A stretch of DNA of 64,000 nt from Candidatus Peregrinibacteria bacterium (GTDB lineage Bacteria; Patescibacteriota; Gracilibacteria; Peribacterales; Peribacteraceae). The notes under the pieces are model-generated. The model ran no database searches. It had not been told where the DNA came from and saw nothing but the letters and a program-made list of their open reading frames with translations. The translations under genes were made by a program, and so were the position numbers. The DNA lies in NCBI GenBank assembly GCA_018648865.1, contig JABGQH010000009.1:26142-90141 (forward strand), given 5' to 3'. This document shows positions 1-64,000 of the stretch, piece by piece (positions within the stretch are counted from its first letter, which is position 1; every line of letters begins with the position of its first letter).

Positions 1-73
1 ATTCGAATCTTTATGAAAAGAATGGTTTACCATGAGAGAGGAGTTGTTGCACTAGCAACAATGACTAATCGAA

Positions 74-161
<88 letters not shown>

Positions 162-256
162 ATATACGAATATTTCAGAGATCGATTAATAGTTAATCTA
201 ACTCAATTGTAGAAAGAACATTTTGATTTGTACAGAAACAATAGATGTTCTTCTAT

Positions 257-1519
257 TTAGATAGGTAGTGATTCAACATCTAAAGATGGCAATTCTCTTT
301 CTGCTTTAACGCCTATATCCATAGGTAGGCTAGTTATTGGGTCAACTTCCTGAGAAGTAATTATTAGTCTTCGTAATGTTGTTCCAATTGGAGTACATGT
401 CATTAAAGTCCCAATTCGTTTATTAATTGGTTGGTCTAGCACATTTACATTTGTTGGCTTAACCTCTTTTTTCTCTTGAACAATGTACCTGTGTTTATCT
501 CCACCATAATAAATCCAATATTCATCACCTGGTTCTAGTTGATGCAAGCCAGCAAAAACTGATTTATATGCCCCTGGTGCCCATGGGTAATACGAACTGT
601 GCCCTGTTATGAAAAAGTTACCAGCTTGCCCAGGTCTAGCTGTTCCGGGGTAATGAACAACTCCGAGCTGCAATGCATCTTGAATGTCTTCCTCTAGCTC
701 ATCCCATTCTTCATTTAGCAGCGATTGATAAGAAGGCGTAATTAGAGGGACATTTAAATGCAACTTTGGAATAATAATTCTATTTGTTGGTGGCCCAACT
801 TGTGGCAAGAAGCTGAGCATATTCCCATTGCTGTCACCAGATACAGCAAGAGAAGGACTCCTGAGTAGTTTCTGCTTCATTGTGTCGTCAACACCAGTCA
901 GCAAAGATGATTCCTGAATCTTTTGAATTGGATTTAGATTAGATTTGGTTATCTTCCAGAAACTTTGGAAATTTAAAGTTATAAACAAAAGCAGGAATAA
1001 TCCTGCAAAAGTTCCACCGAATCTAACAGTATCAATTAGGAATAATGTGAGTCTGTTATATTGTTTCATTTCATTTTTTTTCTTTTGCACTACCCAAACT
1101 GGTTGAGTTAAAAAGTTCCAAATTGGTTTTTTTATAGACTTTGAATTCTTGGCAACATTTATACATTCGCTCTTGCATGTTTTTAAACAAGAGCTGTATT
1201 GATTTGTGCCTTCTGAAAATACTGAATTTATAGTGTTAAATATTTTCTTACGTGCTGATATAAAAATATGGTGATCCTTGGATACAGAAAATGATTTCTC
1301 CAAAGAAGGTGAAATCTCATCTTCAAATGGAACATTATGTCCATGTTGTTTTCTGGAGACTCTAATACTCTGATCTTCTAAATTTGAAATTGGAGTTGAG
1401 TCTTCTTCTGTAACTGTCCATGAATTATTCTGATTAATATCATTATCAGCATCTGGAAGACGTATATTTCCATCTTCATCATATTCAGCCTCGTGATCGT
1501 GGTTATGCGCAGAAATCAA
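257..1519 (-). CDS. Sortase family protein with long N-terminal region
   Basis: A cysteine transpeptidase of the sortase superfamily. The C-terminal half (about residues 245-400) carries the catalytic histidine in TGHSS, the cysteine in LMTCTPIG and the arginine in RRLII, in that order and with family spacing. One transmembrane segment lies near residues 162-185, so the first 160 residues, which are hydrophilic and acidic, would be cytoplasmic and the sortase domain external. The ORF-track start is a TTG, but a TATAAT box lies only 3 nt upstream (1523-1528), so the true start may be slightly further in. It is much longer than typical sortases because of the N-terminal extension, which I do not recognise. 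No LPxTG-type substrate is visible in the window. It is related to the second sortase at 27405-28211, which lacks the long extension. Confidence 0.88.
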   Translation of the reverse strand: MISAHNHDHEAEYDEDGNIRLPDADNDINQNNSWTVTEEDSTPISNLEDQSIRVSRKQHGHNVPFEDEISPSLEKSFSVSKDHHIFISARKKIFNTINSVFSEGTNQYSSCLKTCKSECINVAKNSKSIKKPIWNFLTQPVWVVQKKKNEMKQYNRLTLFLIDTVRFGGTFAGLFLLLFITLNFQSFWKITKSNLNPIQKIQESSLLTGVDDTMKQKLLRSPSLAVSGDSNGNMLSFLPQVGPPTNRIIIPKLHLNVPLITPSYQSLLNEEWDELEEDIQDALQLGVVHYPGTARPGQAGNFFITGHSSYYPWAPGAYKSVFAGLHQLEPGDEYWIYYGGDKHRYIVQEKKEVKPTNVNVLDQPINKRIGTLMTCTPIGTTLRRLIITSQEVDPITSLPMDIGVKAERELPSLDVESLPI

Positions 1520-1625
1520 TTTATTATACCTGAAAATGTCTTAAATTGCACGGTGTGACATGCATGTCATTCTAGCAAATAAACAATGAGTCAAGCAGTG
1601 TTTTTATCAGATTTAAGGGCTATTC

Positions 1626-2702
1626 TCAAATTGAGTCAGTGCGCAAAATTATTCCCCCGCCCAAAACTTCGTCTTCTAGATAAAACACAATAGATTGGCC
1701 GTCTGCAATCCCACGAATTGGCTGATCAAAAGTGAATTTTGGATATTTGTTATCAAATTCAAGAGTTCCTGACTTACATTCTCCTAGTGAGTGGATTCTT
1801 GCAGATACCTTCTTGGTATCAAGAATATAGTCTGGATTGATCCATTTAAGATTTTGTATAAACAAAGATGAAGAAAAATCATCTTTGCTATCCGCAACTA
1901 TAATTTTGTTATCTATAATATCCTTTCTTTTAACATATAAAGGGATTTTTAATCCTCCAATACCAAGTCCTTTACGTTGCCCAATCGTATAGAATGGCAA
2001 CCCTTTGTGCTCTCCAATTATTTCTCCATCTTCTGTACAGATATCACCAGATTTAATCCCTGTTAAATTTCTTTTTAGGAATTCATCTGGCCCATCTTCT
2101 GAATAAAAACAAATATCTTGGCTTTCCTTATATGTTTCAGGAATTGCTAGTTTAAGCGTTTTAGCAATTGAGAACACTTCTTTTTTAGTCTTACCTCCTA
2201 GCGGAAACAAGAGTGAGGAGAGAATTTCTTGTGTAAGTGTATACAGGTAATAGCTCTGGTCTTTCTTTGGGTCTTTTCCTTTTAATAAGTGGAATATTCC
2301 ATCTTTATTTTCACTAACCTGAACATAGTGTCCAGTCGCCATCTTGTCACAGCCAAGCTCTTTTGCTTTTTTGAATAATGCTCCAAATTTTATATATCTA
2401 TTACACTCAATGCATGGGTTTGGCGTCGAACCAGTTTCATAGCTTTTTAAAAATGGCTTAACAACATGCTTAATAAACTCTTCTTCAATGGTAATTAAAT
2501 GAAATGGAATGTTTAGGTTGTCGCATATCAATTTTGCACTTTCAGCTTGTTCTGGCGAATAACAAGTATTAGCTGAGCTATTAGATGGAGAATCTTTCCA
2601 AAGTTTCATCATTACACCTATTAGTTCATGCCCCTGTTTATGTAGAAGATGAGCTACTGTACTTGAATCTACGCCGCCAGACATTGCTACAAGGATTTTC
2701 AT
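1626..2702 (-). CDS. mnmA: tRNA-specific 2-thiouridylase MnmA
   Basis: MnmA transfers sulfur to uridine-34 of tRNAs for Lys, Glu and Gln. The N-terminal PP-loop motif SGGVDSS, the first catalytic cysteine in TPNPCIECN and the second in SQDICFYS are all present, as are GTGHYV-like and GQRKGLGIGG motifs, and length (358 aa) is normal. I chose the second in-frame ATG (2702): it gives the family-typical start MKILVAMSGG, and a TAGCAT -10 box sits 7 nt upstream of it (2710-2715), matching the leaderless arrangement of other genes here, whereas the ORF-track ATG at 2711 overlaps that box. The gene is divergent from prfA with a very short intergenic region. Confidence 0.95.
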   Translation of the reverse strand: MKILVAMSGGVDSSTVAHLLHKQGHELIGVMMKLWKDSPSNSSANTCYSPEQAESAKLICDNLNIPFHLITIEEEFIKHVVKPFLKSYETGSTPNPCIECNRYIKFGALFKKAKELGCDKMATGHYVQVSENKDGIFHLLKGKDPKKDQSYYLYTLTQEILSSLLFPLGGKTKKEVFSIAKTLKLAIPETYKESQDICFYSEDGPDEFLKRNLTGIKSGDICTEDGEIIGEHKGLPFYTIGQRKGLGIGGLKIPLYVKRKDIIDNKIIVADSKDDFSSSLFIQNLKWINPDYILDTKKVSARIHSLGECKSGTLEFDNKYPKFTFDQPIRGIADGQSIVFYLEDEVLGGGIILRTDSI

Positions 2703-2757
2703 GCGTACCATGCTATATTCTTTCTTACGCTTCTGCTAAAGTTTTACAGAATTTAGC

Positions 2758-3837
2758 ATGATAAAAAAATTAAAAGCATTGGCGGAAGAATACGCAGATC
2801 TTCAAATGAAAATCCAAGAACCAGAGGTTTTAACTGATCCTAAAAAAATTGCGACTATTGGTAGAAGGTTATCTCAATTAGAGCCAGGTCTAGAGCTTTT
2901 GCGCGAGTATGAAGGCTGCAAGAAAGCAATTGATTTTGTAGAGGAGGCTAAAGGAGATCCAGAACTATTGGAAATGGCTCAGGAGGAAGCAGAAACGGCA
3001 AAGGCTAGGATAGATGTATTAAATGAAGAGATTCAATTATTCCTTTTGCCGAAGGATCCAAATGACATGAGACCAGTAATTTTAGAAGTTCGCGCTGGCA
3101 CAGGAGGAGAAGAAGCAGCTCTATTCGCAGCAGAATTACTCAGAATGTATTTACGATATGCAGAAGAGAATGGATGGTCTACTGAATTACTTAGTAAGGC
3201 AGACGCAGACGCAGGTGGGATTAAAGAGGCAGTTTGTAGAATAGCTAGCTCCAAATCGTCAGATATTGGTGTATATGGTGAATTAAAGTTTGAATCTGGT
3301 GTCCATAGAGTTCAGAGGATTCCAGAGACTGAAAGTAAAGGGCGTGTACACACTTCAGCTGCATCTGTTGCAATACTGCCAGAAGCAGAGGAAGTTGATG
3401 TTAAACTAAACAATGAAGAAATGCGTGTTGATGTCTTTAGGTCTAGTGGTCCTGGTGGTCAGTCTGTAAACACAACTGACTCTGCAATTAGAATAACTCA
3501 CATACCAACAGGGCTTGTAGTAACGTGCCAAGATGAAAAGAGTCAACTAAAGAACAAGAACAAAGCAATGAACATTTTGCGTTCTAGACTCTATGCCTTA
3601 GAGCAGGAAAGACTTTCTAAAGAAAGAGGGGATATGAGATCAGGACAAATTGGAAAAGGTGACAGGAGCGAGAAGATTAGGACTTATAATTTCCCTCAAG
3701 ATAGAATTACAGATCATAGGTTGAATCAGAACTTTAGTAATATGTCTAAAACTTTAGAGGGGGGGATTGGTGAAATCATTACAGCACTAAGAGAAAAAGA
3801 CGTAGAAGATAAACTTATAGAGATGAGTAAAAAATAA
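2758..3837 (+). CDS. prfA: Peptide chain release factor 1
   Basis: Terminates translation at UAA and UAG. The GGQ peptidyl-hydrolysis motif lies in SSGPGGQSVNTTDSA and the codon-recognition tripeptide is PET (RF1 PxT type, not the SPF of RF2) in RIPETESKGRVHTS. Length (359 aa) is normal. It stands alone, divergent from mnmA. TGA is clearly used as a stop elsewhere in the window, so an RF2 must be encoded outside it; this lineage does not show the UGA recoding of some related phyla. Confidence 0.97.
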   Translation: MIKKLKALAEEYADLQMKIQEPEVLTDPKKIATIGRRLSQLEPGLELLREYEGCKKAIDFVEEAKGDPELLEMAQEEAETAKARIDVLNEEIQLFLLPKDPNDMRPVILEVRAGTGGEEAALFAAELLRMYLRYAEENGWSTELLSKADADAGGIKEAVCRIASSKSSDIGVYGELKFESGVHRVQRIPETESKGRVHTSAASVAILPEAEEVDVKLNNEEMRVDVFRSSGPGGQSVNTTDSAIRITHIPTGLVVTCQDEKSQLKNKNKAMNILRSRLYALEQERLSKERGDMRSGQIGKGDRSEKIRTYNFPQDRITDHRLNQNFSNMSKTLEGGIGEIITALREKDVEDKLIEMSKK

Positions 3838-4039
3838 GTTCATACTATCCCCCTTTTAATAGGGCTGAATCAGAATCAGCGATAGATTATATTTGTGATA
3901 GTTATTATTTTGATAATATTGATTGACAGACTTAAGTCTACTTTTTCTCATTTAAACATATGAATATTCTTATTTGAATGCAAAGAAGAAGGATATTATT
4001 AAACAGACATCTAGAAGCATAAATATGAATAGCAAAGGT
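3838..4039. other. Intergenic region between convergent prfA and purD
   Basis: About 200 bp of AT-rich sequence. A short hairpin (CCCCC-TTTTAATA-GGG near 3850-3867) sits just after the prfA stop and may help end transcription, but it lacks a good T-tract. I see no RNA gene or reading frame of note. Confidence 0.4.
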
Positions 4040-5365
4040 TTATGAAAACAGATGTTTTACTGTGTTAACACGCTGTTGCATTAACTCTTTTGTTCCTATG
4101 TCATCTCTAAAGCGCACAGGGCCTTTTACTTGCTCACAGAGCCCCTGAGCAATTGCTTGAGCTTCTTCTATAGTATCCCCAATTCCAACTATTCCAGCTG
4201 TCCTAGAGCCTCCCAGTATCAAATTTCCATTACTGTCTTCTGTTAAATCGCCATAGAAAAGTTCTGCGTTTTCAGGCATTTCGGGGAACTCTATTTGCTG
4301 TCCTTTCTGATCCTTATTATTTGGGTATCCTTCTGGGGTAATGTATTTACAAACAGTTGCTTTTTCATGGAAGGAAACTAAATCATCTGTAAGGGAATTA
4401 GTTAATATTGCCTGACAAATATCTACAAAGTCTGTTTTAAGTAGCGGCAGGATGTTAAGTGCTTCGGGATCACCGAATCTTGCATTGTATTCAATTAGCT
4501 TTACTCCTTCCCTTGTAATTATAAAACCACCATACAAAATTCCTTTATAAGGTACTCCACATTGTTCTTGCAGAGCAGCAGCCACTTGCCTGTTGATTTC
4601 TTTTGCTCTATCTAGATGTCTTTGCTCTATAAATGGAAGGCTATGATTAGCATCACTTACTGTACCCATTCCTCCTGTGTTAGGACCTGTGTCTCCGTTG
4701 TATGCACGTTTGTGATCCTGAACAGCTGGGGTGTCTACAACCAGCGTTCCACTGGTAAAACTTATTAGACTAAATTCAACACCGTTAAGCTTTTCCTCTA
4801 TTACTGTTTGTCCACACTCTTCTATACATTCGATTGCGTACTTAACCCCTTCTTCTGTTGAGTTTAGATGTTCTCCACTTATTTTAACTCCTTTACCTCC
4901 TCTTAATCCGTCGTACTTTACTACGAATTCACCAGATAAATCTTGTTCAATATATTTACTCAGGAGTTCGGGATCAGCCCTATCGAAAGACATAAACTTG
5001 GGTGATGCATTTATGCCATATTGCTCTAATAAATTCCTTGTAAATGCTTTGCTGGTTTCTACTCGTGCAAGTGACTTAGTAGGTGCCACAGATGGAATGC
5101 CAATAGAATCAAGAGCATCGGCCATTCCAGCACCTATTGGATCATCGGGTCCAATAAACGCAAAGTCAATATCGTGTTTTTTGGCTATATCTAGGGCTGA
5201 ATCGAAATCCATTAAATCAGAAACATATTCTTGTTTAGCGATCTTCTTAATCCCAGGATTAGATCTTGGGCTAATAGATATTATATCCGGATTGTGTGAA
5301 CTTTTACTTAGCGACTCTGCAATTGCATGGCCTCTAGCCGAGGAAGTTAGTAACAATATTTGCAT
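4040..5365 (-). CDS. purD: Phosphoribosylamine-glycine ligase PurD
   Basis: Second step of de novo purine synthesis: ATP-dependent joining of phosphoribosylamine and glycine. An ATP-grasp enzyme: the N-terminal Rossmann-like part (ILLLTSSARGHAIAE), the glycine-rich KYDGLRGGKGV nucleotide loop and the metal-binding IEYNARFGDPEALN are all visible. Length (441 aa) is in the family range. It is the last gene of a leftward run tmk-folD-purF-purD; the gap to purF is about 45 bp, so co-transcription is likely. A -10-like TATTAT lies within a few bases of the start. Confidence 0.95.
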   Translation of the reverse strand: MQILLLTSSARGHAIAESLSKSSHNPDIISISPRSNPGIKKIAKQEYVSDLMDFDSALDIAKKHDIDFAFIGPDDPIGAGMADALDSIGIPSVAPTKSLARVETSKAFTRNLLEQYGINASPKFMSFDRADPELLSKYIEQDLSGEFVVKYDGLRGGKGVKISGEHLNSTEEGVKYAIECIEECGQTVIEEKLNGVEFSLISFTSGTLVVDTPAVQDHKRAYNGDTGPNTGGMGTVSDANHSLPFIEQRHLDRAKEINRQVAAALQEQCGVPYKGILYGGFIITREGVKLIEYNARFGDPEALNILPLLKTDFVDICQAILTNSLTDDLVSFHEKATVCKYITPEGYPNNKDQKGQQIEFPEMPENAELFYGDLTEDSNGNLILGGSRTAGIVGIGDTIEEAQAIAQGLCEQVKGPVRFRDDIGTKELMQQRVNTVKHLFS

Positions 5366-5409
5366 ATATAATATGTAAAATAATTAATAAATATTCTTAA
5401 AAACTTAAT

Positions 5410-6924
5410 TTAAACCAAGCTCATATTTCTGTAATTTTCTCCTTCCTCGTCTGTGCCTTCACTTAGGTAGGATGTTCTTGTTCTATTTCGATCATTTCCT
5501 AATTCCTCTAGCATTTCAGAAGTAATTTCTGGTGTTGGATATTTTTTAGTAAAACATCCATCACTAAATTTATTGATATCATTATTTCCTATTTGAATTG
5601 CCTCTCTAATATTTTCGATTGTGTTATAAAATAGTCCATCTGCGCCGATAAATTTACGTATTTCTTCTATAGAAGAATTGGCAGCAATTAACTCGCTTGT
5701 AGTAGGCAAATCAATTCCATATGGATCTGGTGAAACAATTTGGGGGGATGCAGATGCGAAATAGACGTTCTTAGCACCTGCATTTCTAGCTATTTCAACG
5801 ATCTTTTTGCTCGTATTACCTCTTACAATAGAATCATCAACTATTAAAACTGAGTTATTCTTAAATTCCAAATCGATTGGATGCAGCTTAAATTGAAGGC
5901 TTCGCTTTCTGACCTGTTGGCCAGGCATAATAAATGTTCTTCCTATATATCTATTTTTTACAAAGCCTTCCCTGTATCTAACTTTCAATTTATCCGCGAG
6001 TCCAGTAGCCATTGGTCTACCTGTATCTGGTACTGGAATTACTGAATCTATCTGTATTCCAGATTCAATAATCTGATCTGCTAGGGCTTCTCCCATTCTT
6101 ATTCTAGATTTGTATACACTTACACCATCTAGCATAGAATCTGGAGCAGCTAGATATACCCATTCAAATATACATGGGCTGAATCTATCTGCACTTACTA
6201 TCTGCTTTGTATGTAAATTATTTTTTCTATCTATAAATACTGCTTCTCCTGGTTGTATATCTTTAACAAACTCAAAGTCTAAAGCTTTAAATGCAGTGTT
6301 TTCAGATGCTATTATATATTCTTTCTTCATTCCAAACTTTCTTACACCTAGCTGAAGTGGTCTGATTCCATGGGGGTCTCTAAATCCAACTATTCCTTGC
6401 TCACCAACTAGAGCAACTGCAGAGTATGCTCCTTTGCATTTACTAAACACCTCATTTACAGCCCCAAAAACATTATCCGCCGTTAAGGTTTTAGTTGGTT
6501 TCTGATTTCTTAATGCAACAGAGAATACATTTAGTAAGACTTCTGAGTCAGATGTAGTATTTAGATGTCTGTAGTCTTTATCTCTGAGCTCAATTGCAAG
6601 CTCTTTTGAATTTGTTAAATTTCCATTATGAGCAAGTGCGATTCCGTAAGGTGTATTTACAAAAAATGGTTGTGCTTCAAATTCACTACAACAACCAGCT
6701 GTTGGATACCTAACGTGGCCTATTCCCATTCTTCCTTTTAATCTAGCAAGCGACCTAGAGTGAAAAACATCTCTAACCATTCCATTACTTTTCTTTAAAT
6801 GGAATTGCTCATCATAAGTTACTATTCCCGCGGCATCTTGTCCTCTGTGTTGTAGCAGTATCAGACCGTCGTATAAGTCTTGAATTACATCTCTAAAACC
6901 TGACACAGCTATTACACCACACAT
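5410..6924 (-). CDS. purF: Amidophosphoribosyltransferase PurF
   Basis: Commits PRPP to purine synthesis by transferring glutamine ammonia to it. The protein starts MCGVIAV, so the Ntn glutaminase nucleophile is Cys2 after removal of Met, with no propeptide. The PRPP loop VLIVDDSIVRGNTSKK is intact in the C-terminal phosphoribosyltransferase domain (about residues 250-460). No cysteine ligands for an Fe-S cluster stand out, suggesting an E. coli-like enzyme. Length 504 aa is normal. It lies between folD and purD, consistent with a purine and one-carbon block. Confidence 0.96.
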   Translation of the reverse strand: MCGVIAVSGFRDVIQDLYDGLILLQHRGQDAAGIVTYDEQFHLKKSNGMVRDVFHSRSLARLKGRMGIGHVRYPTAGCCSEFEAQPFFVNTPYGIALAHNGNLTNSKELAIELRDKDYRHLNTTSDSEVLLNVFSVALRNQKPTKTLTADNVFGAVNEVFSKCKGAYSAVALVGEQGIVGFRDPHGIRPLQLGVRKFGMKKEYIIASENTAFKALDFEFVKDIQPGEAVFIDRKNNLHTKQIVSADRFSPCIFEWVYLAAPDSMLDGVSVYKSRIRMGEALADQIIESGIQIDSVIPVPDTGRPMATGLADKLKVRYREGFVKNRYIGRTFIMPGQQVRKRSLQFKLHPIDLEFKNNSVLIVDDSIVRGNTSKKIVEIARNAGAKNVYFASASPQIVSPDPYGIDLPTTSELIAANSSIEEIRKFIGADGLFYNTIENIREAIQIGNNDINKFSDGCFTKKYPTPEITSEMLEELGNDRNRTRTSYLSEGTDEEGENYRNMSLV

Positions 6925-7025
6925 AGATATGAGGAGAAAAATGAAAAGAACCGGCAGGTAGCACTGTACTCCATGTATGCATTCTACTGAGAAGATTTAG
7001 CAGAGCAAGAAAAAAGTATGTGCTA

Positions 7026-7877
7026 TTAACTTAACTCCAATTGTCTTTTCTTAGCTCGAACACAATTTCTAATTAGGCTAGCTACTGTCATTGGGCCAAC
7101 ACCACCTGGGACAGGTGAAATTGCATAGGCTTTCTCTTTAACTGCTTCGAAATCCACATCTCCGCATAGTCCGTTTTCTGTTTTCGTGATTCCAATATCA
7201 ACGACAACAACTCCATCTTTTACCATATCTGCAGTGATTAGATTTGGTTTACCTACAGCTACGCAAAGTATGTCTGCATCTTTTGTATGATGCGCTAAAT
7301 CCTTTGTATAAACATTACAGGTTGTAACAGTTGCATTCCTATTTAAGAACATAGTAGTTAGAGGCTTGCCAACAGTGTTACTGTGCCCAACTACAGTTAC
7401 ATTCTTTCCTTCGAAGGGTATGTCGTAGTGCTCAAGCAATGTAATTACACCAGATGGTGTTGCAGGCGGTAGATGTTCAAATTCTGTTGAGAGGAACATT
7501 TTTCCTATGTTATATGCAGAAAAACCATCTACATCTTTTTTAGGATCAATTTGCCTAATTATCTGTGGTACAAATTCATTTAGATGTTTTGGGAGAGGTA
7601 ACTGAACAATAAATCCAGTTACGTCATCATCATTATTTAAATCATTAATAATTGTCATTAGATCATCAAGATTAGTTTCTTCAGGAAGATGAAGATGCTG
7701 ATGTCTCATTTTAACTGCGTCACAACTTTTGATTTTTTGTCTTATGTAACTAGAACTAGCTGGATCTTCGCCAACTTGAACAACTACAAGTTTTGGGTCT
7801 AGATCGGCAACATCTTTTTGCAAGGATGTTAGGAGTTCTGCTGCCACTAATCTTCCGTCTAATAATAAAGCGCTCAT
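7026..7877 (-). CDS. folD: Bifunctional methylene-THF dehydrogenase/cyclohydrolase FolD
   Basis: Interconverts 5,10-methylene-THF and 10-formyl-THF, supplying formyl groups for purine synthesis and balancing dTMP synthesis. Catalytic region SSSYIRQKIKSCD (Tyr and Lys of the cyclohydrolase site), the QLPLPKHLN substrate motif, the Rossmann segment VVGHSNTVGKPL and the family signature PGGVGPMT are all present. Length 283 aa is normal. It is 20 bp downstream of tmk and followed by purF, so folate, purine and thymidylate genes are grouped. Confidence 0.97.
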   Translation of the reverse strand: MSALLLDGRLVAAELLTSLQKDVADLDPKLVVVQVGEDPASSSYIRQKIKSCDAVKMRHQHLHLPEETNLDDLMTIINDLNNDDDVTGFIVQLPLPKHLNEFVPQIIRQIDPKKDVDGFSAYNIGKMFLSTEFEHLPPATPSGVITLLEHYDIPFEGKNVTVVGHSNTVGKPLTTMFLNRNATVTTCNVYTKDLAHHTKDADILCVAVGKPNLITADMVKDGVVVVDIGITKTENGLCGDVDFEAVKEKAYAISPVPGGVGPMTVASLIRNCVRAKKRQLELS

Positions 7878-7897
7878 TTGATTATATTGTATAGTGC

Positions 7898-8500
7898 TTA
7901 ATCCAATTCTGGAAATCTCTTCTTTACATGACTAATAATCATTTGTGATACTTCTTCTTTGCCTCCAGTAGTATCTACTGTAAATGTATTTTGATTATTA
8001 ATATTAGAATACCCACTGTGTACACTTTCTTGAATAGTATTTGTTTCTAGAGGATCCTGATTTTCACGACGGTTAATTCGCTCTAGGCACACAGAGAGTG
8101 GCGGTAATGCTATTAGGGTTAAATCTGGTACAGGAAAAATTGAATTAACCGATTTGAGCCAATCTCGGTTTAGCCCAAGAGTTGTCCCATAAATTATTGT
8201 AGATAACGTATATCGGTCAGAAATGACTATTTTACTCTGCTCTAAGGCAGGCAATACTATATTTTCAACATGATCTGATCTGTCAGCACAAAATAGTAAT
8301 TGAAGTGTAGATGGCTCAATTTCCTTTCTATCTTTAAGCATAGTTCTAATCATACTTCCAATTGGCCTATCAGTTGGCTCTCTGGTCAAAACGACCTCTT
8401 TCCCAATACTTTCAAGATATTCAGATAATAAACGACTATGAAGAGTCGTTCCGCTGCCATCTGGACCTTCTAATACTATAAATTTGCCTTTTTGTTGCAT
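7898..8500 (-). CDS. tmk: Thymidylate kinase
   Basis: Phosphorylates dTMP to dTDP. The N-terminal nucleotide loop reads EGPDGSGTTLHSRLL, the DR(Y) motif is SDRYTLS, and the LID region follows about residue 140. The loop is odd: the usual GxDGxGKT lysine is replaced by threonine (GSGTT), a variant I recall from some other bacterial thymidylate kinases, so activity is plausible but not certain. The start is supported by a TATTAT -10 box (8507-8512) exactly 6 nt upstream, implying a leaderless message. First gene of the tmk-folD-purF-purD run. Confidence 0.92.
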   Translation of the reverse strand: MQQKGKFIVLEGPDGSGTTLHSRLLSEYLESIGKEVVLTREPTDRPIGSMIRTMLKDRKEIEPSTLQLLFCADRSDHVENIVLPALEQSKIVISDRYTLSTIIYGTTLGLNRDWLKSVNSIFPVPDLTLIALPPLSVCLERINRRENQDPLETNTIQESVHSGYSNINNQNTFTVDTTGGKEEVSQMIISHVKKRFPELD

Positions 8501-8506
8501 GTTCCA

Positions 8507-8530
8507 ATAATAGGGAAATTCTGCTATAAT
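8507..8530. promoter_or_regulatory. Back-to-back promoters for tmk and the Clp operon
   Basis: On the minus strand TATTAT (8507-8512) is 6 nt from the tmk ATG. On the plus strand an extended -10 TGcTATAAT ends at 8530, giving a leader of roughly 27 nt for the gene at 8564. The two boxes are separated by only about a dozen bases. Confidence 0.6.
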
Positions 8531-8563
8531 TACAGGATAATATTCAAATTAAAGAAAAACTAA

Positions 8564-8962
8564 ATGATTCATGCGATACTCTCATTCCCCGGCATATTAT
8601 TGCTTTCGTTTCTGCCATGGTATTACGGAGAATATCCTGTAAGAATCTTTAGGCAGTATATAGCATATGCAAAAGCATTTCTGGAAATTATCTCAATCGT
8701 GTTTTTGATTAAGACTTTCTTGTCTCCTTGGAAAAGTATTGTGGATGAATATCCAAAAAATCTTACAAATATAGGAGAAATTGCACAGGTATTTACACTC
8801 AATTGTACAACTAGAATAATAGGAATGATTTTTAGAACAGTAGCTTTGTCTGTAGCAATTATTTTGCATGCAGCATTGATTGTGCTGTTTACAGTTTATT
8901 TAGTTTTATGGCTTTCTTACCCAGGTATTTTAATTGTTTTAGCTTACCTTTCATTTTCATAA
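8564..8962 (+). CDS. Small membrane protein upstream of membrane Clp ATPase
   Basis: No recognised family. The 132 residues form an N-terminal hydrophobic segment (ILSFPGILLLSFLPWYYG), a second near residues 30-50, a polar loop containing SPWKSIVDEYP, and two more hydrophobic stretches at the C-terminus, so three or four membrane spans are likely. The stop codon TAA is immediately followed by the ATG of the next gene (TAAATG), giving translational coupling; the two products probably work together at the membrane. Function unknown. Confidence 0.8.
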   Translation: MIHAILSFPGILLLSFLPWYYGEYPVRIFRQYIAYAKAFLEIISIVFLIKTFLSPWKSIVDEYPKNLTNIGEIAQVFTLNCTTRIIGMIFRTVALSVAIILHAALIVLFTVYLVLWLSYPGILIVLAYLSFS

Positions 8963-11407
8963 ATGACTGTGCCTAAATGTGATATTCGGCAAACTAAGGC
9001 AAATACTGGTCTCGTATTGCATAATATACTGGCTGGTAAGCTATCTATAGTTGTATATCTATCATTATTGATTGCATTACTTAAAACTGCTGTAGAGTCG
9101 GGGGACTATACAATATTCTCGTTTGTTGCTGGACTTATATTATTTGGACTGCACATCGAGACAATATTTATGAAAGAAAAATTTAGTGGGATAGATGAAC
9201 AGATAGAAGAGAGCAACCTCGCAAGTTATTTATCAACTGAAATAGTCCGCCATATACATGGCAAAGGAAATCTAACTACAAACAAGTTGTTCAATGCATC
9301 ATTAAAATCAATTAGATCATCTTTTGTTATAAACATGCTGGGTATAGAAAAAAGTTCGATGGCAAAGAAGGTTAAAAGCAGTTTGCAGAATATAGATGCG
9401 CAGTCTTTTCTAAAAGATGCTTTAGCGCATGCAAAAGATCTTGGAATAGAAACCATAACAGCACCAGTCATACTTTCTACATTTTTAAGAAGTGGAGGAG
9501 TATTTAAAGAGTTATTAAATGAATGCGATATATCTATTAATGATTTAGATGAAATTGTTCAGTGGGAGGTATTTAGCAGGAGGGTTAACGCAAGTGAGTC
9601 AACTCTTTCACCTGAAAGCTTTGTTAGGGCATTTGGTTCATTTGGAAGAGGGTGGGTTCAGGGTTATACAAGCGAACTTGATCGTGTTACAGATGAGATA
9701 AGTGGAAGTGTTCAATGGAGATCAAAGAAGCGTGGATTAATGATTCATAAAAAGAAAATTGAGTCAGCAGTTCATATTCTTTCTAGAAGCGGACAGAAGA
9801 ATATGTTATTTGTAGGCGATAAAGATGTAGGTAAAGAGACATTAATAGAAAACATTGGGACTCTATTAAGAAAAGATGAGATGGAGAATGGGAAAGAACT
9901 AACTCGTCTATTAGTTTTAAGAACAGAAGAGATCCTTTCGGGTTACAAGCACCCCGATCGTGTATTACTTAGAGCTTTAAGTAAGGCAGAAAAGGCAGGA
10001 AAATTTGTAATAATCATTAAGGATATTTCATTATTCATGCAGTCCTCTGATAGTAATGTCCGTACAGTTCTTTCTAAATTTCTACAAAGTAAGTCTATTG
10101 GGGTGTTTGCTGTTGCTTCTGCTGATTCTTATCACAAATATGTAAAAGGCAACTCAGCATTTGATAGTCAATTTGAAAAAATATATGTAGAAGCAGCATC
10201 TGGAAAAGAGGCACTTTCTACACTTATGGTTAGATCTATTCAATTACAGAAAGAGAAAGGTAAAAATACATATATCACATTCAGGGCTTTAAAAATGCTA
10301 TTAAGGCTGACAGAAAGATATATGACTAATGCGGGGTTACCTGGTAGTGCGATTTCTGTATTAGAAGACGCAATACTTACAGCGAATAACGAAAAACAAA
10401 AATATGTTTTAGAGTCTCATATAAGAAAAGCAATATCACTAAAAGCTCGAGTGGATGTAGAAGATGTTTCAACAGACGAGAAACAAAAGCTACTTCAGTT
10501 AAAGGAAACTCTTAGTACAAGCATAATTGGTCAAGACGAGTCCATTGATGCTCTTGTAGGCGCTTTAAAAAGAGCCAAAATGGATATTAATGCAGGCAAC
10601 AGGCCTCTTGGGACATTCTTGTTCTTAGGGCCAACAGGAGTAGGTAAAACACACACTGCAAAAATACTTTCTAATGAGTATTTTGGTGGTGAAGAATCAC
10701 TAATAAGAGTAGATATGAATGAATATGGCACAGAGGAATCTGTATATGGGATTATTGGTGATACGAACCCTAGTGGTAGTGGCCAGAGTTATTTGACCAA
10801 AAGAGTTCAGGATCATCCATTCTCTTTACTGCTTTTAGATGAAATAGAAAAAGCACACCCTGCTGTGTTAAATGTATTTCTTCAAATATTAGATGAAGGA
10901 CACTTAACAGATAATAAGGGTAAGAAAACTGATTTTAGAAATACTATAATTATTGCTACTTCTAATGCAGGAGCTTTATTTATTAGAGACTTTATTGCAA
11001 AGAATAGTAATAAGAAAAAAGATGAATTTAAAAAATCACTAGTAGATACAATAATAAAGGACAGAACATTTTCACCTGAATTTATAAATAGATTTGATGA
11101 GGTTTTGCTTTATTATCCATTAAATATACACGATACAATTTCTATCGCTTTATTAATGTTAGACGGAATAGTGACCGAGATTGCAGAAAAGAAAGGATTT
11201 AACATACGAGTAGAAGAAGATATAGTCGCAGAGATAGTAAAGAGAGGTTACTCAGTTGAATTTGGTGCAAGAGAAATGAGAAGAGTAATTGTAGATATAA
11301 TAGAAAATTATCTTGCAGACTATTTGTTGCAGAACAAAGCAAAACGAGGAGACACAATAAAAATATCTCTAAAAGAAGTTAAGGATTATCTTAAGTCAAA
11401 AGAATAA
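8963..11407 (+). CDS. Membrane-anchored Clp-type double AAA+ ATPase
   Basis: A Clp/Hsp100-like unfoldase. Two hydrophobic spans near residues 28-70 precede a Clp_N-like helical region (about 100-210). The second ATPase domain (about 515-720) is canonical: Walker A GPTGVGKTHTA, Walker B LLLLDEIEKAHP, arginine-finger region FINRFDEVL, and a D2-small domain to the end. The first ATPase domain is degenerate: GDKDVGKET as Walker A and IIIKDISLF where Walker B would be, so it may bind but not hydrolyse ATP. I see no clear ClpP-docking (I/L)GF loop. Membrane anchoring is unusual for soluble ClpA/ClpB/ClpC. Coupled to the small membrane protein upstream. Confidence 0.88.
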   Translation: MTVPKCDIRQTKANTGLVLHNILAGKLSIVVYLSLLIALLKTAVESGDYTIFSFVAGLILFGLHIETIFMKEKFSGIDEQIEESNLASYLSTEIVRHIHGKGNLTTNKLFNASLKSIRSSFVINMLGIEKSSMAKKVKSSLQNIDAQSFLKDALAHAKDLGIETITAPVILSTFLRSGGVFKELLNECDISINDLDEIVQWEVFSRRVNASESTLSPESFVRAFGSFGRGWVQGYTSELDRVTDEISGSVQWRSKKRGLMIHKKKIESAVHILSRSGQKNMLFVGDKDVGKETLIENIGTLLRKDEMENGKELTRLLVLRTEEILSGYKHPDRVLLRALSKAEKAGKFVIIIKDISLFMQSSDSNVRTVLSKFLQSKSIGVFAVASADSYHKYVKGNSAFDSQFEKIYVEAASGKEALSTLMVRSIQLQKEKGKNTYITFRALKMLLRLTERYMTNAGLPGSAISVLEDAILTANNEKQKYVLESHIRKAISLKARVDVEDVSTDEKQKLLQLKETLSTSIIGQDESIDALVGALKRAKMDINAGNRPLGTFLFLGPTGVGKTHTAKILSNEYFGGEESLIRVDMNEYGTEESVYGIIGDTNPSGSGQSYLTKRVQDHPFSLLLLDEIEKAHPAVLNVFLQILDEGHLTDNKGKKTDFRNTIIIATSNAGALFIRDFIAKNSNKKKDEFKKSLVDTIIKDRTFSPEFINRFDEVLLYYPLNIHDTISIALLMLDGIVTEIAEKKGFNIRVEEDIVAEIVKRGYSVEFGAREMRRVIVDIIENYLADYLLQNKAKRGDTIKISLKEVKDYLKSKE

Positions 11408-11412
11408 GTAAA

Positions 11413-11727
11413 TTACATCCTAGGCCATATCCTAGCTGCGATAAGAAATGGTGCTATGAATACAGCAATTATTTGTAATATAAATATCGAGTATACAAAG
11501 GTGGCCATTGTGTCTGTTCTTCGGTTAAAGAAATATCCTATAGATACAATAAGACCTACAAATTCAAATAATAATAATCCATATTGGATTCCTGTTATTT
11601 CTATTGGTATAGAGCCAGTTGTTGGCACATATTGCATTGCTTGAAAAAATACCCAGAGTACATATCCGCTAATAAAAATGTTTATTGCGGCAAGCCAGCA
11701 TACGAACGTGGAAAAGCAAGATCTCAT
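11413..11727 (-). CDS. Hypothetical three-span membrane protein
   Basis: A 104-residue protein with three hydrophobic segments (about residues 8-28, 45-67 and 75-98) and short polar loops (QYVPTTGSIPIEI; FNRRTDTMA). It is convergent with the Clp ATPase, ending 5 bp from it. I recognise no family. An opposite-strand ORF covers part of it but has no membrane-protein logic and is probably a shadow. Confidence 0.65.
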   Translation of the reverse strand: MRSCFSTFVCWLAAINIFISGYVLWVFFQAMQYVPTTGSIPIEITGIQYGLLLFEFVGLIVSIGYFFNRRTDTMATFVYSIFILQIIAVFIAPFLIAARIWPRM

Positions 11728-11764
11728 TGGGGGAAGAGTCTATCAGAAACTTTTTAGTAACACG

Positions 11765-11811
11765 AAAAAACCACGCAGTGATCTAGTAAAAGATTTTGAC
11801 ACTGCGTGGTT
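11765..11811 (-). terminator. Rho-independent terminator of groS-groL
   Basis: A perfect 12-bp inverted repeat (AACCACGCAGTG / CACTGCGTGGTT) with a 19-nt loop is followed on the minus strand by TTTTTT, 13 bp after the groL stop. Confidence 0.9.
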
Positions 11812-11823
11812 ATTATTGCGGGA

Positions 11824-13473
11824 TTACATCATTCCCATTCCACCCATTCCACCCATTCCTCCTCCAGGTGCTCCGGCCGGTGCAGCTTCTTCCTTTTTAG
11901 GGATTTCACATATTGCTGCTTCTAATGTTAGGAACATGCTAGCTACAGATGCTGCATTCTCTAATGCTGATCTGGTAACTTTTTTAGGATCAATGATCAT
12001 TGCTTTTGCTAGATCTTCATACTTGCCTGTTAGAGCGTTGTATCCCTCGTTGCCTTTAGCTTGCCTTACTTTATCTACTACAACGTCTGCAGGTGCACCA
12101 GCGTTGGAAGCAATGTTTTCTAGTGGGGCACTTAGAGCCTCTTTAATAATCTCTACTCCAATTTGTTGATCATCGTTATCTGTCTTAACTTTTTCAAGTG
12201 CATCTAGTGCACGAAGGTATGCAGTCCCACCACCTGGTAGGATTCCTTCTTCTGCAGCTGCACGAGTGGCAGAAAGAGCATCTTCTACTCTATGTTGTCT
12301 TTCTTTTTGTTCGACCTCTGTAGCAGCTCCAACTCTTATTACAGCTACGCCACCAGATAGTTTTGCTAGACGTTCTTGTAGCTTATCTCTATCAAAATCA
12401 GATTTGCTAGATTCAATACCTGCTTTAATTTGACTAATGCGAGCATCAATATCTTGTTTTTCTCCTCCTCCATCAACTATCAATGTGTTGTCTTTAGTGG
12501 AAACTACTTTTCTAGCAGTCCCTAGATCTTCGATTGTTGCGTTTTCTAGCTTGAGTCCAACCTCTTCACTTATTACTCTTCCTCCTGTTAGTGCTGCAAT
12601 ATCGCTTAGGATTTCTTTTCTGCGGTCACCAAATGCAGGTGCTTTTACAGCTAGCGCATTAAATGTACCACGTAGTCTATTTACAACTAATGTAGCTAGA
12701 GCTTCTCCTTCTATACTTTCTGCGATAATCACAATTTCCTTTCTTCCTTTTTGAGCGATTTGCTCAAGTAGAGGAAGGATCTCTTGAATAGATCCAATCT
12801 TTTTATCTGTGATCAAAATGTATGGCTTCTCAAACTCTGCTTCCATTCTGTTTGTATCCGTAACAAAGTAAGGGGAAATATATCCTTGATCAAACTGCAT
12901 CCCTTCTACGTATTCTTTTTCTAGTCCTAGTGTCTGCCCTGCTTCTACTGTTATAACGCCGCTTTTACCTGCTTCATCTATTACTTCTGCGATTATGTCT
13001 CCAACTTCTTCATCTTGAGCAGAGATAGTTGCAACTGCCTTGTATTCTTCTTTTGAACTAATATCTTTTTTCATTTTGGTTAGCTCATCAGTAACTGTGT
13101 TAACTGCTAAATCTATTCCACGCTTGATAGAGATTGCATTTGCACCTTTACCTATGTGTTTTAGGCCTCGTTGCATAATTGCAAATGCTAGTACGGTTGC
13201 TGTTGTTGTTCCATCTCCTGCAGCATCGTTTGTTTTTGTTGCCGCCTCTTTAACTAGTTGAGCTCCCATATTCTCAAAACTATCTTCTAGCTCTACTTCT
13301 CTTGCTACAGATACTCCATCTTTTGTTACGGTTGGTGCTCCGTATGCTCTTTCTACTATTACATTTCGACCGCTTGGTCCCATTGTTACTCTAACTGCGT
13401 TATATAGCTTTTCTACTCCTTGCAAGATTTGTTCTCTTGCATCGGAGCTAAATTTTATATCTTTTGCTGACAT
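11824..13473 (-). CDS. groL: Chaperonin GroEL
   Basis: 60-kDa chaperonin subunit that folds proteins in an ATP-driven double ring with GroES. The nucleotide motif [11 protein letters not shown], the N-terminal [13 protein letters not shown], and the C-terminal [12 protein letters not shown] tail are all present; 549 aa is normal length. It lies 42 bp downstream of groS in one operon, is controlled by the CIRCE operator upstream of groS, and ends at a strong terminator. No Shine-Dalgarno is seen before the ATG. Confidence 0.98.
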
Positions 13474-13515
13474 ATGGTTTGGGGGAAATTAACGGATTGA
13501 ATTAAAAATTATAAA

Positions 13516-13845
13516 TTAAACGACTTTTCCTAAAACAGAATCTAAACGAAGTACTTTAACTTCTACTTCTTTGCCTTCTTCTGTTTTTAATTTAACTTCA
13601 TCTCCTGAATATTTTCCAAATAGAACTTTGTCTCCTTTTTTCAAGAATTTAGTTGGATCAGGCATATCTTCGCCTGTTCCTCCTTTTCCAAGTGCAAGCA
13701 CTATGCCTTCGCTTGGTTTTTCTCCTGTTGCAGTATCTGGCAACACAATTCCAGACTGTGTAACTTGCTCTCGTTCAAGTGGCATAACAAGTATGCGATC
13801 TCCTAGTGGTTCTACTTCTACAGCGAGTTTTGGAATATTAGACAT
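13516..13845 (-). CDS. groS: Co-chaperonin GroES
   Basis: Forms the heptameric lid of the GroEL cage. The family motif PLGDRILVMP near residue 13, the mobile loop QVTQSGIVLPDTATGEKP and the GDKVLFGKYSGDEVK segment identify it. Length is 109 aa, slightly longer than usual because of a short N-terminal extension. First gene of the groS-groL operon; the CIRCE operator lies about 30 bp upstream of the start. Confidence 0.97.
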   Translation of the reverse strand: MSNIPKLAVEVEPLGDRILVMPLEREQVTQSGIVLPDTATGEKPSEGIVLALGKGGTGEDMPDPTKFLKKGDKVLFGKYSGDEVKLKTEEGKEVEVKVLRLDSVLGKVV

Positions 13846-13875
13846 ATAATAAGGGGTTAAATGTAATTGAAGTAT

Positions 13876-13902
13876 CTAGCACTTAATGAATGAGAGTGCT
13901 AA
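13876..13902. promoter_or_regulatory. CIRCE operator (HrcA site)
   Basis: The sequence CTAGCACTT-N9-GAGTGCTAA matches the CIRCE consensus TTAGCACTC-N9-GAGTGCTAA with two mismatches in one arm and the exact 9-nt spacer. It sits just upstream of groS, where the repressor HrcA would block transcription until heat shock. HrcA is not in the window. Confidence 0.93.
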
Positions 13903-14057
13903 TGACCGAAGTATGGTACCAGTCGTTTATTAGATTTGGTATAGAAAAAGCTTCCTTTATTAAGAATGTTCAAGCCGAGAATATCTTTATATGGTAGTCA
14001 AGTAGAGGAATTAAAATTCTTTGGTATAGTCTTTCACAATCTTTCCCGTTTTTTATT

Positions 14058-15482
14058 ATGAAGAAATTATCAACTTTATTATTTATATCTGGTTTAACAA
14101 CTGGAGTATTAGTTACGTCTGCCATTGGACAGGGTGGTTTGGGATCCCTAATTTTTCCAGACGTACCTGTTGGCTCTTATTATGATGCATCTATTGGCGA
14201 AATGGCATCACTTGGTATTATTACAGGATTCGCAGATGGTACATTTAAGCCAAATGATCCACTAAGCAGAGGCCAAGCAGCTGTTTTAATGAAAAGGCTT
14301 AGGGATGAAATAAAAGGCATAACTTCGTCATCTAGTAGCAGATCATCAGTTTCTTCTAGTTCATCTTCAAGCTCTTCTTCTAGTAGTTCTACTTCTAGTT
14401 CTTCTTCTAGTAGTTCAATTCCATCATCTGGGCTGGTTAGATTTACAGCTTCTCAGTACAGAGTAAATGAGGATGCAGGCACTGTTACAGTCACTCTTGT
14501 GAGGGCAGCTGGCAATAGAGGAGTTGTTACAGTTGATTACACACTTGTTGCAGACTCTGCTACCGAAGACGAGGATTACGAAAAGCAAGAAGGCACAGTA
14601 AGATTTGATTCTGGTGTTACAAGTGCACGATTTGATTTAGCAATTTTAGACGATCAAGACCAAGAAGGAGATGAGACATTTAAAATTACTCTAGATAATA
14701 TTACTGGCGGAGCAGGTAGAACTACTCCAGACGAAGCAACAATATTAATTAATGATGATGAAACAGCTAGCAGTAGCTCAAGTTCTTCTGTTGCAGATGG
14801 TCCAGAAGAGGGAACATTTAAGTTCTCTGCTTTAGACTTTGCAGCTTCAGAGGAAATTGACACAGCAACAATCCGAGTGGTAAGGACAGGTGGAGATACA
14901 GGATCTGTTTCTGTTAATTATGGGATGACAAATGGAACTGCAAGATCATCCAATTATAATAGTACAAGTGGAGTACTTAATTTCTCAGGAGGAGAAACAG
15001 AAAAAACGTTTACTATTACAATTCTGGATAATTCAGATATGGGTGGTAACAAAACAGTAAACTTATCACTATCTAATCCAACAGGAGGTGCAGAGATTGG
15101 CGATTCAACCGCTCTACTAACAATCTATGATGATGAAAATTCATCATTTGGCTCAGGATCACTTAAATTGAGTCATACAGAATTCGAGGTTTTAGAAAGT
15201 GATGGGGAGGCAATTATTACTATAAAGAGACTAGGGGGAGCAATGGGGGAAGTTTCTGTTAAGTTTAAAACCATCTCCAATACAGCAACAGCTGGGTCAG
15301 ATTATGAGAATGTAGATGAAATTATCGTATTTAAAGATGGCGAAGCGTCTAAAACAGTAATCATACCTGTATTAAAGGATTTGGTATCAGACGGAGGAGA
15401 ATCAGTAAATCTAAGACTTCAGGATCCAACAGGTGGTGCGACTATTATTACACCTAGTACGGCAATCCTTTATATATATTAG
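14058..15482 (+). CDS. SLH-domain surface protein with Calx-beta repeats
   Basis: A secreted envelope protein of 474 aa. Residues 1-25 form a signal peptide; a single S-layer homology motif follows (FPDVPVGSYYDASIGEMASLG ... GFADGTFKPNDPLSRGQAAVLM), then a Ser-only linker of about 40 residues. Three Calx-beta-type modules follow (starting near residues 130, 255 and 370), each with the DYTL/GTARSSNYN/TATAGSDYE type loop and a terminal ILINDDE-like strand; a second short Ser linker separates the first two. Probably bound to the cell wall polymer by the SLH motif. An extended -10 (TGgTATAGT, ending at 14040) gives a leader of about 10 nt. Confidence 0.85.
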   Translation: MKKLSTLLFISGLTTGVLVTSAIGQGGLGSLIFPDVPVGSYYDASIGEMASLGIITGFADGTFKPNDPLSRGQAAVLMKRLRDEIKGITSSSSSRSSVSSSSSSSSSSSSSTSSSSSSSSIPSSGLVRFTASQYRVNEDAGTVTVTLVRAAGNRGVVTVDYTLVADSATEDEDYEKQEGTVRFDSGVTSARFDLAILDDQDQEGDETFKITLDNITGGAGRTTPDEATILINDDETASSSSSSSVADGPEEGTFKFSALDFAASEEIDTATIRVVRTGGDTGSVSVNYGMTNGTARSSNYNSTSGVLNFSGGETEKTFTITILDNSDMGGNKTVNLSLSNPTGGAEIGDSTALLTIYDDENSSFGSGSLKLSHTEFEVLESDGEAIITIKRLGGAMGEVSVKFKTISNTATAGSDYENVDEIIVFKDGEASKTVIIPVLKDLVSDGGESVNLRLQDPTGGATIITPSTAILYIY

Positions 15483-15491
15483 TTTGAATAT

Positions 15492-15541
15492 AAAAAGGGG
15501 AGAGGCATACAGGGTTAGCCCGCATGCATCTCCCTTTTTTT
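15492..15541. terminator. Bidirectional terminator
   Basis: A-run, stem GGGAGA, loop of about 25 nt, TCTCCC, then T-run. The A/T runs on both sides let it serve the SLH gene (plus strand) and the convergent small gene at 15553-15762. Confidence 0.75.
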
Positions 15542-15552
15542 AGACTCGAGGA

Positions 15553-15762
15553 TTATTCCTCTGTCTCTTCTTCTGTTTCTTCCTCTGTCTCTTCTTCTGT
15601 TACAGTTGGTTCTTCTGTTTCTTCCTCTGTAACTTCTACTACTGCATCTTCTTCCATTACAGGTTCTGCATCTGTACCCATAAAGAAGTATGCAAGAGCA
15701 ACTAGCACAGCAATAACGATAACTGTGATGAATAGTTTGGATTTGCAACACTTAGACGACAT
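15553..15762 (-). CDS. Small single-span protein with Glu/Thr-rich tail
   Basis: Starting at MSSKCCKSKLF (15762) the protein has 69 residues: a short basic N-terminus with two adjacent cysteines, one membrane span (FITVIVIAVLVALAYFFM) and an acidic external tail made of repeats of TEEE. Two other frames over the same DNA are also open because the tail is encoded by a simple GAAACAGAAGAA-type repeat, but only this frame gives a sensible start, span and tail. Its tandem repeat means tail length may vary between strains. No known family; convergent with the SLH gene. Confidence 0.6.
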   Translation of the reverse strand: MSSKCCKSKLFITVIVIAVLVALAYFFMGTDAEPVMEEDAVVEVTEEETEEPTVTEEETEEETEEETEE

Positions 15763-15899
15763 AAATAAAAGGGAAAATGAATAATGTAAGCCGAAGTATA
15801 ACAAGGAATGCAATCAAAATGCCATACCCTTTTTATTTTAGTGATAATTGCTTCAAATTTGTATCATCGTATACTCAACATATGCCGATCAGCCTTCGC

Positions 15900-15960
15900 T
15901 CTCACGAGCTTCGGCCGACAAGAGTGGCGGCACGCCGCGAATGCGGGGATGAATACCTCA
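15900..15960. repeat. GC-rich hairpin region upstream of tRNA-Leu locus
   Basis: A GC-rich island in AT-rich surroundings with short inverted repeats (GCTC-TCAC-GAGC flanked by GCC/GGC). Similar GCTTCGCTC-type hairpins recur next to the two tRNA-Ser genes (near 47080 and 56390). Function unknown. Confidence 0.4.
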
Positions 15961-15984
15961 ATAACTGTTCCTTTTATCTATATT

Positions 15985-16034
15985 GCCGAAGTGGCGGAAT
16001 TGGTAGACCTGCCTGCCGGCAGGCAGGCGCGCAC
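15985..16034 (+). pseudogene. tRNA-Leu 5' fragment interrupted by a 20-nt palindrome
   Basis: Bases 15985-16007 are identical to the first 23 nt of the intact tRNA-Leu(CAG) gene 103 bp downstream. A perfect palindrome (16008-16027) follows, and then the tRNA sequence resumes for 7 nt (CGCGCAC, 16028-16034) before diverging. Removing the palindrome rejoins an uninterrupted 30-nt match. The rest of the tRNA (T-arm, 3' acceptor strand) is absent, so this copy cannot make a tRNA. Confidence 0.85.
16008..16027. repeat. Perfect 20-nt palindrome in tRNA fragment
   Basis: CCTGCCTGCCGGCAGGCAGG is self-complementary over all 20 bases and strongly GC-rich. It sits at the end of the D-loop of the truncated tRNA-Leu copy. 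Confidence 0.9.
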
Positions 16035-16087
16035 ATCAAATAAATGTGCAATAATTAACTCCGATATGTTCTTTCTAAAAAAGTTAT

Positions 16088-16174
16088 GCCGAAGTGGCGG
16101 AATTGGTAGACGCGCACGATTCAGGTTCGTGTGAGCGCAAGCTTGTGAGAGTTCGAGTCTCTCCTTCGGCACCA
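16088..16174 (+). tRNA. tRNA-Leu (anticodon CAG)
   Basis: Acceptor GCCGAAG pairs with CTTCGGC, discriminator A, encoded CCA. D-arm GCG/CGC, anticodon stem CACGA/TCGTG with loop TTCAGGT (CAG at 16122-16124), long variable arm and T-loop GTTCGAGTC are all present. Decodes CUG. Confidence 0.96.
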
Positions 16175-16235
16175 AAGTTAAATTCGAGTAGATTACAAAT
16201 GTAAACAATCCATGTCGTGATTTTTGTTATGTCTT

Positions 16236-18248
16236 ATGTCATCATGTCCTAGTATGCGATTAATAAATAAATTGACCCGCGAACAGTGGGTCCAATGGTT
16301 ACTATTATGTTTTGTAGTTGTCGCAGTAATGTGGAGAGGCGGAAAAAGCATAGATGTTACTTGGGTTTTAACTGGTATTGCAGGAGCTGTTGTATTCTCT
16401 TCATTTTTAAGCTTAAAAGAAAAAGCATCAGATCGTATGCCTGCATTTTTGTGGGTAGCTGTTATGTCATTCCTCGTTTTAACAGTTGTTAGTTATTTTT
16501 ATTCTTCTGCAAAAAATTATGGTTTTGATGAAGTAATTAGAACAGGGTCTTTATTACTCTTATTTTTGTGGGCAGTTCGTAAAGCACAGGACTCAGTAGA
16601 TTTAAGAGAGAATGAAACATGTACGCATTTTATTAGGGTGCTAAGTATCGCAACTCTAACTGCATGTGGTATCGGATTAGTCGTTTATACATTTCAGCCT
16701 GTTAATAGATTTGTAGGTACATTTTTCGATTTTAGATTCCATACTGATTATTGGCCTAATGCTTGGGCAAACTATCTATTGCTTACATGGCCTATTGTTG
16801 CTGAGTGGGTATTTAGAAACCCAATAGAATCAAATACAAAATCTCAATACTCAGTAAACATAATTATTAGATCATTAATATTAGGATTTGTTATTGGCTG
16901 TTTGTTCCTTAGTTTCTCTAGAGGCGCGATAATTGCATTTGTAGGACAAATAATTCTTTTGTCTGGGATCTTATATATAAAGAAGCTAGATAAAACTGAG
17001 TGGAAGAGAAAAGCAATTAAGGTAGGAATGATTTTTGTTGTTTCTTTATTAGTATTCCAGTTTGCAAACATTCTTAGGTCAGATGTACATCAAGTATTAT
17101 CTGTAGGAAAGAAAATTACATTTAGTGCAGATGAAGGTGTTTCATCTGTTTCTGAAAGGTCCGAGTTTTGGAAACAGTCAATATCCTTAATAAAAGAAGA
17201 GCCACTGCTCGGATGGGGCCCATATAGTTTTAGGTTTATTCAGCCTCATTCACAGACACAAGTTCTTGCTACATCGGATCATCCTCATAATGTATTTTTG
17301 AAAATTGCAGTAGAAAGAGGAGTAATAGCATCGCTTATACTATTAATATTGCTTGGATTAATTTTATATAAGGGTATCTATTCAGAGGTTAGAAAGGAGA
17401 GCCAATCAAATAATTCACTAAATATTTTGATCATTGTTTCTCTTGCTGGAGTTATTTCTCATAGTTTGATTGATTATAATCTCCAGTTTGTTGGAATTGC
17501 GTTACCGTTTTGGTTACTAGTAGGATTTTTGTCTGGGTCATTATTTAATGATTCTAAATTTGTAGTACATAGAAAAATTTCTGTGTCTTTGGAGGTCATA
17601 TTAGTTTCTATACTACTATTTGCTGCCCTATTTGAGGGCGTGTATCTAGTTACCTCATCTCTAGGTAGGCATGCAGAAGCAAGAGGAGAAGAGAGAATCG
17701 CTATGCGTTGGTATCAAAGGTCTAGTAATGAATGGTTCAGTAGGGACCTACATTTAAGTAGATCCAAAATACTATTTAGTCAGGGCAATCTAACAGAGGC
17801 AGAAAGAGCAGCTAGGCAATACATTAAACTGAATAAGAGTGACTATAGATCTTGGAAACTATTAGGAGAGATCTATGAGGAGATGGGTGTAGATGATAAG
17901 GCTGTATCTTCTTATGAGACTGCGTATCAGTATGGTGTATATAATGATTTAGGAATATTACATGGCTTGGTTCGATCTTATCTAGCCTGGAACAGGGCAG
18001 AGGAAATTGATGCTAGAAGAGAAGAGTTTGATTCTATAATTTCAGATTTTGCTAATGCTTTTACTTATAACACTCATTTTGTAAGTCTTTCACCAAATGT
18101 TGAGGAATTTGTTTCCCTATGTGAGTTATTTGCTCGTTTGTATCCAGAGGATGCTCCATCCTATTTTGTATTAGCTGCTAGAGCAGATCATTATGCAGGC
18201 GTAGAAAGAGACAGAATTGATGCGAGGCCTCCAGGATTCTTGTGGTAG
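16236..18248 (+). CDS. O-antigen ligase-like membrane protein with C-terminal TPR
   Basis: A polytopic protein of the O-antigen ligase/Wzy_C family, which polymerise or ligate surface glycans on the outer face of the membrane. About eleven hydrophobic segments cover residues 10-475. The long periplasm-facing loop holds the family pattern: SERSEFWKQ..., GWGPYSFRF and the histidine in DHPHNVFLKIAVERG. After the last span come two TPR-like helical pairs (about 520-610: AERAARQYIKLNK, AVSSYETAYQYG). The ORF-track start is TTG (16224); I use the first ATG (16236), and 16254 is also possible. Standing alone, with no glycosyltransferases nearby. Confidence 0.82.
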   Translation: MSSCPSMRLINKLTREQWVQWLLLCFVVVAVMWRGGKSIDVTWVLTGIAGAVVFSSFLSLKEKASDRMPAFLWVAVMSFLVLTVVSYFYSSAKNYGFDEVIRTGSLLLLFLWAVRKAQDSVDLRENETCTHFIRVLSIATLTACGIGLVVYTFQPVNRFVGTFFDFRFHTDYWPNAWANYLLLTWPIVAEWVFRNPIESNTKSQYSVNIIIRSLILGFVIGCLFLSFSRGAIIAFVGQIILLSGILYIKKLDKTEWKRKAIKVGMIFVVSLLVFQFANILRSDVHQVLSVGKKITFSADEGVSSVSERSEFWKQSISLIKEEPLLGWGPYSFRFIQPHSQTQVLATSDHPHNVFLKIAVERGVIASLILLILLGLILYKGIYSEVRKESQSNNSLNILIIVSLAGVISHSLIDYNLQFVGIALPFWLLVGFLSGSLFNDSKFVVHRKISVSLEVILVSILLFAALFEGVYLVTSSLGRHAEARGEERIAMRWYQRSSNEWFSRDLHLSRSKILFSQGNLTEAERAARQYIKLNKSDYRSWKLLGEIYEEMGVDDKAVSSYETAYQYGVYNDLGILHGLVRSYLAWNRAEEIDARREEFDSIISDFANAFTYNTHFVSLSPNVEEFVSLCELFARLYPEDAPSYFVLAARADHYAGVERDRIDARPPGFLW

Positions 18249-18250
18249 TT

Positions 18251-18302
18251 TTGTATTACAATGTATTACAAAGGTGATGAAATGTAATACAATGTAATAC
18301 AA
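18251..18302. repeat. Long inverted repeat of TGTATTACA units
   Basis: Two 19-nt arms (one mismatch) around a 14-nt loop, starting 2 bp after the preceding stop codon. Each arm is itself two direct copies of TGTATTACA(A). A related GTAATACAA stands alone near 27014. It could act as a weak terminator or a dimeric protein-binding site. Confidence 0.7.
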
Positions 18303-18326
18303 TTTTAATTAATTTATAATTCATAT

Positions 18327-18851
18327 ATGAATAATATCTCATCACTAATGGTAATAAGTCTATTTGCACCACTTTGCCTGCTAACATCCTGTAAAGAAGA
18401 AAAGGTATCTATACAGAAGCCAGATAATCTAGAAACTCATAGCCAGCCAATGCCAACAGGGGGAGTAGTAGTAGATGATAGATTTGGAAAAGAAGTTTGG
18501 TTTGCATATGGTTCAATAAATGGAGAAGGGGACACAAGCGCAAATGGAGTATTGCAGGCACATTATTTTGAAGATGGCTCTTATGCTCAAGAAATGCAAT
18601 TAAATATACAAAGACCAGAGGATGGCAGTTTCTTTGAGGCTTGGTTAATTAATCCAGATACAGGTGATTTAATTAGTGCTGGGCATCTGCATACAATGTT
18701 TGGAGACGTGCGTCACGCCAACCAATTTACAAGTGATATAGATTATAGGTCCTATACTATTGTTCATGTTACAAAAGAATTGGATGACGGTGATCCAAAG
18801 CCATCTGATATTTTAGTAGCAAAAGGAACACTTAAGCCCGTAGAACGCTAA
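18327..18851 (+). CDS. Putative lipoprotein with RskA-like domain
   Basis: The first 24 residues form a lipoprotein signal peptide with lipobox LLTSC, so the mature 151-residue protein should be anchored by a lipidated cysteine (Lgt is encoded at 28262). The remaining sequence is a single small domain; segments such as EAWLINPDTGDLISAGHL and SYTIVHVTKELDDGDPKPSDILVAKG resemble the extracytoplasmic part of anti-sigma-factor RskA-like proteins (ELWLI...AG...VTLEP..G...P). That similarity is from memory and no anti-sigma function should be assumed, since the helical anti-sigma part is missing. Confidence 0.7.
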   Translation: MNNISSLMVISLFAPLCLLTSCKEEKVSIQKPDNLETHSQPMPTGGVVVDDRFGKEVWFAYGSINGEGDTSANGVLQAHYFEDGSYAQEMQLNIQRPEDGSFFEAWLINPDTGDLISAGHLHTMFGDVRHANQFTSDIDYRSYTIVHVTKELDDGDPKPSDILVAKGTLKPVER

Positions 18852-19355
18852 GCGTCTTGGCTATTAGTGATAAATTTTATTTGCTCGTTGTTTCTTCCTC
18901 TTCAGATTTTACTCTCTAGGGACTAAAGAGTTGGAAGGCTCATCACCATACTTAATGTAAGGAAGGCAATGAGGAACGCGTGCATTAGCACTACATTGGA
19001 AGAAACACGTTGTGTGAAGTGTTTCACGTTACTTATCATACGGGACGGGGGGCAAGCAGAGCAGTGTACGGAATAGGCACTTGTTGTCTAGTAAGAAGTG
19101 ATTAATTCCATTATATGAACAAACTCTTTGTTCAATGTCATACTTTATGGCTATAGCTAGCCAAATAGGAATAGTTTCATAGTTTAATTTAAGAAGGAAA
19201 ATAGTTGTATAAAAAATGTATACACAAATGTCTAAAAAACAGCATAATCCGCTTTAAATGGTCACTTACTCAATTAGATCTCAAATAAAAATCATATATT
19301 TCATTTAGTAATTTGCAATCTTGTATGGCATCTAGTTACATGCTTATATATAAAT
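18852..19355. other. 500-bp non-coding region with a structured core
   Basis: No convincing reading frame on either strand. The first half (18889-19110) is less AT-rich than its surroundings and dense in complementary segments (see the ncRNA candidate). A hairpin GAACAAA-CTC-TTTGTTC lies at 19117-19133, and a TATAAT on the minus strand (19110-19115) could drive leftward transcription. The last 200 bp before the transporter gene are very AT-rich and show nothing I can name. Confidence 0.5.
18889..19007. ncRNA. Candidate structured RNA domain (unidentified)
   Basis: A perfect 10-bp long-range stem (TGTTTCTTCC 18889-18898 with GGAAGAAACA 18998-19007) encloses three ordered helices: ACTCT/AGAGT (18911-18931); an extended hairpin CTCAT-ca-CC-ata-CTTA-atg-TAAG-gaa-GG-ca-ATGAG (18939-18973) with symmetric internal loops; and GTGC-ATTA-GCAC. 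I checked for signatures of RNase P (GAGGAAAGUCC), tmRNA (GGGG...; CCA end), SRP and preQ1 aptamers and found none. The strand is undecided. It lies between a lipoprotein gene and the queuosine-precursor transporter gene. Confidence 0.4.
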
Positions 19356-20054
19356 ATGAAACCTCTAAAATATTTTGATGTTGTAGTCTCTTTCTTTGTA
19401 GCAGCCTTGCTAATTAGCAACATTTCATCTTCTGCAAAGATTGTTGATTGGGGTTTCTCTATTTTCGGCTTAAGGCTAGCGTTTGATGCAGGAACATTGC
19501 TGTTTCCTATTAGTTATATATTTGGAGACATCCTTACAGAAGTATATGGGTATCAAAAAGCACGCAGAGCTATTTGGATCGGATTTTTCATGAGCGCAAT
19601 TATGAGTGGCTACTTCTTGTTAGTTCAAAAAATGCCAGGAGAAGAGCAATGGCTGCTGTATGCAGGTAATGATGCATATTCCTCAATACTAGGTGGTGTG
19701 AGTACTGGGGGGATCGTTATTGCAAGTTTATGTGCATACTTGTTTGGTGAGCTAAGCAACTCTGTAATTTTGGCTAAGATGAAAGTACTAATGAATGGCA
19801 GATATTTGTGGATGAGGACTATTGGATCTACTTTGATTGGTCAGATTATTGATTCTGTAATTTTTGTAACTATTGCCTGTTTATTAGGTGTTTTCCCATG
19901 GGAAATAGCTGTGAGTCTGATTATCGCAAATTACATTTTCAAAGTTTCGATAGAAGTCTTATTCACGCCATTAACGTATAAGATTGTTGATTTCCTTAAA
20001 AAGGAAGAGGGATTAGACTATTTTGACACAAATACTAAATTCTCGATCGTTTGA
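19356..20054 (+). CDS. yhhQ: Queuosine precursor transporter (YhhQ/VUT family)
   Basis: Imports preQ0/preQ1 or queuine for tRNA queuosine synthesis. Six hydrophobic segments and the conserved central motif FPISYIFGDILTEVYGYQKAR identify the YhhQ (VUT) family; 232 aa is normal. SKAELSN-type residues appear as LFGELSNSVILAK, and the charged-polar TM5 region LIGQIIDSVIF is also family-like. Such salvage fits an organism that cannot make the precursor. It stands alone, with an AT-rich upstream region and no visible preQ1 aptamer. Confidence 0.9.
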   Translation: MKPLKYFDVVVSFFVAALLISNISSSAKIVDWGFSIFGLRLAFDAGTLLFPISYIFGDILTEVYGYQKARRAIWIGFFMSAIMSGYFLLVQKMPGEEQWLLYAGNDAYSSILGGVSTGGIVIASLCAYLFGELSNSVILAKMKVLMNGRYLWMRTIGSTLIGQIIDSVIFVTIACLLGVFPWEIAVSLIIANYIFKVSIEVLFTPLTYKIVDFLKKEEGLDYFDTNTKFSIV

Positions 20055-20061
20055 TAATAAA

Positions 20062-20904
20062 CTATTTGGATTCCTCTGGCATCACACCAAAGATGTGCAA
20101 GTAAACTGAGGATCGCAATTCATCATCAATTGGTCCAATTACACTAAGCCTTTCAATAACTCTTTTTAATTCCATCGCATGCATTTCTGCAATTTTATCC
20201 TCTTTTTCTAGCTGTAATTGTTTTTCTACCTCTGGATTAACTTTATTAAGATATTGATTAGATCTTGCTTTGCTTAATGATCGTTTAACAGAATTTGATC
20301 TTTTACTCTTATCATTTTGGTATCTACTGATTTTATTTTCCAAATATCCATTTCTAAGACTATTTTTATCATTTAAATTTGAATGAATCTCAGACATAAC
20401 ATTTTTAGATCTTTGCTCTTTAATTTGTCTAACACTTATTCTTTTTCTGTGTAAGAAACTTGTTCTGCTTTGTGTTCGAGATTTTTTTAATGCTTCCCAC
20501 TGGTTTCTCCATGCCATTTCTTTTTCCTTCAATGCTGCTTCTTTTTCTTCTCTTTGAATAGCGAAGAGAGATTTAGCATTACTCATCATTCTTTGACGAG
20601 CTCTTAACTGAATCTTATTTTTTAAAGAATGCAATAGTGGTAATTGGCTTAGCAGATCGTTTTCTTCTTGTATTCTACTTTCTACCCAAGCTTTTAAATC
20701 TTCTCTTTCTTTCATTATATCTTTTTGAATTTCTTTTAGTGCAGCAAAGGACCTTGCATATTCATTTTCTTGTACGTCTCTTTGTTGATTAATTGTTTGA
20801 ATATTTTCACTTAATACATTTATATCAACTTCTGATGCACTTGCTAGGCAAGGCAAGATTATTACTGCTGTAACCAATGTATAGATAGATAATGAATGTT
20901 TCAT
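20062..20904 (-). CDS. Secreted coiled-coil protein of unknown function
   Basis: I start at MKHSLSIYTLV (20904), which gives a clean signal peptide ending ASA-SE; the longer ORF-track start would put two hydrophobic segments in front. The mature 260 residues are highly charged and predicted helical: repeated KEREDLKAWVESRIQEEN, RAREKEAALKEKEM, RKRISVRQIKEQRSK patterns, rich in Lys, Arg, Glu and Ser, with no cysteine. No family recognised. It is convergent with the transporter gene and divergent from the TPM protein. Confidence 0.7.
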   Translation of the reverse strand: MKHSLSIYTLVTAVIILPCLASASEVDINVLSENIQTINQQRDVQENEYARSFAALKEIQKDIMKEREDLKAWVESRIQEENDLLSQLPLLHSLKNKIQLRARQRMMSNAKSLFAIQREEKEAALKEKEMAWRNQWEALKKSRTQSRTSFLHRKRISVRQIKEQRSKNVMSEIHSNLNDKNSLRNGYLENKISRYQNDKSKRSNSVKRSLSKARSNQYLNKVNPEVEKQLQLEKEDKIAEMHAMELKRVIERLSVIGPIDDELRSSVYLHIFGVMPEESK

Positions 20905-21057
20905 AGTATTTGGAGAAAGTTGTGACAGGAGTGGCAGAATACAGAATGGTATAATGATGTCAAATATTCTGCTCAAATGGACAAAACAAAATAATGATTT
21001 TGTAATAAATATCAGCATTTCACTTATGTGATATTTAGTGTGTATAATATTTTGTAT

Positions 21058-21837
21058 ATGAAGTTAAAGTGGTTTTCAGTATGTATTTGTTTGGCATTTG
21101 CAACTCCAATTGTTGCATCTGCTGCATTTTCACTTCCTCCAAACGATGGGTATCTTACAGATGATGCCTCTCTTATAGATGCTACGCAGGAGCAGGTTAT
21201 AGAAAGTGCCCTATCCGGATTAGCAGATCAAACTGGCCAGTTTATTGTTGTGTTCTTTATAGAGAGCTTACTTGGTTATGATGTTGACGATATAACAGAT
21301 CAAGTTAGAGAAGAGTGGGATTTACCATCAAATAGTGTTTTGTTACTTTTCTCATACAGCGATAGAATCGCTAATGTTTCAACTGACTTTCAACTAAGTA
21401 CTATTTTTAGTGATCAGGTAAGAAATGGAATTGTGGAGAAAGATATTATGCCTAGTGTAAGGGAAGGAAAATACAACAAAGCTATTTTGAGTGGTGTAGA
21501 GAGCATCATGAATCACATAACTGGGAAGTACACTGAAGAGAGGTATTACACTGGCCTTGAGTCGAGTAAGTCATTGGCTGTTACATTGCTTTATGCAATT
21601 GTCTTCTTATTTGCTTTGTCTTGGTTGCTTGGAACAATTGCTATATTCACATTCAATAGAAGGTATTCAATCGCAGGTACTTTAATAGGTCCAATTGTTG
21701 GTGTCATACTATTACAGAAACATGGAATGTGGCTTAGTATCCCACCATTCTTGCTACTGGGGGTGCTGTCTGATTATTTTGTTTTCAAATTATATAAATC
21801 CTGTGTTCCAAAAAGAAGAAGGAAGAGATCAAAGTAA
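21058..21837 (+). CDS. TPM-domain membrane protein (YgcG-like)
   Basis: Residues 1-21 form a signal peptide (start chosen at 21058, MKLKWFSV, since the ORF-track start only adds a non-signal stretch). A TPM domain follows (about 25-150), recognised by LPPNDGYLTDDASLID at its start, QFIVVFFIES, NSVLLLFSYSDR and the C-terminal AILSGVESIMNHI. Two or three membrane spans (about 170-245) and a basic tail KRRRKRSK end the protein. TPM proteins face the exterior and have been linked to envelope maintenance; the precise role is unknown. Confidence 0.82.
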   Translation: MKLKWFSVCICLAFATPIVASAAFSLPPNDGYLTDDASLIDATQEQVIESALSGLADQTGQFIVVFFIESLLGYDVDDITDQVREEWDLPSNSVLLLFSYSDRIANVSTDFQLSTIFSDQVRNGIVEKDIMPSVREGKYNKAILSGVESIMNHITGKYTEERYYTGLESSKSLAVTLLYAIVFLFALSWLLGTIAIFTFNRRYSIAGTLIGPIVGVILLQKHGMWLSIPPFLLLGVLSDYFVFKLYKSCVPKRRRKRSK

Positions 21838-21857
21838 TTCTTTGCTAGAATATATGT

Positions 21858-22793
21858 ATGAACTCAATTCTGTTTGCATACTTTCTTCATCATTTTAATC
21901 TAGGTCAGCAGAACAATTCTTTGGCAGCTGCTCAGACTCAAAACGTTGTTAGTACAACGAATGCAGTTCTTTCTGTAGAACATGAGCAGGCTACTGTTAG
22001 GTCATTTCCTCGTGGCTCTACTAGGATTCCGTTTTTAAATTTAAGTTTAAAAACATCTTGTGATGAAGACGTGATTTTAGATGGGATTACTGTACGTCAT
22101 AGGGGGTTAGGGAGTGCACAGGATATTAGTTCTGTATATTTACTAGCTGATAATAGGAGAATAACAAGGGGACGAACTGTTCCAAAAGATGGAGAAGTGC
22201 ACTTTAATATTCGCAATATTGTTATTAAAGCATGTTCAACTAAGCTAATTACTGTTGCAGCAGATATTTCTGCAGATGCAGCTATAGATTCGCAGCATGG
22301 GTTTTATATTGATGATGCTAAGGATGTCTCGACAAATTCAAATGTCTACCTTTCCGCCAGACCTGATTTGAAACAAAACAATGTCTATAGGACAGCTACA
22401 AAGAAAGCAGGGACTATCAATGTTACCTATGCGAACATTTCAAGCAGGATCAAGTACGGATTGCGCAGAAAGGTAATGAGATTTCTACTTAAAGCAGACT
22501 CCGTTTCTAATCATAAAATTTCTGCAATTACGATTAGTAATCGCGGAAGTGCTAAAGATGATAATTTGAAAAATATATTTATAGAAACAGGAACGCAGGT
22601 AATTACTCCTGTTGTTAGCCAAATGAATGGTGATTCAATTGATTTGATTTTTGATCCTCCTTTTATCTTAAACAAAAACCAAGAAAGATTGTTTTCTGTT
22701 AGAGCAGACGTAATGGCAAAGAGATCAAGAACCGTGCAGCTAATTATAGAAGAACCGAGTGATATAATTTCTATACCTGTTAGTGGAAGATAA
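21858..22793 (+). CDS. Exported protein with two repeated beta-rich domains
   Basis: Family not recognised. A hydrophobic N-terminus (about residues 1-25) precedes two similar segments: FPRGSTRIPFLNLSLKT...ILDGITVRHRGLGSAQDISSVYLL (about 45-160) and RKVMRFLLKADS...KISAITISNRGSAKDDNLKNIFIE (about 190-305), each a string of short beta-strands. Such paired modules occur on surface proteins of related bacteria. The start is well supported: an extended -10 TGcTAGAAT ends at 21851, 6 nt before the ATG, so the message is leaderless. Confidence 0.7.
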   Translation: MNSILFAYFLHHFNLGQQNNSLAAAQTQNVVSTTNAVLSVEHEQATVRSFPRGSTRIPFLNLSLKTSCDEDVILDGITVRHRGLGSAQDISSVYLLADNRRITRGRTVPKDGEVHFNIRNIVIKACSTKLITVAADISADAAIDSQHGFYIDDAKDVSTNSNVYLSARPDLKQNNVYRTATKKAGTINVTYANISSRIKYGLRRKVMRFLLKADSVSNHKISAITISNRGSAKDDNLKNIFIETGTQVITPVVSQMNGDSIDLIFDPPFILNKNQERLFSVRADVMAKRSRTVQLIIEEPSDIISIPVSGR

Positions 22794-22905
22794 ATATTGT
22801 CTTTACTGTGAACAATTCGTAATTATGCTCTGGTGCCATATCTAAACTGTACGTTCTATTAAAGTCATGGCAAACTACATAGGATCAATTTCTTGTCTGC
22901 TTATT

Positions 22906-23871
22906 ATGATTTCAAATAGTATAAAAAAAATGTCAGTTGTAGCACTAGGTGTTTTATTAATTACAGCTTGTGTTAAACAAAATGCAGACGGAGGTGAGCT
23001 ACCTCCAGAGGAGGTTCTAATGAAATCAGTTATTGCTGCTATGCAAACTGAATCAGCAAAATTTGATGTAGAAGGGAATATTCAAGTAAATAAACCTGAT
23101 AGCTTAATAAATGCTAGCGCAGTTATTAAAGGACGACAGGATGCGATGGGAAAACAGTCACACTTTTCTGCAGATATTCATCTTGTTTCTAACAATGCTT
23201 CTGAATCGCTGTCATTGGATACAAAAATTAAAATTACTACTCTAGGTCCAGACGAAATATATTTGATGGTAGATGAATTGATTGCAGATGGAGAGAACCC
23301 ATTATTTTCTGAATCATTAGTAAAAATGTTCACTGGAAAATGGATCACTGTTAAAAGTAACGAGTCCGATATGGGTAATTCTACTGTAAGTCCTGATCCC
23401 AGATTATTACGTGCACAGGCAAAAGTTGTTAGAGTAAAGGAAGAATTGCCTTTCACGTCTATTGATGACAATGACACGTATCATTATTCGGTATCTGTAG
23501 ATCCAGAAAAGTTAGCTCTATACTTAGAAGAAGTATCAAAGGAACAGGGTGAAGAGTTTGATAGTGAAATGCTTATGGAAATGTACAACACATTAATAGC
23601 ATCAGGAGAAATTTGGATAGATGCAGATACATTTAATGTTAGAAAGATAGTGTGGAATATTGATTCACTTATTACGCAAGATGGCACAGTAATTTCAGGA
23701 GAAATGGATGTTATGTTCTCTGATTTTAATAATGTAGAGCCAATACTTCCCCCAGATGAGAGTATTAGCATCACAGAAGCAATGGGCTCTATATTTGGGT
23801 CTCAATTACAAGACGAAGACGATCAATCTATACAATTAATGCTTCAGCAATCAATTCCACTTAATGAGTAA
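22906..23871 (+). CDS. Putative lipoprotein, LolA/LppX-like fold
   Basis: Starting at MISNSIKKMSVVAL (22906) gives a standard lipoprotein signal with lipobox LITAC; the ORF-track start (22867) adds 13 residues and is less likely. The mature part begins with an acidic linker, then MKSVIAAMQTESAKFDVEGNIQV, the opening pattern of LppX/LprG-like and LolA-like lipid-carrying beta-clamshells, and runs as alternating strands to the end (EISGEMDVMFSDFN). Its stop overlaps the next start (TAATG), so it is co-translated with the PKD protein. Confidence 0.72.
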   Translation: MISNSIKKMSVVALGVLLITACVKQNADGGELPPEEVLMKSVIAAMQTESAKFDVEGNIQVNKPDSLINASAVIKGRQDAMGKQSHFSADIHLVSNNASESLSLDTKIKITTLGPDEIYLMVDELIADGENPLFSESLVKMFTGKWITVKSNESDMGNSTVSPDPRLLRAQAKVVRVKEELPFTSIDDNDTYHYSVSVDPEKLALYLEEVSKEQGEEFDSEMLMEMYNTLIASGEIWIDADTFNVRKIVWNIDSLITQDGTVISGEMDVMFSDFNNVEPILPPDESISITEAMGSIFGSQLQDEDDQSIQLMLQQSIPLNE

Positions 23872-25847
23872 TGGATACTAACCAACAATCTGTAGACGGC
23901 ATTTCGGTTGATCAGCCGGCAATTTCGAAAGCTAATCCTAATATTAAGATGGCTTTATTGATTATTTTTTTAACGCCATATGTAATATTTGTTTTTTGGT
24001 GCTTATTCTTGTTGGCATTTTTGCCAAATGCAAAAGGGGACTTTGAACAGCTAATACCGCTTGGTGTAATGAGTGGATTTTCTGGCGCTGCAGTTTTATC
24101 AATAATCGCTGCATTCTTATTAAAGAGGATTGTATTTGCAGATAAACAGAGAATAATTACAATCTTAGGAGTAACAAAAATATCTGCTGTGATATTGCCA
24201 GGAATAATTATTGCTTTATTTACAGTATATAAAATACAACAAGAGCCATCCCTATCATTGCAGATACTGGCTCCAGAGATTCAAGGAAAATTAATTGCCC
24301 CTTTAACAATTACATTTGGTCTAAATGAAGCTGCAGATGTATTAAGTAGAAGGGGACTGAGTATAGAATCAATTTCTTGGGATTTCGAAGGAGACGGGGA
24401 AGCTAATGAGGAAACAATCGAAACAGAGTCAACTGCATACTACGAAGACAAAGGAACATATGACGTTGCTGTGAAACTTACTTTGACTGATGGTTCATTT
24501 AGATATATATATAGAAAACTACTTATCGCAGATGCTGTATTTTCTGTCTTTCCAATTCAGCCAATAGTAGACGAGCCAGTTACACTTAGTATTGAACACA
24601 TGATTAATGATCCTGTTAAGCTAGTAGAAGCAAAATGGGATTTTCAAAGTGACGGAGAAATAGATGAAATAACAGACAAAACAGATGTTTCATTTACTTA
24701 TCCTAGAACTGGATTAAACACAGTTACTGTAACAATGCTTCTTAGTAATCAAACTCTGTTAACAATGCAAAGGGAGATTACAATTACAGACCCTCCTCCA
24801 CTTCCTTTCCCAGTAAGTATAGAAACTGATCCAATTAACCTAATTGGACCTGCTCCTTTTGGTATTTTATTTAGCATAGAAACCAGTGAGCCATTTCAAA
24901 GTGTAGATTGGGACTTAGGAGACGGTAATAAGGCAAGTGGAGATCGCATAGGCCATACTTTTGAAGATAACGGTAATTATTACGTCACAGCAGAGGTCAG
25001 GTCTAATAGCGGTGTAGTTGCACGCGTGAGTAAAACAGTTCGTGTTGTAGATGTATTAAGGTTACCGGATCTAAAATTCGTAGGAACACCAGATATAAGA
25101 GGTAGAAAGATTTCTGGTGAAGTTCCTTTGCAAATTGAGGTAAGTCCAGAAACAAATCAACCATTAATTGATTTTGTTTGGGAGGCTCCAAATGCTACGG
25201 CTGTTGAATCTACTGACACTGTGTTAAAGGCAATTTATAGAAGGCCAGGAACATATACAGCAACAATGATTGCAACTGGGCCATCTAAAAATGTTTTAAG
25301 AATGTCGCTAACAATAGAGGTATTACCTCCAAGTTCTATAATCGCAATTCGTATGAGTCCAGAGGGCGGTGTTTCTCCTCTCCTAGTTCGTTTTGATGCA
25401 TCTGAAACTGTAATACCAGATGAAGAAATCACTGGGTTTGAATGGAAGTTTGGAGACGGTATACAATCTTCTCCTATACAAAGTGGTGCACAGATTGAGT
25501 ATCTATTTGAACAACCTGGTACTTACAGAATATTAGTTACTGCATTTACAACTAGTGGAAAAACATTCAGCGCAGAAAGAACTATAGTAGTACGTGCTCC
25601 TGTATTAGATGCTTGTTTCACAACTAGTAGAACATCAGGCAAAGCGCCACTAGGTGTTAGCTTTGATATGTCTTGTACTACAGGTAGATCAGACGATATA
25701 GAATGGGACTTTGGAGATGGTTCAACAACAGACGAGAATAATCCTATCCATGTATTCGAGAGACCAGGTACATATAATGTTATCCTTTCTCTAAAAGATG
25801 AACAGGGCTCATTGAGCCAAGAAATGCTTACTATTACTTCCCAATAA
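23871..25847 (+). CDS. Membrane protein with six PKD-type domains
   Basis: Three membrane spans near residues 25-50, 62-88 and 100-122 precede a large external part. Six PKD-like modules are visible by their W-D-F-G-D-G and PGTY motifs: SWDFEGDG, KWDFQSDG, DWDLGDGN, a divergent FVWEAPN...RRPGTYTATM, EWKFGDGI...QPGTYRI and EWDFGDGS...RPGTYNV. PKD domains are beta-sandwich adhesion or spacer modules. It starts inside the stop of the lipoprotein gene, so the two may form an envelope pair. No catalytic domain is evident. Confidence 0.85.
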   Translation: MDTNQQSVDGISVDQPAISKANPNIKMALLIIFLTPYVIFVFWCLFLLAFLPNAKGDFEQLIPLGVMSGFSGAAVLSIIAAFLLKRIVFADKQRIITILGVTKISAVILPGIIIALFTVYKIQQEPSLSLQILAPEIQGKLIAPLTITFGLNEAADVLSRRGLSIESISWDFEGDGEANEETIETESTAYYEDKGTYDVAVKLTLTDGSFRYIYRKLLIADAVFSVFPIQPIVDEPVTLSIEHMINDPVKLVEAKWDFQSDGEIDEITDKTDVSFTYPRTGLNTVTVTMLLSNQTLLTMQREITITDPPPLPFPVSIETDPINLIGPAPFGILFSIETSEPFQSVDWDLGDGNKASGDRIGHTFEDNGNYYVTAEVRSNSGVVARVSKTVRVVDVLRLPDLKFVGTPDIRGRKISGEVPLQIEVSPETNQPLIDFVWEAPNATAVESTDTVLKAIYRRPGTYTATMIATGPSKNVLRMSLTIEVLPPSSIIAIRMSPEGGVSPLLVRFDASETVIPDEEITGFEWKFGDGIQSSPIQSGAQIEYLFEQPGTYRILVTAFTTSGKTFSAERTIVVRAPVLDACFTTSRTSGKAPLGVSFDMSCTTGRSDDIEWDFGDGSTTDENNPIHVFERPGTYNVILSLKDEQGSLSQEMLTITSQ

Positions 25848-25852
25848 TTAAA

Positions 25853-25945
25853 ATGAAGCAAAAAAAAGTTGTCCGAATCGTAGCTACTGTAGGTGCTTTA
25901 GCAATTGTTGCAGCAGCCTTATTGCCTGTGTTAAGCGCTTTCTAG
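25853..25945 (+). CDS. Putative 30-residue membrane peptide
   Basis: Too short for the ORF track. ATG at 25853, 5 bp after the PKD gene, encodes MKQKKVVRIVATVGALAIVA...F: a basic tip and one hydrophobic helix, ending at 25945, one base before the convergent tsaD stop. The fit into the exact gap and the membrane-peptide logic suggest it is real; no homologue is known to me. Confidence 0.45.
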   Translation: MKQKKVVRIVATVGALAIVAAALLPVLSAF

Positions 25946-26962
25946 TTAGTCAGATGCTTTTCCAGATTTAAATGACTCATATGCGAGATCACCTTTTTCC
26001 CGAAAGAGAAAATATCCAGCTGCAGCAATCATAGACCCGTTATCTGTACAGTATTTTATTTTTGTAGGGCATCGAACAGTTTTATCTTTGAAAGTAGAAT
26101 TCACGATCTCTCTTAAATGATTATTAGCAGATACTCCACCAACAATATGAATTTCATTACATTCATCATGTTCAGATACTGCTCGTTTTAATCTATCTAC
26201 AAGATGAGCGCATATAGCATTCTCGTAAGACGCAGAAATATCAACAAGTTGCTTATCTGTAAGTGATTCAGGCGTATCGATATTTAGATCTCTTAAAAGA
26301 TATTTAAGTGATGTCTTTAGTCCAGAGAAACTAAAATCTAGTGATTTATCATTTGCTAGAGGTAGAGGAAACTTATGTGAAGTAGCATCTCCATCTATTG
26401 CAGTTTTGCTAATCGATGGGCCACCAGGGTAGGGGAGCCCTAGCTGAATTGCTCCTTTATCGAATGCTTCTCCTGCTGCATCATCTTTTGTTGATCCAAG
26501 TAATATTCCCTCTGTATGAGACTTTCTAAGCCAAAGATCTGTATGACCGCCAGAAACAGATAAAGTTAAAATTGGATAACTTGGTTCATCCTCACATTCC
26601 AACCATACGGATGATAAATGACCTAAGGTGTGATTAACTCCAATTAATGGCTTATTCCATATTGAGCAGAATGCTCTAGCAGTAGATGTGCCTACCAAAA
26701 GAGAGCCAAGTAATCCGGGCCCCTTTGTTACTGCTACTGCATCAATGTCCATTGCAGAAAGATTAGCCTCACTAAGTGCAGTATTTAGTACAGGAATCAT
26801 ATATTCAACTTGAGCTCTGGCAGCTTCCTCTGGGATAACTCCTCCTGCATTCTCAAAAAGCTCAATTGAGCTGCTAGTTACATTAGATAAAACCTTTCTT
26901 CCATCTTCTACTATTGCAACAGAGGTTTCATCGCACGATGTTTCTATTCCTAGTATTAGCAC
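25946..26962 (-). CDS. tsaD: tRNA t6A threonylcarbamoyltransferase TsaD
   Basis: Catalyses the last step of N6-threonylcarbamoyladenosine formation at A37 of ANN-decoding tRNAs, with TsaB, TsaC and TsaE. The ASKHA-fold motifs GIETSCDETSVA, the metal-binding NHTLGHLSS, SGGHTDL and GGVSANNHLR are intact; 338 aa is normal. The start codon is GTG, supported by TATACT (26969-26974) exactly 6 nt upstream, implying a leaderless message. Confidence 0.97.
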   Translation of the reverse strand: MLILGIETSCDETSVAIVEDGRKVLSNVTSSSIELFENAGGVIPEEAARAQVEYMIPVLNTALSEANLSAMDIDAVAVTKGPGLLGSLLVGTSTARAFCSIWNKPLIGVNHTLGHLSSVWLECEDEPSYPILTLSVSGGHTDLWLRKSHTEGILLGSTKDDAAGEAFDKGAIQLGLPYPGGPSISKTAIDGDATSHKFPLPLANDKSLDFSFSGLKTSLKYLLRDLNIDTPESLTDKQLVDISASYENAICAHLVDRLKRAVSEHDECNEIHIVGGVSANNHLREIVNSTFKDKTVRCPTKIKYCTDNGSMIAAAGYFLFREKGDLAYESFKSGKASD

Positions 26963-26968
26963 AAGCTT

Positions 26969-26974
26969 AGTATA
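26969..26974 (-). promoter_or_regulatory. -10 box of tsaD
   Basis: TATACT on the minus strand, 6 nt from the GTG start. The spacing places the transcription start at or next to the start codon. Confidence 0.65.
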
Positions 26975-27404
26975 CGTAAAATTGAGGATAATGAAGAGAT
27001 AGATTAATAAAAATTGTAATACAATTTATTATATAATGAAGATTAGATTTCGTATTCCCTCTCCCGGCGGGAGAGGGTTAGGGAGAGGGGGTGATCACCA
27101 TAAAGGACAAAGTACATAATTTATTTACTAAAATAATTCATTACATGTTCATTTTTTGTCTTGATACAAAAAACGAACCAAAAAAGATCAAGACAAACGC
27201 AGACTCGCTCGTCGCATACTTGCTAGACATAAGTTTAACTCACAGAGACAAGTCATCTGTTCGTGTATCACTAGAAACTATGCAATGCTCCTCTCTCAAA
27301 CAAGTGCGCTTGCATTTTATGCTTAAGGCTCAAAGCTTATAGCTTAAAGCTATTTAAACCGTTCCATTGCTTCACTGTTATACTGCTTCACTGTTTTACT
27401 GATA
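26975..27404. other. 430-bp intergenic region with repeats
   Basis: Holds a GTAATACAA motif (near 27014), a GC-rich palindromic repeat (27057-27077), an 83-codon ORF (27091-27342) with no start signal, domain or codon-use support that I consider spurious, an AGCTTAAAGCT-type repeat (27321-27355), and a TTCACTGTTATACTGCTTCACTG repeat-like run (27367-27403) that resembles the sequence upstream of the ftsL-like gene. Confidence 0.55.
27057..27077. repeat. REP-like palindrome
   Basis: CCCTCTCCCGGCGGGAGAGG(G) forms a strong hairpin and is followed by TTAGGGAGAGGGGG, an arrangement seen as an interspersed repeat in many unrelated bacterial genomes. GC content is far above that of the surroundings. 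Confidence 0.7.
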
Positions 27405-28211
27405 TTAAAGCCTATGCAGACCAATTCTTTTAGCTGTAACAATTAATCTGTCTTTTGTTGTTCCTATAGGGAAGCACGTCATCAACTTAAGTATCTTCTC
27501 ATCCTTTTGTTGCTTTAAAATTTCAGTTTCAGAAACTGGAATTACGTAGGATTCTTGAACAATGTATGTGATTCTAACCCCATCATCTATTAGATATATT
27601 GCATCTCCTTCTTTTAATGATGGAAGCGATCTAAAAATATTTCCATATATACTTTCTGCTGCACGTTCGTCTGGAGGGCTGCTATGACCTGCAATAATTA
27701 TTGAACCCATTTCACCAGGTAAAACAGAATGAGGATATGCAACAGCTCCTTTTAGGAGTCCTATTTGCATTTGCTCTTCTAACATACCCCATTTTCTAGA
27801 CTCCCAATAAGTGATAGACGGTAGCAAAACTGGAACACGTATGTTCAAAGAGGGGATTTGCAATGTAAAGGATCTTTGTAGCCCCCATTTTTCAAGTTCA
27901 TTTTCAGTTTTAGCATTGTCTTCTTCTGAATTTATCTCTCTTGTTTCTACAGTTATATTAACTGGTGCAGACTCATGTAATTCATTTTTATCGATTTCAT
28001 CTTCTATATTAATAAGTGATGCTTCTAAACTCTTTGTCTTAACATTGGAATATTCCAAGTAGCTTAAATTTCTGTTCCAAACATTTTCTTTTGATTCATA
28101 TGTATTGGAATATGCAATATTGGCGATTGCTAATGTCCAAAGCAAAGAGGAAACAACAACAGAGATCCCCGCAGCCGTATAAGCAAATTTCCAGTTTTGT
28201 TTTTGTGTCAT
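27405..28211 (-). CDS. Sortase family protein
   Basis: A 268-residue membrane-anchored transpeptidase. One N-terminal span (about residues 12-32), a charged linker, then the sortase barrel from about residue 115: opening LQIPSLNIRVPVLLP, catalytic His in AGHSS, Cys in LMTCFPIG and Arg in DRLIV. The order and spacing match the sortase at 257-1519. TATAAT lies 8 nt before the ATG. It is divergent from lgt, with both promoters in the 50-bp gap. Confidence 0.9.
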   Translation of the reverse strand: MTQKQNWKFAYTAAGISVVVSSLLWTLAIANIAYSNTYESKENVWNRNLSYLEYSNVKTKSLEASLINIEDEIDKNELHESAPVNITVETREINSEEDNAKTENELEKWGLQRSFTLQIPSLNIRVPVLLPSITYWESRKWGMLEEQMQIGLLKGAVAYPHSVLPGEMGSIIIAGHSSPPDERAAESIYGNIFRSLPSLKEGDAIYLIDDGVRITYIVQESYVIPVSETEILKQQKDEKILKLMTCFPIGTTKDRLIVTAKRIGLHRL

Positions 28212-28261
28212 TATGTATAATTATAACATATTATACTAAATATGTCTAACTCTTACATTAA

Positions 28262-29062
28262 ATGGTAAATCTTTCTATACTTAGATATATGATTCAATTC
28301 TTCCCATCTAGAGAGATAGCTGTCCAGATCCTTAGTTTAAGTATTCATTGGTACGGATTGCTCTATTTAATCTCCTTTTGGATAGCATATTTAATACTCC
28401 CCAGACTAGGTAGAAAGCGTAAATTGAACCTTACGCATGATGATTGGGCATCATTGCTCACATGGGCCGTAGTAGGTGTAATTGTAGGTGGTAGGCTAGG
28501 TTATGCTGTTTTATATGAACCTGTATATTTTTTAGCTAATCCATTAAAACTATTTGCAGTTTGGGAGGGCGGAATGTCGTCTCATGGAGGATTCGCTGGA
28601 GTTATTATCCTTTTATCCTATATTTTATGGGAGAGGCAGATTTCCTTAAAAAGGGTGGCTGATGTAGTAGTGATACCTGCTGCGATTGGCTTAGCTCTTG
28701 GCAGGCTAGGTAATTTTATTAATCAAGAGTTGTATGGGACTGTTACGACTTTGCCATGGGGTATGGAGTTTCCTTTAGCAGATGGAATTCGTCATCCACT
28801 TCAGATATATGGAATAATTAAAGATCTATTAATTGCTGGCGCTTGTTTCTGGTATTTAAATAGAAAGCCTATTTGTATTGGTAGAACGGCTGCTTTGTTT
28901 ATGATTCTTTATGGATCACTTAGGTTTTTACTAGAATTCATTCGTGATCAACAATATTCACTATTTGATTTAGGCATTATTACTTTAACTAGGGGGCAAA
29001 TGTATACACTTCCAATTTTGGTTCTTGGTTTGTTTTTGTGGGTTAAATGTAAGGATGAATAG
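28262..29062 (+). CDS. lgt: Prolipoprotein diacylglyceryl transferase Lgt
   Basis: Transfers diacylglycerol to the lipobox cysteine of prolipoproteins at the membrane. Seven or so hydrophobic spans; motifs HWYGLLY, GGRLGYAVLYEP, SSHGGFAG, the core LGRLGNFINQELYG and YGSLRFLLEFIRD are in family order. Length 266 aa is normal. Predicted substrates in this window are the lipobox proteins at 18327, 22906 and 49787. Its stop codon lies inside an AAGCTT-type intergenic repeat. Confidence 0.96.
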   Translation: MVNLSILRYMIQFFPSREIAVQILSLSIHWYGLLYLISFWIAYLILPRLGRKRKLNLTHDDWASLLTWAVVGVIVGGRLGYAVLYEPVYFLANPLKLFAVWEGGMSSHGGFAGVIILLSYILWERQISLKRVADVVVIPAAIGLALGRLGNFINQELYGTVTTLPWGMEFPLADGIRHPLQIYGIIKDLLIAGACFWYLNRKPICIGRTAALFMILYGSLRFLLEFIRDQQYSLFDLGIITLTRGQMYTLPILVLGLFLWVKCKDE

Positions 29063-29126
29063 CTTTAAGACTTAAGCTTTAAGCTATAAAAAAATACTTA
29101 AAGCTAAAAGCTCATAGCTGATAGCT
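29059..29126. repeat. Dispersed AAGCTT-rich repeat, copy 1
   Basis: Shares AAGACTTAAGCTTTAAGCT (19 nt) and AAAATACTTAAAGCT with an inverted copy at 51177-51251. It overlaps the lgt stop and the last codons of the MurE-type gene. Confidence 0.7.
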
Positions 29127-30384
29127 TTGCTTTTGCTACCTCTCTTTCATCCCAATCAACTGCTCCTCCAATTTTGTTCATTGTGCTAAATGGGCCCATG
29201 CCGCATAGAACAACTGCGTCGCCTTCTTTCGCATTTTCAAAAAGGAAGGAGATTGCCTCACTTCTGTCAAAAATCTTATACGCTTCGCATTTAGATTGAT
29301 CTATTCCATTCCACACTTCATCAAGTACTGAATGAGGATCTTCTCCGTAGGTTTCATCCTCTGTAGCAACTACGAAGTCCGCAAGATCACTACATATCTG
29401 ACCAACTATTGGTCTCTTCTCTTTCATTCTATCTCCACAGCTAGAGCAAAGAACCATTACTCTTCCGTTCCCTCCAACTATTTGTCTAAGTGTGTTTAGA
29501 GTTTTTTCGTATGCATTAGGTGAAACTGCAAAATCTACAAATACAGAGAAAGGTTGTCCTTCATCTATCATCTCCATTCTTCCTGGGATACTACTAAAAT
29601 CGCTTAATGCTTCTACAGCTTCTAAAACAGATATGCCACAAGCTTTGGCACATCCAATTGCACACAAAGCGTTTTGAATGTTGAACAGACCAGGAATTGG
29701 GATAGATAGATTGATATTTTCATCGTTATTATTAATCAATGCAGTACATTTTGTATTTGAGGCTTTAATTTCTTTTGCTTGAACATCTGCAGCCTCCTCT
29801 GTATCTGAAATTGAGATTGTTTTGCCTTTTAAAATAGAAGAGAAATATCCAAAAGATTCATCCGAAGCATTAAGTACTTTAGTTCCGTTTTTACTAAGCA
29901 TTCTAAGCAAAATTGCTTTATCTTTTATATATTGCTTCATTGAACCGTGATAATCCAAATGCTCTAGCGAAATATTGGTGATAGTTGCAATACTAGGAAA
30001 AGTCCAACTTGAACGTCCTTGTACAAGTCCATGAGAAGACATCTCTACGACTGCATGCGTGCATCCCCTTTTAACAAGTTTTCTTAGAAACTTTTGGAGA
30101 ACGAAAGGGCTTATAGATGTTAAATGCGTAGAATTTTCCTCAACTTCATCTTCTATTTGAACAAATGCTGTAGATGCTGCACCTGCTCTAATCCCATTTT
30201 TCTTTAGAATATGAGCAATCATTCCAGCAGTAGTGGTTTTACCATCTGTACCAGTTACGCCTATCACAGTTAGTTTCCTAGCAGGAAAACGGTACTTAAG
30301 TGCTGCAATCAATGCTTTAGATTGATGCCAGCCGAGTCTAAGTGGGCTCCTGTTGCCTATATATTTTTTTAAGAACTTAATCAC
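29104..30384 (-). CDS. murE: MurE-type Mur ligase
   Basis: Adds the third residue to the peptidoglycan stem peptide in the MurE reaction. The ATP loop GVTGTDGKTTTAG (about residue 42), HAVVEMSSHGL, ITNISLEHLDYHGS (with the carbamylated-lysine region DYHGSMKQYIKDK) and the domain-3 segment FVDFAVSPNAYEKTL identify a MurE-like enzyme. It is short (426 aa): most of the usual N-terminal UDP-binding domain is missing, and the meso-DAP selecting DNPR motif is replaced by EDETYGEDP, so the amino acid added is uncertain. The start overlaps the preceding riboflavin-kinase gene by 8 bp. C-terminal codons come from the dispersed repeat. Confidence 0.75.
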   Translation of the reverse strand: MIKFLKKYIGNRSPLRLGWHQSKALIAALKYRFPARKLTVIGVTGTDGKTTTAGMIAHILKKNGIRAGAASTAFVQIEDEVEENSTHLTSISPFVLQKFLRKLVKRGCTHAVVEMSSHGLVQGRSSWTFPSIATITNISLEHLDYHGSMKQYIKDKAILLRMLSKNGTKVLNASDESFGYFSSILKGKTISISDTEEAADVQAKEIKASNTKCTALINNNDENINLSIPIPGLFNIQNALCAIGCAKACGISVLEAVEALSDFSSIPGRMEMIDEGQPFSVFVDFAVSPNAYEKTLNTLRQIVGGNGRVMVLCSSCGDRMKEKRPIVGQICSDLADFVVATEDETYGEDPHSVLDEVWNGIDQSKCEAYKIFDRSEAISFLFENAKEGDAVVLCGMGPFSTMNKIGGAVDWDEREVAKAKLSAMSF

Positions 30385-30766
30385 TGAGTATCATTCTACA
30401 GGCTTCTATGTCTTGCTCAATCTGGTTCTTTAGTTCTTCTGGCCCTTTAAAATTTTGTACTTCTCTTAAATATTGCATAACAGTAATAGTTATCTCTTTT
30501 GGAAGTGATTCTAGATATGAATCAAGTAGATGAATTTCACATGCTCTGGTGTCATTAAAAACAGGTCTGTCTCCGTAATGCATTACTCCAATATAAATAT
30601 TATCATCATCACAGACTTTCACTAAACAGGCATAAATCCCATCATCCATCTCTTCTGGGACAGCAGCCATATTTACGTTGATAGTTGGAATTCCGAGTTC
30701 TTTCCCGCCTCTGTCTGATCCAGTAATTGCAGAAGCTGTGAATGTTAGTGGTAGGGGAGTTGTCAT
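30377..30766 (-). CDS. Stand-alone riboflavin kinase domain
   Basis: Corresponds to the C-terminal half of bacterial RibF, which phosphorylates riboflavin to FMN. Motifs: GGKELGIPTINVN (Mg-ATP PTxN motif), DGIYACLVKV, YIGVMHYGDRPVFN, the catalytic-acid strand CEIHLLDSYLESL and MQYLREVQNFKGPEELKNQIEQD at the end. The N-terminal FAD-synthetase (nucleotidyltransferase) half is absent, so it would make FMN but not FAD. Only 129 aa; overlaps the MurE-type gene by 8 bp, implying coupled translation. Confidence 0.8.
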   Translation of the reverse strand: MTTPLPLTFTASAITGSDRGGKELGIPTINVNMAAVPEEMDDGIYACLVKVCDDDNIYIGVMHYGDRPVFNDTRACEIHLLDSYLESLPKEITITVMQYLREVQNFKGPEELKNQIEQDIEACRMILSD

Positions 30767-30831
30767 AGGTTCAGTTTACATTATTTACATAAAGACTATA
30801 TGTTTTATATGAAGATTGAAATATAGGTATG

Positions 30832-30837
30832 TATACT
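30832..30837 (+). promoter_or_regulatory. -10 box of the cysteine-rich array
   Basis: TATACT ends 8 nt before the first ATG of the array, the same box and spacing as seen at the internal junctions of the array. Confidence 0.6.
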
Positions 30838-30845
30838 ATTATTAA

Positions 30846-32525
30846 ATGAAAAAGATATGCACAAAGTGTTCGGCAGGATTTGAGATCACAGAAGAAGATA
30901 TTGATATGCTGAGTGATTTAAGTCCTGTGATTGGAGGGAAGAAATACGAAATTCCACCACCAACGCTTTGTCCTAGGTGTAGATCCAAAAGAAGGCTATC
31001 TCATGTTAACCAATTAAATTTATATGAGAGGAAATGTAATCTAACTGGAGCAAGCATTATTTCAAATATTAGACCTGAGTTGCCTTATAAGGTATATCGC
31101 CAAGAAGATTGGTACAGCGATAAGTGGGATCCATTAGATTATGGAATGAATTTTGATTTTAATAGACCATTTTTTGAACAATGGAATGAGCTTGTATTAA
31201 ATGTTCCACTCCCCAATCTATTTACAGGATATGAATTTGATGAAAATTGTGAATATACAAACCACGCAGGTAAAAATCAGAATTGTTATTTGGTTTTTGA
31301 TTCAGATGAAGACAGAGACTGCTATTACAGCTACAGCATAAATCAGTGTGTAAATTGTATGGACTGCTATCGAACTAGGAAGTCTGAATTATGTTATGAG
31401 TGTGTTGATTGTGTTAAATGTTATGAGTCTTCATTCTTACAAGATTGTAATAATTGTAGCTCTAGCATGTTTTTAAAAAACTGTACTGGATGTAAAAACT
31501 GCTTGATGTGCTCTAACATGAACAATAAAGAATATTTTGTAGAAAATAAAAAAGTTTCAAAAGAAGAGTTTGAAAACTTTAGATCATTATTGGGTTCATA
31601 TGCTTCTTTAAAGAATGCAAAAGAAAGGTTTATGAAATTAAAATTAGAGTATCCACAAAAATATATACATGGGATTCAAAACGAAGATGTAGTAGGGGAT
31701 TACCTAGTTAATTGTAAAAATGCATATATGTGCTTCGATAGCGAGGACTTATGGGATTGCAGGTATGTTTGCCAAGGTTTTATGCCTCTAAAAAATTGTA
31801 TGGATATAGATGAATGTGGAGAGGCAGAAAAGTTGTATGAGTGCACGGTTTGTGGTTACCAAATTAATTCCTGTTGCTTCTGTGACCATACATTAGGAAT
31901 GATGACTGACCTTTTATATTGTTCCCATTGCCCACATACTACAGATTCATTTGGTTGCAGAGGTGTTCAAAGAAAGGAGTACTGCATTCTAAATAAGCAA
32001 TATACAAAAGAAGAATATGAAGAATTGGTACCTAGGATTATTAATCACATGATTGAAACAGGTGAATGGGGCGAGAACTTTCCATCCACAACATCTAAAT
32101 ACGCATATAACGAGACGATGGCTCAAGATCATTATCCACTAAATAAAGAGCAGGCAGTTAAAGAAGGTTTAAATTGGCTAGATGATGAAAAGAAGATTGA
32201 TCAATACATGGGTCCAGTAAATGTATTACCAGATAATGTGAAAGATGCCCCCGATGATGTTTGTAAAAAAATCTACATTTGTGAGGAATCAGGTGAGCCA
32301 TATAAAATTATTCCTCAGGAACTTTCGTTTTATAAAGAATTAAATTTACCATTACCTAGAAAAGGTTTCTTTAAACGTAATAAGGATAGAATGAAGTTAA
32401 GAAGCCCAAGAAAATTATATGGCAGGAAATGCGAAGAGTGCGGAATTGAATTCATGACTTCTTATGCATTAGATAGAGAGGAAAAAATCTTTTGCGAATC
32501 CTGTTACCAGAAAGCTCTAATATGA
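30846..32525 (+). CDS. Cysteine-rich zinc-ribbon paralogue 1
   Basis: First of eight tandem paralogues; family function unknown. By my count it has about 42 Cys in 559 residues and no signal peptide. Order: zinc ribbon A (CTKCSAGFEIT ... LCPRCRSKRR, residues 4-50, similar to the zf-trcl type); partly lost ribbon B (KCNLTGASI); Cys-rich repeat domain 1 (about 130-230: CVNCMDC, CYECVDCVKC, CTGCKNCLMC) closed by NNKEYFVEN-KVSKEEF; domain 2 (about 290-400) closed by RKEYCILNKQYTKEEYEELV; GEWGENFP...YNET; degenerate ribbon A' (CEESGEPYKI); intact ribbon B' (CEECG...CESC). Unlike genes 2-8 it ends QKALI, not LKEVY, and its stop overlaps the next start by 4 bp (ATGA). Confidence 0.85.
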   Translation: MKKICTKCSAGFEITEEDIDMLSDLSPVIGGKKYEIPPPTLCPRCRSKRRLSHVNQLNLYERKCNLTGASIISNIRPELPYKVYRQEDWYSDKWDPLDYGMNFDFNRPFFEQWNELVLNVPLPNLFTGYEFDENCEYTNHAGKNQNCYLVFDSDEDRDCYYSYSINQCVNCMDCYRTRKSELCYECVDCVKCYESSFLQDCNNCSSSMFLKNCTGCKNCLMCSNMNNKEYFVENKKVSKEEFENFRSLLGSYASLKNAKERFMKLKLEYPQKYIHGIQNEDVVGDYLVNCKNAYMCFDSEDLWDCRYVCQGFMPLKNCMDIDECGEAEKLYECTVCGYQINSCCFCDHTLGMMTDLLYCSHCPHTTDSFGCRGVQRKEYCILNKQYTKEEYEELVPRIINHMIETGEWGENFPSTTSKYAYNETMAQDHYPLNKEQAVKEGLNWLDDEKKIDQYMGPVNVLPDNVKDAPDDVCKKIYICEESGEPYKIIPQELSFYKELNLPLPRKGFFKRNKDRMKLRSPRKLYGRKCEECGIEFMTSYALDREEKIFCESCYQKALI

Positions 32526-34174
32526 AAAACTCTTGCAGCGAATGCTCGGCAAAATTTGAAGTAACAGATAGTGATTTAGAATTCTTTGGTAAATTTAAAT
32601 ACCCCATATCTACACCTACTCTGTGTCCGGCCTGTCGAGTACAAAGGAGGATGTCTTGGAGGAACGATAGAACTTTCTACCATCGAAAATCCTCCTTATC
32701 AAAAAAACAGATGGTATCTATTTATCCAGAAAATACCCCTTGGCCTGTATATCTACAGAGTGAGTGGTATAGCGATAAATGGAATCCTTTGGATTATGGA
32801 ATTGAATTTGATTTTAGCGTTCCATTCTTTACTCAGTTTAAAGAGCTAATGATGACAGTACCTAGACTGGGTATGGATTTAATTAATTGTGAGAACAGCG
32901 AATATTGTAATTACTGTGGTGATGATAAAAACTGTTATTTAGATATTGCAGGTGAGGCCAATGAAGATTGTTACTTCTGTTTATTTACTAAATATTCAAA
33001 AAATTGCTTAGACTGCACATTCGCTTATCATTCAACTCTGTGTCATGAATGCATACAGGTTTACAACTCATATGCATGTAGGAATTCTATGTACTTAGAT
33101 AACTGCAGTGATTGCGCATTTAGTTTCGATCTAAAAGGATGCAAGAACTGCCTACTTTCTATTAACCTTCGTAATAAAGAATATTATATTTTGAACGAAC
33201 CTCATACAAAGGAGGAATATGAAAAGAAACTTTTAGAATTAAATTTGAGTTCTAATGAAGCACTAAAAAGTGTTCATGATATTTGGAAAAAAATGAGAAT
33301 TGAAAATGGAATCTATAGAGACATGTACACCTTGAATTGTGAAGACTGCACAGGAAATAACGTTAAGACATCAAAAAATTGTCATGGATGTTACAACACA
33401 ACAGACTCAGAAGATTGTAAATATTTATATGATGTCCTAGATGCAAAGGACTGTCAGGATTTAAATTACTCACTTTATAAACCAGAGGTAGCATATGAAC
33501 TCTGTTCAACGTTAAATATGACTTATAGCGCCTTCTGCTACGCTTCTCATTACAGTAATAATTGTTTCTATTGTGATAAGACAAATCATAGTAGCAACTG
33601 TTTTGGTTGTATTGGATTAGACCATATGGAGTATTGCATTCTGAACAAGCAATATACAAAGGAAGAATACGAAGAATTGCTGCCAAGAATTATCGCATAC
33701 ATGGAAAAAACTAAAGAATGGGGACAGTTCTTTCCAGTTACACTTTCACCATATGGATATAACGAAACTGTTGCCCATGAATACATGCCACTAACTCAGA
33801 AAGAGGTAGAGAAGAATGGTTGGGTTTGGACGTTGCAAGAAGAAAAGGAAAGTTACATGGGTCCAGAAGTACAAATACCAGATACAATTTCGGATGTAAG
33901 CGATGATATTTGTAATGAGCTTATAACCTGCGATAAAAGTGGTAAGCCTTTTAAGATAATTCCACAAGAGCTTAAATTTTATCGCGAGCAGGGGATTCCA
34001 ATACCTAGGAGGTCCCCAATGCAAAGGCATACAGATAGAAATGACCTAAGAAATCCACGCAAGCTCTGGGACAGAAAATGTGATAAGTGCTCAAATGATA
34101 TTCAAACAAGTTACAGTCCAGATAGGCCAGAGAAGGTTTTTTGTGAGGAATGTTATCTAAAAGAGGTATACTAG
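32522..34174 (+). CDS. Cysteine-rich zinc-ribbon paralogue 2
   Basis: 550 residues when started at MKNSCSECSAKFEVTD (32522), which aligns with the other copies; the ORF-track start adds 10 residues that read from gene 1. Ribbon A is intact (CSEC...CPAC) but its inter-knuckle loop is shorter, lacking the SPIxxGKK segment of the sisters. Ribbon B is wholly lost (KSSLSKKQM, no Cys). Domain 1 closes with LRNKEYYILNEPHTKEEYE and domain 2 with MEYCILNKQYTKEEYEEL. The invariant block reads KEWGQFFP...YNET. Ribbon A' has one Cys (CDKSGKPFKI); ribbon B' is intact (CDKC...CEECYLKEVY). The last codons contain a TATACT that fits as the promoter of gene 3. Confidence 0.85.
   Translation: MKNSCSECSAKFEVTDSDLEFFGKFKYPISTPTLCPACRVQRRMSWRNDRTFYHRKSSLSKKQMVSIYPENTPWPVYLQSEWYSDKWNPLDYGIEFDFSVPFFTQFKELMMTVPRLGMDLINCENSEYCNYCGDDKNCYLDIAGEANEDCYFCLFTKYSKNCLDCTFAYHSTLCHECIQVYNSYACRNSMYLDNCSDCAFSFDLKGCKNCLLSINLRNKEYYILNEPHTKEEYEKKLLELNLSSNEALKSVHDIWKKMRIENGIYRDMYTLNCEDCTGNNVKTSKNCHGCYNTTDSEDCKYLYDVLDAKDCQDLNYSLYKPEVAYELCSTLNMTYSAFCYASHYSNNCFYCDKTNHSSNCFGCIGLDHMEYCILNKQYTKEEYEELLPRIIAYMEKTKEWGQFFPVTLSPYGYNETVAHEYMPLTQKEVEKNGWVWTLQEEKESYMGPEVQIPDTISDVSDDICNELITCDKSGKPFKIIPQELKFYREQGIPIPRRSPMQRHTDRNDLRNPRKLWDRKCDKCSNDIQTSYSPDRPEKVFCEECYLKEVY
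34167..34172 (+). promoter_or_regulatory. TATACT box inside the end of paralogue 2
   Basis: The codons GTA-TAC-TAG (Val-Tyr-stop) contain TATACT with 8 nt to the next ATG. The preceding AAAGAGG could alternatively act as a Shine-Dalgarno 14 nt upstream. This junction shares a 59-nt identical stretch with the next one. Confidence 0.5.
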
Positions 34175-34180
34175 GCACCA

Positions 34181-35863
34181 ATGCAGAAAAAATGCTGTAA
34201 ATGTCCGGGATCGTTTGAAATAACTGACGAGGATTTAGTATTTTACGACAAAGTTTCACCAATAATTAATAAAAAGAAACACAGAATACCAACTCCTACT
34301 CTATGCACACCCTGTAGAGAGCAGAGGCGTTTAGCAATCCCGAATGTTAGAAACTTCTATTCTAGAGAATGTAATCTTTGTCAGAAGATGATGGTATCAG
34401 CATATGCATCCGATCAACTATTTACAGTCTATTGCCAAGAATGTTGGTGGGGTGATAAGTGGGATGAATTAACTTACGGTGTTGATGTTGATTTCTCACG
34501 TCCATTTATCGAGCAGATGCAAGAATTACAACTAAAAGTGCCACGGCTTACCTTGATGAATAAGGCTGCAGAGAACAGTGAGTTCTGTAACTACGCAGGA
34601 TTCAACAAGAATTGTTATCTAGCAATTGCTGGTTCGTGGTACAACGAAGATTGTTTATATGGAACGTGTTTCGATCACTCAAAAAACTCTGTGGATTGCT
34701 CATTTCTTTCTTACGGAGAATTGTGTTACGAATGCATCTATGGCACTAAATTATACAATTGTGTTTACTGTGTTGATTCCTCTGATTCCTCAGATTGTCT
34801 ATTTTCATTCAATTTAAGAGGTTGTAGAAATTGCATTCTAAGCAGTAATATACGTAACAAACAGTATTACATACGTAATAAGCAATGCACTAAGCAAGAA
34901 TTTGATGAAATCAGGAGTATGATTTCTAGGTACGAAATCTTCCAGAAATATCTAACAGAGTTTCACAAGTGGAGAAAAACACTCTTGCGTCCAGCTAACT
35001 ACAATATTAACTGTGAAGATTGTATCGGCGACTATCTGCGGAATTGCAAAAATGTAGTAAACGGCTTTATTGGAAATGGGGTAGAGGATGCAAAAAATGT
35101 TTTCATGGTTGAGTATTCAAAGGATTTTATGGACTGTTGTTTTGCAGGTTACGATAATGCTCAACTTTTCTATGAATGCATAGCCGCTGGTATAGGAGGG
35201 CAGCGTAATCAATTCTGTTTTCAGAATTGGTCATGCAATGACATACTTTATTGCGATACACCACAGTCATCATCAGACTGTTTCGGTTGCATTTGTATTC
35301 GCAATAAACAATTTTGTATTCTAAATAAGCAATATTCAAAGAACGAATACCAAGAGTTAGTACCAAGAATCATAGATCTTATGAAAAAACATGGAGAGTG
35401 GGGAGAGTTCTTTCCATCTAGCTATAGTCCATTCGCTTATAACGAGACATTTGCTCAAGACTACTATCCTCTAGCCAAAAAAGAAGCACTAATGAATAAT
35501 CTAAAATGGAGAGAGGACACTAATGAAATATTAAAAGTAGATCGAACTATACCTTCTAGTAATCTACCTGATTCTATCCATGACATTCCAGATGATATTC
35601 TTAATTGGGCTGTAATATGTGCAGAAACTGGTAAGCCGTACCGTATTGTAAAACAAGAACTTTACTATTATCGTTCACAGAACCTACCAGTTCCTCGATT
35701 ACACTACGATGCTCGCAATAAGCATCGCATCCAATTACACAATTTGAATAAGATACACAAAAAGCAATGCGACAAGTGCAACAAAGAAATGCATACAGTT
35801 TATTCAACTGATTGTTCTGAAACAGTTTTTTGTGAGGAATGTTATCTAAAAGAGGTATACTAG
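34181..35863 (+). CDS. Cysteine-rich zinc-ribbon paralogue 3
   Basis: 560 residues, starting 6 bp after paralogue 2. This is the only copy whose N-terminal second ribbon is complete: CNLCQKMMVS...VYCQECWW gives CxxC-CxxC where the sisters have CDLTGK or nothing, showing that this position was once a zinc ribbon in the family. Ribbon A is intact (CCKC...CTPC). Domain 1 closes with IRNKQYYIRNKQCTKQEF, domain 2 with IRNKQFCILNKQYSKNEY. Invariant block GEWGEFFP...YNET. Ribbon A' is degenerate (CAETGKPYRI, then RLHYDARNK); ribbon B' is intact (CDKC...CEECYLKEVY). Confidence 0.85.
   Translation: MQKKCCKCPGSFEITDEDLVFYDKVSPIINKKKHRIPTPTLCTPCREQRRLAIPNVRNFYSRECNLCQKMMVSAYASDQLFTVYCQECWWGDKWDELTYGVDVDFSRPFIEQMQELQLKVPRLTLMNKAAENSEFCNYAGFNKNCYLAIAGSWYNEDCLYGTCFDHSKNSVDCSFLSYGELCYECIYGTKLYNCVYCVDSSDSSDCLFSFNLRGCRNCILSSNIRNKQYYIRNKQCTKQEFDEIRSMISRYEIFQKYLTEFHKWRKTLLRPANYNINCEDCIGDYLRNCKNVVNGFIGNGVEDAKNVFMVEYSKDFMDCCFAGYDNAQLFYECIAAGIGGQRNQFCFQNWSCNDILYCDTPQSSSDCFGCICIRNKQFCILNKQYSKNEYQELVPRIIDLMKKHGEWGEFFPSSYSPFAYNETFAQDYYPLAKKEALMNNLKWREDTNEILKVDRTIPSSNLPDSIHDIPDDILNWAVICAETGKPYRIVKQELYYYRSQNLPVPRLHYDARNKHRIQLHNLNKIHKKQCDKCNKEMHTVYSTDCSETVFCEECYLKEVY
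35856..35861 (+). promoter_or_regulatory. TATACT box inside the end of paralogue 3
   Basis: Same GTA-TAC-TAG arrangement and identical GCACCA spacer before the ATG of paralogue 4. Confidence 0.5.
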
Positions 35864-35869
35864 GCACCA

Positions 35870-37561
35870 ATGCAGAAAAAATGTCCTAAGTGCTCGGCGT
35901 CATTTAATGTAACTGACGAGGATATTTTGCTTTTAGATAAATTATCACCAGTGATTAATTCCAAAAAGCATAGTCTGCCAGCTCCTACATTATGTTTTAG
36001 CTGCAGATTACAAAGGAGGCTAGCGTTCTATAATTCTAGATCGATTTATCCTAGGAAATGCGATCTAACAGGAAAAAACATTGTATCTATTTATTCACCG
36101 GATAAGCCATACAAAGTTTACGAGAGAAGAGAATGGTATGGGGATAACTGGGATCCATTTGAATATGGCAGAGATTTTGATTTTAATAGACCTTTCTTTG
36201 ATCAATTCAAAGAATTACTAGATTCGGTTCCACATCTTTCTTTAACAGTACTAGGAGAGACTGTTAATAGTGAATTCACTAATGACAATTTGATAGTAAA
36301 AAATTGTTATCTAATATTCGACGGAGAGAGAGCAGAGGATTGTATGTATGGTCATACATTTGTTGGTATCACTTCATGTTTAGATTTTGCAGCAGCGGTA
36401 GATTGTGAACTCTGCTATGAAACGATCCATTGCAATAATTGTTATAACTGCAAATACAGTAGATATTCTACAAATTGTAGTGATAGTTGGTTTATTAGGG
36501 ACTGCATAGGATGTAAGAACTGTTTTGGATGTGCTAATTTGAGGCAAAAACAATATTGCATATTTAATGAACAAAAAACAAAAGAGGAATACGAGAAATA
36601 CTTAGAACAATTCGATTCAACCTCGTATAAAACTGTTCAGGATATGATTAATAAAACAAATGAGTTCTTTCTGAAATATCCTGTAAAAGAATGTAGAGGA
36701 GAACAGAATGTTGATGTCACAGGGAATAATCTAAATCAATCAAAGGATTCAAAAGACTGCTTTGACTGCAACAAAGTACAGGACTGCCATTACTGCACAA
36801 ATTGCTTGGTAGGAGCAAAGGACTGCAGTGATATACATATATGGGGAGACAGCATGGAGCTCTGTTATGAAAGCTGCGTAATTGGTGTAAAGACTCAAAA
36901 CTTATTGGGCTGTTATTATGTGTCACAAGGTGCAGACAACATACTCTATTCTATGTATTGCAGCAGAAGTGTAAAAAACCTATTTGGTTGCATAGGGTTA
37001 CGGCATAAGAGCAATTGTATTTTCAACAAACAATATTCAGCAGAAGAGTATGAAGATCTAGCTGAAAGAATCGTTGAGCATATGAAGAAGACTGGAGAAT
37101 GGGGGGAGTTCTTTCCATCTTCTATATCTGGCTTTGGTTATAACGAAACAATGGCTCAGACATTCTTTCCCTTAGAAAAAGACGATGCAAAGAAGCTTGG
37201 CTATTCATGGAGTGAATACCAATCTCCTGTAGAGGCAGATCGTACGATTGATGCTTCAAAGTTGCCAGATAGTACAAATGACATCCCAGACGATGTTTTG
37301 AACTGGGCCATCGTATGCACAGATACAGGAAAGCCTTTTAAAATAATTAGGAAGGAACTTGAGTTTTATAGAGATCATAAATTGCCGATTCCTCGTAAGC
37401 ACCCAGACCAAAGGCATTACGATAGATTTGCTATTAAAAATCCATATCACCTTTGGGATAGATCATGCGATAAATGTTCTAAAGAAATTAAAACAACATA
37501 CGCACCAGAAAGGCCAGAAACAATTTTCTGTGAAGAATGCTATCTAAAAGAGGTATACTAA
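35870..37561 (+). CDS. Cysteine-rich zinc-ribbon paralogue 4
   Basis: 563 residues, the longest copy. Ribbon A CPKCSASFNVT...CFSC is intact; ribbon B keeps one Cys (KCDLTGKNIVSIY). Domain 1 has dense pairs (CYETIHCNNCYNCKYS, CIGCKNCFGC) and closes with LRQKQYCIFNEQKTKEEYE; domain 2 includes DSKDCFDCNKVQDCHYC and closes with LRHKSNCIFNKQYSAEEYE. Invariant block GEWGEFFP...YNET, then DIPDDVLNWA. Ribbon A' degenerate (CTDTGKPFKI); ribbon B' intact (CDKC...CEECYLKEVY). Six-base gaps on both sides place it firmly in one operon-like array. Confidence 0.85.
   Translation: MQKKCPKCSASFNVTDEDILLLDKLSPVINSKKHSLPAPTLCFSCRLQRRLAFYNSRSIYPRKCDLTGKNIVSIYSPDKPYKVYERREWYGDNWDPFEYGRDFDFNRPFFDQFKELLDSVPHLSLTVLGETVNSEFTNDNLIVKNCYLIFDGERAEDCMYGHTFVGITSCLDFAAAVDCELCYETIHCNNCYNCKYSRYSTNCSDSWFIRDCIGCKNCFGCANLRQKQYCIFNEQKTKEEYEKYLEQFDSTSYKTVQDMINKTNEFFLKYPVKECRGEQNVDVTGNNLNQSKDSKDCFDCNKVQDCHYCTNCLVGAKDCSDIHIWGDSMELCYESCVIGVKTQNLLGCYYVSQGADNILYSMYCSRSVKNLFGCIGLRHKSNCIFNKQYSAEEYEDLAERIVEHMKKTGEWGEFFPSSISGFGYNETMAQTFFPLEKDDAKKLGYSWSEYQSPVEADRTIDASKLPDSTNDIPDDVLNWAIVCTDTGKPFKIIRKELEFYRDHKLPIPRKHPDQRHYDRFAIKNPYHLWDRSCDKCSKEIKTTYAPERPETIFCEECYLKEVY
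37554..37559 (+). promoter_or_regulatory. TATACT box inside the end of paralogue 4
   Basis: GTA-TAC-TAA; spacer CTGCCA to the next ATG. Stop codon and spacer differ from the two previous junctions while the box is kept. Confidence 0.5.
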
Positions 37562-37567
37562 CTGCCA

Positions 37568-39247
37568 ATGCAGCAAACCTGCGAAAAGTGTTCGGCAATG
37601 TTTGAAGTCACAGAAGGGGATTTAGAGTATTACGATGAAATATCGCCTATATTTAACGGAAAGAAATACTTAATACCTCCTCCTGTTCAGTGCCCTGAAT
37701 GTCGCTTTCAGAGGAGGTTAATATTTAGAAATGAAAGAAAATTATATAAAAGAAAATCAGATGTTTCAGGAAAACAAATAGTAAGTATGTTTGCTCCAGA
37801 TAATCCACATAAAACATGTACACAGGACGAGTGGCTTAGTAATGATTTTGACGCAATGCAGTTTAGTAGAGATTTTGATTTTGATAGTCCATTTTTCGAT
37901 CAGCTAAAGGAGTTGAATATTGATGTACCGCATCCTGGTTTAAATAATACAAATGTAGAAAATAGCGAATTCACAAACTTTGCACTAAATCAGAAAAATT
38001 GTTATCTGATATTTGGAGCAGGGGATAATGAGGATTGTATATATGGAAAGTTCATTGTCTCTTCTAACAATGTTGTAGACAATTTGTCGTTATACTCCTG
38101 CGAATTTTGTTACGAAGGAGTGTCGTCTCAAAATTGTTATGAATGTACATATTTCAAAAATTGTCATAATTGTGCAAATTGCATGATGGTAGAAGACTGC
38201 AGTTCATGCAAAAACTGTTTAATGTGCTTTGGGTTAAGGAACAAGGAATATTGCATATTGAATGAGCAATTATCTAAAGAAGAATATGAAAACAGGAGAA
38301 GCAAGATTGATCCTTTAACTAATAAGAAGATTTTGGAGATGCAATTTGAATTAGATAAGTTAAAAGAAAACATTCCTCATATTGATTCTCATATATACGC
38401 GAGTGAAGATTGCACTGGTGAAACTATTTATAACAGTAAGGGGTGTCATAATTGCTTTGATATTAAGAATTGTGAGGATTGTAAATATACATCTTATACT
38501 CCGAATGGCGTTGCCTCTTACGACTCCACATTTACTGCTCCGGATGGTGTTAGGTGGTGCAATAATGTTATTTCTGCAATTGGACACAGGTGCATGGGTA
38601 CTTTCTTATGTTGGTATACAAACGATGTTTATTACTCAATTAATTGCAGGAATTGTGACTTCTGTTTTGGATGTGTTGGATTACAGAATCAAAAATATTG
38701 TATTTTCAACAAGCAATACTCAAGAGATGAGTATGAAGTCATTGTTCCTAAGATAATCAAAAAAATGGAATCTGCAGGAGAATGGGGGCATTTCTTGCCT
38801 CCAGAACTTTCACATTTTGCATATAACGAGACAATTGCTAACGAATATTTTCCTCTTCTAAAAAAAGAAGTTGAAAAGAGGGGATTTAGGTGGAGAGAAG
38901 AAGATGAAGTTATTCCAGATGTAGAAAAGATAATTCCTGCTAGTCAGCTTCCACCATCAATATCAGATATTCCGGACGATATATTAAATTGGGCTGTTAA
39001 ATGTGAAATAACAGGAAGACCATTTAGAATTATAAAACCAGAATTGAATTACTACAGAAAAATGGGTCTTCCAATTCCTCATGTTCATCCAGATGAAAGG
39101 CATAATATAAGACTTAGGAAAAAGAATCCTTACAAGCTATGGCAATGTAAGTGTGCAAACTGCTCCAAGGAAATTAAAACAACCTACGCACCAGAAAGGC
39201 CTGAAACAGTTTTTTGTGAAGATTGCTATCTAAAAGAGGTATACTAA
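37568..39247 (+). CDS. Cysteine-rich zinc-ribbon paralogue 5
   Basis: 559 residues. Ribbon A intact (CEKCSAMFEVT...CPEC); ribbon B lost (KSDVSGKQIVSMF, no Cys). Domain 1: CYEGVSSQNCYECTYFKNC, CSSCKNCLMC, closing LRNKEYCILNEQLSKEEYE. Domain 2 starts ASEDCTGETIYNSKGCHNCF and closes LQNQKYCIFNKQYSRDEYE. The invariant block is slightly changed (GEWGHFLP...YNET). Ribbon A' degenerate (CEITGRPFRI, then HVHPDERH); ribbon B' intact (CANC...CEDCYLKEVY). No membrane segment or export signal, so a cytoplasmic location is likely, where cysteines stay reduced and metal binding is possible. Confidence 0.85.
   Translation: MQQTCEKCSAMFEVTEGDLEYYDEISPIFNGKKYLIPPPVQCPECRFQRRLIFRNERKLYKRKSDVSGKQIVSMFAPDNPHKTCTQDEWLSNDFDAMQFSRDFDFDSPFFDQLKELNIDVPHPGLNNTNVENSEFTNFALNQKNCYLIFGAGDNEDCIYGKFIVSSNNVVDNLSLYSCEFCYEGVSSQNCYECTYFKNCHNCANCMMVEDCSSCKNCLMCFGLRNKEYCILNEQLSKEEYENRRSKIDPLTNKKILEMQFELDKLKENIPHIDSHIYASEDCTGETIYNSKGCHNCFDIKNCEDCKYTSYTPNGVASYDSTFTAPDGVRWCNNVISAIGHRCMGTFLCWYTNDVYYSINCRNCDFCFGCVGLQNQKYCIFNKQYSRDEYEVIVPKIIKKMESAGEWGHFLPPELSHFAYNETIANEYFPLLKKEVEKRGFRWREEDEVIPDVEKIIPASQLPPSISDIPDDILNWAVKCEITGRPFRIIKPELNYYRKMGLPIPHVHPDERHNIRLRKKNPYKLWQCKCANCSKEIKTTYAPERPETVFCEDCYLKEVY
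39240..39245 (+). promoter_or_regulatory. TATACT box inside the end of paralogue 5
   Basis: GTA-TAC-TAA with spacer TCACCA before the ATG of paralogue 6. Confidence 0.5.
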
Positions 39248-39253
39248 TCACCA

Positions 39254-40939
39254 ATGCAGAAAACTTGTACTAAATGTTCGGCTCCGTTCGAGGTAACCGA
39301 TGATGATATTAAATTTTACGAGAATGTTTCCCCTATTATAAAAGGAGAAAAGTATATTATTACTCCTCCTAAATATTGCCCTGATTGCAGATTACAGAGG
39401 AAGGTTTGCTTTCGAAATGAACGCATGTTTTATAGTCGAAAAAGTGATTTAACAGGAGATATGATGGTTTCCATATATGCTCCAGATATTCCATACAAGA
39501 TATATGATCAAGAAGAATGGTGGAGCAAGAAGTGGGATGCCAGAGACTATGGACGTGAATTTGATTTTACAAGACCATTTTTTGATCAAATGAATGACCT
39601 ATGGAAGGAGGTTCCAATAGTTACATTATGGAATTCAAACTGCGAGAATGCCACATATAACAATAACTGCTTCCATTTGAAGGATAGTTATATGAATTAC
39701 AACAGTGACGAAGGAGAGAGAATTATGTATTCATATGGAACGGAATTCTGCACTGATTCTGCTGATTGTACATTCGTACAAAAATCTGAACTTTGTTATG
39801 AATGTACCGATTGTACGAGAGCATATACATGTATATTTTCTAGTCTTTTGGATAACTGCACAGACTGCTCATTCAGTTCAGACTTGATGGGATGTAAGAA
39901 TTGTTTTGGCTGCCATGGACTTAGACAACAAAGTTATTGTTTCTTTAATGAACATCTCTCAAAAGATGAGTGGGAAGATCGTATGAAATCTATTAGTTAT
40001 ACACCACAAAATATAAGTAAATATAAAAAACAATCTGAAGAAGTGCGTATGAAGGTGCCACAAGTTGCTACAAAAATGGTGCAGTGTTCGGACAGTACAG
40101 GAAACTTTTTATATAACTGTGCCAATTCTGAAAATTGTTTTGATATGCATAATTGCGAATTTGTTAAGAATGGAATTTACGTTCCTTGGGACGTAAAACA
40201 TGCGCAAGATGTATACGCACATGCTGGAGCAGAATGGAGTTACGAAGTAATTGCAGGGGGAATAGGAATTTCACATGTTGCATTTATAAATGGTTTAGTT
40301 AGTGGCCTAAGTGATAGTTACTATTCAGTCCAATGCGGATACGGATCTAATAATCTATTTGGATGTGTAAGTATGATGAAATATAAATATTGCATTTTAA
40401 ATAAGCAGTACACAAAAGAAGAATACGAAGAGCTTGTGCCTCGTGTCATAGAACACATGAAAAAGAATGGAGAATGGGGAGAATTCTTTCCCCCTAGTAT
40501 TAGTCCATTTGCGTATAACGAAACAATGGCACAGGAATTCTTCCCTCTAACAAAAGAAGAAGCTCTTAATCAAGGATATAAATGGAGAGATATACAAGAT
40601 GAACTGCCAAAATCTGACAGAGTGATTTCTTCAGATAAGTTGCCACCATCAATCGAAGATATTCCTGACGACATCCTAAATTGGGCAATTAAATGTGAAG
40701 TTAGTGGGAGACTTTATAAAATTACATCTCAAGAATTGGATTTTTACCGTCGCATGAAATTACCGGTTCCGAGATTGCATTACGAGAAGCGCTATCAAAA
40801 CAGGGCAAAAAGTCGACCTCCACGCAAGCTTTGGAATCGCAAATGTAACAAGTGTGATATTGATATACAGACAGTCTATTCACCTGATAGGCCAGAGAAA
40901 GTTTTTTGTGAAGATTGCTATTTAAAAGAGGTATACTAA
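39254..40939 (+). CDS. Cysteine-rich zinc-ribbon paralogue 6
   Basis: 561 residues. Ribbon A intact (CTKCSAPFEVT...CPDC); ribbon B lost (KSDLTGDMMVSIY). Domain 1: CTDCTRAYTC, CTDCSFSSDLMGCKNCFGC, closing LRQQSYCFFNEHLSKDEWE. Domain 2 is poorer in Cys than in the sisters (GAEWSYEVIAGGIGISHVAFING) and closes KYKYCILNKQYTKEEYEELV. Invariant block GEWGEFFP...YNET, then DIPDDILNWA. Ribbon A' degenerate (CEVSGRLYKI); ribbon B' CNKC...CEDCYLKEVY intact. Domain 2 also contains GVS-type aromatic-rich strands, which fits a beta-solenoid interpretation. Confidence 0.85.
   Translation: MQKTCTKCSAPFEVTDDDIKFYENVSPIIKGEKYIITPPKYCPDCRLQRKVCFRNERMFYSRKSDLTGDMMVSIYAPDIPYKIYDQEEWWSKKWDARDYGREFDFTRPFFDQMNDLWKEVPIVTLWNSNCENATYNNNCFHLKDSYMNYNSDEGERIMYSYGTEFCTDSADCTFVQKSELCYECTDCTRAYTCIFSSLLDNCTDCSFSSDLMGCKNCFGCHGLRQQSYCFFNEHLSKDEWEDRMKSISYTPQNISKYKKQSEEVRMKVPQVATKMVQCSDSTGNFLYNCANSENCFDMHNCEFVKNGIYVPWDVKHAQDVYAHAGAEWSYEVIAGGIGISHVAFINGLVSGLSDSYYSVQCGYGSNNLFGCVSMMKYKYCILNKQYTKEEYEELVPRVIEHMKKNGEWGEFFPPSISPFAYNETMAQEFFPLTKEEALNQGYKWRDIQDELPKSDRVISSDKLPPSIEDIPDDILNWAIKCEVSGRLYKITSQELDFYRRMKLPVPRLHYEKRYQNRAKSRPPRKLWNRKCNKCDIDIQTVYSPDRPEKVFCEDCYLKEVY
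40932..40937 (+). promoter_or_regulatory. TATACT box inside the end of paralogue 6
   Basis: GTA-TAC-TAA with spacer ATACCA before the ATG of paralogue 7; last junction that keeps the box. Confidence 0.5.
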
Positions 40940-40945
40940 ATACCA

Positions 40946-42610
40946 ATGCAGAATTGTATTTCATGTAACGTTTCATTCGAAGATAGTCAGGCAGAGATAT
41001 CTTTAAGAGCAAAGATTGGCGATGCTATACAAAAAGGTGATTTGCCAGAGCCAAAGCTATGTTGTGACTGCAGATTAATTCAACTAATGAGTTGGAGGAA
41101 TGAACGCATTCTATATACGAGAATGTGTGATAAGAGTGGCAAAAAGATAATCTCTGTTTATCCGCAAAATGTAGCTTTCCCTGTTTATGAAAAATCTATT
41201 TGGTGGGGAGACAGTTGGAACGCCACAAACTATGGCCAGGATTATGATTTTAATAGACCATTCTTTGAGCAGTTTGCAGAATTACAAAGAAATACTCCTC
41301 GTGCGTCATTAAATACAAAGAATGTTGAGAATTGCGATTATTGTAATTTTACGTTTGATTCAAAAGATAGTTACTTAACAACGTGTTGTTATTACTCAGA
41401 ATCAATTCTATACAGTTTTTGGATGCTTGAGTGCAAAGATTGTACTGAATGTAGTTATTGTTTTCAGTGTCAGAACTGTTTGCAGTGCACTGACTGCAAT
41501 AAATCATATGGTTGCTATGAGTGTGTGCAATGCAATGTTTGCACTGATAGTTCGTACTTATTTGATTGTCGTGGTTGTACAGACTGTTTTTGTAGTGTCG
41601 GATTAAGAAATGCTAAATATCACATGTTTAATGAGAAATTATCTAAAGAAGAATTTGAAAATAGAATGAAAGAATTTGATTTGCAAAATCCAGTACATGT
41701 AGAAAAGGTAAAAGAACGATTAGATGCTTTAAAATTAAAACACCCACACAAATATTCTGTGCAGGAAAAGTGTGAAGACTCAACGGGGGACCATATAGTA
41801 GAATTAAAAGACTGCAAAAATTGCTATCAGACATTTAGATCCAGAGATTGTATAAATGTAACAGACGCGGACGGAAACAATGATTTGCTTGATTGCTATC
41901 ATACTGGTTGGTCAGAAATGATATATGAAGGATATTCACCAGTTAGACTTAGGAACTCTGCATTTGAGGTACAATGCTGGGATGGCAATGACATCTTCTA
42001 TTCAGATACATGCCAGAATTGCTCATATTGCTTTGGGTGTATTAGCTTGCGACAAAATAAATATTGCATATTGAATAAACAATATTCAAAAGAAGAATAT
42101 GAAGTAATGCTCTATAAAATAATTAATCATATGAAATCTACAGGTGAGTGGGGGAAATTCTTTCCAAATGAAATTTGTATATTTTCTTATAACGATTCTG
42201 TGGCTCAGGATGTATATCCTCTAGAAAAAGAGGAAGCAATTAAACGAGGATGGAAATGGCAAGATAATCTCCCATTTACTATGGGAAAGGAAACTACAAC
42301 TTGGAATAGCTATGAAATGAAGATTGAAAAGGTGCAAGAAGATATATTAAATGAGATATTTGCCTGTGAATGTTGTAAAAAGAATTATCGTATAATTAGA
42401 TCTGAACTCAAGTTTTATAAACAAATGAAGTTACCATTATCTAGGCTTTGTTCAGGATGTAGACACTTAGAAAGGATCAAGACCAGAAATCCAAGAAATT
42501 TACATAACAGAACATGTAATAAATGTAATAAGGAAATTCAAACCACTTTTGCACCAGAAAGACCAGAAAAGGTTTACTGCGAGGAATGTTATTTGAAAGA
42601 GGTTTATTGA
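40946..42610 (+). CDS. Cysteine-rich zinc-ribbon paralogue 7
   Basis: 554 residues with about 47 Cys by my count (8.5 percent), the richest part being CKDCTECSYCFQCQNCLQC. Ribbon A is present but diverged (CISCNVSFEDS...CCDC). Ribbon B keeps one Cys (MCDKSGKK). Unlike genes 1-6 the C-terminal ribbon A' is complete: CECCKKNYRI...RLCSGCRH. Ribbon B' is intact (CNKC...CEECYLKEVY). The invariant block reads GEWGKFFP...YNDS, with NDS where others have NET. Its last codons are GTT-TAT-TGA, so the TATACT box is absent, and the next paralogue is 42 bp away with its own promoter. Confidence 0.85.
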   Translation: MQNCISCNVSFEDSQAEISLRAKIGDAIQKGDLPEPKLCCDCRLIQLMSWRNERILYTRMCDKSGKKIISVYPQNVAFPVYEKSIWWGDSWNATNYGQDYDFNRPFFEQFAELQRNTPRASLNTKNVENCDYCNFTFDSKDSYLTTCCYYSESILYSFWMLECKDCTECSYCFQCQNCLQCTDCNKSYGCYECVQCNVCTDSSYLFDCRGCTDCFCSVGLRNAKYHMFNEKLSKEEFENRMKEFDLQNPVHVEKVKERLDALKLKHPHKYSVQEKCEDSTGDHIVELKDCKNCYQTFRSRDCINVTDADGNNDLLDCYHTGWSEMIYEGYSPVRLRNSAFEVQCWDGNDIFYSDTCQNCSYCFGCISLRQNKYCILNKQYSKEEYEVMLYKIINHMKSTGEWGKFFPNEICIFSYNDSVAQDVYPLEKEEAIKRGWKWQDNLPFTMGKETTTWNSYEMKIEKVQEDILNEIFACECCKKNYRIIRSELKFYKQMKLPLSRLCSGCRHLERIKTRNPRNLHNRTCNKCNKEIQTTFAPERPEKVYCEECYLKEVY

Positions 42611-42637
42611 TTCTTATACGTAATATCAATTTGCTGT

Positions 42638-42643
42638 TATTAT
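42638..42643 (+). promoter_or_regulatory. Extended -10 box of paralogue 8
   Basis: TGtTATTAT ends 9 nt before the ATG of paralogue 8, in the only junction long enough to hold a separate promoter. Confidence 0.5.
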
Positions 42644-42652
42644 ATTTAAGTA

Positions 42653-44320
42653 ATGCAAAAAACATGTAACCAGTGTTCAACTTCATATGAAATATATGAT
42701 GATGACAAAGCGCTTCTACATAAAATTTCGCCTACAATTGGTGGTAGAAAATTTGAAATACCAGTATCGGATATTTGCCCAGAATGTAGGCAGCAACGTA
42801 GAATGTCCTTTAGAAACGAAAGGAAGCTGTATCGCAGGAAATGTGATGTTACAGGCAAGGATATCATTTCTATATTCTCTTCGGACTCTCTTTTTAAGGT
42901 ATGTGATAAGGATTACTGGTATAGCGATAAATTTGATCCCTTGGAATATGGCAGAGACTATGATTTTAATAGGCCATTCTTTGAGCAATTCAAGGATTTG
43001 TCATTAACAATCCCTATGCCATCTATGCGCGTGGAAAGGTCAGAGAATTGTGATTTTAACAATGACATGGGGGATTGTAAGAACTGTTACTTGTGTGCAC
43101 GAACACATCAGTCACAGGATCTTATATACACATACAGAGGCAACAGATCATCTAGTTCAATAGATTGCACTCAGATAACCAGATCAGAGATTCTTTATGA
43201 ATGTGTTGATTGTGTTAAGTGCTACAACTGTAAATATTCATTCTTTTGTAGTGAATGTACAGATTGTTCTTTTCTACTTGATTGTAGGAGTTGCATGTCC
43301 TGCTTTATGTGTACAAATCTTAGGAGTAAACAGTATTGTTTCTTAAATGAGCAACTAACCAAAGAAGAGTACGAGAAAAGACTTTCAGAATTTAATTTTG
43401 GTTCTTATGACCATGTTCAAAGAGCTTACAAAATGTACGCAGATATAAAAAAGAAAGCCATCCGTAGGAATCTTATAAAAGTAAATGCAAACAACTCAAC
43501 AGGCGACAATTTAATAGACTGTAATAATTGCCATATGTGCTTTAGCACTCAGTTTACAGAGGACGGTAGGTATCTGTGGGATGTTAAGGATTACAAGGAT
43601 TCAATGGATGCATATAGCGGAGGAAGAAATAGTGAGCTTATGTACTACACAACTGCAGGGGCTGCTTCGTATAGTGTTCAGTTTTGCTTTAGGACATCTG
43701 GATGTAATGATGTTTTGTATTCGTTCTATATTAATACATCTAAAAACATATTTGGATCTATCGGTTTAAAAAGGGGAAACTTTTGCATTCTAAACAAGGA
43801 ATATACAGAAGATGAATATAACGATCTGATGCCAAAGATTATTGATCATATGATCAGCACTGGTGAGTGGGGCAAGTTCTTTCCGTCTTCCCTTTGTCCA
43901 TTTGCTTATAATGAAACTGTTGCTGACGAATTCTTTCCCCTAGATAAGGGAAGAGCTAACGATTTAGGATATAGGTGGAAAGAAGATGATCCAAAGGATT
44001 TTATGCCTCAAACATATAACATTCCAAATAACATTTCTGATGTTAAGGATGATATTTTAAATGAGGTTTTGGCATGTGATACATGTAATAAGAATTACAA
44101 GATAGTTCCTGCTGAACTTAAGTTTTATAGAAATCATAATCTAGCTATTCCTAGGTACTGCATCGATTGCAGACATATGAGGAGAAATAAAACAAAGAAC
44201 CCAATGAGAATTAGAAAAGACATTTGCAAGAAATGTAATTCAGAAATGGATACTACATATCCAGAAGGAACAGATATGCAGATAATTTGTGATGATTGCT
44301 ATCTAAAAGAGGTTTATTAA
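42653..44320 (+). CDS. Cysteine-rich zinc-ribbon paralogue 8
   Basis: 555 residues, last of the array. Ribbon A intact (CNQCSTSYEIY...CPEC); ribbon B keeps one Cys (KCDVTGKDIISIF). Domain 1: CVDCVKCYNCKYSFFCSECTDC, CRSCMSCFMC, closing LRSKQYCFLNEQLTKEEYE. Domain 2 closes RGNFCILNKEYTEDEY. Invariant block GEWGKFFP...YNET. Ribbon A' is complete as in gene 7 (CDTCNKNYKI...RYCIDCRH), and ribbon B' is CKKC...CDDCYLKEVY. Genes 7 and 8 therefore look like the less derived branch. It ends GTT-TAT-TAA with no promoter box and nothing translated immediately after. Confidence 0.85.
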   Translation: MQKTCNQCSTSYEIYDDDKALLHKISPTIGGRKFEIPVSDICPECRQQRRMSFRNERKLYRRKCDVTGKDIISIFSSDSLFKVCDKDYWYSDKFDPLEYGRDYDFNRPFFEQFKDLSLTIPMPSMRVERSENCDFNNDMGDCKNCYLCARTHQSQDLIYTYRGNRSSSSIDCTQITRSEILYECVDCVKCYNCKYSFFCSECTDCSFLLDCRSCMSCFMCTNLRSKQYCFLNEQLTKEEYEKRLSEFNFGSYDHVQRAYKMYADIKKKAIRRNLIKVNANNSTGDNLIDCNNCHMCFSTQFTEDGRYLWDVKDYKDSMDAYSGGRNSELMYYTTAGAASYSVQFCFRTSGCNDVLYSFYINTSKNIFGSIGLKRGNFCILNKEYTEDEYNDLMPKIIDHMISTGEWGKFFPSSLCPFAYNETVADEFFPLDKGRANDLGYRWKEDDPKDFMPQTYNIPNNISDVKDDILNEVLACDTCNKNYKIVPAELKFYRNHNLAIPRYCIDCRHMRRNKTKNPMRIRKDICKKCNSEMDTTYPEGTDMQIICDDCYLKEVY

Positions 44321-44430
44321 TAAAATATAGGGGTGGGGGTATATATATGCATTCAAAAGTGGCTATTTATCGCTAATATATGCAGAGAAAGCTTCACATT
44401 TAGTAAATTTTAAAGTAAAATTCATGATTG

Positions 44431-46668
44431 ATGGCGCTTTCTTATTTGCATATCGTTATTCCACAGGGAAACCCAAATTCTCCTAAGTTAGAATCAAAAT
44501 GGCAGGAGTTGTTAATTGCTCTAAGAAATACGATTACAGGTGAAAGGTTTTCATTTGAGTATTTTGGAAACGAACAATATACATATTTTTATGTAGTTTC
44601 TAAAAAGAAGTACCAAGGAACCATAGAGGGTCGAATATACTCTTCGTTCCCAGATGCAGAAATATATGAAGTAAGTGATTACACTAGCAAGTTTAATCCA
44701 GAAAAAAGTGGATTTGCTGGGACACAGGTATCTCTATCAGAAAAAGATGTTTATCCAACTAGAACATACGAACAATTTGAGGAAGACAGCATGGCACCAT
44801 TCTTTTCAGTGGTTTCTAAGATAGAAAGTGGTGAGCAAGTTTGGACTCAAATAATTGTAGAGCCGCATGACGATACAGGTAGATATCATTTAAGAAGGAA
44901 TTTTAGGTATTGGCTGGTTAGAATGAAAAAGTTCTTTTCTGTGCGGGATAGATTAAGGAAGGAAGGATTGAAGGGAATAAATGCAGTAAGATTTGATATG
45001 GCAAAAGATAAAGAAAAAACAAAACCATTCAAGGTAAGTATCAGATGTTGCTACATTGCGAAAGATTCAGAAATAGCAAAAAGAAAGCTCCGCTCTGTAG
45101 TTAATAGCTTTTATCAATTCAATGATTCAGATATTAATTCATTTGAATCTTCTAGGTACTCAACTTCCGATAAATTCATTGATAATTACAAAAACAGAAA
45201 GCACGCAAAGACATTCATATTAAGTGCTAAGGAATGTGCAACCATATATCACTTACCAAATGCGGACTTTACTCCACATATAGTTCATGTACTTGCTCGC
45301 AAATCAGATCCTCCTAGAGATCTACCAAGAAAAGGAGAGAAAGAAGTAAGTGCTTTTGGTGTTACCAATTACCATAACAACTTTGTTCCATTTGGTATAA
45401 AGAGAGAGGACAGAAGGAGACATTTGTATTGTGTAGGTAAGTCTGGATCTGGAAAAAGTAAATTATTGGAACTATTGATTAATACAGACATAAAAGATGG
45501 TCACGGTGTTGCTGTCTTGGATCCTCATGGTGATTTAGTAGATGCAATACTTAAGCTAATCCCAGAGGAAAGGAAAGATGATGTAGTTTTGTTAGATCCA
45601 GGTGATATAGATTTTCCAATTGCGTTTAACCCACTTCAACAAGTTGATGAGGCATACAAAATGCAATTAACAATTGGATTCTTAGATATTTTCAAGAAGC
45701 TATTTGGAGATAACTGGACATATAGATTGGAGCACGTGCTTAGATATACAACTCTAGCTTTGTTAGACAGCCCTAATACTACAGTCTTAAGCATACTTAA
45801 GATGCTTACAGACAAGAACTACAGACAAAAGATTGTTTCTAGGATCAACGATAATGTTGTTAAGAGTTTCTGGGTTAGCGAGTTTGCTGCATGGAGTGAA
45901 AAGTACGATGCTGAAGCAATTACACCACTGCTAAATAAAGTTGGGCAATTAGTAGCAACAAACATGGTTAGGAACGTAATTGGTCAGCCAGAAACAAAGT
46001 TTGATATCAGAGAGATAATGGACAACAAGAAAATACTTCTTATGAAAGTATCCAAGGGACTACTCGGAGAAGAAAACTCAGCTCTAGTAGGATCAATGAT
46101 TATCACAAAGATGTATCAGGCTGCAATGAGTAGGGCAGATACTGCAGAGGCAGATAGACCTGATTTCTACTTTTATGTAGATGAGTTCCAGAACTTTGCC
46201 ACAGACACATTTTATGAAATCTTATCTGAAGCTAGAAAGTATCATCTTAATTTAACAATCGCTCATCAATATATGGGACAGTTGAGTGATAAGATTAGGC
46301 AAACAGTATTCGGTAATGTTGGTTCTATGATTAGCTTCCGTGTTGGAGCAGAGGATGCAAAGATTCTATCAGAGGAGTACAGTCCTATCTTTAACGAGCG
46401 CGATATTATTAATCTTGGTGTACGTGAGTTCTACACAAAGATGTCCATAGATGGAGAAATTAGAGAAGCTTTCTCTGGCAGAACCATGGATGCTCCAGTT
46501 CCTACAAATGATATATCTAAAGAAATAAGAGAATTATCTCGAAAGAAATATTGTGAACCAAAAGCAAATGTAGAAGTAATGTTAAAGAAATGGGATGAAG
46601 CAGCTTCTGCAGAAGCAACAGAAGAAGAAATGGCAGTAGAAGAAAAGTTTGAGGAGCCAATATTGTAA
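44431..46668 (+). CDS. HerA/VirD4-like ATPase (T4SS coupling-protein type)
   Basis: A P-loop motor of the FtsK-HerA-VirD4 class. An N-terminal alpha/beta region (about 1-310) precedes the ATPase core: Walker A VGKSGSGKSKLLELL, the strand AVLDPHGDLVDAIL, Walker B FYVDEFQNFATD, and the sensor segment LTIAHQYMGQLSDKIRQTVFGNVG. No membrane span is evident, unlike true VirD4. Similar proteins are widespread in this phylum and may serve DNA uptake, conjugation or pilus-like systems. I use ATG 44431; the ORF-track TTG is one codon earlier. It follows the cysteine-rich array by 110 bp on the same strand; a functional link is possible but unproven. Confidence 0.85.
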   Translation: MALSYLHIVIPQGNPNSPKLESKWQELLIALRNTITGERFSFEYFGNEQYTYFYVVSKKKYQGTIEGRIYSSFPDAEIYEVSDYTSKFNPEKSGFAGTQVSLSEKDVYPTRTYEQFEEDSMAPFFSVVSKIESGEQVWTQIIVEPHDDTGRYHLRRNFRYWLVRMKKFFSVRDRLRKEGLKGINAVRFDMAKDKEKTKPFKVSIRCCYIAKDSEIAKRKLRSVVNSFYQFNDSDINSFESSRYSTSDKFIDNYKNRKHAKTFILSAKECATIYHLPNADFTPHIVHVLARKSDPPRDLPRKGEKEVSAFGVTNYHNNFVPFGIKREDRRRHLYCVGKSGSGKSKLLELLINTDIKDGHGVAVLDPHGDLVDAILKLIPEERKDDVVLLDPGDIDFPIAFNPLQQVDEAYKMQLTIGFLDIFKKLFGDNWTYRLEHVLRYTTLALLDSPNTTVLSILKMLTDKNYRQKIVSRINDNVVKSFWVSEFAAWSEKYDAEAITPLLNKVGQLVATNMVRNVIGQPETKFDIREIMDNKKILLMKVSKGLLGEENSALVGSMIITKMYQAAMSRADTAEADRPDFYFYVDEFQNFATDTFYEILSEARKYHLNLTIAHQYMGQLSDKIRQTVFGNVGSMISFRVGAEDAKILSEEYSPIFNERDIINLGVREFYTKMSIDGEIREAFSGRTMDAPVPTNDISKEIRELSRKKYCEPKANVEVMLKKWDEAASAEATEEEMAVEEKFEEPIL

Positions 46669-46719
46669 TCGGATCTTGAAATTAGAAGTAAATTACTTTT
46701 TATAAAAGTAAGTACCCCT

Positions 46720-46800
46720 TCATTCCGCTTTGCGGAACTTCGGAGCACACAGTATCTTGCGACTCACTGCGTCGCTACGCTCCTTGCTTGTCTGCAATTC
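46720..46800. repeat. GC-rich hairpins after the ATPase gene
   Basis: TTCCGC-TTT-GCGGAA and short GCGACGC-type inverted repeats form a GC-rich island between the ATPase gene and the tRNA-Ser-linked repeats. No gene is seen. Confidence 0.4.
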
Positions 46801-46812
46801 AACTGTGGCGGA

Positions 46813-46897
46813 GCCATGTAGTAAGAACTTTCTCGTTTTTGTTGTATTTATTGGCCTGCCATGTAGTGAACGAACGAAGTGAGTTCTACTACATGGC
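46813..46897. repeat. 45-nt repeats 3' of tRNA-Ser(TGA)
   Basis: Two copies of GCCATGTAGT (46813 and 46858) are 45 nt apart, and the inverse ACTACATGGC (46888-46897) overlaps the tRNA 3' end, forming a hairpin with the nearer copy. The same unit is repeated downstream of tRNA-Ser(GCT). Confidence 0.75.
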
Positions 46898-46984
46898 GGA
46901 GAGAGAGGGATTCGAACCCTCGAGACCCTGTAAGAGCCTAACGGTTTTCAAGACCGTCGCCATCGACCACTCGGCCACCTCTCC
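46894..46984 (-). tRNA. tRNA-Ser (anticodon TGA)
   Basis: Minus-strand GGAGAGG pairs with TCTCTCC (one G-U), discriminator G, encoded CCA. Anticodon loop CTTGAAA between ACGGT-type arms gives TGA; a long variable arm and T-loop GTTCGAATC are present. A TATAAT box lies 6 nt upstream (46991-46996). Decodes UCA and related serine codons. Confidence 0.95.
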
Positions 46985-47060
46985 AAAACAATTATAAAGC
47001 AAAAATTGACCAATGTCTTCAATAGTTTCTAAATTTCGATTAATATTATATGACTAAGAA

Positions 47061-47116
47061 GACCACTTTACCCCGCACTTGAGCGAAGCTCATAGTGTAG
47101 GGTCGGCCACCTCTCC
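47061..47116 (-). pseudogene. tRNA-Ser(TGA) 5' fragment split by a hairpin
   Basis: On the minus strand 47116-47103 repeats the first 14 nt of the tRNA-Ser(TGA) gene exactly; a 36-nt insert follows that folds as CACT-a-TGAGC-TTC-GCTCA-AGTG flanked by CCC/GGG; then the tRNA resumes for 6 nt (GTGGTC, 47066-47061) and diverges. The split is in the D-loop. An extended -10 TGcTATAAT lies 7 nt before the fragment (47124-47129), so the fragment has its own promoter. Confidence 0.8.
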
Positions 47117-47159
47117 ATAAGGCATTATAGCAATAATAGAAGATTTAGTCTCTAAATAT

Positions 47160-49487
47160 TTATGAAAGATTTTCTTCTATCTTCTTAATTAAATCATCAT
47201 TAGTTGGCATGTTGTCCTTAGGGCACTCTCTATTTGCCCAGAATTCTCTAAGTGAATCACAATATCCTTTTTCGGTTAGTAATTTACTTACGAATGGCTT
47301 TGCTGAATTTTTGAATCTACTGTTTTTCAGATTATTAGAGATTTCAGAGATAGCTGTAACAAAAGCATCTTCTCCTCCACAAACTTCTGTTCTTACCTCA
47401 TCTTCTATAGCATTTTGAATACTCTCTGGATCTATTCCTGCCATAAAGTATAAATCTTTAGCTTTTGCAGATGGGAAATATCTATTAACTCCAAGCTTGC
47501 GCACTGAACAAGGCAAATTAAAGTCAGCAACAATATCAGAAACATGAGAAGCTAATCCACCTTCATTATTATGATCTTCTACAACTATTAGGTGACCTGT
47601 TTCTATTGCTGCCTGAATTATACTTGCTGAATCAATTGGTCTAACACAAGAGATATTTAGTACACGGACCTTTACTCCATCTGACTCTTTGCTTAGCTCA
47701 TCTGCAGCTTCTACTGCGCTATGCACAGGTATACCAGTAGCAATTACAGTAACTTGATCAGTGGTATCACCATTACCTCTAATCAAATCTGCTTTTCCAT
47801 CAAAAATATAATCTGAACTGTAAATTACTGATCCATCTGGTGATTTAAGTTGTTCGTGTCCATCTCTAGGGAAAAATGTATAAACACTCTCTTCTCCTTT
47901 TGCACTTATTTCTATAGCACGCTCTGCCATTGCAGCAGCTTGATTACAATCTGCAGATAGCCACACTTGTGTGTGATCCAATGGAATGTTTAAGTAATTT
48001 CTTTCTTGGTGGGTTTCTCCATCTTCTCCAACACTTAGACCAGTGTGAGTACAATCATGAATTACTCCGCATTTAGTATGACCACAATTGATATCAATCA
48101 ATCTAGCATTTGCTCTAGCCTCGTTTGTTCCAAATGCAGAGAACGTATATGTAATTGGCAATAATCCTGTTTGTCTCATGCCAGCTGCCATCATATACAT
48201 GTTTGCCTCTGCAACTCCTACGTTTATTATTCTTTCTGGTAGCTCTTTCTCTATTGCACTAAATCCACCAGAACCTGCTAAATCTGCATGTAATACTAAA
48301 ATACGATCATCTGCTTTCATCAAATTTAATACATGAACTGCTCCAAAGTCTTTTCTAGCAGCTCCTTTTGCATCTGTGATTGTTCTTTTGTAGCCAGAGC
48401 TATTAAGCTTTTCCATATCTAATTTAACTAATATATTTGTTTCTACAGATGGATTTGCTTCGTATCTCTTTTGCTCCTTTCCTCTAAACTCTTCATATGA
48501 TTTTATCAAATCATTTAGAGGTGGTAATTGAGCTAGAGCTTTTTCTGCTTCTTCATCTGTAAGTGGTGCACCATGGTAATTCTTACCACCTGTATTAGAT
48601 GCTTCTTCCATGAAATCAATTCCATTACCCATGGTTGTGTAATAACAAACAAATATTGGTTTGCCTTTACCTACTAAGTCATTAACTGTCTTTAAGGCAG
48701 TAGACACTTGATCAGGATTATTCCCATCCTGCACTTCTATAACTTGCCATCCAGCTGCTACTGCCATTGCAGAAAAATCAGATGCAAAAACCTCTGTAGC
48801 TGCAGTACTTAATTGAATATCGTTAAAGTCTCCATGAACTACCAAGTTATCTAGTTTTAGATTAGAGGCTAATCGAAATGCCTCATAAACTTGTCCTTCT
48901 TGTGCGTCTCCATCTGCAAGTATCACATCTACAATTCCTTTCTTGTTCTGATGTTTTAGTCCAAATGCAACACCTAAAGCATTAGATGGCCCTTTTCCAA
49001 GAGGCCCAGTTCCAAAAGGAATAGATCCAATACCAGCTTCGACGTGGCCTGGTAGTCCATCTGGAGTTCTAAATGTCTCTATAATACTATTTGGGCTATT
49101 TAAACGTTTGTCGTCTGCTCCTCTTCCAAATAACCATTCTAATCCATATGCCAAGATAGATAAGTGTCCTGCACTCATTCTTAATGGCTGATCTACAGAT
49201 AGGTCTCGTTCCTTATTAATAAAATATCCCAGAGTAAAAGCAGATAGTGATCCACCAGGATGACCAGAACTATGAGCTCTAGGTGCCTGTACAGCCAAAT
49301 GACACAGAATATTTTCTGCGATTTGGTACTGCTTGGCTTCCTCTTCAGTTAGAGAAATGGCTTCATTTGGCCCTATCCATATAGAGTCAACTTGCTCACT
49401 AGTTTCTAAAATTCGTTGGCAAGACATTGGAACAGTCTTGACATCTTTTCCAATTAATGTGGATTTGTCTGGTCTTTGAACGGGCAT
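47160..49487 (-). CDS. tkt: Transketolase
   Basis: Thiamine-diphosphate enzyme that moves two-carbon units between sugar phosphates in the non-oxidative pentose phosphate pathway. N-terminal half: HSSGHPGGSLSAF, and the ThDP motif ADGDAQEGQ...LDNLVVHGDFN. Central pyrimidine domain: VGVAEANMYMMAAGMRQTG (catalytic Glu) with the preceding ADLAGSGGF. C-terminal domain from about residue 590 (VTVIATGIPVHSAVEAADEL). At 775 aa it is longer than standard transketolase (about 660), partly by a 60-residue N-terminal extension. It is near transaldolase, 6PG dehydrogenase and a ROK kinase. Confidence 0.9.
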   Translation of the reverse strand: MPVQRPDKSTLIGKDVKTVPMSCQRILETSEQVDSIWIGPNEAISLTEEEAKQYQIAENILCHLAVQAPRAHSSGHPGGSLSAFTLGYFINKERDLSVDQPLRMSAGHLSILAYGLEWLFGRGADDKRLNSPNSIIETFRTPDGLPGHVEAGIGSIPFGTGPLGKGPSNALGVAFGLKHQNKKGIVDVILADGDAQEGQVYEAFRLASNLKLDNLVVHGDFNDIQLSTAATEVFASDFSAMAVAAGWQVIEVQDGNNPDQVSTALKTVNDLVGKGKPIFVCYYTTMGNGIDFMEEASNTGGKNYHGAPLTDEEAEKALAQLPPLNDLIKSYEEFRGKEQKRYEANPSVETNILVKLDMEKLNSSGYKRTITDAKGAARKDFGAVHVLNLMKADDRILVLHADLAGSGGFSAIEKELPERIINVGVAEANMYMMAAGMRQTGLLPITYTFSAFGTNEARANARLIDINCGHTKCGVIHDCTHTGLSVGEDGETHQERNYLNIPLDHTQVWLSADCNQAAAMAERAIEISAKGEESVYTFFPRDGHEQLKSPDGSVIYSSDYIFDGKADLIRGNGDTTDQVTVIATGIPVHSAVEAADELSKESDGVKVRVLNISCVRPIDSASIIQAAIETGHLIVVEDHNNEGGLASHVSDIVADFNLPCSVRKLGVNRYFPSAKAKDLYFMAGIDPESIQNAIEDEVRTEVCGGEDAFVTAISEISNNLKNSRFKNSAKPFVSKLLTEKGYCDSLREFWANRECPKDNMPTNDDLIKKIEENLS

Positions 49488-49686
49488 GATTATCGGGGAA
49501 ATTTGTGACGTATTCTAGTGTATGTTTAATTTCTTCTCAATGCTACTGGCTTAATCAGAAGAGAATTTTCTTTTTACTGCAAGTTGCGCTTCTTGACCTG
49601 ATATAAAACAGCGGTAACCTTGTGTTCTTCGCGGATTTAACCGCAATTACTTTGATGTGTTATCTTTGATTTCTACCCCTCATTTT
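49488..49686. other. Intergenic region upstream of tkt
   Basis: About 200 bp. A small hairpin GCGG-ATTTAA-CCGC and a TTGACC sequence with a TAACCT 16 nt later could drive the short ORF that follows. Nothing else is recognised. Confidence 0.35.
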
Positions 49687-49785
49687 ATGAGAATAAAATC
49701 CAAAAGTGCCTCAAGTCGTTCACTTATCGGAATAAATGTATCTGTAATCGTATTACTTTCTTTAATGATGTTGGTAGCTGGATAA
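49687..49785 (+). CDS. Putative 32-residue membrane peptide
   Basis: Missed by the ORF track. ATG at 49687 encodes a basic, serine-rich N-terminus (MRIKSKSASSRS) followed by one hydrophobic helix ending in AG, stopping one base before the convergent peptidase-like gene. It resembles the peptide at 25853 in size, charge layout and position. Confidence 0.4.
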   Translation: MRIKSKSASSRSLIGINVSVIVLLSLMMLVAG

Positions 49786-49786
49786 A

Positions 49787-50437
49787 TTAAACCTTCTTGC
49801 TAAGTACCAAAACTAAATTATCTCCGTTTTCTATTTCTTCTTTTACTCCCGTCCAATTATGGATGGAGTTTAGGAGTGTATCGAATTCATATTCATACCC
49901 TTCTCCTCTACGTGTACCAGGGTCATTAGTGATGAAATGGGTATCTGTGTAACCAGTGATAACTAACATGTGATACCAAGGCCCTTCACCCGAAAAATAA
50001 GGATTGTCTAATTTTCTACCTGCTGCAGGAACTATAATTGGATTCCCTTCATCTATACTATTTTTTAAATCATCAATCGATGGATTAACTACGATAGCTG
50101 CTAGGTAATCAAAATAAGTTACAGAGATCTCCGCAAGCTCTTGAATTGTAACGTCTTCGGGATACTGATTTTTAGATTCCCATCTAAGTAGAGACAAAAG
50201 TTCACTATTTGCAGATTCTGGATTCATATCTTTGTTTTCAAAGAAGTTATGAACCATTAACAAAGACATCTCTTCACATGCTTCTTGGTAAGGATCATCC
50301 CAGTTCGCAAATGGGGCTTGTGATGAAAAGGGGACTCCTAGAACATTTGAGTTTTGTTCATTTTCTTTTTCAGATTGAATAGTTGAGCAGGAGCTCAGCA
50401 AGAATACACAGGTAATTAGTAGTGATAATTTATTCAT
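49787..50437 (-). CDS. C39-like cysteine peptidase lipoprotein
   Basis: A lipoprotein signal peptide with lipobox LLSSC gives an anchored extracytoplasmic protein of about 200 residues. The domain looks like the peptidase C39-like family: opening GVPFSSQAPFANWDDPYQEACEEMSLLM (Cys nucleophile in EACEE), then the histidine in GPWYHMLVITGY and the aspartate-containing ITNDPGTRRGEGYEY. The role is unknown; family members include bacteriocin-processing and wall-associated peptidases. The divergent transaldolase start is 83 bp away. Confidence 0.8.
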   Translation of the reverse strand: MNKLSLLITCVFLLSSCSTIQSEKENEQNSNVLGVPFSSQAPFANWDDPYQEACEEMSLLMVHNFFENKDMNPESANSELLSLLRWESKNQYPEDVTIQELAEISVTYFDYLAAIVVNPSIDDLKNSIDEGNPIIVPAAGRKLDNPYFSGEGPWYHMLVITGYTDTHFITNDPGTRRGEGYEYEFDTLLNSIHNWTGVKEEIENGDNLVLVLSKKV

Positions 50438-50520
50438 ATATAAATTTAAGGGGAGATCTTTGCTTCAATGATAGGTGGCCTATGTGGTATACTATACAGC
50501 GTATTCCCACATACTTAACA

Positions 50521-51162
50521 ATGAAACTTTTCCTAGATACAGCAAATATTGCTTACGTAGAAGAAATCGCATCATGGGGTGTATTAGATGGAGTAACTAC
50601 TAATCCGTCTTTAGTCGCAAAAGAAGGTGCTGACTTCGAAAAGACAGTTAAAGCAATGGGGGATTTGGTTCCATGTGTTTCAGCTCAAGTTACTGCAACA
50701 GATTCGCAAGAGATGATTAAGCAGGGTGAACAGTATGCAAGCTGGCATAAGAATGTTTATGTAAAAGTTCCAATGACAGTAGAGGGTCTAAAAGCTCTTA
50801 CATATTTCAGAGAAAAGGGCATTAGAACAAACACAACACTTATATTTTCAGCTAACCAAGCAATACTTGCTGCAAAAGCTGGAGCAAACATTATTTCTCC
50901 ATTCATTGGTCGTTTAGATGATGCAGGGCAAGATGGAATGGGACTAATCGCAGAAATTATGCAGATCTGGAATAACTATAATTTCGATACAGAAGTTCTA
51001 GTCGCTTCAACCAGACACCCAAGACATATTGTGGAAGCTGCAGAACTTGGTGCTCATATAAGCACTATTCCATATGCACTTTTCAAAAAACTTCCAAATC
51101 ATCCATTAACAGATAGTGGAATTATTAAGTTTCAAGAAGACTGGGAATCAGTAAAGCAGTAA
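50521..51162 (+). CDS. Transaldolase, TalC/FSA-type
   Basis: The 213-residue product belongs to the small transaldolase/fructose-6-phosphate aldolase group. MKLFLDTANIAYVEEIASWG is the family start; motifs GVTTNPSLVAKEG, the Schiff-base lysine in NVYVKVPMTVEG, TTLIFSANQAILAAKAGA, SPFIGRLDD and VLVASTRHPRH follow. I reject the longer ORF-track start (50422). A TGtgGTATACT promoter lies about 28 nt upstream. With transketolase, it completes the non-oxidative pentose phosphate reactions here. Confidence 0.93.
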   Translation: MKLFLDTANIAYVEEIASWGVLDGVTTNPSLVAKEGADFEKTVKAMGDLVPCVSAQVTATDSQEMIKQGEQYASWHKNVYVKVPMTVEGLKALTYFREKGIRTNTTLIFSANQAILAAKAGANIISPFIGRLDDAGQDGMGLIAEIMQIWNNYNFDTEVLVASTRHPRHIVEAAELGAHISTIPYALFKKLPNHPLTDSGIIKFQEDWESVKQ

Positions 51163-51176
51163 TACAGTACTTATTT

Positions 51177-51251
51177 AGCTTTGAGCTCTAAGCTATGAGC
51201 TTTAAGTATTTTACTTAGGCTGAGAGCTTAAAGCTTAAGTCTTATAGCTTT
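51177..51251. repeat. Dispersed AAGCTT-rich repeat, copy 2 (inverted)
   Basis: The reverse complement of this segment matches the repeat at 29059-29126 in order and sequence over several blocks. It lies between transaldolase and gnd, and the gnd promoter begins right after it. Confidence 0.7.
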
Positions 51252-51280
51252 CTGATTTGTTGCAGTGTTACACTGATGCC

Positions 51281-52687
51281 ATGGATTCTCTTGGCATAAT
51301 CGGCCTTGGCACTATGGGAGCAAGTCTTGCTCGTAATGCAGCTAGAAATGGAGTTAAGGTTGTTGTATATAATAGGACGAAGCAGAAGACAGATGAATTT
51401 ATAAAGTTTCACTCAAAGGAAGGGGATTTTGTTGCAGTTTCTAATTATAAAGAATTAGTAAAAGAGCTAAAGCCACCAAGATCCATATTGCTTATGGTTA
51501 AAGCTGGTGATGCGACTGATGCTGTAATTTCTGATTTGATTCCTTTATTAGAGAAAAACGACATTATAATTGATGCGGGGAACAGTCATTTCTCAGATAC
51601 TGATAGAAGAGATTCAGAGCTTAAAGAGAAAGGCATTGAGTTTATTGGAATGGGAGTAAGTGGAGGAGAAGAAGGCGCTCTAAAAGGCCCTAGTATGATG
51701 CCTGGATGCAGTAAGACTGCTTATAAGACCCTCGAGCCACTCCTTAGTAATATGTCTGCAAGAGACTCAGATGGTGGCAGATGCTTAACCCATGTAGGAG
51801 AAGGAGGTTCAGGCCATTTTGTAAAAATGGTACATAACGGAATTGAATATGGTGTTATGCAAATTATTGCAGAGAGTTATGACTTACTAAAAACTCTTGG
51901 GGAATGTTCCAATGAAGATTGTGCAGATATCTATGAATCTTGGAACGAAACAGGTGAGCTAGCTTCTTATCTTTTAGAGATTACTTCTAACATACTTAGG
52001 AAAAATGATGAGATAAAAGCTGGATTATTGATTGATAAAATTAAAGATAGTGCAAAACAAAAGGGTACTGGCAAATGGACTACCCAAACAGCGCTAGATC
52101 TTGGCATTGCTGTACCGACAATAACCGCAGCAGTGGATGCCAGAATAATTTCTGGATCAACACAGGATAGAAAGATTAGAAGTGTTCTTCCTATAGTAGT
52201 AGACGAGACTGAACCTATACCAAAGCCTATGAAGTTTCGTTCAGCTGTAAGGTCTGCAGTAGAACTTTCAATATTCTGTGCATATAGACAAGGGTTTGAT
52301 CTAATAAGAAAAGCAAATGAGGAATTTGGTTGGAATATTGATTTAAGCGAAGTTGCTAGAATTTGGCAGGGTGGTTGTATTATTCGTGCTGTATCCCTTA
52401 GAAAGTATCAACAGCTTTATAACAAAGATAAAAAACAATCTACAATTGCTAGGGAATACTTTGAGAGTCGCTTCGCAGGTGAAAGACAAATTAGCTGGAG
52501 GCAAACTGTAGAAATGGGACAAAGTTATGGAATACCAGTACCAGCTATGGCTGCATCTCTATCTTATTATGATGCCTTTGCTAAGAGCAGCCTCCCACAA
52601 AACCTAGTTCAGGCACAGCGTGATTATTTTGGATCTCACACATATGAAAGGACTGACAAAAAAGGATCATTTCATACTGAGTGGTAA
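51281..52687 (+). CDS. gnd: 6-phosphogluconate dehydrogenase
   Basis: Oxidative decarboxylation of 6-phosphogluconate to ribulose 5-phosphate with NADP reduction. Start at MDSLGIIGLGTMGASLARN (51281) puts the Rossmann motif at the N-terminus and has TGtTACACT 6 nt upstream (51269-51274), so the ORF-track start is too long. Motifs: MVSGGEEGALKGPSMMPG-like sequence, catalytic Lys and HN in HFVKMVHNGIEYGVMQ, and the C-terminal YFGSHTYER. Length 468 aa is normal. No glucose-6-phosphate dehydrogenase is in the window. Confidence 0.95.
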   Translation: MDSLGIIGLGTMGASLARNAARNGVKVVVYNRTKQKTDEFIKFHSKEGDFVAVSNYKELVKELKPPRSILLMVKAGDATDAVISDLIPLLEKNDIIIDAGNSHFSDTDRRDSELKEKGIEFIGMGVSGGEEGALKGPSMMPGCSKTAYKTLEPLLSNMSARDSDGGRCLTHVGEGGSGHFVKMVHNGIEYGVMQIIAESYDLLKTLGECSNEDCADIYESWNETGELASYLLEITSNILRKNDEIKAGLLIDKIKDSAKQKGTGKWTTQTALDLGIAVPTITAAVDARIISGSTQDRKIRSVLPIVVDETEPIPKPMKFRSAVRSAVELSIFCAYRQGFDLIRKANEEFGWNIDLSEVARIWQGGCIIRAVSLRKYQQLYNKDKKQSTIAREYFESRFAGERQISWRQTVEMGQSYGIPVPAMAASLSYYDAFAKSSLPQNLVQAQRDYFGSHTYERTDKKGSFHTEW

Positions 52688-52693
52688 TTTAAT

Positions 52694-53566
52694 TTAAACT
52701 TGAGTTAACAATGCAGCCCCACGTACAGCCGCATCCTTAAGCTCAGCGATTTTTAGGACTGGAACTGGCGTACCAGGTAAAAGCCAATTTTTTAACTCCG
52801 TTTCAATCTTGCTTAGGTGTGGCCCTAGCGCTCTACCAGCGCTTCCGCCAAAAACAATTACAGATGGATCTAGTGTATGAATCAGATTGGTACAGAGCCA
52901 TGTTATTTCTTTGTAAATTTCTGGGTGCATGAATTCACAAACTTCTCCTTGTAGGTATTCATCTGGATTTGAGGCATCTACACATCTTTTACCCATAGCA
53001 GTTCCAGACAAAAACTGCTCAACCTCTCCTCTTATATGGGATTCAATTGCTTCCTTATAAGGAACTTGACCCGGCCTAAGTAGCATATGTCCAAATTCAC
53101 CTGCATAACCTGTGTGACCATGAAAAAGTTTTTCATTAATCACAATTCCTCCTCCAACTCCAGTCCCCATTGTTATCCCAATCATTATTTTGTGCCCCTT
53201 GCCTACTCCTTCAAGCGCCTCTGCTAGGGCAAAGCAATTTGCATCATTATCTACAGTTATTGGTAGATCTGTAGAGTCAGAGAGTAAATCGATTAATGAA
53301 ATATTATCGCTCCCTGGAATGTTTGGCATTTTTAAAATTCTTCCTGTTCCAGTTTGAACTAATCCAGGTACTCCAATTCCTATTCCAGCTGTGTCATCAG
53401 TTTTTAATGTATCAATGATTTTCTTAATCTCTGTCACGACATTATCAAAACCATTTGATGCATTAGTATCAATTTTAATTTCTTCTTCATTCACAAGTGG
53501 ATCTCCACTAAACCTTGCTGCAGCAATTTTAGTTCCTCCAATATCGATTCCAATTACAGATGTCAT
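52694..53566 (-). CDS. ROK family sugar kinase (glucokinase-like)
   Basis: ATP-dependent hexose kinase of the ROK group. Phosphate-1 motif GIDIGGTKIAAARF, PNIPG, catalytic DNDANCFALAEAL and GTGVGGGIVI are clear. The usual ROK zinc motif CxCGxxGCxE is absent; the corresponding region is HTGYAGEFGHMLLRPGQVPYKE. So specificity is uncertain, though feeding glucose 6-phosphate to the adjacent pentose phosphate genes is plausible. Start ATG has TGcTACAGT 6 nt upstream (53573-53578). Divergent from the P-type ATPase. Confidence 0.85.
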   Translation of the reverse strand: MTSVIGIDIGGTKIAAARFSGDPLVNEEEIKIDTNASNGFDNVVTEIKKIIDTLKTDDTAGIGIGVPGLVQTGTGRILKMPNIPGSDNISLIDLLSDSTDLPITVDNDANCFALAEALEGVGKGHKIMIGITMGTGVGGGIVINEKLFHGHTGYAGEFGHMLLRPGQVPYKEAIESHIRGEVEQFLSGTAMGKRCVDASNPDEYLQGEVCEFMHPEIYKEITWLCTNLIHTLDPSVIVFGGSAGRALGPHLSKIETELKNWLLPGTPVPVLKIAELKDAAVRGAALLTQV

Positions 53567-53572
53567 ACAGAT

Positions 53573-53598
53573 ACTGTAGCAAAATTATCTGGTATACT
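53573..53598. promoter_or_regulatory. Divergent extended -10 promoters
   Basis: Minus strand TGcTACAGT for the ROK kinase (6-nt gap) and plus strand TGgTATACT (53593-53598) for the P-type ATPase (10-nt gap), packed in 26 bp. Confidence 0.6.
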
Positions 53599-53608
53599 GA
53601 ATGCCGTT

Positions 53609-56095
53609 ATGTATTTTCTACAAACAACGGACGATGTACTCGTTTCATTAGGAACATCTATAAATGGTCTTTCTAATAAAGAAGTACTAAAAAGGCAGCA
53701 GCAATATGGGTTAAATGAACTCCCTAAAAAGAAGAAATCGTTAATAGTTCTCTTCTTGCATCAGTTTAAGGATGTGATGGTTTATATTCTGATTGCTGCT
53801 CTATTCATCTCTGCAGCATTACCAATATTAGAAGGCAAGCCTCTCACTATTGAAAGTTTTTTGGATGCCATAGTAATATTTGCGATTCTTTTACTAAATG
53901 CAATATTAGGATTTGTTCAGGAATACAGAGCAGAAGAAGCAATTGCTATGCTCACAAAGCTTACTTCACCTCACACAAGAGTTCGCAGAGGAGGGGAAGA
54001 AGTACAGATTGAATCTAGGAATCTAGTACCAGGAGACATAATGATATTAGAGGCAGGAGATAAAATCTCTGCAGATGGCAGATTAATTGTAGATTCACAT
54101 ATTCGTGTAAATGAATCTAGTTTAACTGGAGAGTCGCATGCAGTAGATAAAGACATTTTGCCTGTGAAGAAAAAAGTATCTTTAGCGCTCAGAACTAATA
54201 TGCTGTTTGCTGGAACAGTTGTAACCAGAGGTTTTGGAGAATGCATAGTTACTGCAACAGGATTAGATACAGAGATAGGAAAAATCGCAGATATGGTTTC
54301 TCAAACTAAATTACCAGAGACCCCATTACAAAGAAGGATGGCAAGACTAGGAAAAATGCTAGGTGGAATAGTGATCGCTCTTTGTGCAATTATTGTTTCA
54401 GTAGGAATGATCTCTGGTGCCTCTTTTTTACACATGCTTTTAATAGGAGTAAGCCTTGCAGTATCTGCAGTACCAGAGGGATTGCCAGCAGTTGTGACAG
54501 TCTGTTTTGCTATGGGTGTGCGCAGAATGGTTAGTAAAAATGCGATTGTAAGGAGGCTAGATTCACTAGAAACTCTGGGAAGTGTAACTGTTATATGTAC
54601 AGATAAGACTGGAACCATAACGCAAAACAAAATGTCTGTGTCAGAAACATGGATACCGACTTTCGGGAAGAAGACAGATAAATTATTAGTAGCATCTATA
54701 TCAGCATCATGTAATAGAGCGCAGTTACCTGCGCTTGGTGATCCAACAGAAGTTGGATTGCTTGAATTTGCAAAAAAACTAAAAGCCAAGAGGCTTAAAA
54801 TTGATGATGAGCCAGTTCCATTCACATCAGAGAACAAGTACATGAAAACAAAGCATAAAAATAAATTCTTTCTAAAAGGAGCTCCTGAAAAAATTGTTAT
54901 GTTCATTGATAAAAAACACAGAAAAGAAATACTAGAAAAAAATAAAGAATTAGCAAAGAAAGGTTTACGAGTTTTAGCATGCGCAGAAGAAAGCAATGGC
55001 AAGACTAGATTTGTTGGGCTAGTTGCTATGAACGATCCACCAAGGCGAACAGTTAAGGCTTCTATAAATTTGGCTAAGAATGCAGGGATCAGAACAATAA
55101 TGATTACAGGTGACAATCTTCAAACAGCTATAGCAATAGCTAAAGATGTCGGTATAGAAGGTGCTGCAATGGAGGGAAATCACATAGATGAACTAACTAA
55201 GAAACAGCTACAAGGAATATTAAAAACTACATCAGTATTTGCTCGTGTATCACCTGAGCATAAACTTAGAATCCTTGCGGCTCTGCAATCTAATGGAGAG
55301 ATAGTAGCAATGTCCGGTGATGGCGTTAATGACGCTCCAGCCTTAAAAGGGGCCCATGTTGGTATAGCTATGGGAAAGGTAGGAACAGAGGTAGCCAGAG
55401 AGGCATCAAGCATAGTTTTATCTGATGATAACTACTCAACAATAGTAAGTGCAGTAGAAGAAGGCAGACGTATTTATGACAACATAAGAAAGTTTGTTGT
55501 GTATCTACTAAGAGCTAACTTTGACGAATTGCTTTTGATCATCACAGTAATTGTTTTACGTATTCCTTTGCCATATTTGCCAATCCATATTCTATGGATT
55601 AATTTAATGACAGATGGCTTGCCAGCTCTCGCGCTAGGGATGGAAAAAGCTGAGCCAGATATAATGAAAAGACCGCCAAGAAATGCCAAGGAACACTTAC
55701 TGAATGGTGAGTGGGGGAGTTTGGTAGTAGTAGGATTACTAGCATTTGCAGCAGCATTCACATTGTTTTTGTGGGAGCTTAGTTCTGGCAGCACACTTGC
55801 TCAGGCTAGGTCTGTAACACTTACAATGTCTATAATCTTTGAACTACTATTAGCTATAAATATTAGAAGCAAGCGACCAATATGGGAGATCGGATTCTTC
55901 TCTAATCCTTACTTACTTATTGCAATAACCATCCCAATATTCTTACAAGTCGCATTGCTCTACACACCACTAAATGTTGTTTTCCATCTTGTACCTTTAC
56001 CACCAATTGAATGGGTCAAAGCATGCTCAATCGCATTTGGTTGTGTATTCGGGCTAGAGTTAATGAAATTAATTCCTAATAAAGACCGAACATAG
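53609..56095 (+). CDS. P-type Ca2+-ATPase (P2A-like)
   Basis: Cation-exporting ATPase of 828 residues. Phosphorylation motif CTDKTGTITQNK, actuator SLTGES, nucleotide-domain KGAPE, and hinge MSGDGVNDAPALKGAHVGIAMG are intact. The transport sites match Ca2+ pumps: AVPEGLPA in M4, ANFDELL in M5, INLMTDGLPALALG in M6. Ten membrane segments fit. It lacks long N- or C-terminal metal-binding extensions. Probably exports Ca2+ (or Mn2+), consistent with the acidic, calcium-type surface modules in this window. Single gene with its own promoter. Confidence 0.92.
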   Translation: MYFLQTTDDVLVSLGTSINGLSNKEVLKRQQQYGLNELPKKKKSLIVLFLHQFKDVMVYILIAALFISAALPILEGKPLTIESFLDAIVIFAILLLNAILGFVQEYRAEEAIAMLTKLTSPHTRVRRGGEEVQIESRNLVPGDIMILEAGDKISADGRLIVDSHIRVNESSLTGESHAVDKDILPVKKKVSLALRTNMLFAGTVVTRGFGECIVTATGLDTEIGKIADMVSQTKLPETPLQRRMARLGKMLGGIVIALCAIIVSVGMISGASFLHMLLIGVSLAVSAVPEGLPAVVTVCFAMGVRRMVSKNAIVRRLDSLETLGSVTVICTDKTGTITQNKMSVSETWIPTFGKKTDKLLVASISASCNRAQLPALGDPTEVGLLEFAKKLKAKRLKIDDEPVPFTSENKYMKTKHKNKFFLKGAPEKIVMFIDKKHRKEILEKNKELAKKGLRVLACAEESNGKTRFVGLVAMNDPPRRTVKASINLAKNAGIRTIMITGDNLQTAIAIAKDVGIEGAAMEGNHIDELTKKQLQGILKTTSVFARVSPEHKLRILAALQSNGEIVAMSGDGVNDAPALKGAHVGIAMGKVGTEVAREASSIVLSDDNYSTIVSAVEEGRRIYDNIRKFVVYLLRANFDELLLIITVIVLRIPLPYLPIHILWINLMTDGLPALALGMEKAEPDIMKRPPRNAKEHLLNGEWGSLVVVGLLAFAAAFTLFLWELSSGSTLAQARSVTLTMSIIFELLLAINIRSKRPIWEIGFFSNPYLLIAITIPIFLQVALLYTPLNVVFHLVPLPPIEWVKACSIAFGCVFGLELMKLIPNKDRT

Positions 56096-56100
56096 TGAGT

Positions 56101-56338
<238 letters not shown>

Positions 56339-56401
56339 GTGGTAATGGATGCGATAATAACATTATAACACTTTCACCCGCCGAAGCGTAGCGTAGGAGG
56401 G

Positions 56402-56461
56402 CGACCACCATGCCCTATACCTGAGCTTTTTAGCGATTGGTATGGGGTCTGGCACCTCTCC
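56402..56461 (-). pseudogene. tRNA-Ser(GCT) 5' fragment split by a hairpin
   Basis: On the minus strand the first 14 nt of tRNA-Ser(GCT) (56461-56448) are repeated exactly, a 39-nt insert follows that pairs CCC-ATACC with GGTAT-a-GGG, and the tRNA resumes for 7 nt (GTGGTCG, 56408-56402). The break point is the same D-loop position as in the tRNA-Ser(TGA) fragment, but the inserted hairpin sequence is different. Confidence 0.8.
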
Positions 56462-56575
56462 GTGTTAGCGGTATTTTAGTTAGAAAATAGCCATTTGGAA
56501 ACAAAAAACTCTAATGTTGCTCAAATTTTATATCTCTACTACCCTCTCTGCTTACAATTCTATACAATACGAGCC

Positions 56576-57601
56576 ATGTCTACCATCAAACAAATCTCTG
56601 AAGATAGAATATTAGTTACAGTACTTGGATTGCTACTTTTATATAGTGTAGGGGCAACTGCCTATATATTTGCGCTTTCACCTAAGCTCTCTTTTGTTCA
56701 TACAGAAAGGCAAGAGGCTCTTGCAAAGGCAGTTGAGCTTGAATATAAGCTAAGAGAAACAACAGGATTAACCGACTCAGATGCAGAATTTACTGTATTA
56801 CTGAGGCAAGATAGTACAGATTCAAATAGCACTCAGGTTTATATTCAAAGAACAGGAACAGAGTATCCTATTGCGAATGTTCCAAATGTATATAAAAACC
56901 ATTACCACCCTGCAGAAATAAGAGGTGGAAACTTATTTATAATTAGAAGGATAGAAGGACAGACTGAGGAATATTCGTTTCAAGATGAGCTTTGGCTATA
57001 TGACATAACAGGAAATGGTCAAAGATTGCATGTTTCAAATGGTATGGATTTTAGAGCTTCACCAAATGGAGAAAAAATATCTATAAATGAGAATGGTTCA
57101 GACTTAAAGATATTTGATTTAACTACAAATAGTATTTCTGAGTTTACTTGGCAAGAACTTGCAGGTGATAAACTTAATACAGCGCATTCCTCAGAAATCC
57201 GGAACACTGTACTCGGTTGGGATAAAGACGGAACTAGATTCTGGGGGCATCTAGGGCAATTAGGAGTCCCATTGGCTTATTATTCAATTGATATCTCTAC
57301 AGGAGCCGTCTCTACTTTTGATGTATCTTCCGTAGGCATAACTGGCGACGAGCTAGAATTTAATACTCGCTCTGGAATGATTTTATTCAGCACTCATCCT
57401 AGATTCTTTGATGTTGACTCTGCAATGGAGTTTGAAAAATCTGAAACTGTCGTTGAGCTATTTACTTATGACTTAGTGCTTAACTCAAAAGCAAAGATTG
57501 CTGAGTCTGTATCAAAATCCTTTGAACCAAAATGGATTGATGCAAAAACTATCGAATATTTAGATCCAATTACCAGATTAAAAGTCTATATATCTATATA
57601 A
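56576..57601 (+). CDS. Membrane-anchored beta-propeller-like protein
   Basis: Function unknown. From MSTIKQISEDR (56576) the 341 residues have one N-terminal span (about 13-35), a short coiled linker, and a beta-rich exterior in which strands such as LWLYDITGNGQRLHVSNG, MDFRASPNGEKISI, LKIFDLTTNSISEF and AYYSIDISTGAVSTF recur, the pattern of TolB/WD40-like propeller blades. TACAAT (56563-56568) sits 7 nt upstream of this ATG, so I prefer it to the longer ORF-track start. Confidence 0.72.
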   Translation: MSTIKQISEDRILVTVLGLLLLYSVGATAYIFALSPKLSFVHTERQEALAKAVELEYKLRETTGLTDSDAEFTVLLRQDSTDSNSTQVYIQRTGTEYPIANVPNVYKNHYHPAEIRGGNLFIIRRIEGQTEEYSFQDELWLYDITGNGQRLHVSNGMDFRASPNGEKISINENGSDLKIFDLTTNSISEFTWQELAGDKLNTAHSSEIRNTVLGWDKDGTRFWGHLGQLGVPLAYYSIDISTGAVSTFDVSSVGITGDELEFNTRSGMILFSTHPRFFDVDSAMEFEKSETVVELFTYDLVLNSKAKIAESVSKSFEPKWIDAKTIEYLDPITRLKVYISI

Positions 57602-57620
57602 ATGATAGATAATTAACAAT

Positions 57621-58064
57621 TTAACCCTTACAAACCATTCCTTCTGTATTCCATGGATGCTCTTCATCTACTGCATCTGGAAATGGAGGAACAGGAGTTG
57701 GTTTTCCTGACTCTTTACTCCAAAGTTGAAATGTTTCTGTATATGGACCATTTCCATATTCAAATGCTTTAAATAATGAGGGATCAAACATTCCTGCAAA
57801 AGCATCTTGTAATCGCTCCAATTGTCTTTCATTTCTTGCAGTGTGAGGATTTACAGTAACTTTTAATCTACCTGAATTTAATACGCAAATTATACGATTA
57901 AACAAATCCTTTCTTATCTCTAATATTTCTAATGTTTCCCTAGTAGTTATTCCTAAATCCATATTTCCTTTCCATTGCATAGCACTAACTGTATTAAAAA
58001 GCTGTTTTGCCTCAAATACTTTTGCATCAAGCTCTGGATCGTTATTTGTAGGGGATTCATTCAT
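57621..58064 (-). CDS. Conserved hypothetical soluble protein
   Basis: 147 residues from ATG 58064, which has TAATAT exactly 6 nt upstream (58071-58076); the ORF-track start is a TTG two codons earlier. Mostly helical and charged in the first 90 residues (KVFEAKQLFNTVSAMQWKG, TLEILEIRKDLFNRIICVLN), with a Pro-rich end (PTPVPPFPDAVDEEHPW). No family recognised. It is convergent with the propeller-like gene. Confidence 0.6.
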   Translation of the reverse strand: MNESPTNNDPELDAKVFEAKQLFNTVSAMQWKGNMDLGITTRETLEILEIRKDLFNRIICVLNSGRLKVTVNPHTARNERQLERLQDAFAGMFDPSLFKAFEYGNGPYTETFQLWSKESGKPTPVPPFPDAVDEEHPWNTEGMVCKG

Positions 58065-58252
58065 GTGCAAATATTAAAACTAACCATTTGCCAAATCAAG
58101 GATTTATTGACTTATAAATTAATTGCTTTTCTCTATTCCAGGAGTAGCATCACAAGCTAATAGGTCTTTTACATTTACGTCATTGGGTAGTTTTCTAAGC
58201 CATCGTCTGGCTTGGTTGTCCTGCCCAATTCTTTCTATGAAAGGGGATTGTC

Positions 58253-58561
58253 ATGAAGAAGACTGTTCATGAAGTTTGCAAAGCATTTATGTATAGCTTT
58301 GTAGCCTTCATGGCATTGGTTCCGTCAGGTTATTTCTTTTTGATCCTTCTGCACGTTTGTGTAGTAGTAGTATCATCTGAGTCATTAACTTCGGCTGAGC
58401 CAACAATCAGATTGATCGGATTCAGTCTGATTTACCTAATCTGGCTCGTGTTCTTTCTGAACATGGGATTTCGCAAGGAGAAAAGATCTGCAAAATGTCT
58501 GTACATCCATTTAACGCGGACATGGAAAAGATCGCACCCCAGGACAGAAGACGCTAGATGA
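58253..58561 (+). CDS. Two-span membrane protein in an atypical cassette
   Basis: 102 residues: basic N-terminus, spans at about 12-38 and 52-70, and a very basic tail (RKEKRSAKCLYIHLTRTWKRSHPRTED). Unknown family. It differs from its neighbours: a GGGG Shine-Dalgarno-like stretch precedes the start (AAAGGGGATTGTCATG), base composition is less AT-rich, CTG and CGG-type codons are more common, and a textbook terminator follows. The reading frame could have come from another genome. Confidence 0.5.
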   Translation: MKKTVHEVCKAFMYSFVAFMALVPSGYFFLILLHVCVVVVSSESLTSAEPTIRLIGFSLIYLIWLVFFLNMGFRKEKRSAKCLYIHLTRTWKRSHPRTEDAR

Positions 58562-58579
58562 AATACTAGCGTCAAATAG

Positions 58580-58612
58580 ACGGCAGAACACTCCCCCCTA
58601 TCTGCCGTTTTT
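58580..58612 (+). terminator. Rho-independent terminator
   Basis: ACGGCAGA, 13-nt loop, TCTGCCGT followed by TTTT. An extra inverted repeat GACGCTAG/CTAGCGTC lies just upstream at the gene end. Confidence 0.88.
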
Positions 58613-58655
58613 ATTATAGAAATGATGTATTATGTAAATATACAATCTTAATCTA

Positions 58656-59834
58656 ATGAAAAGAAACATAGCCTCTAACATCTGGAAACTAAATGTAATA
58701 CGCATATTGCATTGGTTTATGTTGGTTATGCCAATTATTGTTTTGTTCTATCAAGAGAATGGCTTAACAATGATGGATGTATTTATTCTACAGTCTGCAT
58801 ATGGGATTGGAATATTGTTATTCGAGATACCATCTGGATACTTTTCTGATTTATTTGGAAGAAGGAAAACAATGATCATTGGTTGTATTATGTTCTTTTT
58901 GGGATGGTTGATATATTCAACTGGAGGAGATTTTATGACGTTCCTACTAGCAGAAATTATCTGCGGATTTGGATCTAGTTTCTTATCTGGTACACAAGAA
59001 GCGATGCTTTATGACACTCTTATTCAAATAGATAAAAAAGATAAGTTTAAGAAACTAGAGGGTAGAAGGATGGCCTATGGTAATTTTTCTGAGAGCACAG
59101 CAAGCATCATTGGTGGATCACTTGCGCTGATTAGCTTAAGAGCTCCATTTATTGGTGAGGCAATTTTAGCCTTTGTAGCAATACTATTTGCATTAACTTT
59201 AATAGAGCCGGATATTCATGGCGATGAAAAGCCAGCCGGTAATATGAAAGACATTCTTAAGGTTGTTAAATTCTCTCTACACGATAGTAAAGAGGTTAAG
59301 TGGTTAATAATTTATTCATCGATTGTAGGATCATTCACTCTGGTTGCTACATGGTTTATTCAGCCTTATTTGCAAGAAGTTGGCCTACCATTAGCACTAT
59401 TTGGACTTGTTTGGGCAGCACTTAATTTTTCTGTTGGATTATTTTCTATACTTGCTCACAGATACGAGGAATTACTGGGTAAAGGATTATCTATGATTTC
59501 TGTGGTTATGTTTTTATGTCTAGGGTTTTTCTTGATTGCATATACCAATTCAATTTATTCAATCGCATTTCTGTTCCTATTTTATCTTGCCAGAGGAATA
59601 CATTGGCCAGTACTTACAGACTGTTTAAACAGTTGTATAAGCTCTGGCAAAAGAGCAACTGTTCTTTCTGTAAGAAGCTTTGTTTCCAAGCTTCTGTTTG
59701 TAATACTTGGACCTTTATTTGGATGGGTTAGTGATATTTATTCATTACAAGCTGCAATGTACGCTTCTGGAATATCTATATTGGTACTTGGAACAGTAAG
59801 TATCTATTACTTAAAAAGCAGCAAAGCAATTTAA
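58656..59834 (+). CDS. MFS transporter
   Basis: A 392-residue major facilitator with twelve predicted spans. The loop 2-3 signature is present as GYFSDLFGRRKTMIIG, and loop 8-9 carries a related but weaker motif. The substrate is not evident; drug and sugar exporters have this size. TACAAT lies 9 nt upstream of the ATG. Not linked to neighbouring genes in an obvious way. Confidence 0.85.
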   Translation: MKRNIASNIWKLNVIRILHWFMLVMPIIVLFYQENGLTMMDVFILQSAYGIGILLFEIPSGYFSDLFGRRKTMIIGCIMFFLGWLIYSTGGDFMTFLLAEIICGFGSSFLSGTQEAMLYDTLIQIDKKDKFKKLEGRRMAYGNFSESTASIIGGSLALISLRAPFIGEAILAFVAILFALTLIEPDIHGDEKPAGNMKDILKVVKFSLHDSKEVKWLIIYSSIVGSFTLVATWFIQPYLQEVGLPLALFGLVWAALNFSVGLFSILAHRYEELLGKGLSMISVVMFLCLGFFLIAYTNSIYSIAFLFLFYLARGIHWPVLTDCLNSCISSGKRATVLSVRSFVSKLLFVILGPLFGWVSDIYSLQAAMYASGISILVLGTVSIYYLKSSKAI

Positions 59835-59883
59835 AGAATCTATTTGCGTACTTGCGCAAATACGCAAATGAAATAAGAAAGTA

Positions 59884-60435
59884 TTATTGATTAAAAGGAT
59901 TCCCTTGCATGGTCTTAACATTTAATAGTTCTCCGTTCTTTTGGTACGTATTTTCTATAATATCGAGTATTGATTCATCAACAATAATGCATCCTATACT
60001 TCTATATCTCATATCTTGTTCTAACATTTCTTGTGCATATTTATGTCCATGAATTCCATATGCAGTTCTAGTACCTTCATCAAATAGTCTTAAAAAGCGT
60101 CCTGTAGGGCCAAAGGTAACGCTTGGGTACTTTTTATGCATAGATTTTACTTCCCACTCGATATCTGGAGTTTTAGCGTAATAAGACCTACCAATGTAGT
60201 AAACATTTCGTAATTGGCCTGTAACTACAGGAAATTCAGCATATGACCCTGTTGTATGCAGTAAATACCCAGAATTGCTCTTTGTGTCTACAATTAGACG
60301 ATCCTCCGCTGCTGGTACCCAATCATCTATTGGGACTTCCACAGGGTATTGCGTGCTAAATGCCGATACGCTGAGTGCTGTACTCAGCAATAGTGCTGAA
60401 CTAAATAACAAGTGTGATATTTTGAAATAAAGCAA
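59884..60435 (-). CDS. L,D-transpeptidase (YkuD-type)
   Basis: Cross-links peptidoglycan stem peptides by a cysteine-dependent reaction outside the cell. A signal peptide (about residues 1-25, ending SVSAFS) precedes a YkuD-like domain: DRLIVDTKSNSGYLLHT at its start, the histidine in YGIHGHKYAQEM, and the catalytic cysteine in YRSIGCIIVDE. The domain is short (183 aa in total) without wall-binding modules. The start codon is TTG, as no ATG is suitably placed. Confidence 0.85.
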   Translation of the reverse strand: MLYFKISHLLFSSALLLSTALSVSAFSTQYPVEVPIDDWVPAAEDRLIVDTKSNSGYLLHTTGSYAEFPVVTGQLRNVYYIGRSYYAKTPDIEWEVKSMHKKYPSVTFGPTGRFLRLFDEGTRTAYGIHGHKYAQEMLEQDMRYRSIGCIIVDESILDIIENTYQKNGELLNVKTMQGNPFNQ

Positions 60436-60486
60436 TATCTATGTCAATATTTGTATATAGAAAAAACTACCTATATCATTTGACTT

Positions 60487-61383
60487 ATGTCGCAAGAATT
60501 TGAGCACAAATCGGTATTACTAAATGAAGTAATTGACATTCTAAAACCTGCAAAAGGGGAGTCATTGTTAGACGTAACAATAGGTCTGGGAGGCCATGCA
60601 AAAGAGGTCTTAAGCATGACTGGTAGTAAGGGATCACTGATTGCTCTAGACGCAGATATACAAAATTTAGAAGAAGCACAGCGTAGACTTTCTAAAGTAA
60701 AAGGTGCTAAAGAATTTGTTTGTACTAATTTCATTAATTTGCCAGAAATGGATATAGAACCTGTAGATATGATTCTTGCAGATTTAGGCATGAGTTCAGT
60801 CCATATTGATAATCCAGATAGGGGATTCTCTTACAGAACAGATGCTCCGCTTGATTTACGCTACGATAGAAACAATGGTGAAACTGCACATGAAATCATA
60901 GAAAGAGTATCTGAAGAGGAAATTAACAATTACTTGTGGAGATATGGTGAATTAAAGCAGGCAAGACGAATTGCTGCAGCTATAAAAGAAGCATTGCCTA
61001 AGACAACTTGGCAATTAAGAGATGCAGTAGAAACTGCTATAGGCTACAAAGCAAATTCTGCTCTTCCTCAAGTTTTTCAGTCGCTTAGAATAGTAGTTAA
61101 TAGTGAACTGGATGCTCTGGAATCCTTGCTTCAATTTGGACCAAAGTTGTTAAAAGAAGGCGGCAGAATGGTCGTGATTAGTTTCCATTCATTAGAGGAT
61201 AGAATGGTTAAACATGCATTTAGAGCCATCTCTACTCCAAAAAGAGATCAAACTACAGGTCAGATTTCTGTACCTGCTCCTTTTGATGTATTAACAAAAA
61301 AGCCAGTAACTGCATCAGACTTGGAATGCGAAGAAAATAGTAGAGCTAGAAGTGCTAAATTAAGAGCTATAATTAGAGTATAG
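60487..61383 (+). CDS. rsmH: 16S rRNA m4C1402 methyltransferase RsmH
   Basis: Methylates N4 of C1402 in the ribosomal P site using SAM. N-terminal HKSVLLNEVIDIL, SAM motif DVTIGLGGHAKEVL, catalytic-site ILADLGMSSVHIDNPDRGFSYRTDAPLDLR, QVFQSLRIVVNSEL and ISFHSLEDRMVKHAFR are all diagnostic; 298 aa is normal. As usual it leads a cell-division gene pair, with an ftsL-like gene 51 bp downstream. Confidence 0.97.
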   Translation: MSQEFEHKSVLLNEVIDILKPAKGESLLDVTIGLGGHAKEVLSMTGSKGSLIALDADIQNLEEAQRRLSKVKGAKEFVCTNFINLPEMDIEPVDMILADLGMSSVHIDNPDRGFSYRTDAPLDLRYDRNNGETAHEIIERVSEEEINNYLWRYGELKQARRIAAAIKEALPKTTWQLRDAVETAIGYKANSALPQVFQSLRIVVNSELDALESLLQFGPKLLKEGGRMVVISFHSLEDRMVKHAFRAISTPKRDQTTGQISVPAPFDVLTKKPVTASDLECEENSRARSAKLRAIIRV

Positions 61384-61434
61384 AAGCAAAATACAGATTT
61401 ACTGATTTATTACTTTGCTGTTATACTGCTTTCC

Positions 61435-61788
61435 GTGTTGAATTTCCTCAAGCCAGTCTCATCTACGACTAATCGTACTTCTCTTGGTAGATTAGTTAAC
61501 CAAAGTACAAAATTGCTAATGGGCTCAATTGGCTTACTTATTTTGCTACTAGCATTTTTAACACTCTTTCATCAGAACGCTAATGCAACTAGAGGGTATC
61601 AATTGCGTAATTTAGAGCGGGAAAGATCTCAACTTTTATTAGACCAAGAAATAGTTCAAATGCAGGTTGCACAAAAACAAGCTCTTACACTTTTAGAAAA
61701 AGACATATACATACAATCTATGGTTCAGGTTAAAAGACCAAAGTATACGGAAGTAGAAAAAACAGTTGCTGTAAGTAACAAATTGTAA
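61435..61788 (+). CDS. FtsL-like division protein
   Basis: 117 residues: a short cytoplasmic N-terminus, one span (about 30-48, LLMGSIGLLILLLAFLTLF) and a coiled-coil rich in Leu, Gln and Glu (NLERERSQLLLDQEIVQMQVAQKQ). Size, topology and position right after rsmH match FtsL, a small bitopic divisome protein that rarely shows sequence similarity. GTG start, with TGtTATACT 7 nt upstream (61422-61427), so the message is leaderless. Confidence 0.68.
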   Translation: MLNFLKPVSSTTNRTSLGRLVNQSTKLLMGSIGLLILLLAFLTLFHQNANATRGYQLRNLERERSQLLLDQEIVQMQVAQKQALTLLEKDIYIQSMVQVKRPKYTEVEKTVAVSNKL

Positions 61789-61854
61789 ATAGCACTATGA
61801 TTTCATTTAAGGGGGTGTCAATATTTGACAAATGCAAAAACCCTCGAAATGTGC

Positions 61855-61860
61855 TATAAT
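61855..61860 (+). promoter_or_regulatory. Extended -10 of the DUF4215 protein gene
   Basis: TGcTATAAT ends 8 nt before the TTG start. A TTGACA at 61825-61830 is 24 nt away, too far for a standard -35 element, which suggests the extended -10 carries the promoter. Confidence 0.65.
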
Positions 61861-61868
61861 TATCTGAT

Positions 61869-63986
61869 TTGAATACAAAAAAACACTTACGTCGCAGGGG
61901 GATAATTGGGACACTTATGTGTACTAGTTTCTTATTATTCTTAGTAATTATTGCAAATCAGGAAACAAGAATTCCATGGCAAGCTCAACTGATCAATTGT
62001 GATGGCATGCCTTATGGATATCCTGGATGCCCAACTAAAGAAGAAGTAATAGAAAATCAAACATACCCAGAAAACTGCGGTGACGGTTATATTGACGTTG
62101 CTGATGGAGAGGAATGTGACAATGGAAGATTCAATGGATTAAGTGAGTGTACAGATATATGTAAGTTATTATTCTGTGGAGATGGAATAGTTTCTCCATT
62201 TTTGAACGAAGAATGTGAGCCAGATGTACAGGAGGTATATGTTATAGATGATCAAACTGGACAATTGACTACAGAGATTAGATTTATTGTAGCAAGCTGC
62301 GGAAGAGTCTGTAGCCCACCATCCTGCGATGAAAACGGAGTTTGTATTGGCGGATGTAATGTCACATTCAAAGATGAATGTACTGGCGATGATCCAGCAC
62401 CTGTAAATATTCCAGTAACAGAAGTAGAACAAGAATCTACAATTAATGAAGATGAGCTTCACCCAGCTGCACCAGGCTTTGCTACATGTGGAGACGGAGT
62501 AGTTGGAGGCAGCGAAGAATGTGATGATGGAAATAGATACAATTTTGATGCGTGCACGAATGAATGTAAACAACCACAATGTGGAGATGGGATAAGAGAA
62601 GGTTCAGAAGAATGTGATGACGGAAATAGATATGATTTTGATAACTGTCCAAATGACTGCTTTATTGCAGTCTGCGGCGATGGAGTAAGGGAAAGCAGTG
62701 AAGACTGTGATGACGGTAATCAAAACAATTTTGATAATTGCCCTAACGATTGCAGACTATCAATCTGTGGCGACGGCATAAGAGAAGGAGCAGAACAATG
62801 CGATGATGCTAACCAAAACAACTTTGATAGCTGCCCAAATAATTGTAGAACACCAGACTGCGGTAACGGAATAAGAGAAGGAAAAGAAGAATGTGATGAT
62901 GGAAATTACAATGATTTTGATAGTTGCCCTAGTGATTGCATTCTTTCTATATGTGGAGATAACAAAAGAGAAGGAAAAGAAGAATGTGATGATGGAAATA
63001 GAATAGATGAAGATGGATGTAGTAATTCATGCTCATTGGCAAAATGCTCAGATGGAGTAATCCAAGCAGGAGAGGAATGTGATGACGGTAATAAAGTAAA
63101 TGATGATGCATGTAGCAATACATGTACTATTGCATCTTGTGGAGACAACATCATTCAAGGTAAGGAGGCATGTGATGATGGCAATGAAATAAATACAGAT
63201 TCGTGTACAAATTTATGTACAAAATCTTTATGTGGAGATTCTATTGTTCAGCTAGGCGAGGAATGTGATGACGGTAATAAAGATAATTTTGATAGCTGTC
63301 CTAATGATTGTTTAATATCTTTATGTGGAGATGGAGTTCGTGAAAGCGATGAAGAATGTGATGACGGAAATAGAAATAATAATGATTCTTGTCCAAGTGA
63401 TTGTGTATTACCTGTTTGTGGAGACGGAGTTATGGAAGGAAAAGAAGAATGCGATGATGGAAACAGAATCGATAAAGACACGTGTCCTTCTTATTGCAGA
63501 TTACCAATATGTGGTGACAGGCTGGTAGAAGGGGCAGAGGAATGCGATGATGGGAACACAGATAGCAACGATGGCTGTAGTAACGCATGTAAAAGTGAAA
63601 TATTCTGTGGAGACTCAGTTGTAGAAGGATTAGAAGAATGTGATTCAGGAAAAGAAAATTCAGATATCAGACCAAATACATGTCGCTCAGATTGTAAGGC
63701 AGCAAGCTGCGGAGACGGTGTAATAGATGAAGGAGAAGAGTGCGATGGAGGAAAATCATGCTCTATAAATACATGTACATTTGTATCATTTTGGAATCAA
63801 TCAGACTGGCCAATGATAGGGGGGCTAATTGGATTAATCGGAGTAGGAGGAGGAATACTTATGCTTATGAATGGAAATCTATTCAAACCAAAGCAAAAGA
63901 AAGAACCATCTTCTAAGGAGCCTTTATCTATAGATGATATTCCACTTGATGAACTAGAAATGCCTTGGCATAAGTGGGAGAGATAA
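61869..63986 (+). CDS. DUF4215 cysteine-rich repeat surface protein
   Basis: 705 residues. An N-terminal span (about 12-30) leads to a long external part with about 14 near-regular units of 31 residues, CGDGxxEGxEECDDGNxxxxDxCxxxC (the Myxococcus-type Cys-rich, DUF4215 repeat), preceded by two shorter, irregular ones and ended by a membrane span (about 645-665, MIGGLIGLIGVGGGILMLM) and a Lys-rich then acidic tail. Unlike the eight array proteins, these cysteines are external and probably disulfide-bonded; the CDDGN loops look calcium-binding. TTG start. The gene ends 14 bp before the window edge, so it is complete. Confidence 0.9.
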   Translation: MNTKKHLRRRGIIGTLMCTSFLLFLVIIANQETRIPWQAQLINCDGMPYGYPGCPTKEEVIENQTYPENCGDGYIDVADGEECDNGRFNGLSECTDICKLLFCGDGIVSPFLNEECEPDVQEVYVIDDQTGQLTTEIRFIVASCGRVCSPPSCDENGVCIGGCNVTFKDECTGDDPAPVNIPVTEVEQESTINEDELHPAAPGFATCGDGVVGGSEECDDGNRYNFDACTNECKQPQCGDGIREGSEECDDGNRYDFDNCPNDCFIAVCGDGVRESSEDCDDGNQNNFDNCPNDCRLSICGDGIREGAEQCDDANQNNFDSCPNNCRTPDCGNGIREGKEECDDGNYNDFDSCPSDCILSICGDNKREGKEECDDGNRIDEDGCSNSCSLAKCSDGVIQAGEECDDGNKVNDDACSNTCTIASCGDNIIQGKEACDDGNEINTDSCTNLCTKSLCGDSIVQLGEECDDGNKDNFDSCPNDCLISLCGDGVRESDEECDDGNRNNNDSCPSDCVLPVCGDGVMEGKEECDDGNRIDKDTCPSYCRLPICGDRLVEGAEECDDGNTDSNDGCSNACKSEIFCGDSVVEGLEECDSGKENSDIRPNTCRSDCKAASCGDGVIDEGEECDGGKSCSINTCTFVSFWNQSDWPMIGGLIGLIGVGGGILMLMNGNLFKPKQKKEPSSKEPLSIDDIPLDELEMPWHKWER

Positions 63987-64000
63987 AATATGTAAATCTA

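What the first reader, a model, noticed from the sequence alone, without database searches (positions are those of the whole stretch)
56339..56461. Third case at tRNA-Ser(GCT), broken at the identical D-loop position
Again 14 nt, a different 39-nt hairpin, then GTGGTCG. Three of four tRNAs in the window show the same architecture with unrelated hairpins, all inserted in the D-loop of a 5' copy. This is too regular for chance and suggests either a family of tRNA-D-loop-targeting hairpin elements or tRNA-like regulatory leaders.
Basis: partly seen in the sequence, partly recalled or inferred. Interest (0 to 1): 0.75.

Follow-up and report, generated by a model that had tools for sequence, protein, structure and literature searches.

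The report
Broken tRNA-start repeats before tRNA genes
In this uncultured Peribacteria genome and its relatives, many tRNA genes are preceded by one to five short repeats, each a copy of that tRNA's own first 10-25 letters broken by a hairpin; this looks like a real and, as far as I could search, undescribed kind of repeat array that the cell probably trims off when it processes the tRNA.

Summary
At tRNA-Ser(GCT) the first 14 nt recur exactly 123 nt upstream, followed by 39 nt containing a hairpin, then GTGGTCG. In the host genome (Peribacteria, Patescibacteria) 16 of 44 tRNAs have such a cognate 5' copy; non-cognate tRNA starts give 0 of 1634. I collected 132 loci with a copy, covering 32 kinds of tRNA. 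The feature is common in the host family, absent from one other family of the class, and sporadic elsewhere in Patescibacteria. The structure is leader/promoter - (U)n - tRNA, with n = 0 to 5. U is tRNA nt 1 to ~20 broken by a palindrome, usually after nt 13, plus a spacer; the tRNA's own 5' end is the last repeat. Sister genomes differ in n, including filled/empty pairs. Y1 transposase is absent from the host. The same hairpin also sits between direct repeats at protein genes in a relative. An antisense-switch model found no support. Best reading: a tolerated, tRNA-anchored array of palindromes inside the pre-tRNA leader, removed by RNase P, copies kept identical by repeat turnover. A regulatory role is not excluded. 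How units are born, and why copies start exactly at tRNA nt 1, is unresolved.

The parts
56247..56338 (-). tRNA-Ser(GCT), intact; its 5' end is the last repeat of the unit
   Evidence: ARAGORN; Rfam RF00005 57.7 bits
56448..56461 (-). exact copy of tRNA-Ser(GCT) nt 1-14 (GGAGAGGTGCCAGA); identity runs on to 56464 (CAC)
56412..56447 (-). palindrome breaking the copy after nt 14 (CCCCATACC..GGTATAGGGC)
56402..56408 (-). resumed tRNA homology GTGGTCG
56339..56401 (-). spacer between the broken copy and the intact tRNA
46894..46984 (-). tRNA-Ser(TGA), intact
47103..47116 (-). exact copy of tRNA-Ser(TGA) nt 1-14
47071..47102 (-). palindrome (CCCTACACTATGAGCTTCGCTCAAGTGCGGGG), then GTGGTC at 47066-47061
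16088..16174 (+). tRNA-Leu(CAG), intact
15985..16008 (+). exact copy of tRNA-Leu(CAG) nt 1-24
16009..16026 (+). perfect palindrome CTGCCTGCCGGCAGGCAG breaking the copy; GCGCAC of the tRNA resumes at 16029

Best explanation
SHOWN: many tRNA genes of Peribacteria (and sporadically of other Patescibacteria) are preceded by an array (U)n, n = 0-5. U is a partial copy of the tRNA's own 5' end, starting at mature nt 1 and usually broken at the D-arm by a palindrome, plus a spacer; the intact tRNA's 5' end is the last repeat. At several Ile(GAT) loci a promoter-like sequence lies upstream of the array and also upstream of the empty locus, so the array lies between it and the tRNA. INFERRED: the array is transcribed as pre-tRNA leader and cut off by RNase P, so it is tolerated. 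It behaves as a selfish or neutral palindrome-bearing tandem repeat: units are gained and lost by slippage or recombination between the tRNA-start direct repeats, which regenerates copies identical to the current tRNA and gives exact loss to n = 0. Palindromes arise or are swapped by insertion into, or template switching at, hairpin loops (nested hairpins, changing apexes). New units arise when a palindrome enters a gene start together with a partial duplication that leaves one intact copy downstream; insertions without that would kill an essential tRNA and are not seen. Birth is the least certain step.
For: Cognate specificity 16/44 vs 0/1634 (G000), 9/30 vs 0/780 (G001), 8/29 vs 1/612 (G012). 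In 11 of 15 multi-copy loci the copy nearest the tRNA has a left flank identical or nearly so to the tRNA's left flank (14-107 nt, <=2 mismatches), while the outermost copy is usually unrelated; 111 of 117 single copies have an unrelated left flank; one Lys locus has 5 copies (L401). Copies start at nt 1: leftward identity falls off as by chance except in inner repeats. Filled/empty pairs within genera g24, g25, g32 and g28. In g28 three species share the derived T8->G in the copy, and G084 is empty with nearly the same leader as G082, so loss is the simpler reading there. Promoter-like TTGACC-17-TACCCT lies before the copy when filled and before the tRNA when empty. RNase P RNA present, 129.6 bits. 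The hairpin's variable base pair covaries (79% paired vs 53% shuffled, max 68%), 50 distinct apexes in 56. The same hairpin sits between significant direct repeats at non-tRNA sites of G028: a protein gene start (940365), a 41-nt repeat pair (145967), and 134669 and 153371.
Against: In G000 all 11 strict hairpin-base matches in the 779 kb examined lie in tRNA leaders, which tolerance alone does not explain. Copies stay about 96.5% identical to the tRNA where leader and spacer show no similarity (67 of 92 loci, mean 0.46 mismatches in 13), so selection on the copy is not ruled out. Conserved extras (AGYY-TCC-RRCT-TCGC second hairpin following the cognate D-loop; shared Leu and type-2 motifs) could mean function. 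No birth event was caught. No RNA data exist here, so transcription and RNase P removal are inferred.
Confidence: 0.55

Rival explanations
1. A functional cis-acting pre-tRNA leader: the copy of the acceptor 5' strand competes with the real one for the tRNA's 3' strand and tunes folding or processing.
For: In 53 of 85 folded pre-tRNAs the copy is predicted to take the 3' acceptor strand; the own acceptor stem falls from 0.97 to 0.27, and the MFE fold of Ser(GCT) does this. Copy identity is kept where flanks show no similarity. Hairpin arms covary.
Against: Competition follows trivially from sequence identity, and the energy model under-penalises large multiloops. The region between copy and tRNA is not enriched in antisense to the cognate tRNA start (mean rank 0.51). 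Copy mismatches keep G-U pairing only weakly more than expected (7 of 11 transitions vs 39%, my estimate p about 0.09). Many tRNAs, and sister loci, lack it.
Confidence: 0.2
2. A mobile palindromic element family (RPE- or REP-like) with its own insertion machinery that targets hairpin loops, tRNA arms above all, and leaves long direct repeats.
For: Nested hairpins in loops; breaks in the D-arm, and in single examples the anticodon arm, plus T-arm breaks in downstream copies; the same hairpin elsewhere with direct repeats; tRNA-restricted in G000.
Against: No Y1 transposase in G000, G005, G008, G014 or G019; repeat length varies (10-41 nt) but its left edge is tRNA nt 1, unlike a fixed-length target duplication.
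Confidence: 0.15
3. Scars of integrative elements that recombine into tRNA genes, the upstream copy being the displaced 5' end.
For: Displaced fragment plus restored tRNA at empty/filled pairs; mirrored 3' fragments downstream.
Against: Intervals of mostly 50-250 nt with no gene; tandem units up to 5; 32 kinds of tRNA each with its own core. No integrase search was made.
Confidence: 0.05
4. Assembly artefact or chance.
For: Assembled metagenomes; one tandem region carries Ns (Lys(TTT)).
Against: Seen in many independent assemblies including a single-contig 1.25 Mb genome; non-cognate control near zero.
Confidence: 0.01

Closest known systems
Rickettsia palindromic elements (RPE) and other dispersed small palindromes
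   Same: Short palindromes, variable apex, nested copies, in-frame insertion into a coding sequence seen here too (G028:153371, unit of 48 nt)
   Different: Here tied to tRNA leaders with a cognate tRNA-start repeat and tandem units; no sequence comparison with RPE was made
REP/REPIN elements with TnpA-REP (Y1) transposase
   Same: Imperfect GC-rich hairpins with a conserved foot
   Different: No Y1 transposase in the host; direct repeats flank the hairpin
Minisatellite-type tandem repeats
   Same: Units of ~70-120 bp, variable number, identical inner units
   Different: Anchored on and ending in a functional tRNA 5' end
tRNA-gene attachment-site fragments of integrative elements
   Same: A displaced tRNA fragment beside a restored tRNA
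   Different: No element body; array structure; 5' side mostly
Template-switch hairpin formation (PMC8794818)
   Same: Could create and repair perfect stems, explaining changed apexes and covariation without RNA selection
   Different: Does not by itself give the tRNA-start repeat

Membership tests
Tandem repeat array | Head-to-tail near-identical units | tested here: met
   15 multi-copy loci, n=2-5, most with inner flanks identical; most loci are n=1, i.e. a direct repeat only
Tandem repeat array | Copy number varies between close relatives | tested here: met
   n=0/1 within genera; population-level variation not testable here
REP with RAYT transposase | Y1 (PF01797) transposase in the genome | tested here: not met
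   0 in G000. Matches occur in 21 of the 36 genomes searched, but several genomes with the feature (G005, G008, G014, G019) have none
Rickettsia palindromic elements | Sequence homology to RPE families | not tested
   no RPE set at hand
Rickettsia palindromic elements | Dispersed insertion of one palindrome into many genes | tested here: inconclusive
   G028: 10 of 15 away from tRNAs; G000: 0 of 11
tRNA-targeting integrative element | Integrase gene and cargo between att repeats | tested here: not met
   Intervals mostly 50-250 nt, no room for a gene
T-box or other known structured RNA | Match to an Rfam model | tested here: not met
   Only the four tRNAs match in the window
Attenuator-type RNA switch | Cognate antisense segment between copy and tRNA | tested here: not met
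   mean rank 0.51 against non-cognate tRNAs; single loci may still have one

The most novel reading that the evidence does not exclude
A cis-acting RNA element class in which a broken, cognate copy of the tRNA's own 5' end in the pre-tRNA leader acts as a competing acceptor strand (or is regenerated from mature tRNA, which would explain why copies begin exactly at mature nt 1), setting tRNA maturation in genome-reduced Patescibacteria.
Probability: 0.2. Interest if true: 0.85.

Novelty: new variant of a known kind. Interest (0 to 1): 0.6.

Why it matters
It is a tRNA-by-tRNA repeat system across a family of uncultured bacteria: over a third of the host's tRNA genes carry a cognate, broken copy of themselves in front. 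If neutral, it shows palindromes and repeats persisting in an otherwise compact genome by hiding in pre-tRNA leaders that RNase P discards, and gives natural filled/empty sites to study how short palindromes are born and lost. If functional, it would be a new way to control tRNA maturation in a phylum with few experimental data.

Tried and rejected
Chance (non-cognate control). Y1/HUH transposase as the agent in cis. Fixed-length target-site duplication: repeats are 10-26 nt in tRNAs and up to 41 nt elsewhere, with the left edge at tRNA nt 1. Duplication of leader plus tRNA start: leader and spacer show no similarity in 67 of 92 loci, and clear similarity is mostly at inner units of arrays. 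Attenuator-like antisense switch: no cognate enrichment. G-U-retaining mismatch test for pairing with the 3' strand: weak only. A first, stricter stem filter missed most loci and was replaced. Literature: no description found in the PMC library; one search failed on its terms. The five-genome Peribacteria paper PMC4736985 reports 46 tRNA genes and, in the passages found, no leader repeats.

Full report
Observation. On the minus strand, tRNA-Ser(GCT) begins at 56338. Its first 14 nt recur exactly at 56461-56448, followed by 39 nt containing the hairpin CCCCATACCAATCGCTAAAAAGCTCAGGTATAGGGC, then GTGGTCG. Ser(TGA) has the same break and a hairpin with a similar base; Leu(CAG) has a 24-nt copy broken by CTGCCTGCCGGCAGGCAG; Leu(TAA) has none.

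Genome-wide. A scan of all tRNAs of the host genome (1.13 Mb) found many more cases, all copies of the tRNA's own start. With <=1 mismatch in 12 nt and 260 nt upstream, 16 of 44 tRNAs have a cognate copy and none of 1634 non-cognate tests hits; a same-genus genome gives 9/30 vs 0/780, G012 8/29 vs 1/612 and G028 3/43 vs 1/1518. A genome of another family of the class gives 0/30, while one of another class (G245) gives 4/32. A hairpin-base pattern hits 20 of the other 35 family genomes tested and none of 23 genomes of other families in the class. A stricter pattern over GTDB genomes hit 58 stretches, nearly all Patescibacteria (many Peribacteria, also Kaiser-, Yanofsky-, Lipton-, Magasanik-, Uhr- and Roizmanbacteria titles); most lie 50-250 nt before a tRNA whose first 13 nt match the copy, although the pattern leaves nt 1-7 free. 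In an even phylum sample the pattern is rare outside the family.

Anatomy. I gathered 132 loci with a copy over 32 kinds of tRNA. Copies begin at mature nt 1: identity further left falls off as by chance except in inner repeats. The break is after nt 13 in 88 of 119 class I copies, otherwise nt 10-26; the pattern searches favour nt 13. Palindromes also break an anticodon loop in a Thr copy (L108) and replace the anticodon arm in two Lys copies (L105, L358), so some copies reach about nt 61 and lack only the 3' acceptor strand. Mirror-image 3' fragments follow some tRNAs.

Array structure. Fifteen loci have 2-5 copies. In 11 of them the copy nearest the tRNA has a left flank identical or nearly so to the tRNA's left flank (14-107 nt, <=2 mismatches), while the outermost copy is usually unrelated; 111 of 117 single copies have an unrelated left flank. 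Hence: leader - (U)n - tRNA, with the tRNA's own start as the last repeat. In four multi-copy loci no such flank identity is left.

Dynamics. For Ile(GAT), 59 of 74 family genomes match the first 13 nt and about a third of those carry it twice within 150 nt. Within genera g24, g25 and g32 one species is filled and another empty with an alignable leader. In g28, G028, G082 and G083 share the derived T8->G in the copy, the same 15-nt post-hairpin motif and the same spacer end, whereas G084 is empty with nearly G082's leader, so exact loss is the simpler reading there. Promoter-like TTGACC-17-TACCCT precedes the copy when filled and the tRNA when empty. RNase P RNA is present in the host. Transcription of the leader and its removal are inferred.

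Palindromes. The hairpin base pair that varies covaries (79% paired, shuffles mean 53%, max 68%) and there are 50 distinct apexes among 56. Selection on RNA structure and template-switch repair (PMC8794818) both predict this. In G000 all 11 strict matches in the 779 kb examined are in tRNA leaders; in G028 10 of 15 are elsewhere. Four sites away from tRNAs in G028 (from a slightly wider set of 17 hairpins) are flanked by significant direct repeats, one of them at a protein gene start (ATGAAACTTCTCATGATTT - hairpin - spacer - ATGAAACTTCTCATGATTT). The process is therefore not tRNA-specific in principle.

Function tests. Folding predicts that the copy can take the tRNA's 3' acceptor strand in 53 of 85 loci, and the Ser(GCT) MFE does so. 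That follows from identity and is not evidence of use. The segment between copy and tRNA is not enriched in antisense to the cognate tRNA, and mismatch types are only weakly suggestive. Copies remain about 96.5% identical where leader and spacer show no similarity; repeat turnover can explain that without selection, but I have no direct measure of turnover.

Conclusion. The feature is real, cognate, family-wide and dynamic. I favour a tolerated array of palindrome-broken tRNA starts in pre-tRNA leaders. The birth event, and why copies start exactly at mature nt 1, remain unexplained; a functional leader stays possible. I found no earlier description, but the searched library is partial.

Noticed in passing
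window 30846-44320 (+): Eight consecutive ORFs of 554-563 aa in a row, which look like a tandem paralogous cluster.
   Followed up: no
window 56246-56202 and 46893-46858 (-), and trailers of many host tRNAs: Directly after the tRNA CCA lie palindromes that pair back onto the CCA end (GCCATGTAGTAG..CTACATGGC; ACCATTCGACTC..ATGGTAAACCA); 18 of 20 matches of the trailer pattern in the 779 kb examined are next to tRNAs.
   Followed up: partly
L401 (G245, tRNA-Lys): Five copies of the tRNA-Lys start in front of the gene, in units of about 70 bp, in a different class of Patescibacteria.
   Followed up: partly
G028:C1 about 940365 (-), locus L180: The same hairpin architecture at a protein gene start: the first 19 nt of the ORF are duplicated around a hairpin and spacer.
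   Followed up: partly
G028:C1 153371 (+), locus L134: The same hairpin type inserted in frame (48 nt) near the N-terminus of what reads like a RibB/RibBA protein, flanked by 16-nt repeats; my reading of the frame, not searched against a family library.
   Followed up: no
L235, L236, L293, L294, L310 and G001 Val(TAC) (L269): A second element type with conserved GTCGAG..hairpin..CGAGC, A-rich stretch and CGCGA, plus, in some, a segment antisense to tRNA nt ~13-30.
   Followed up: partly
G001 Leu tRNA loci (L282 and others among L263-L292) and host L032: Leu leaders share a GTGAATACCTC-like motif after the hairpin across several isoacceptors, also seen upstream of host Leu copies.
   Followed up: no
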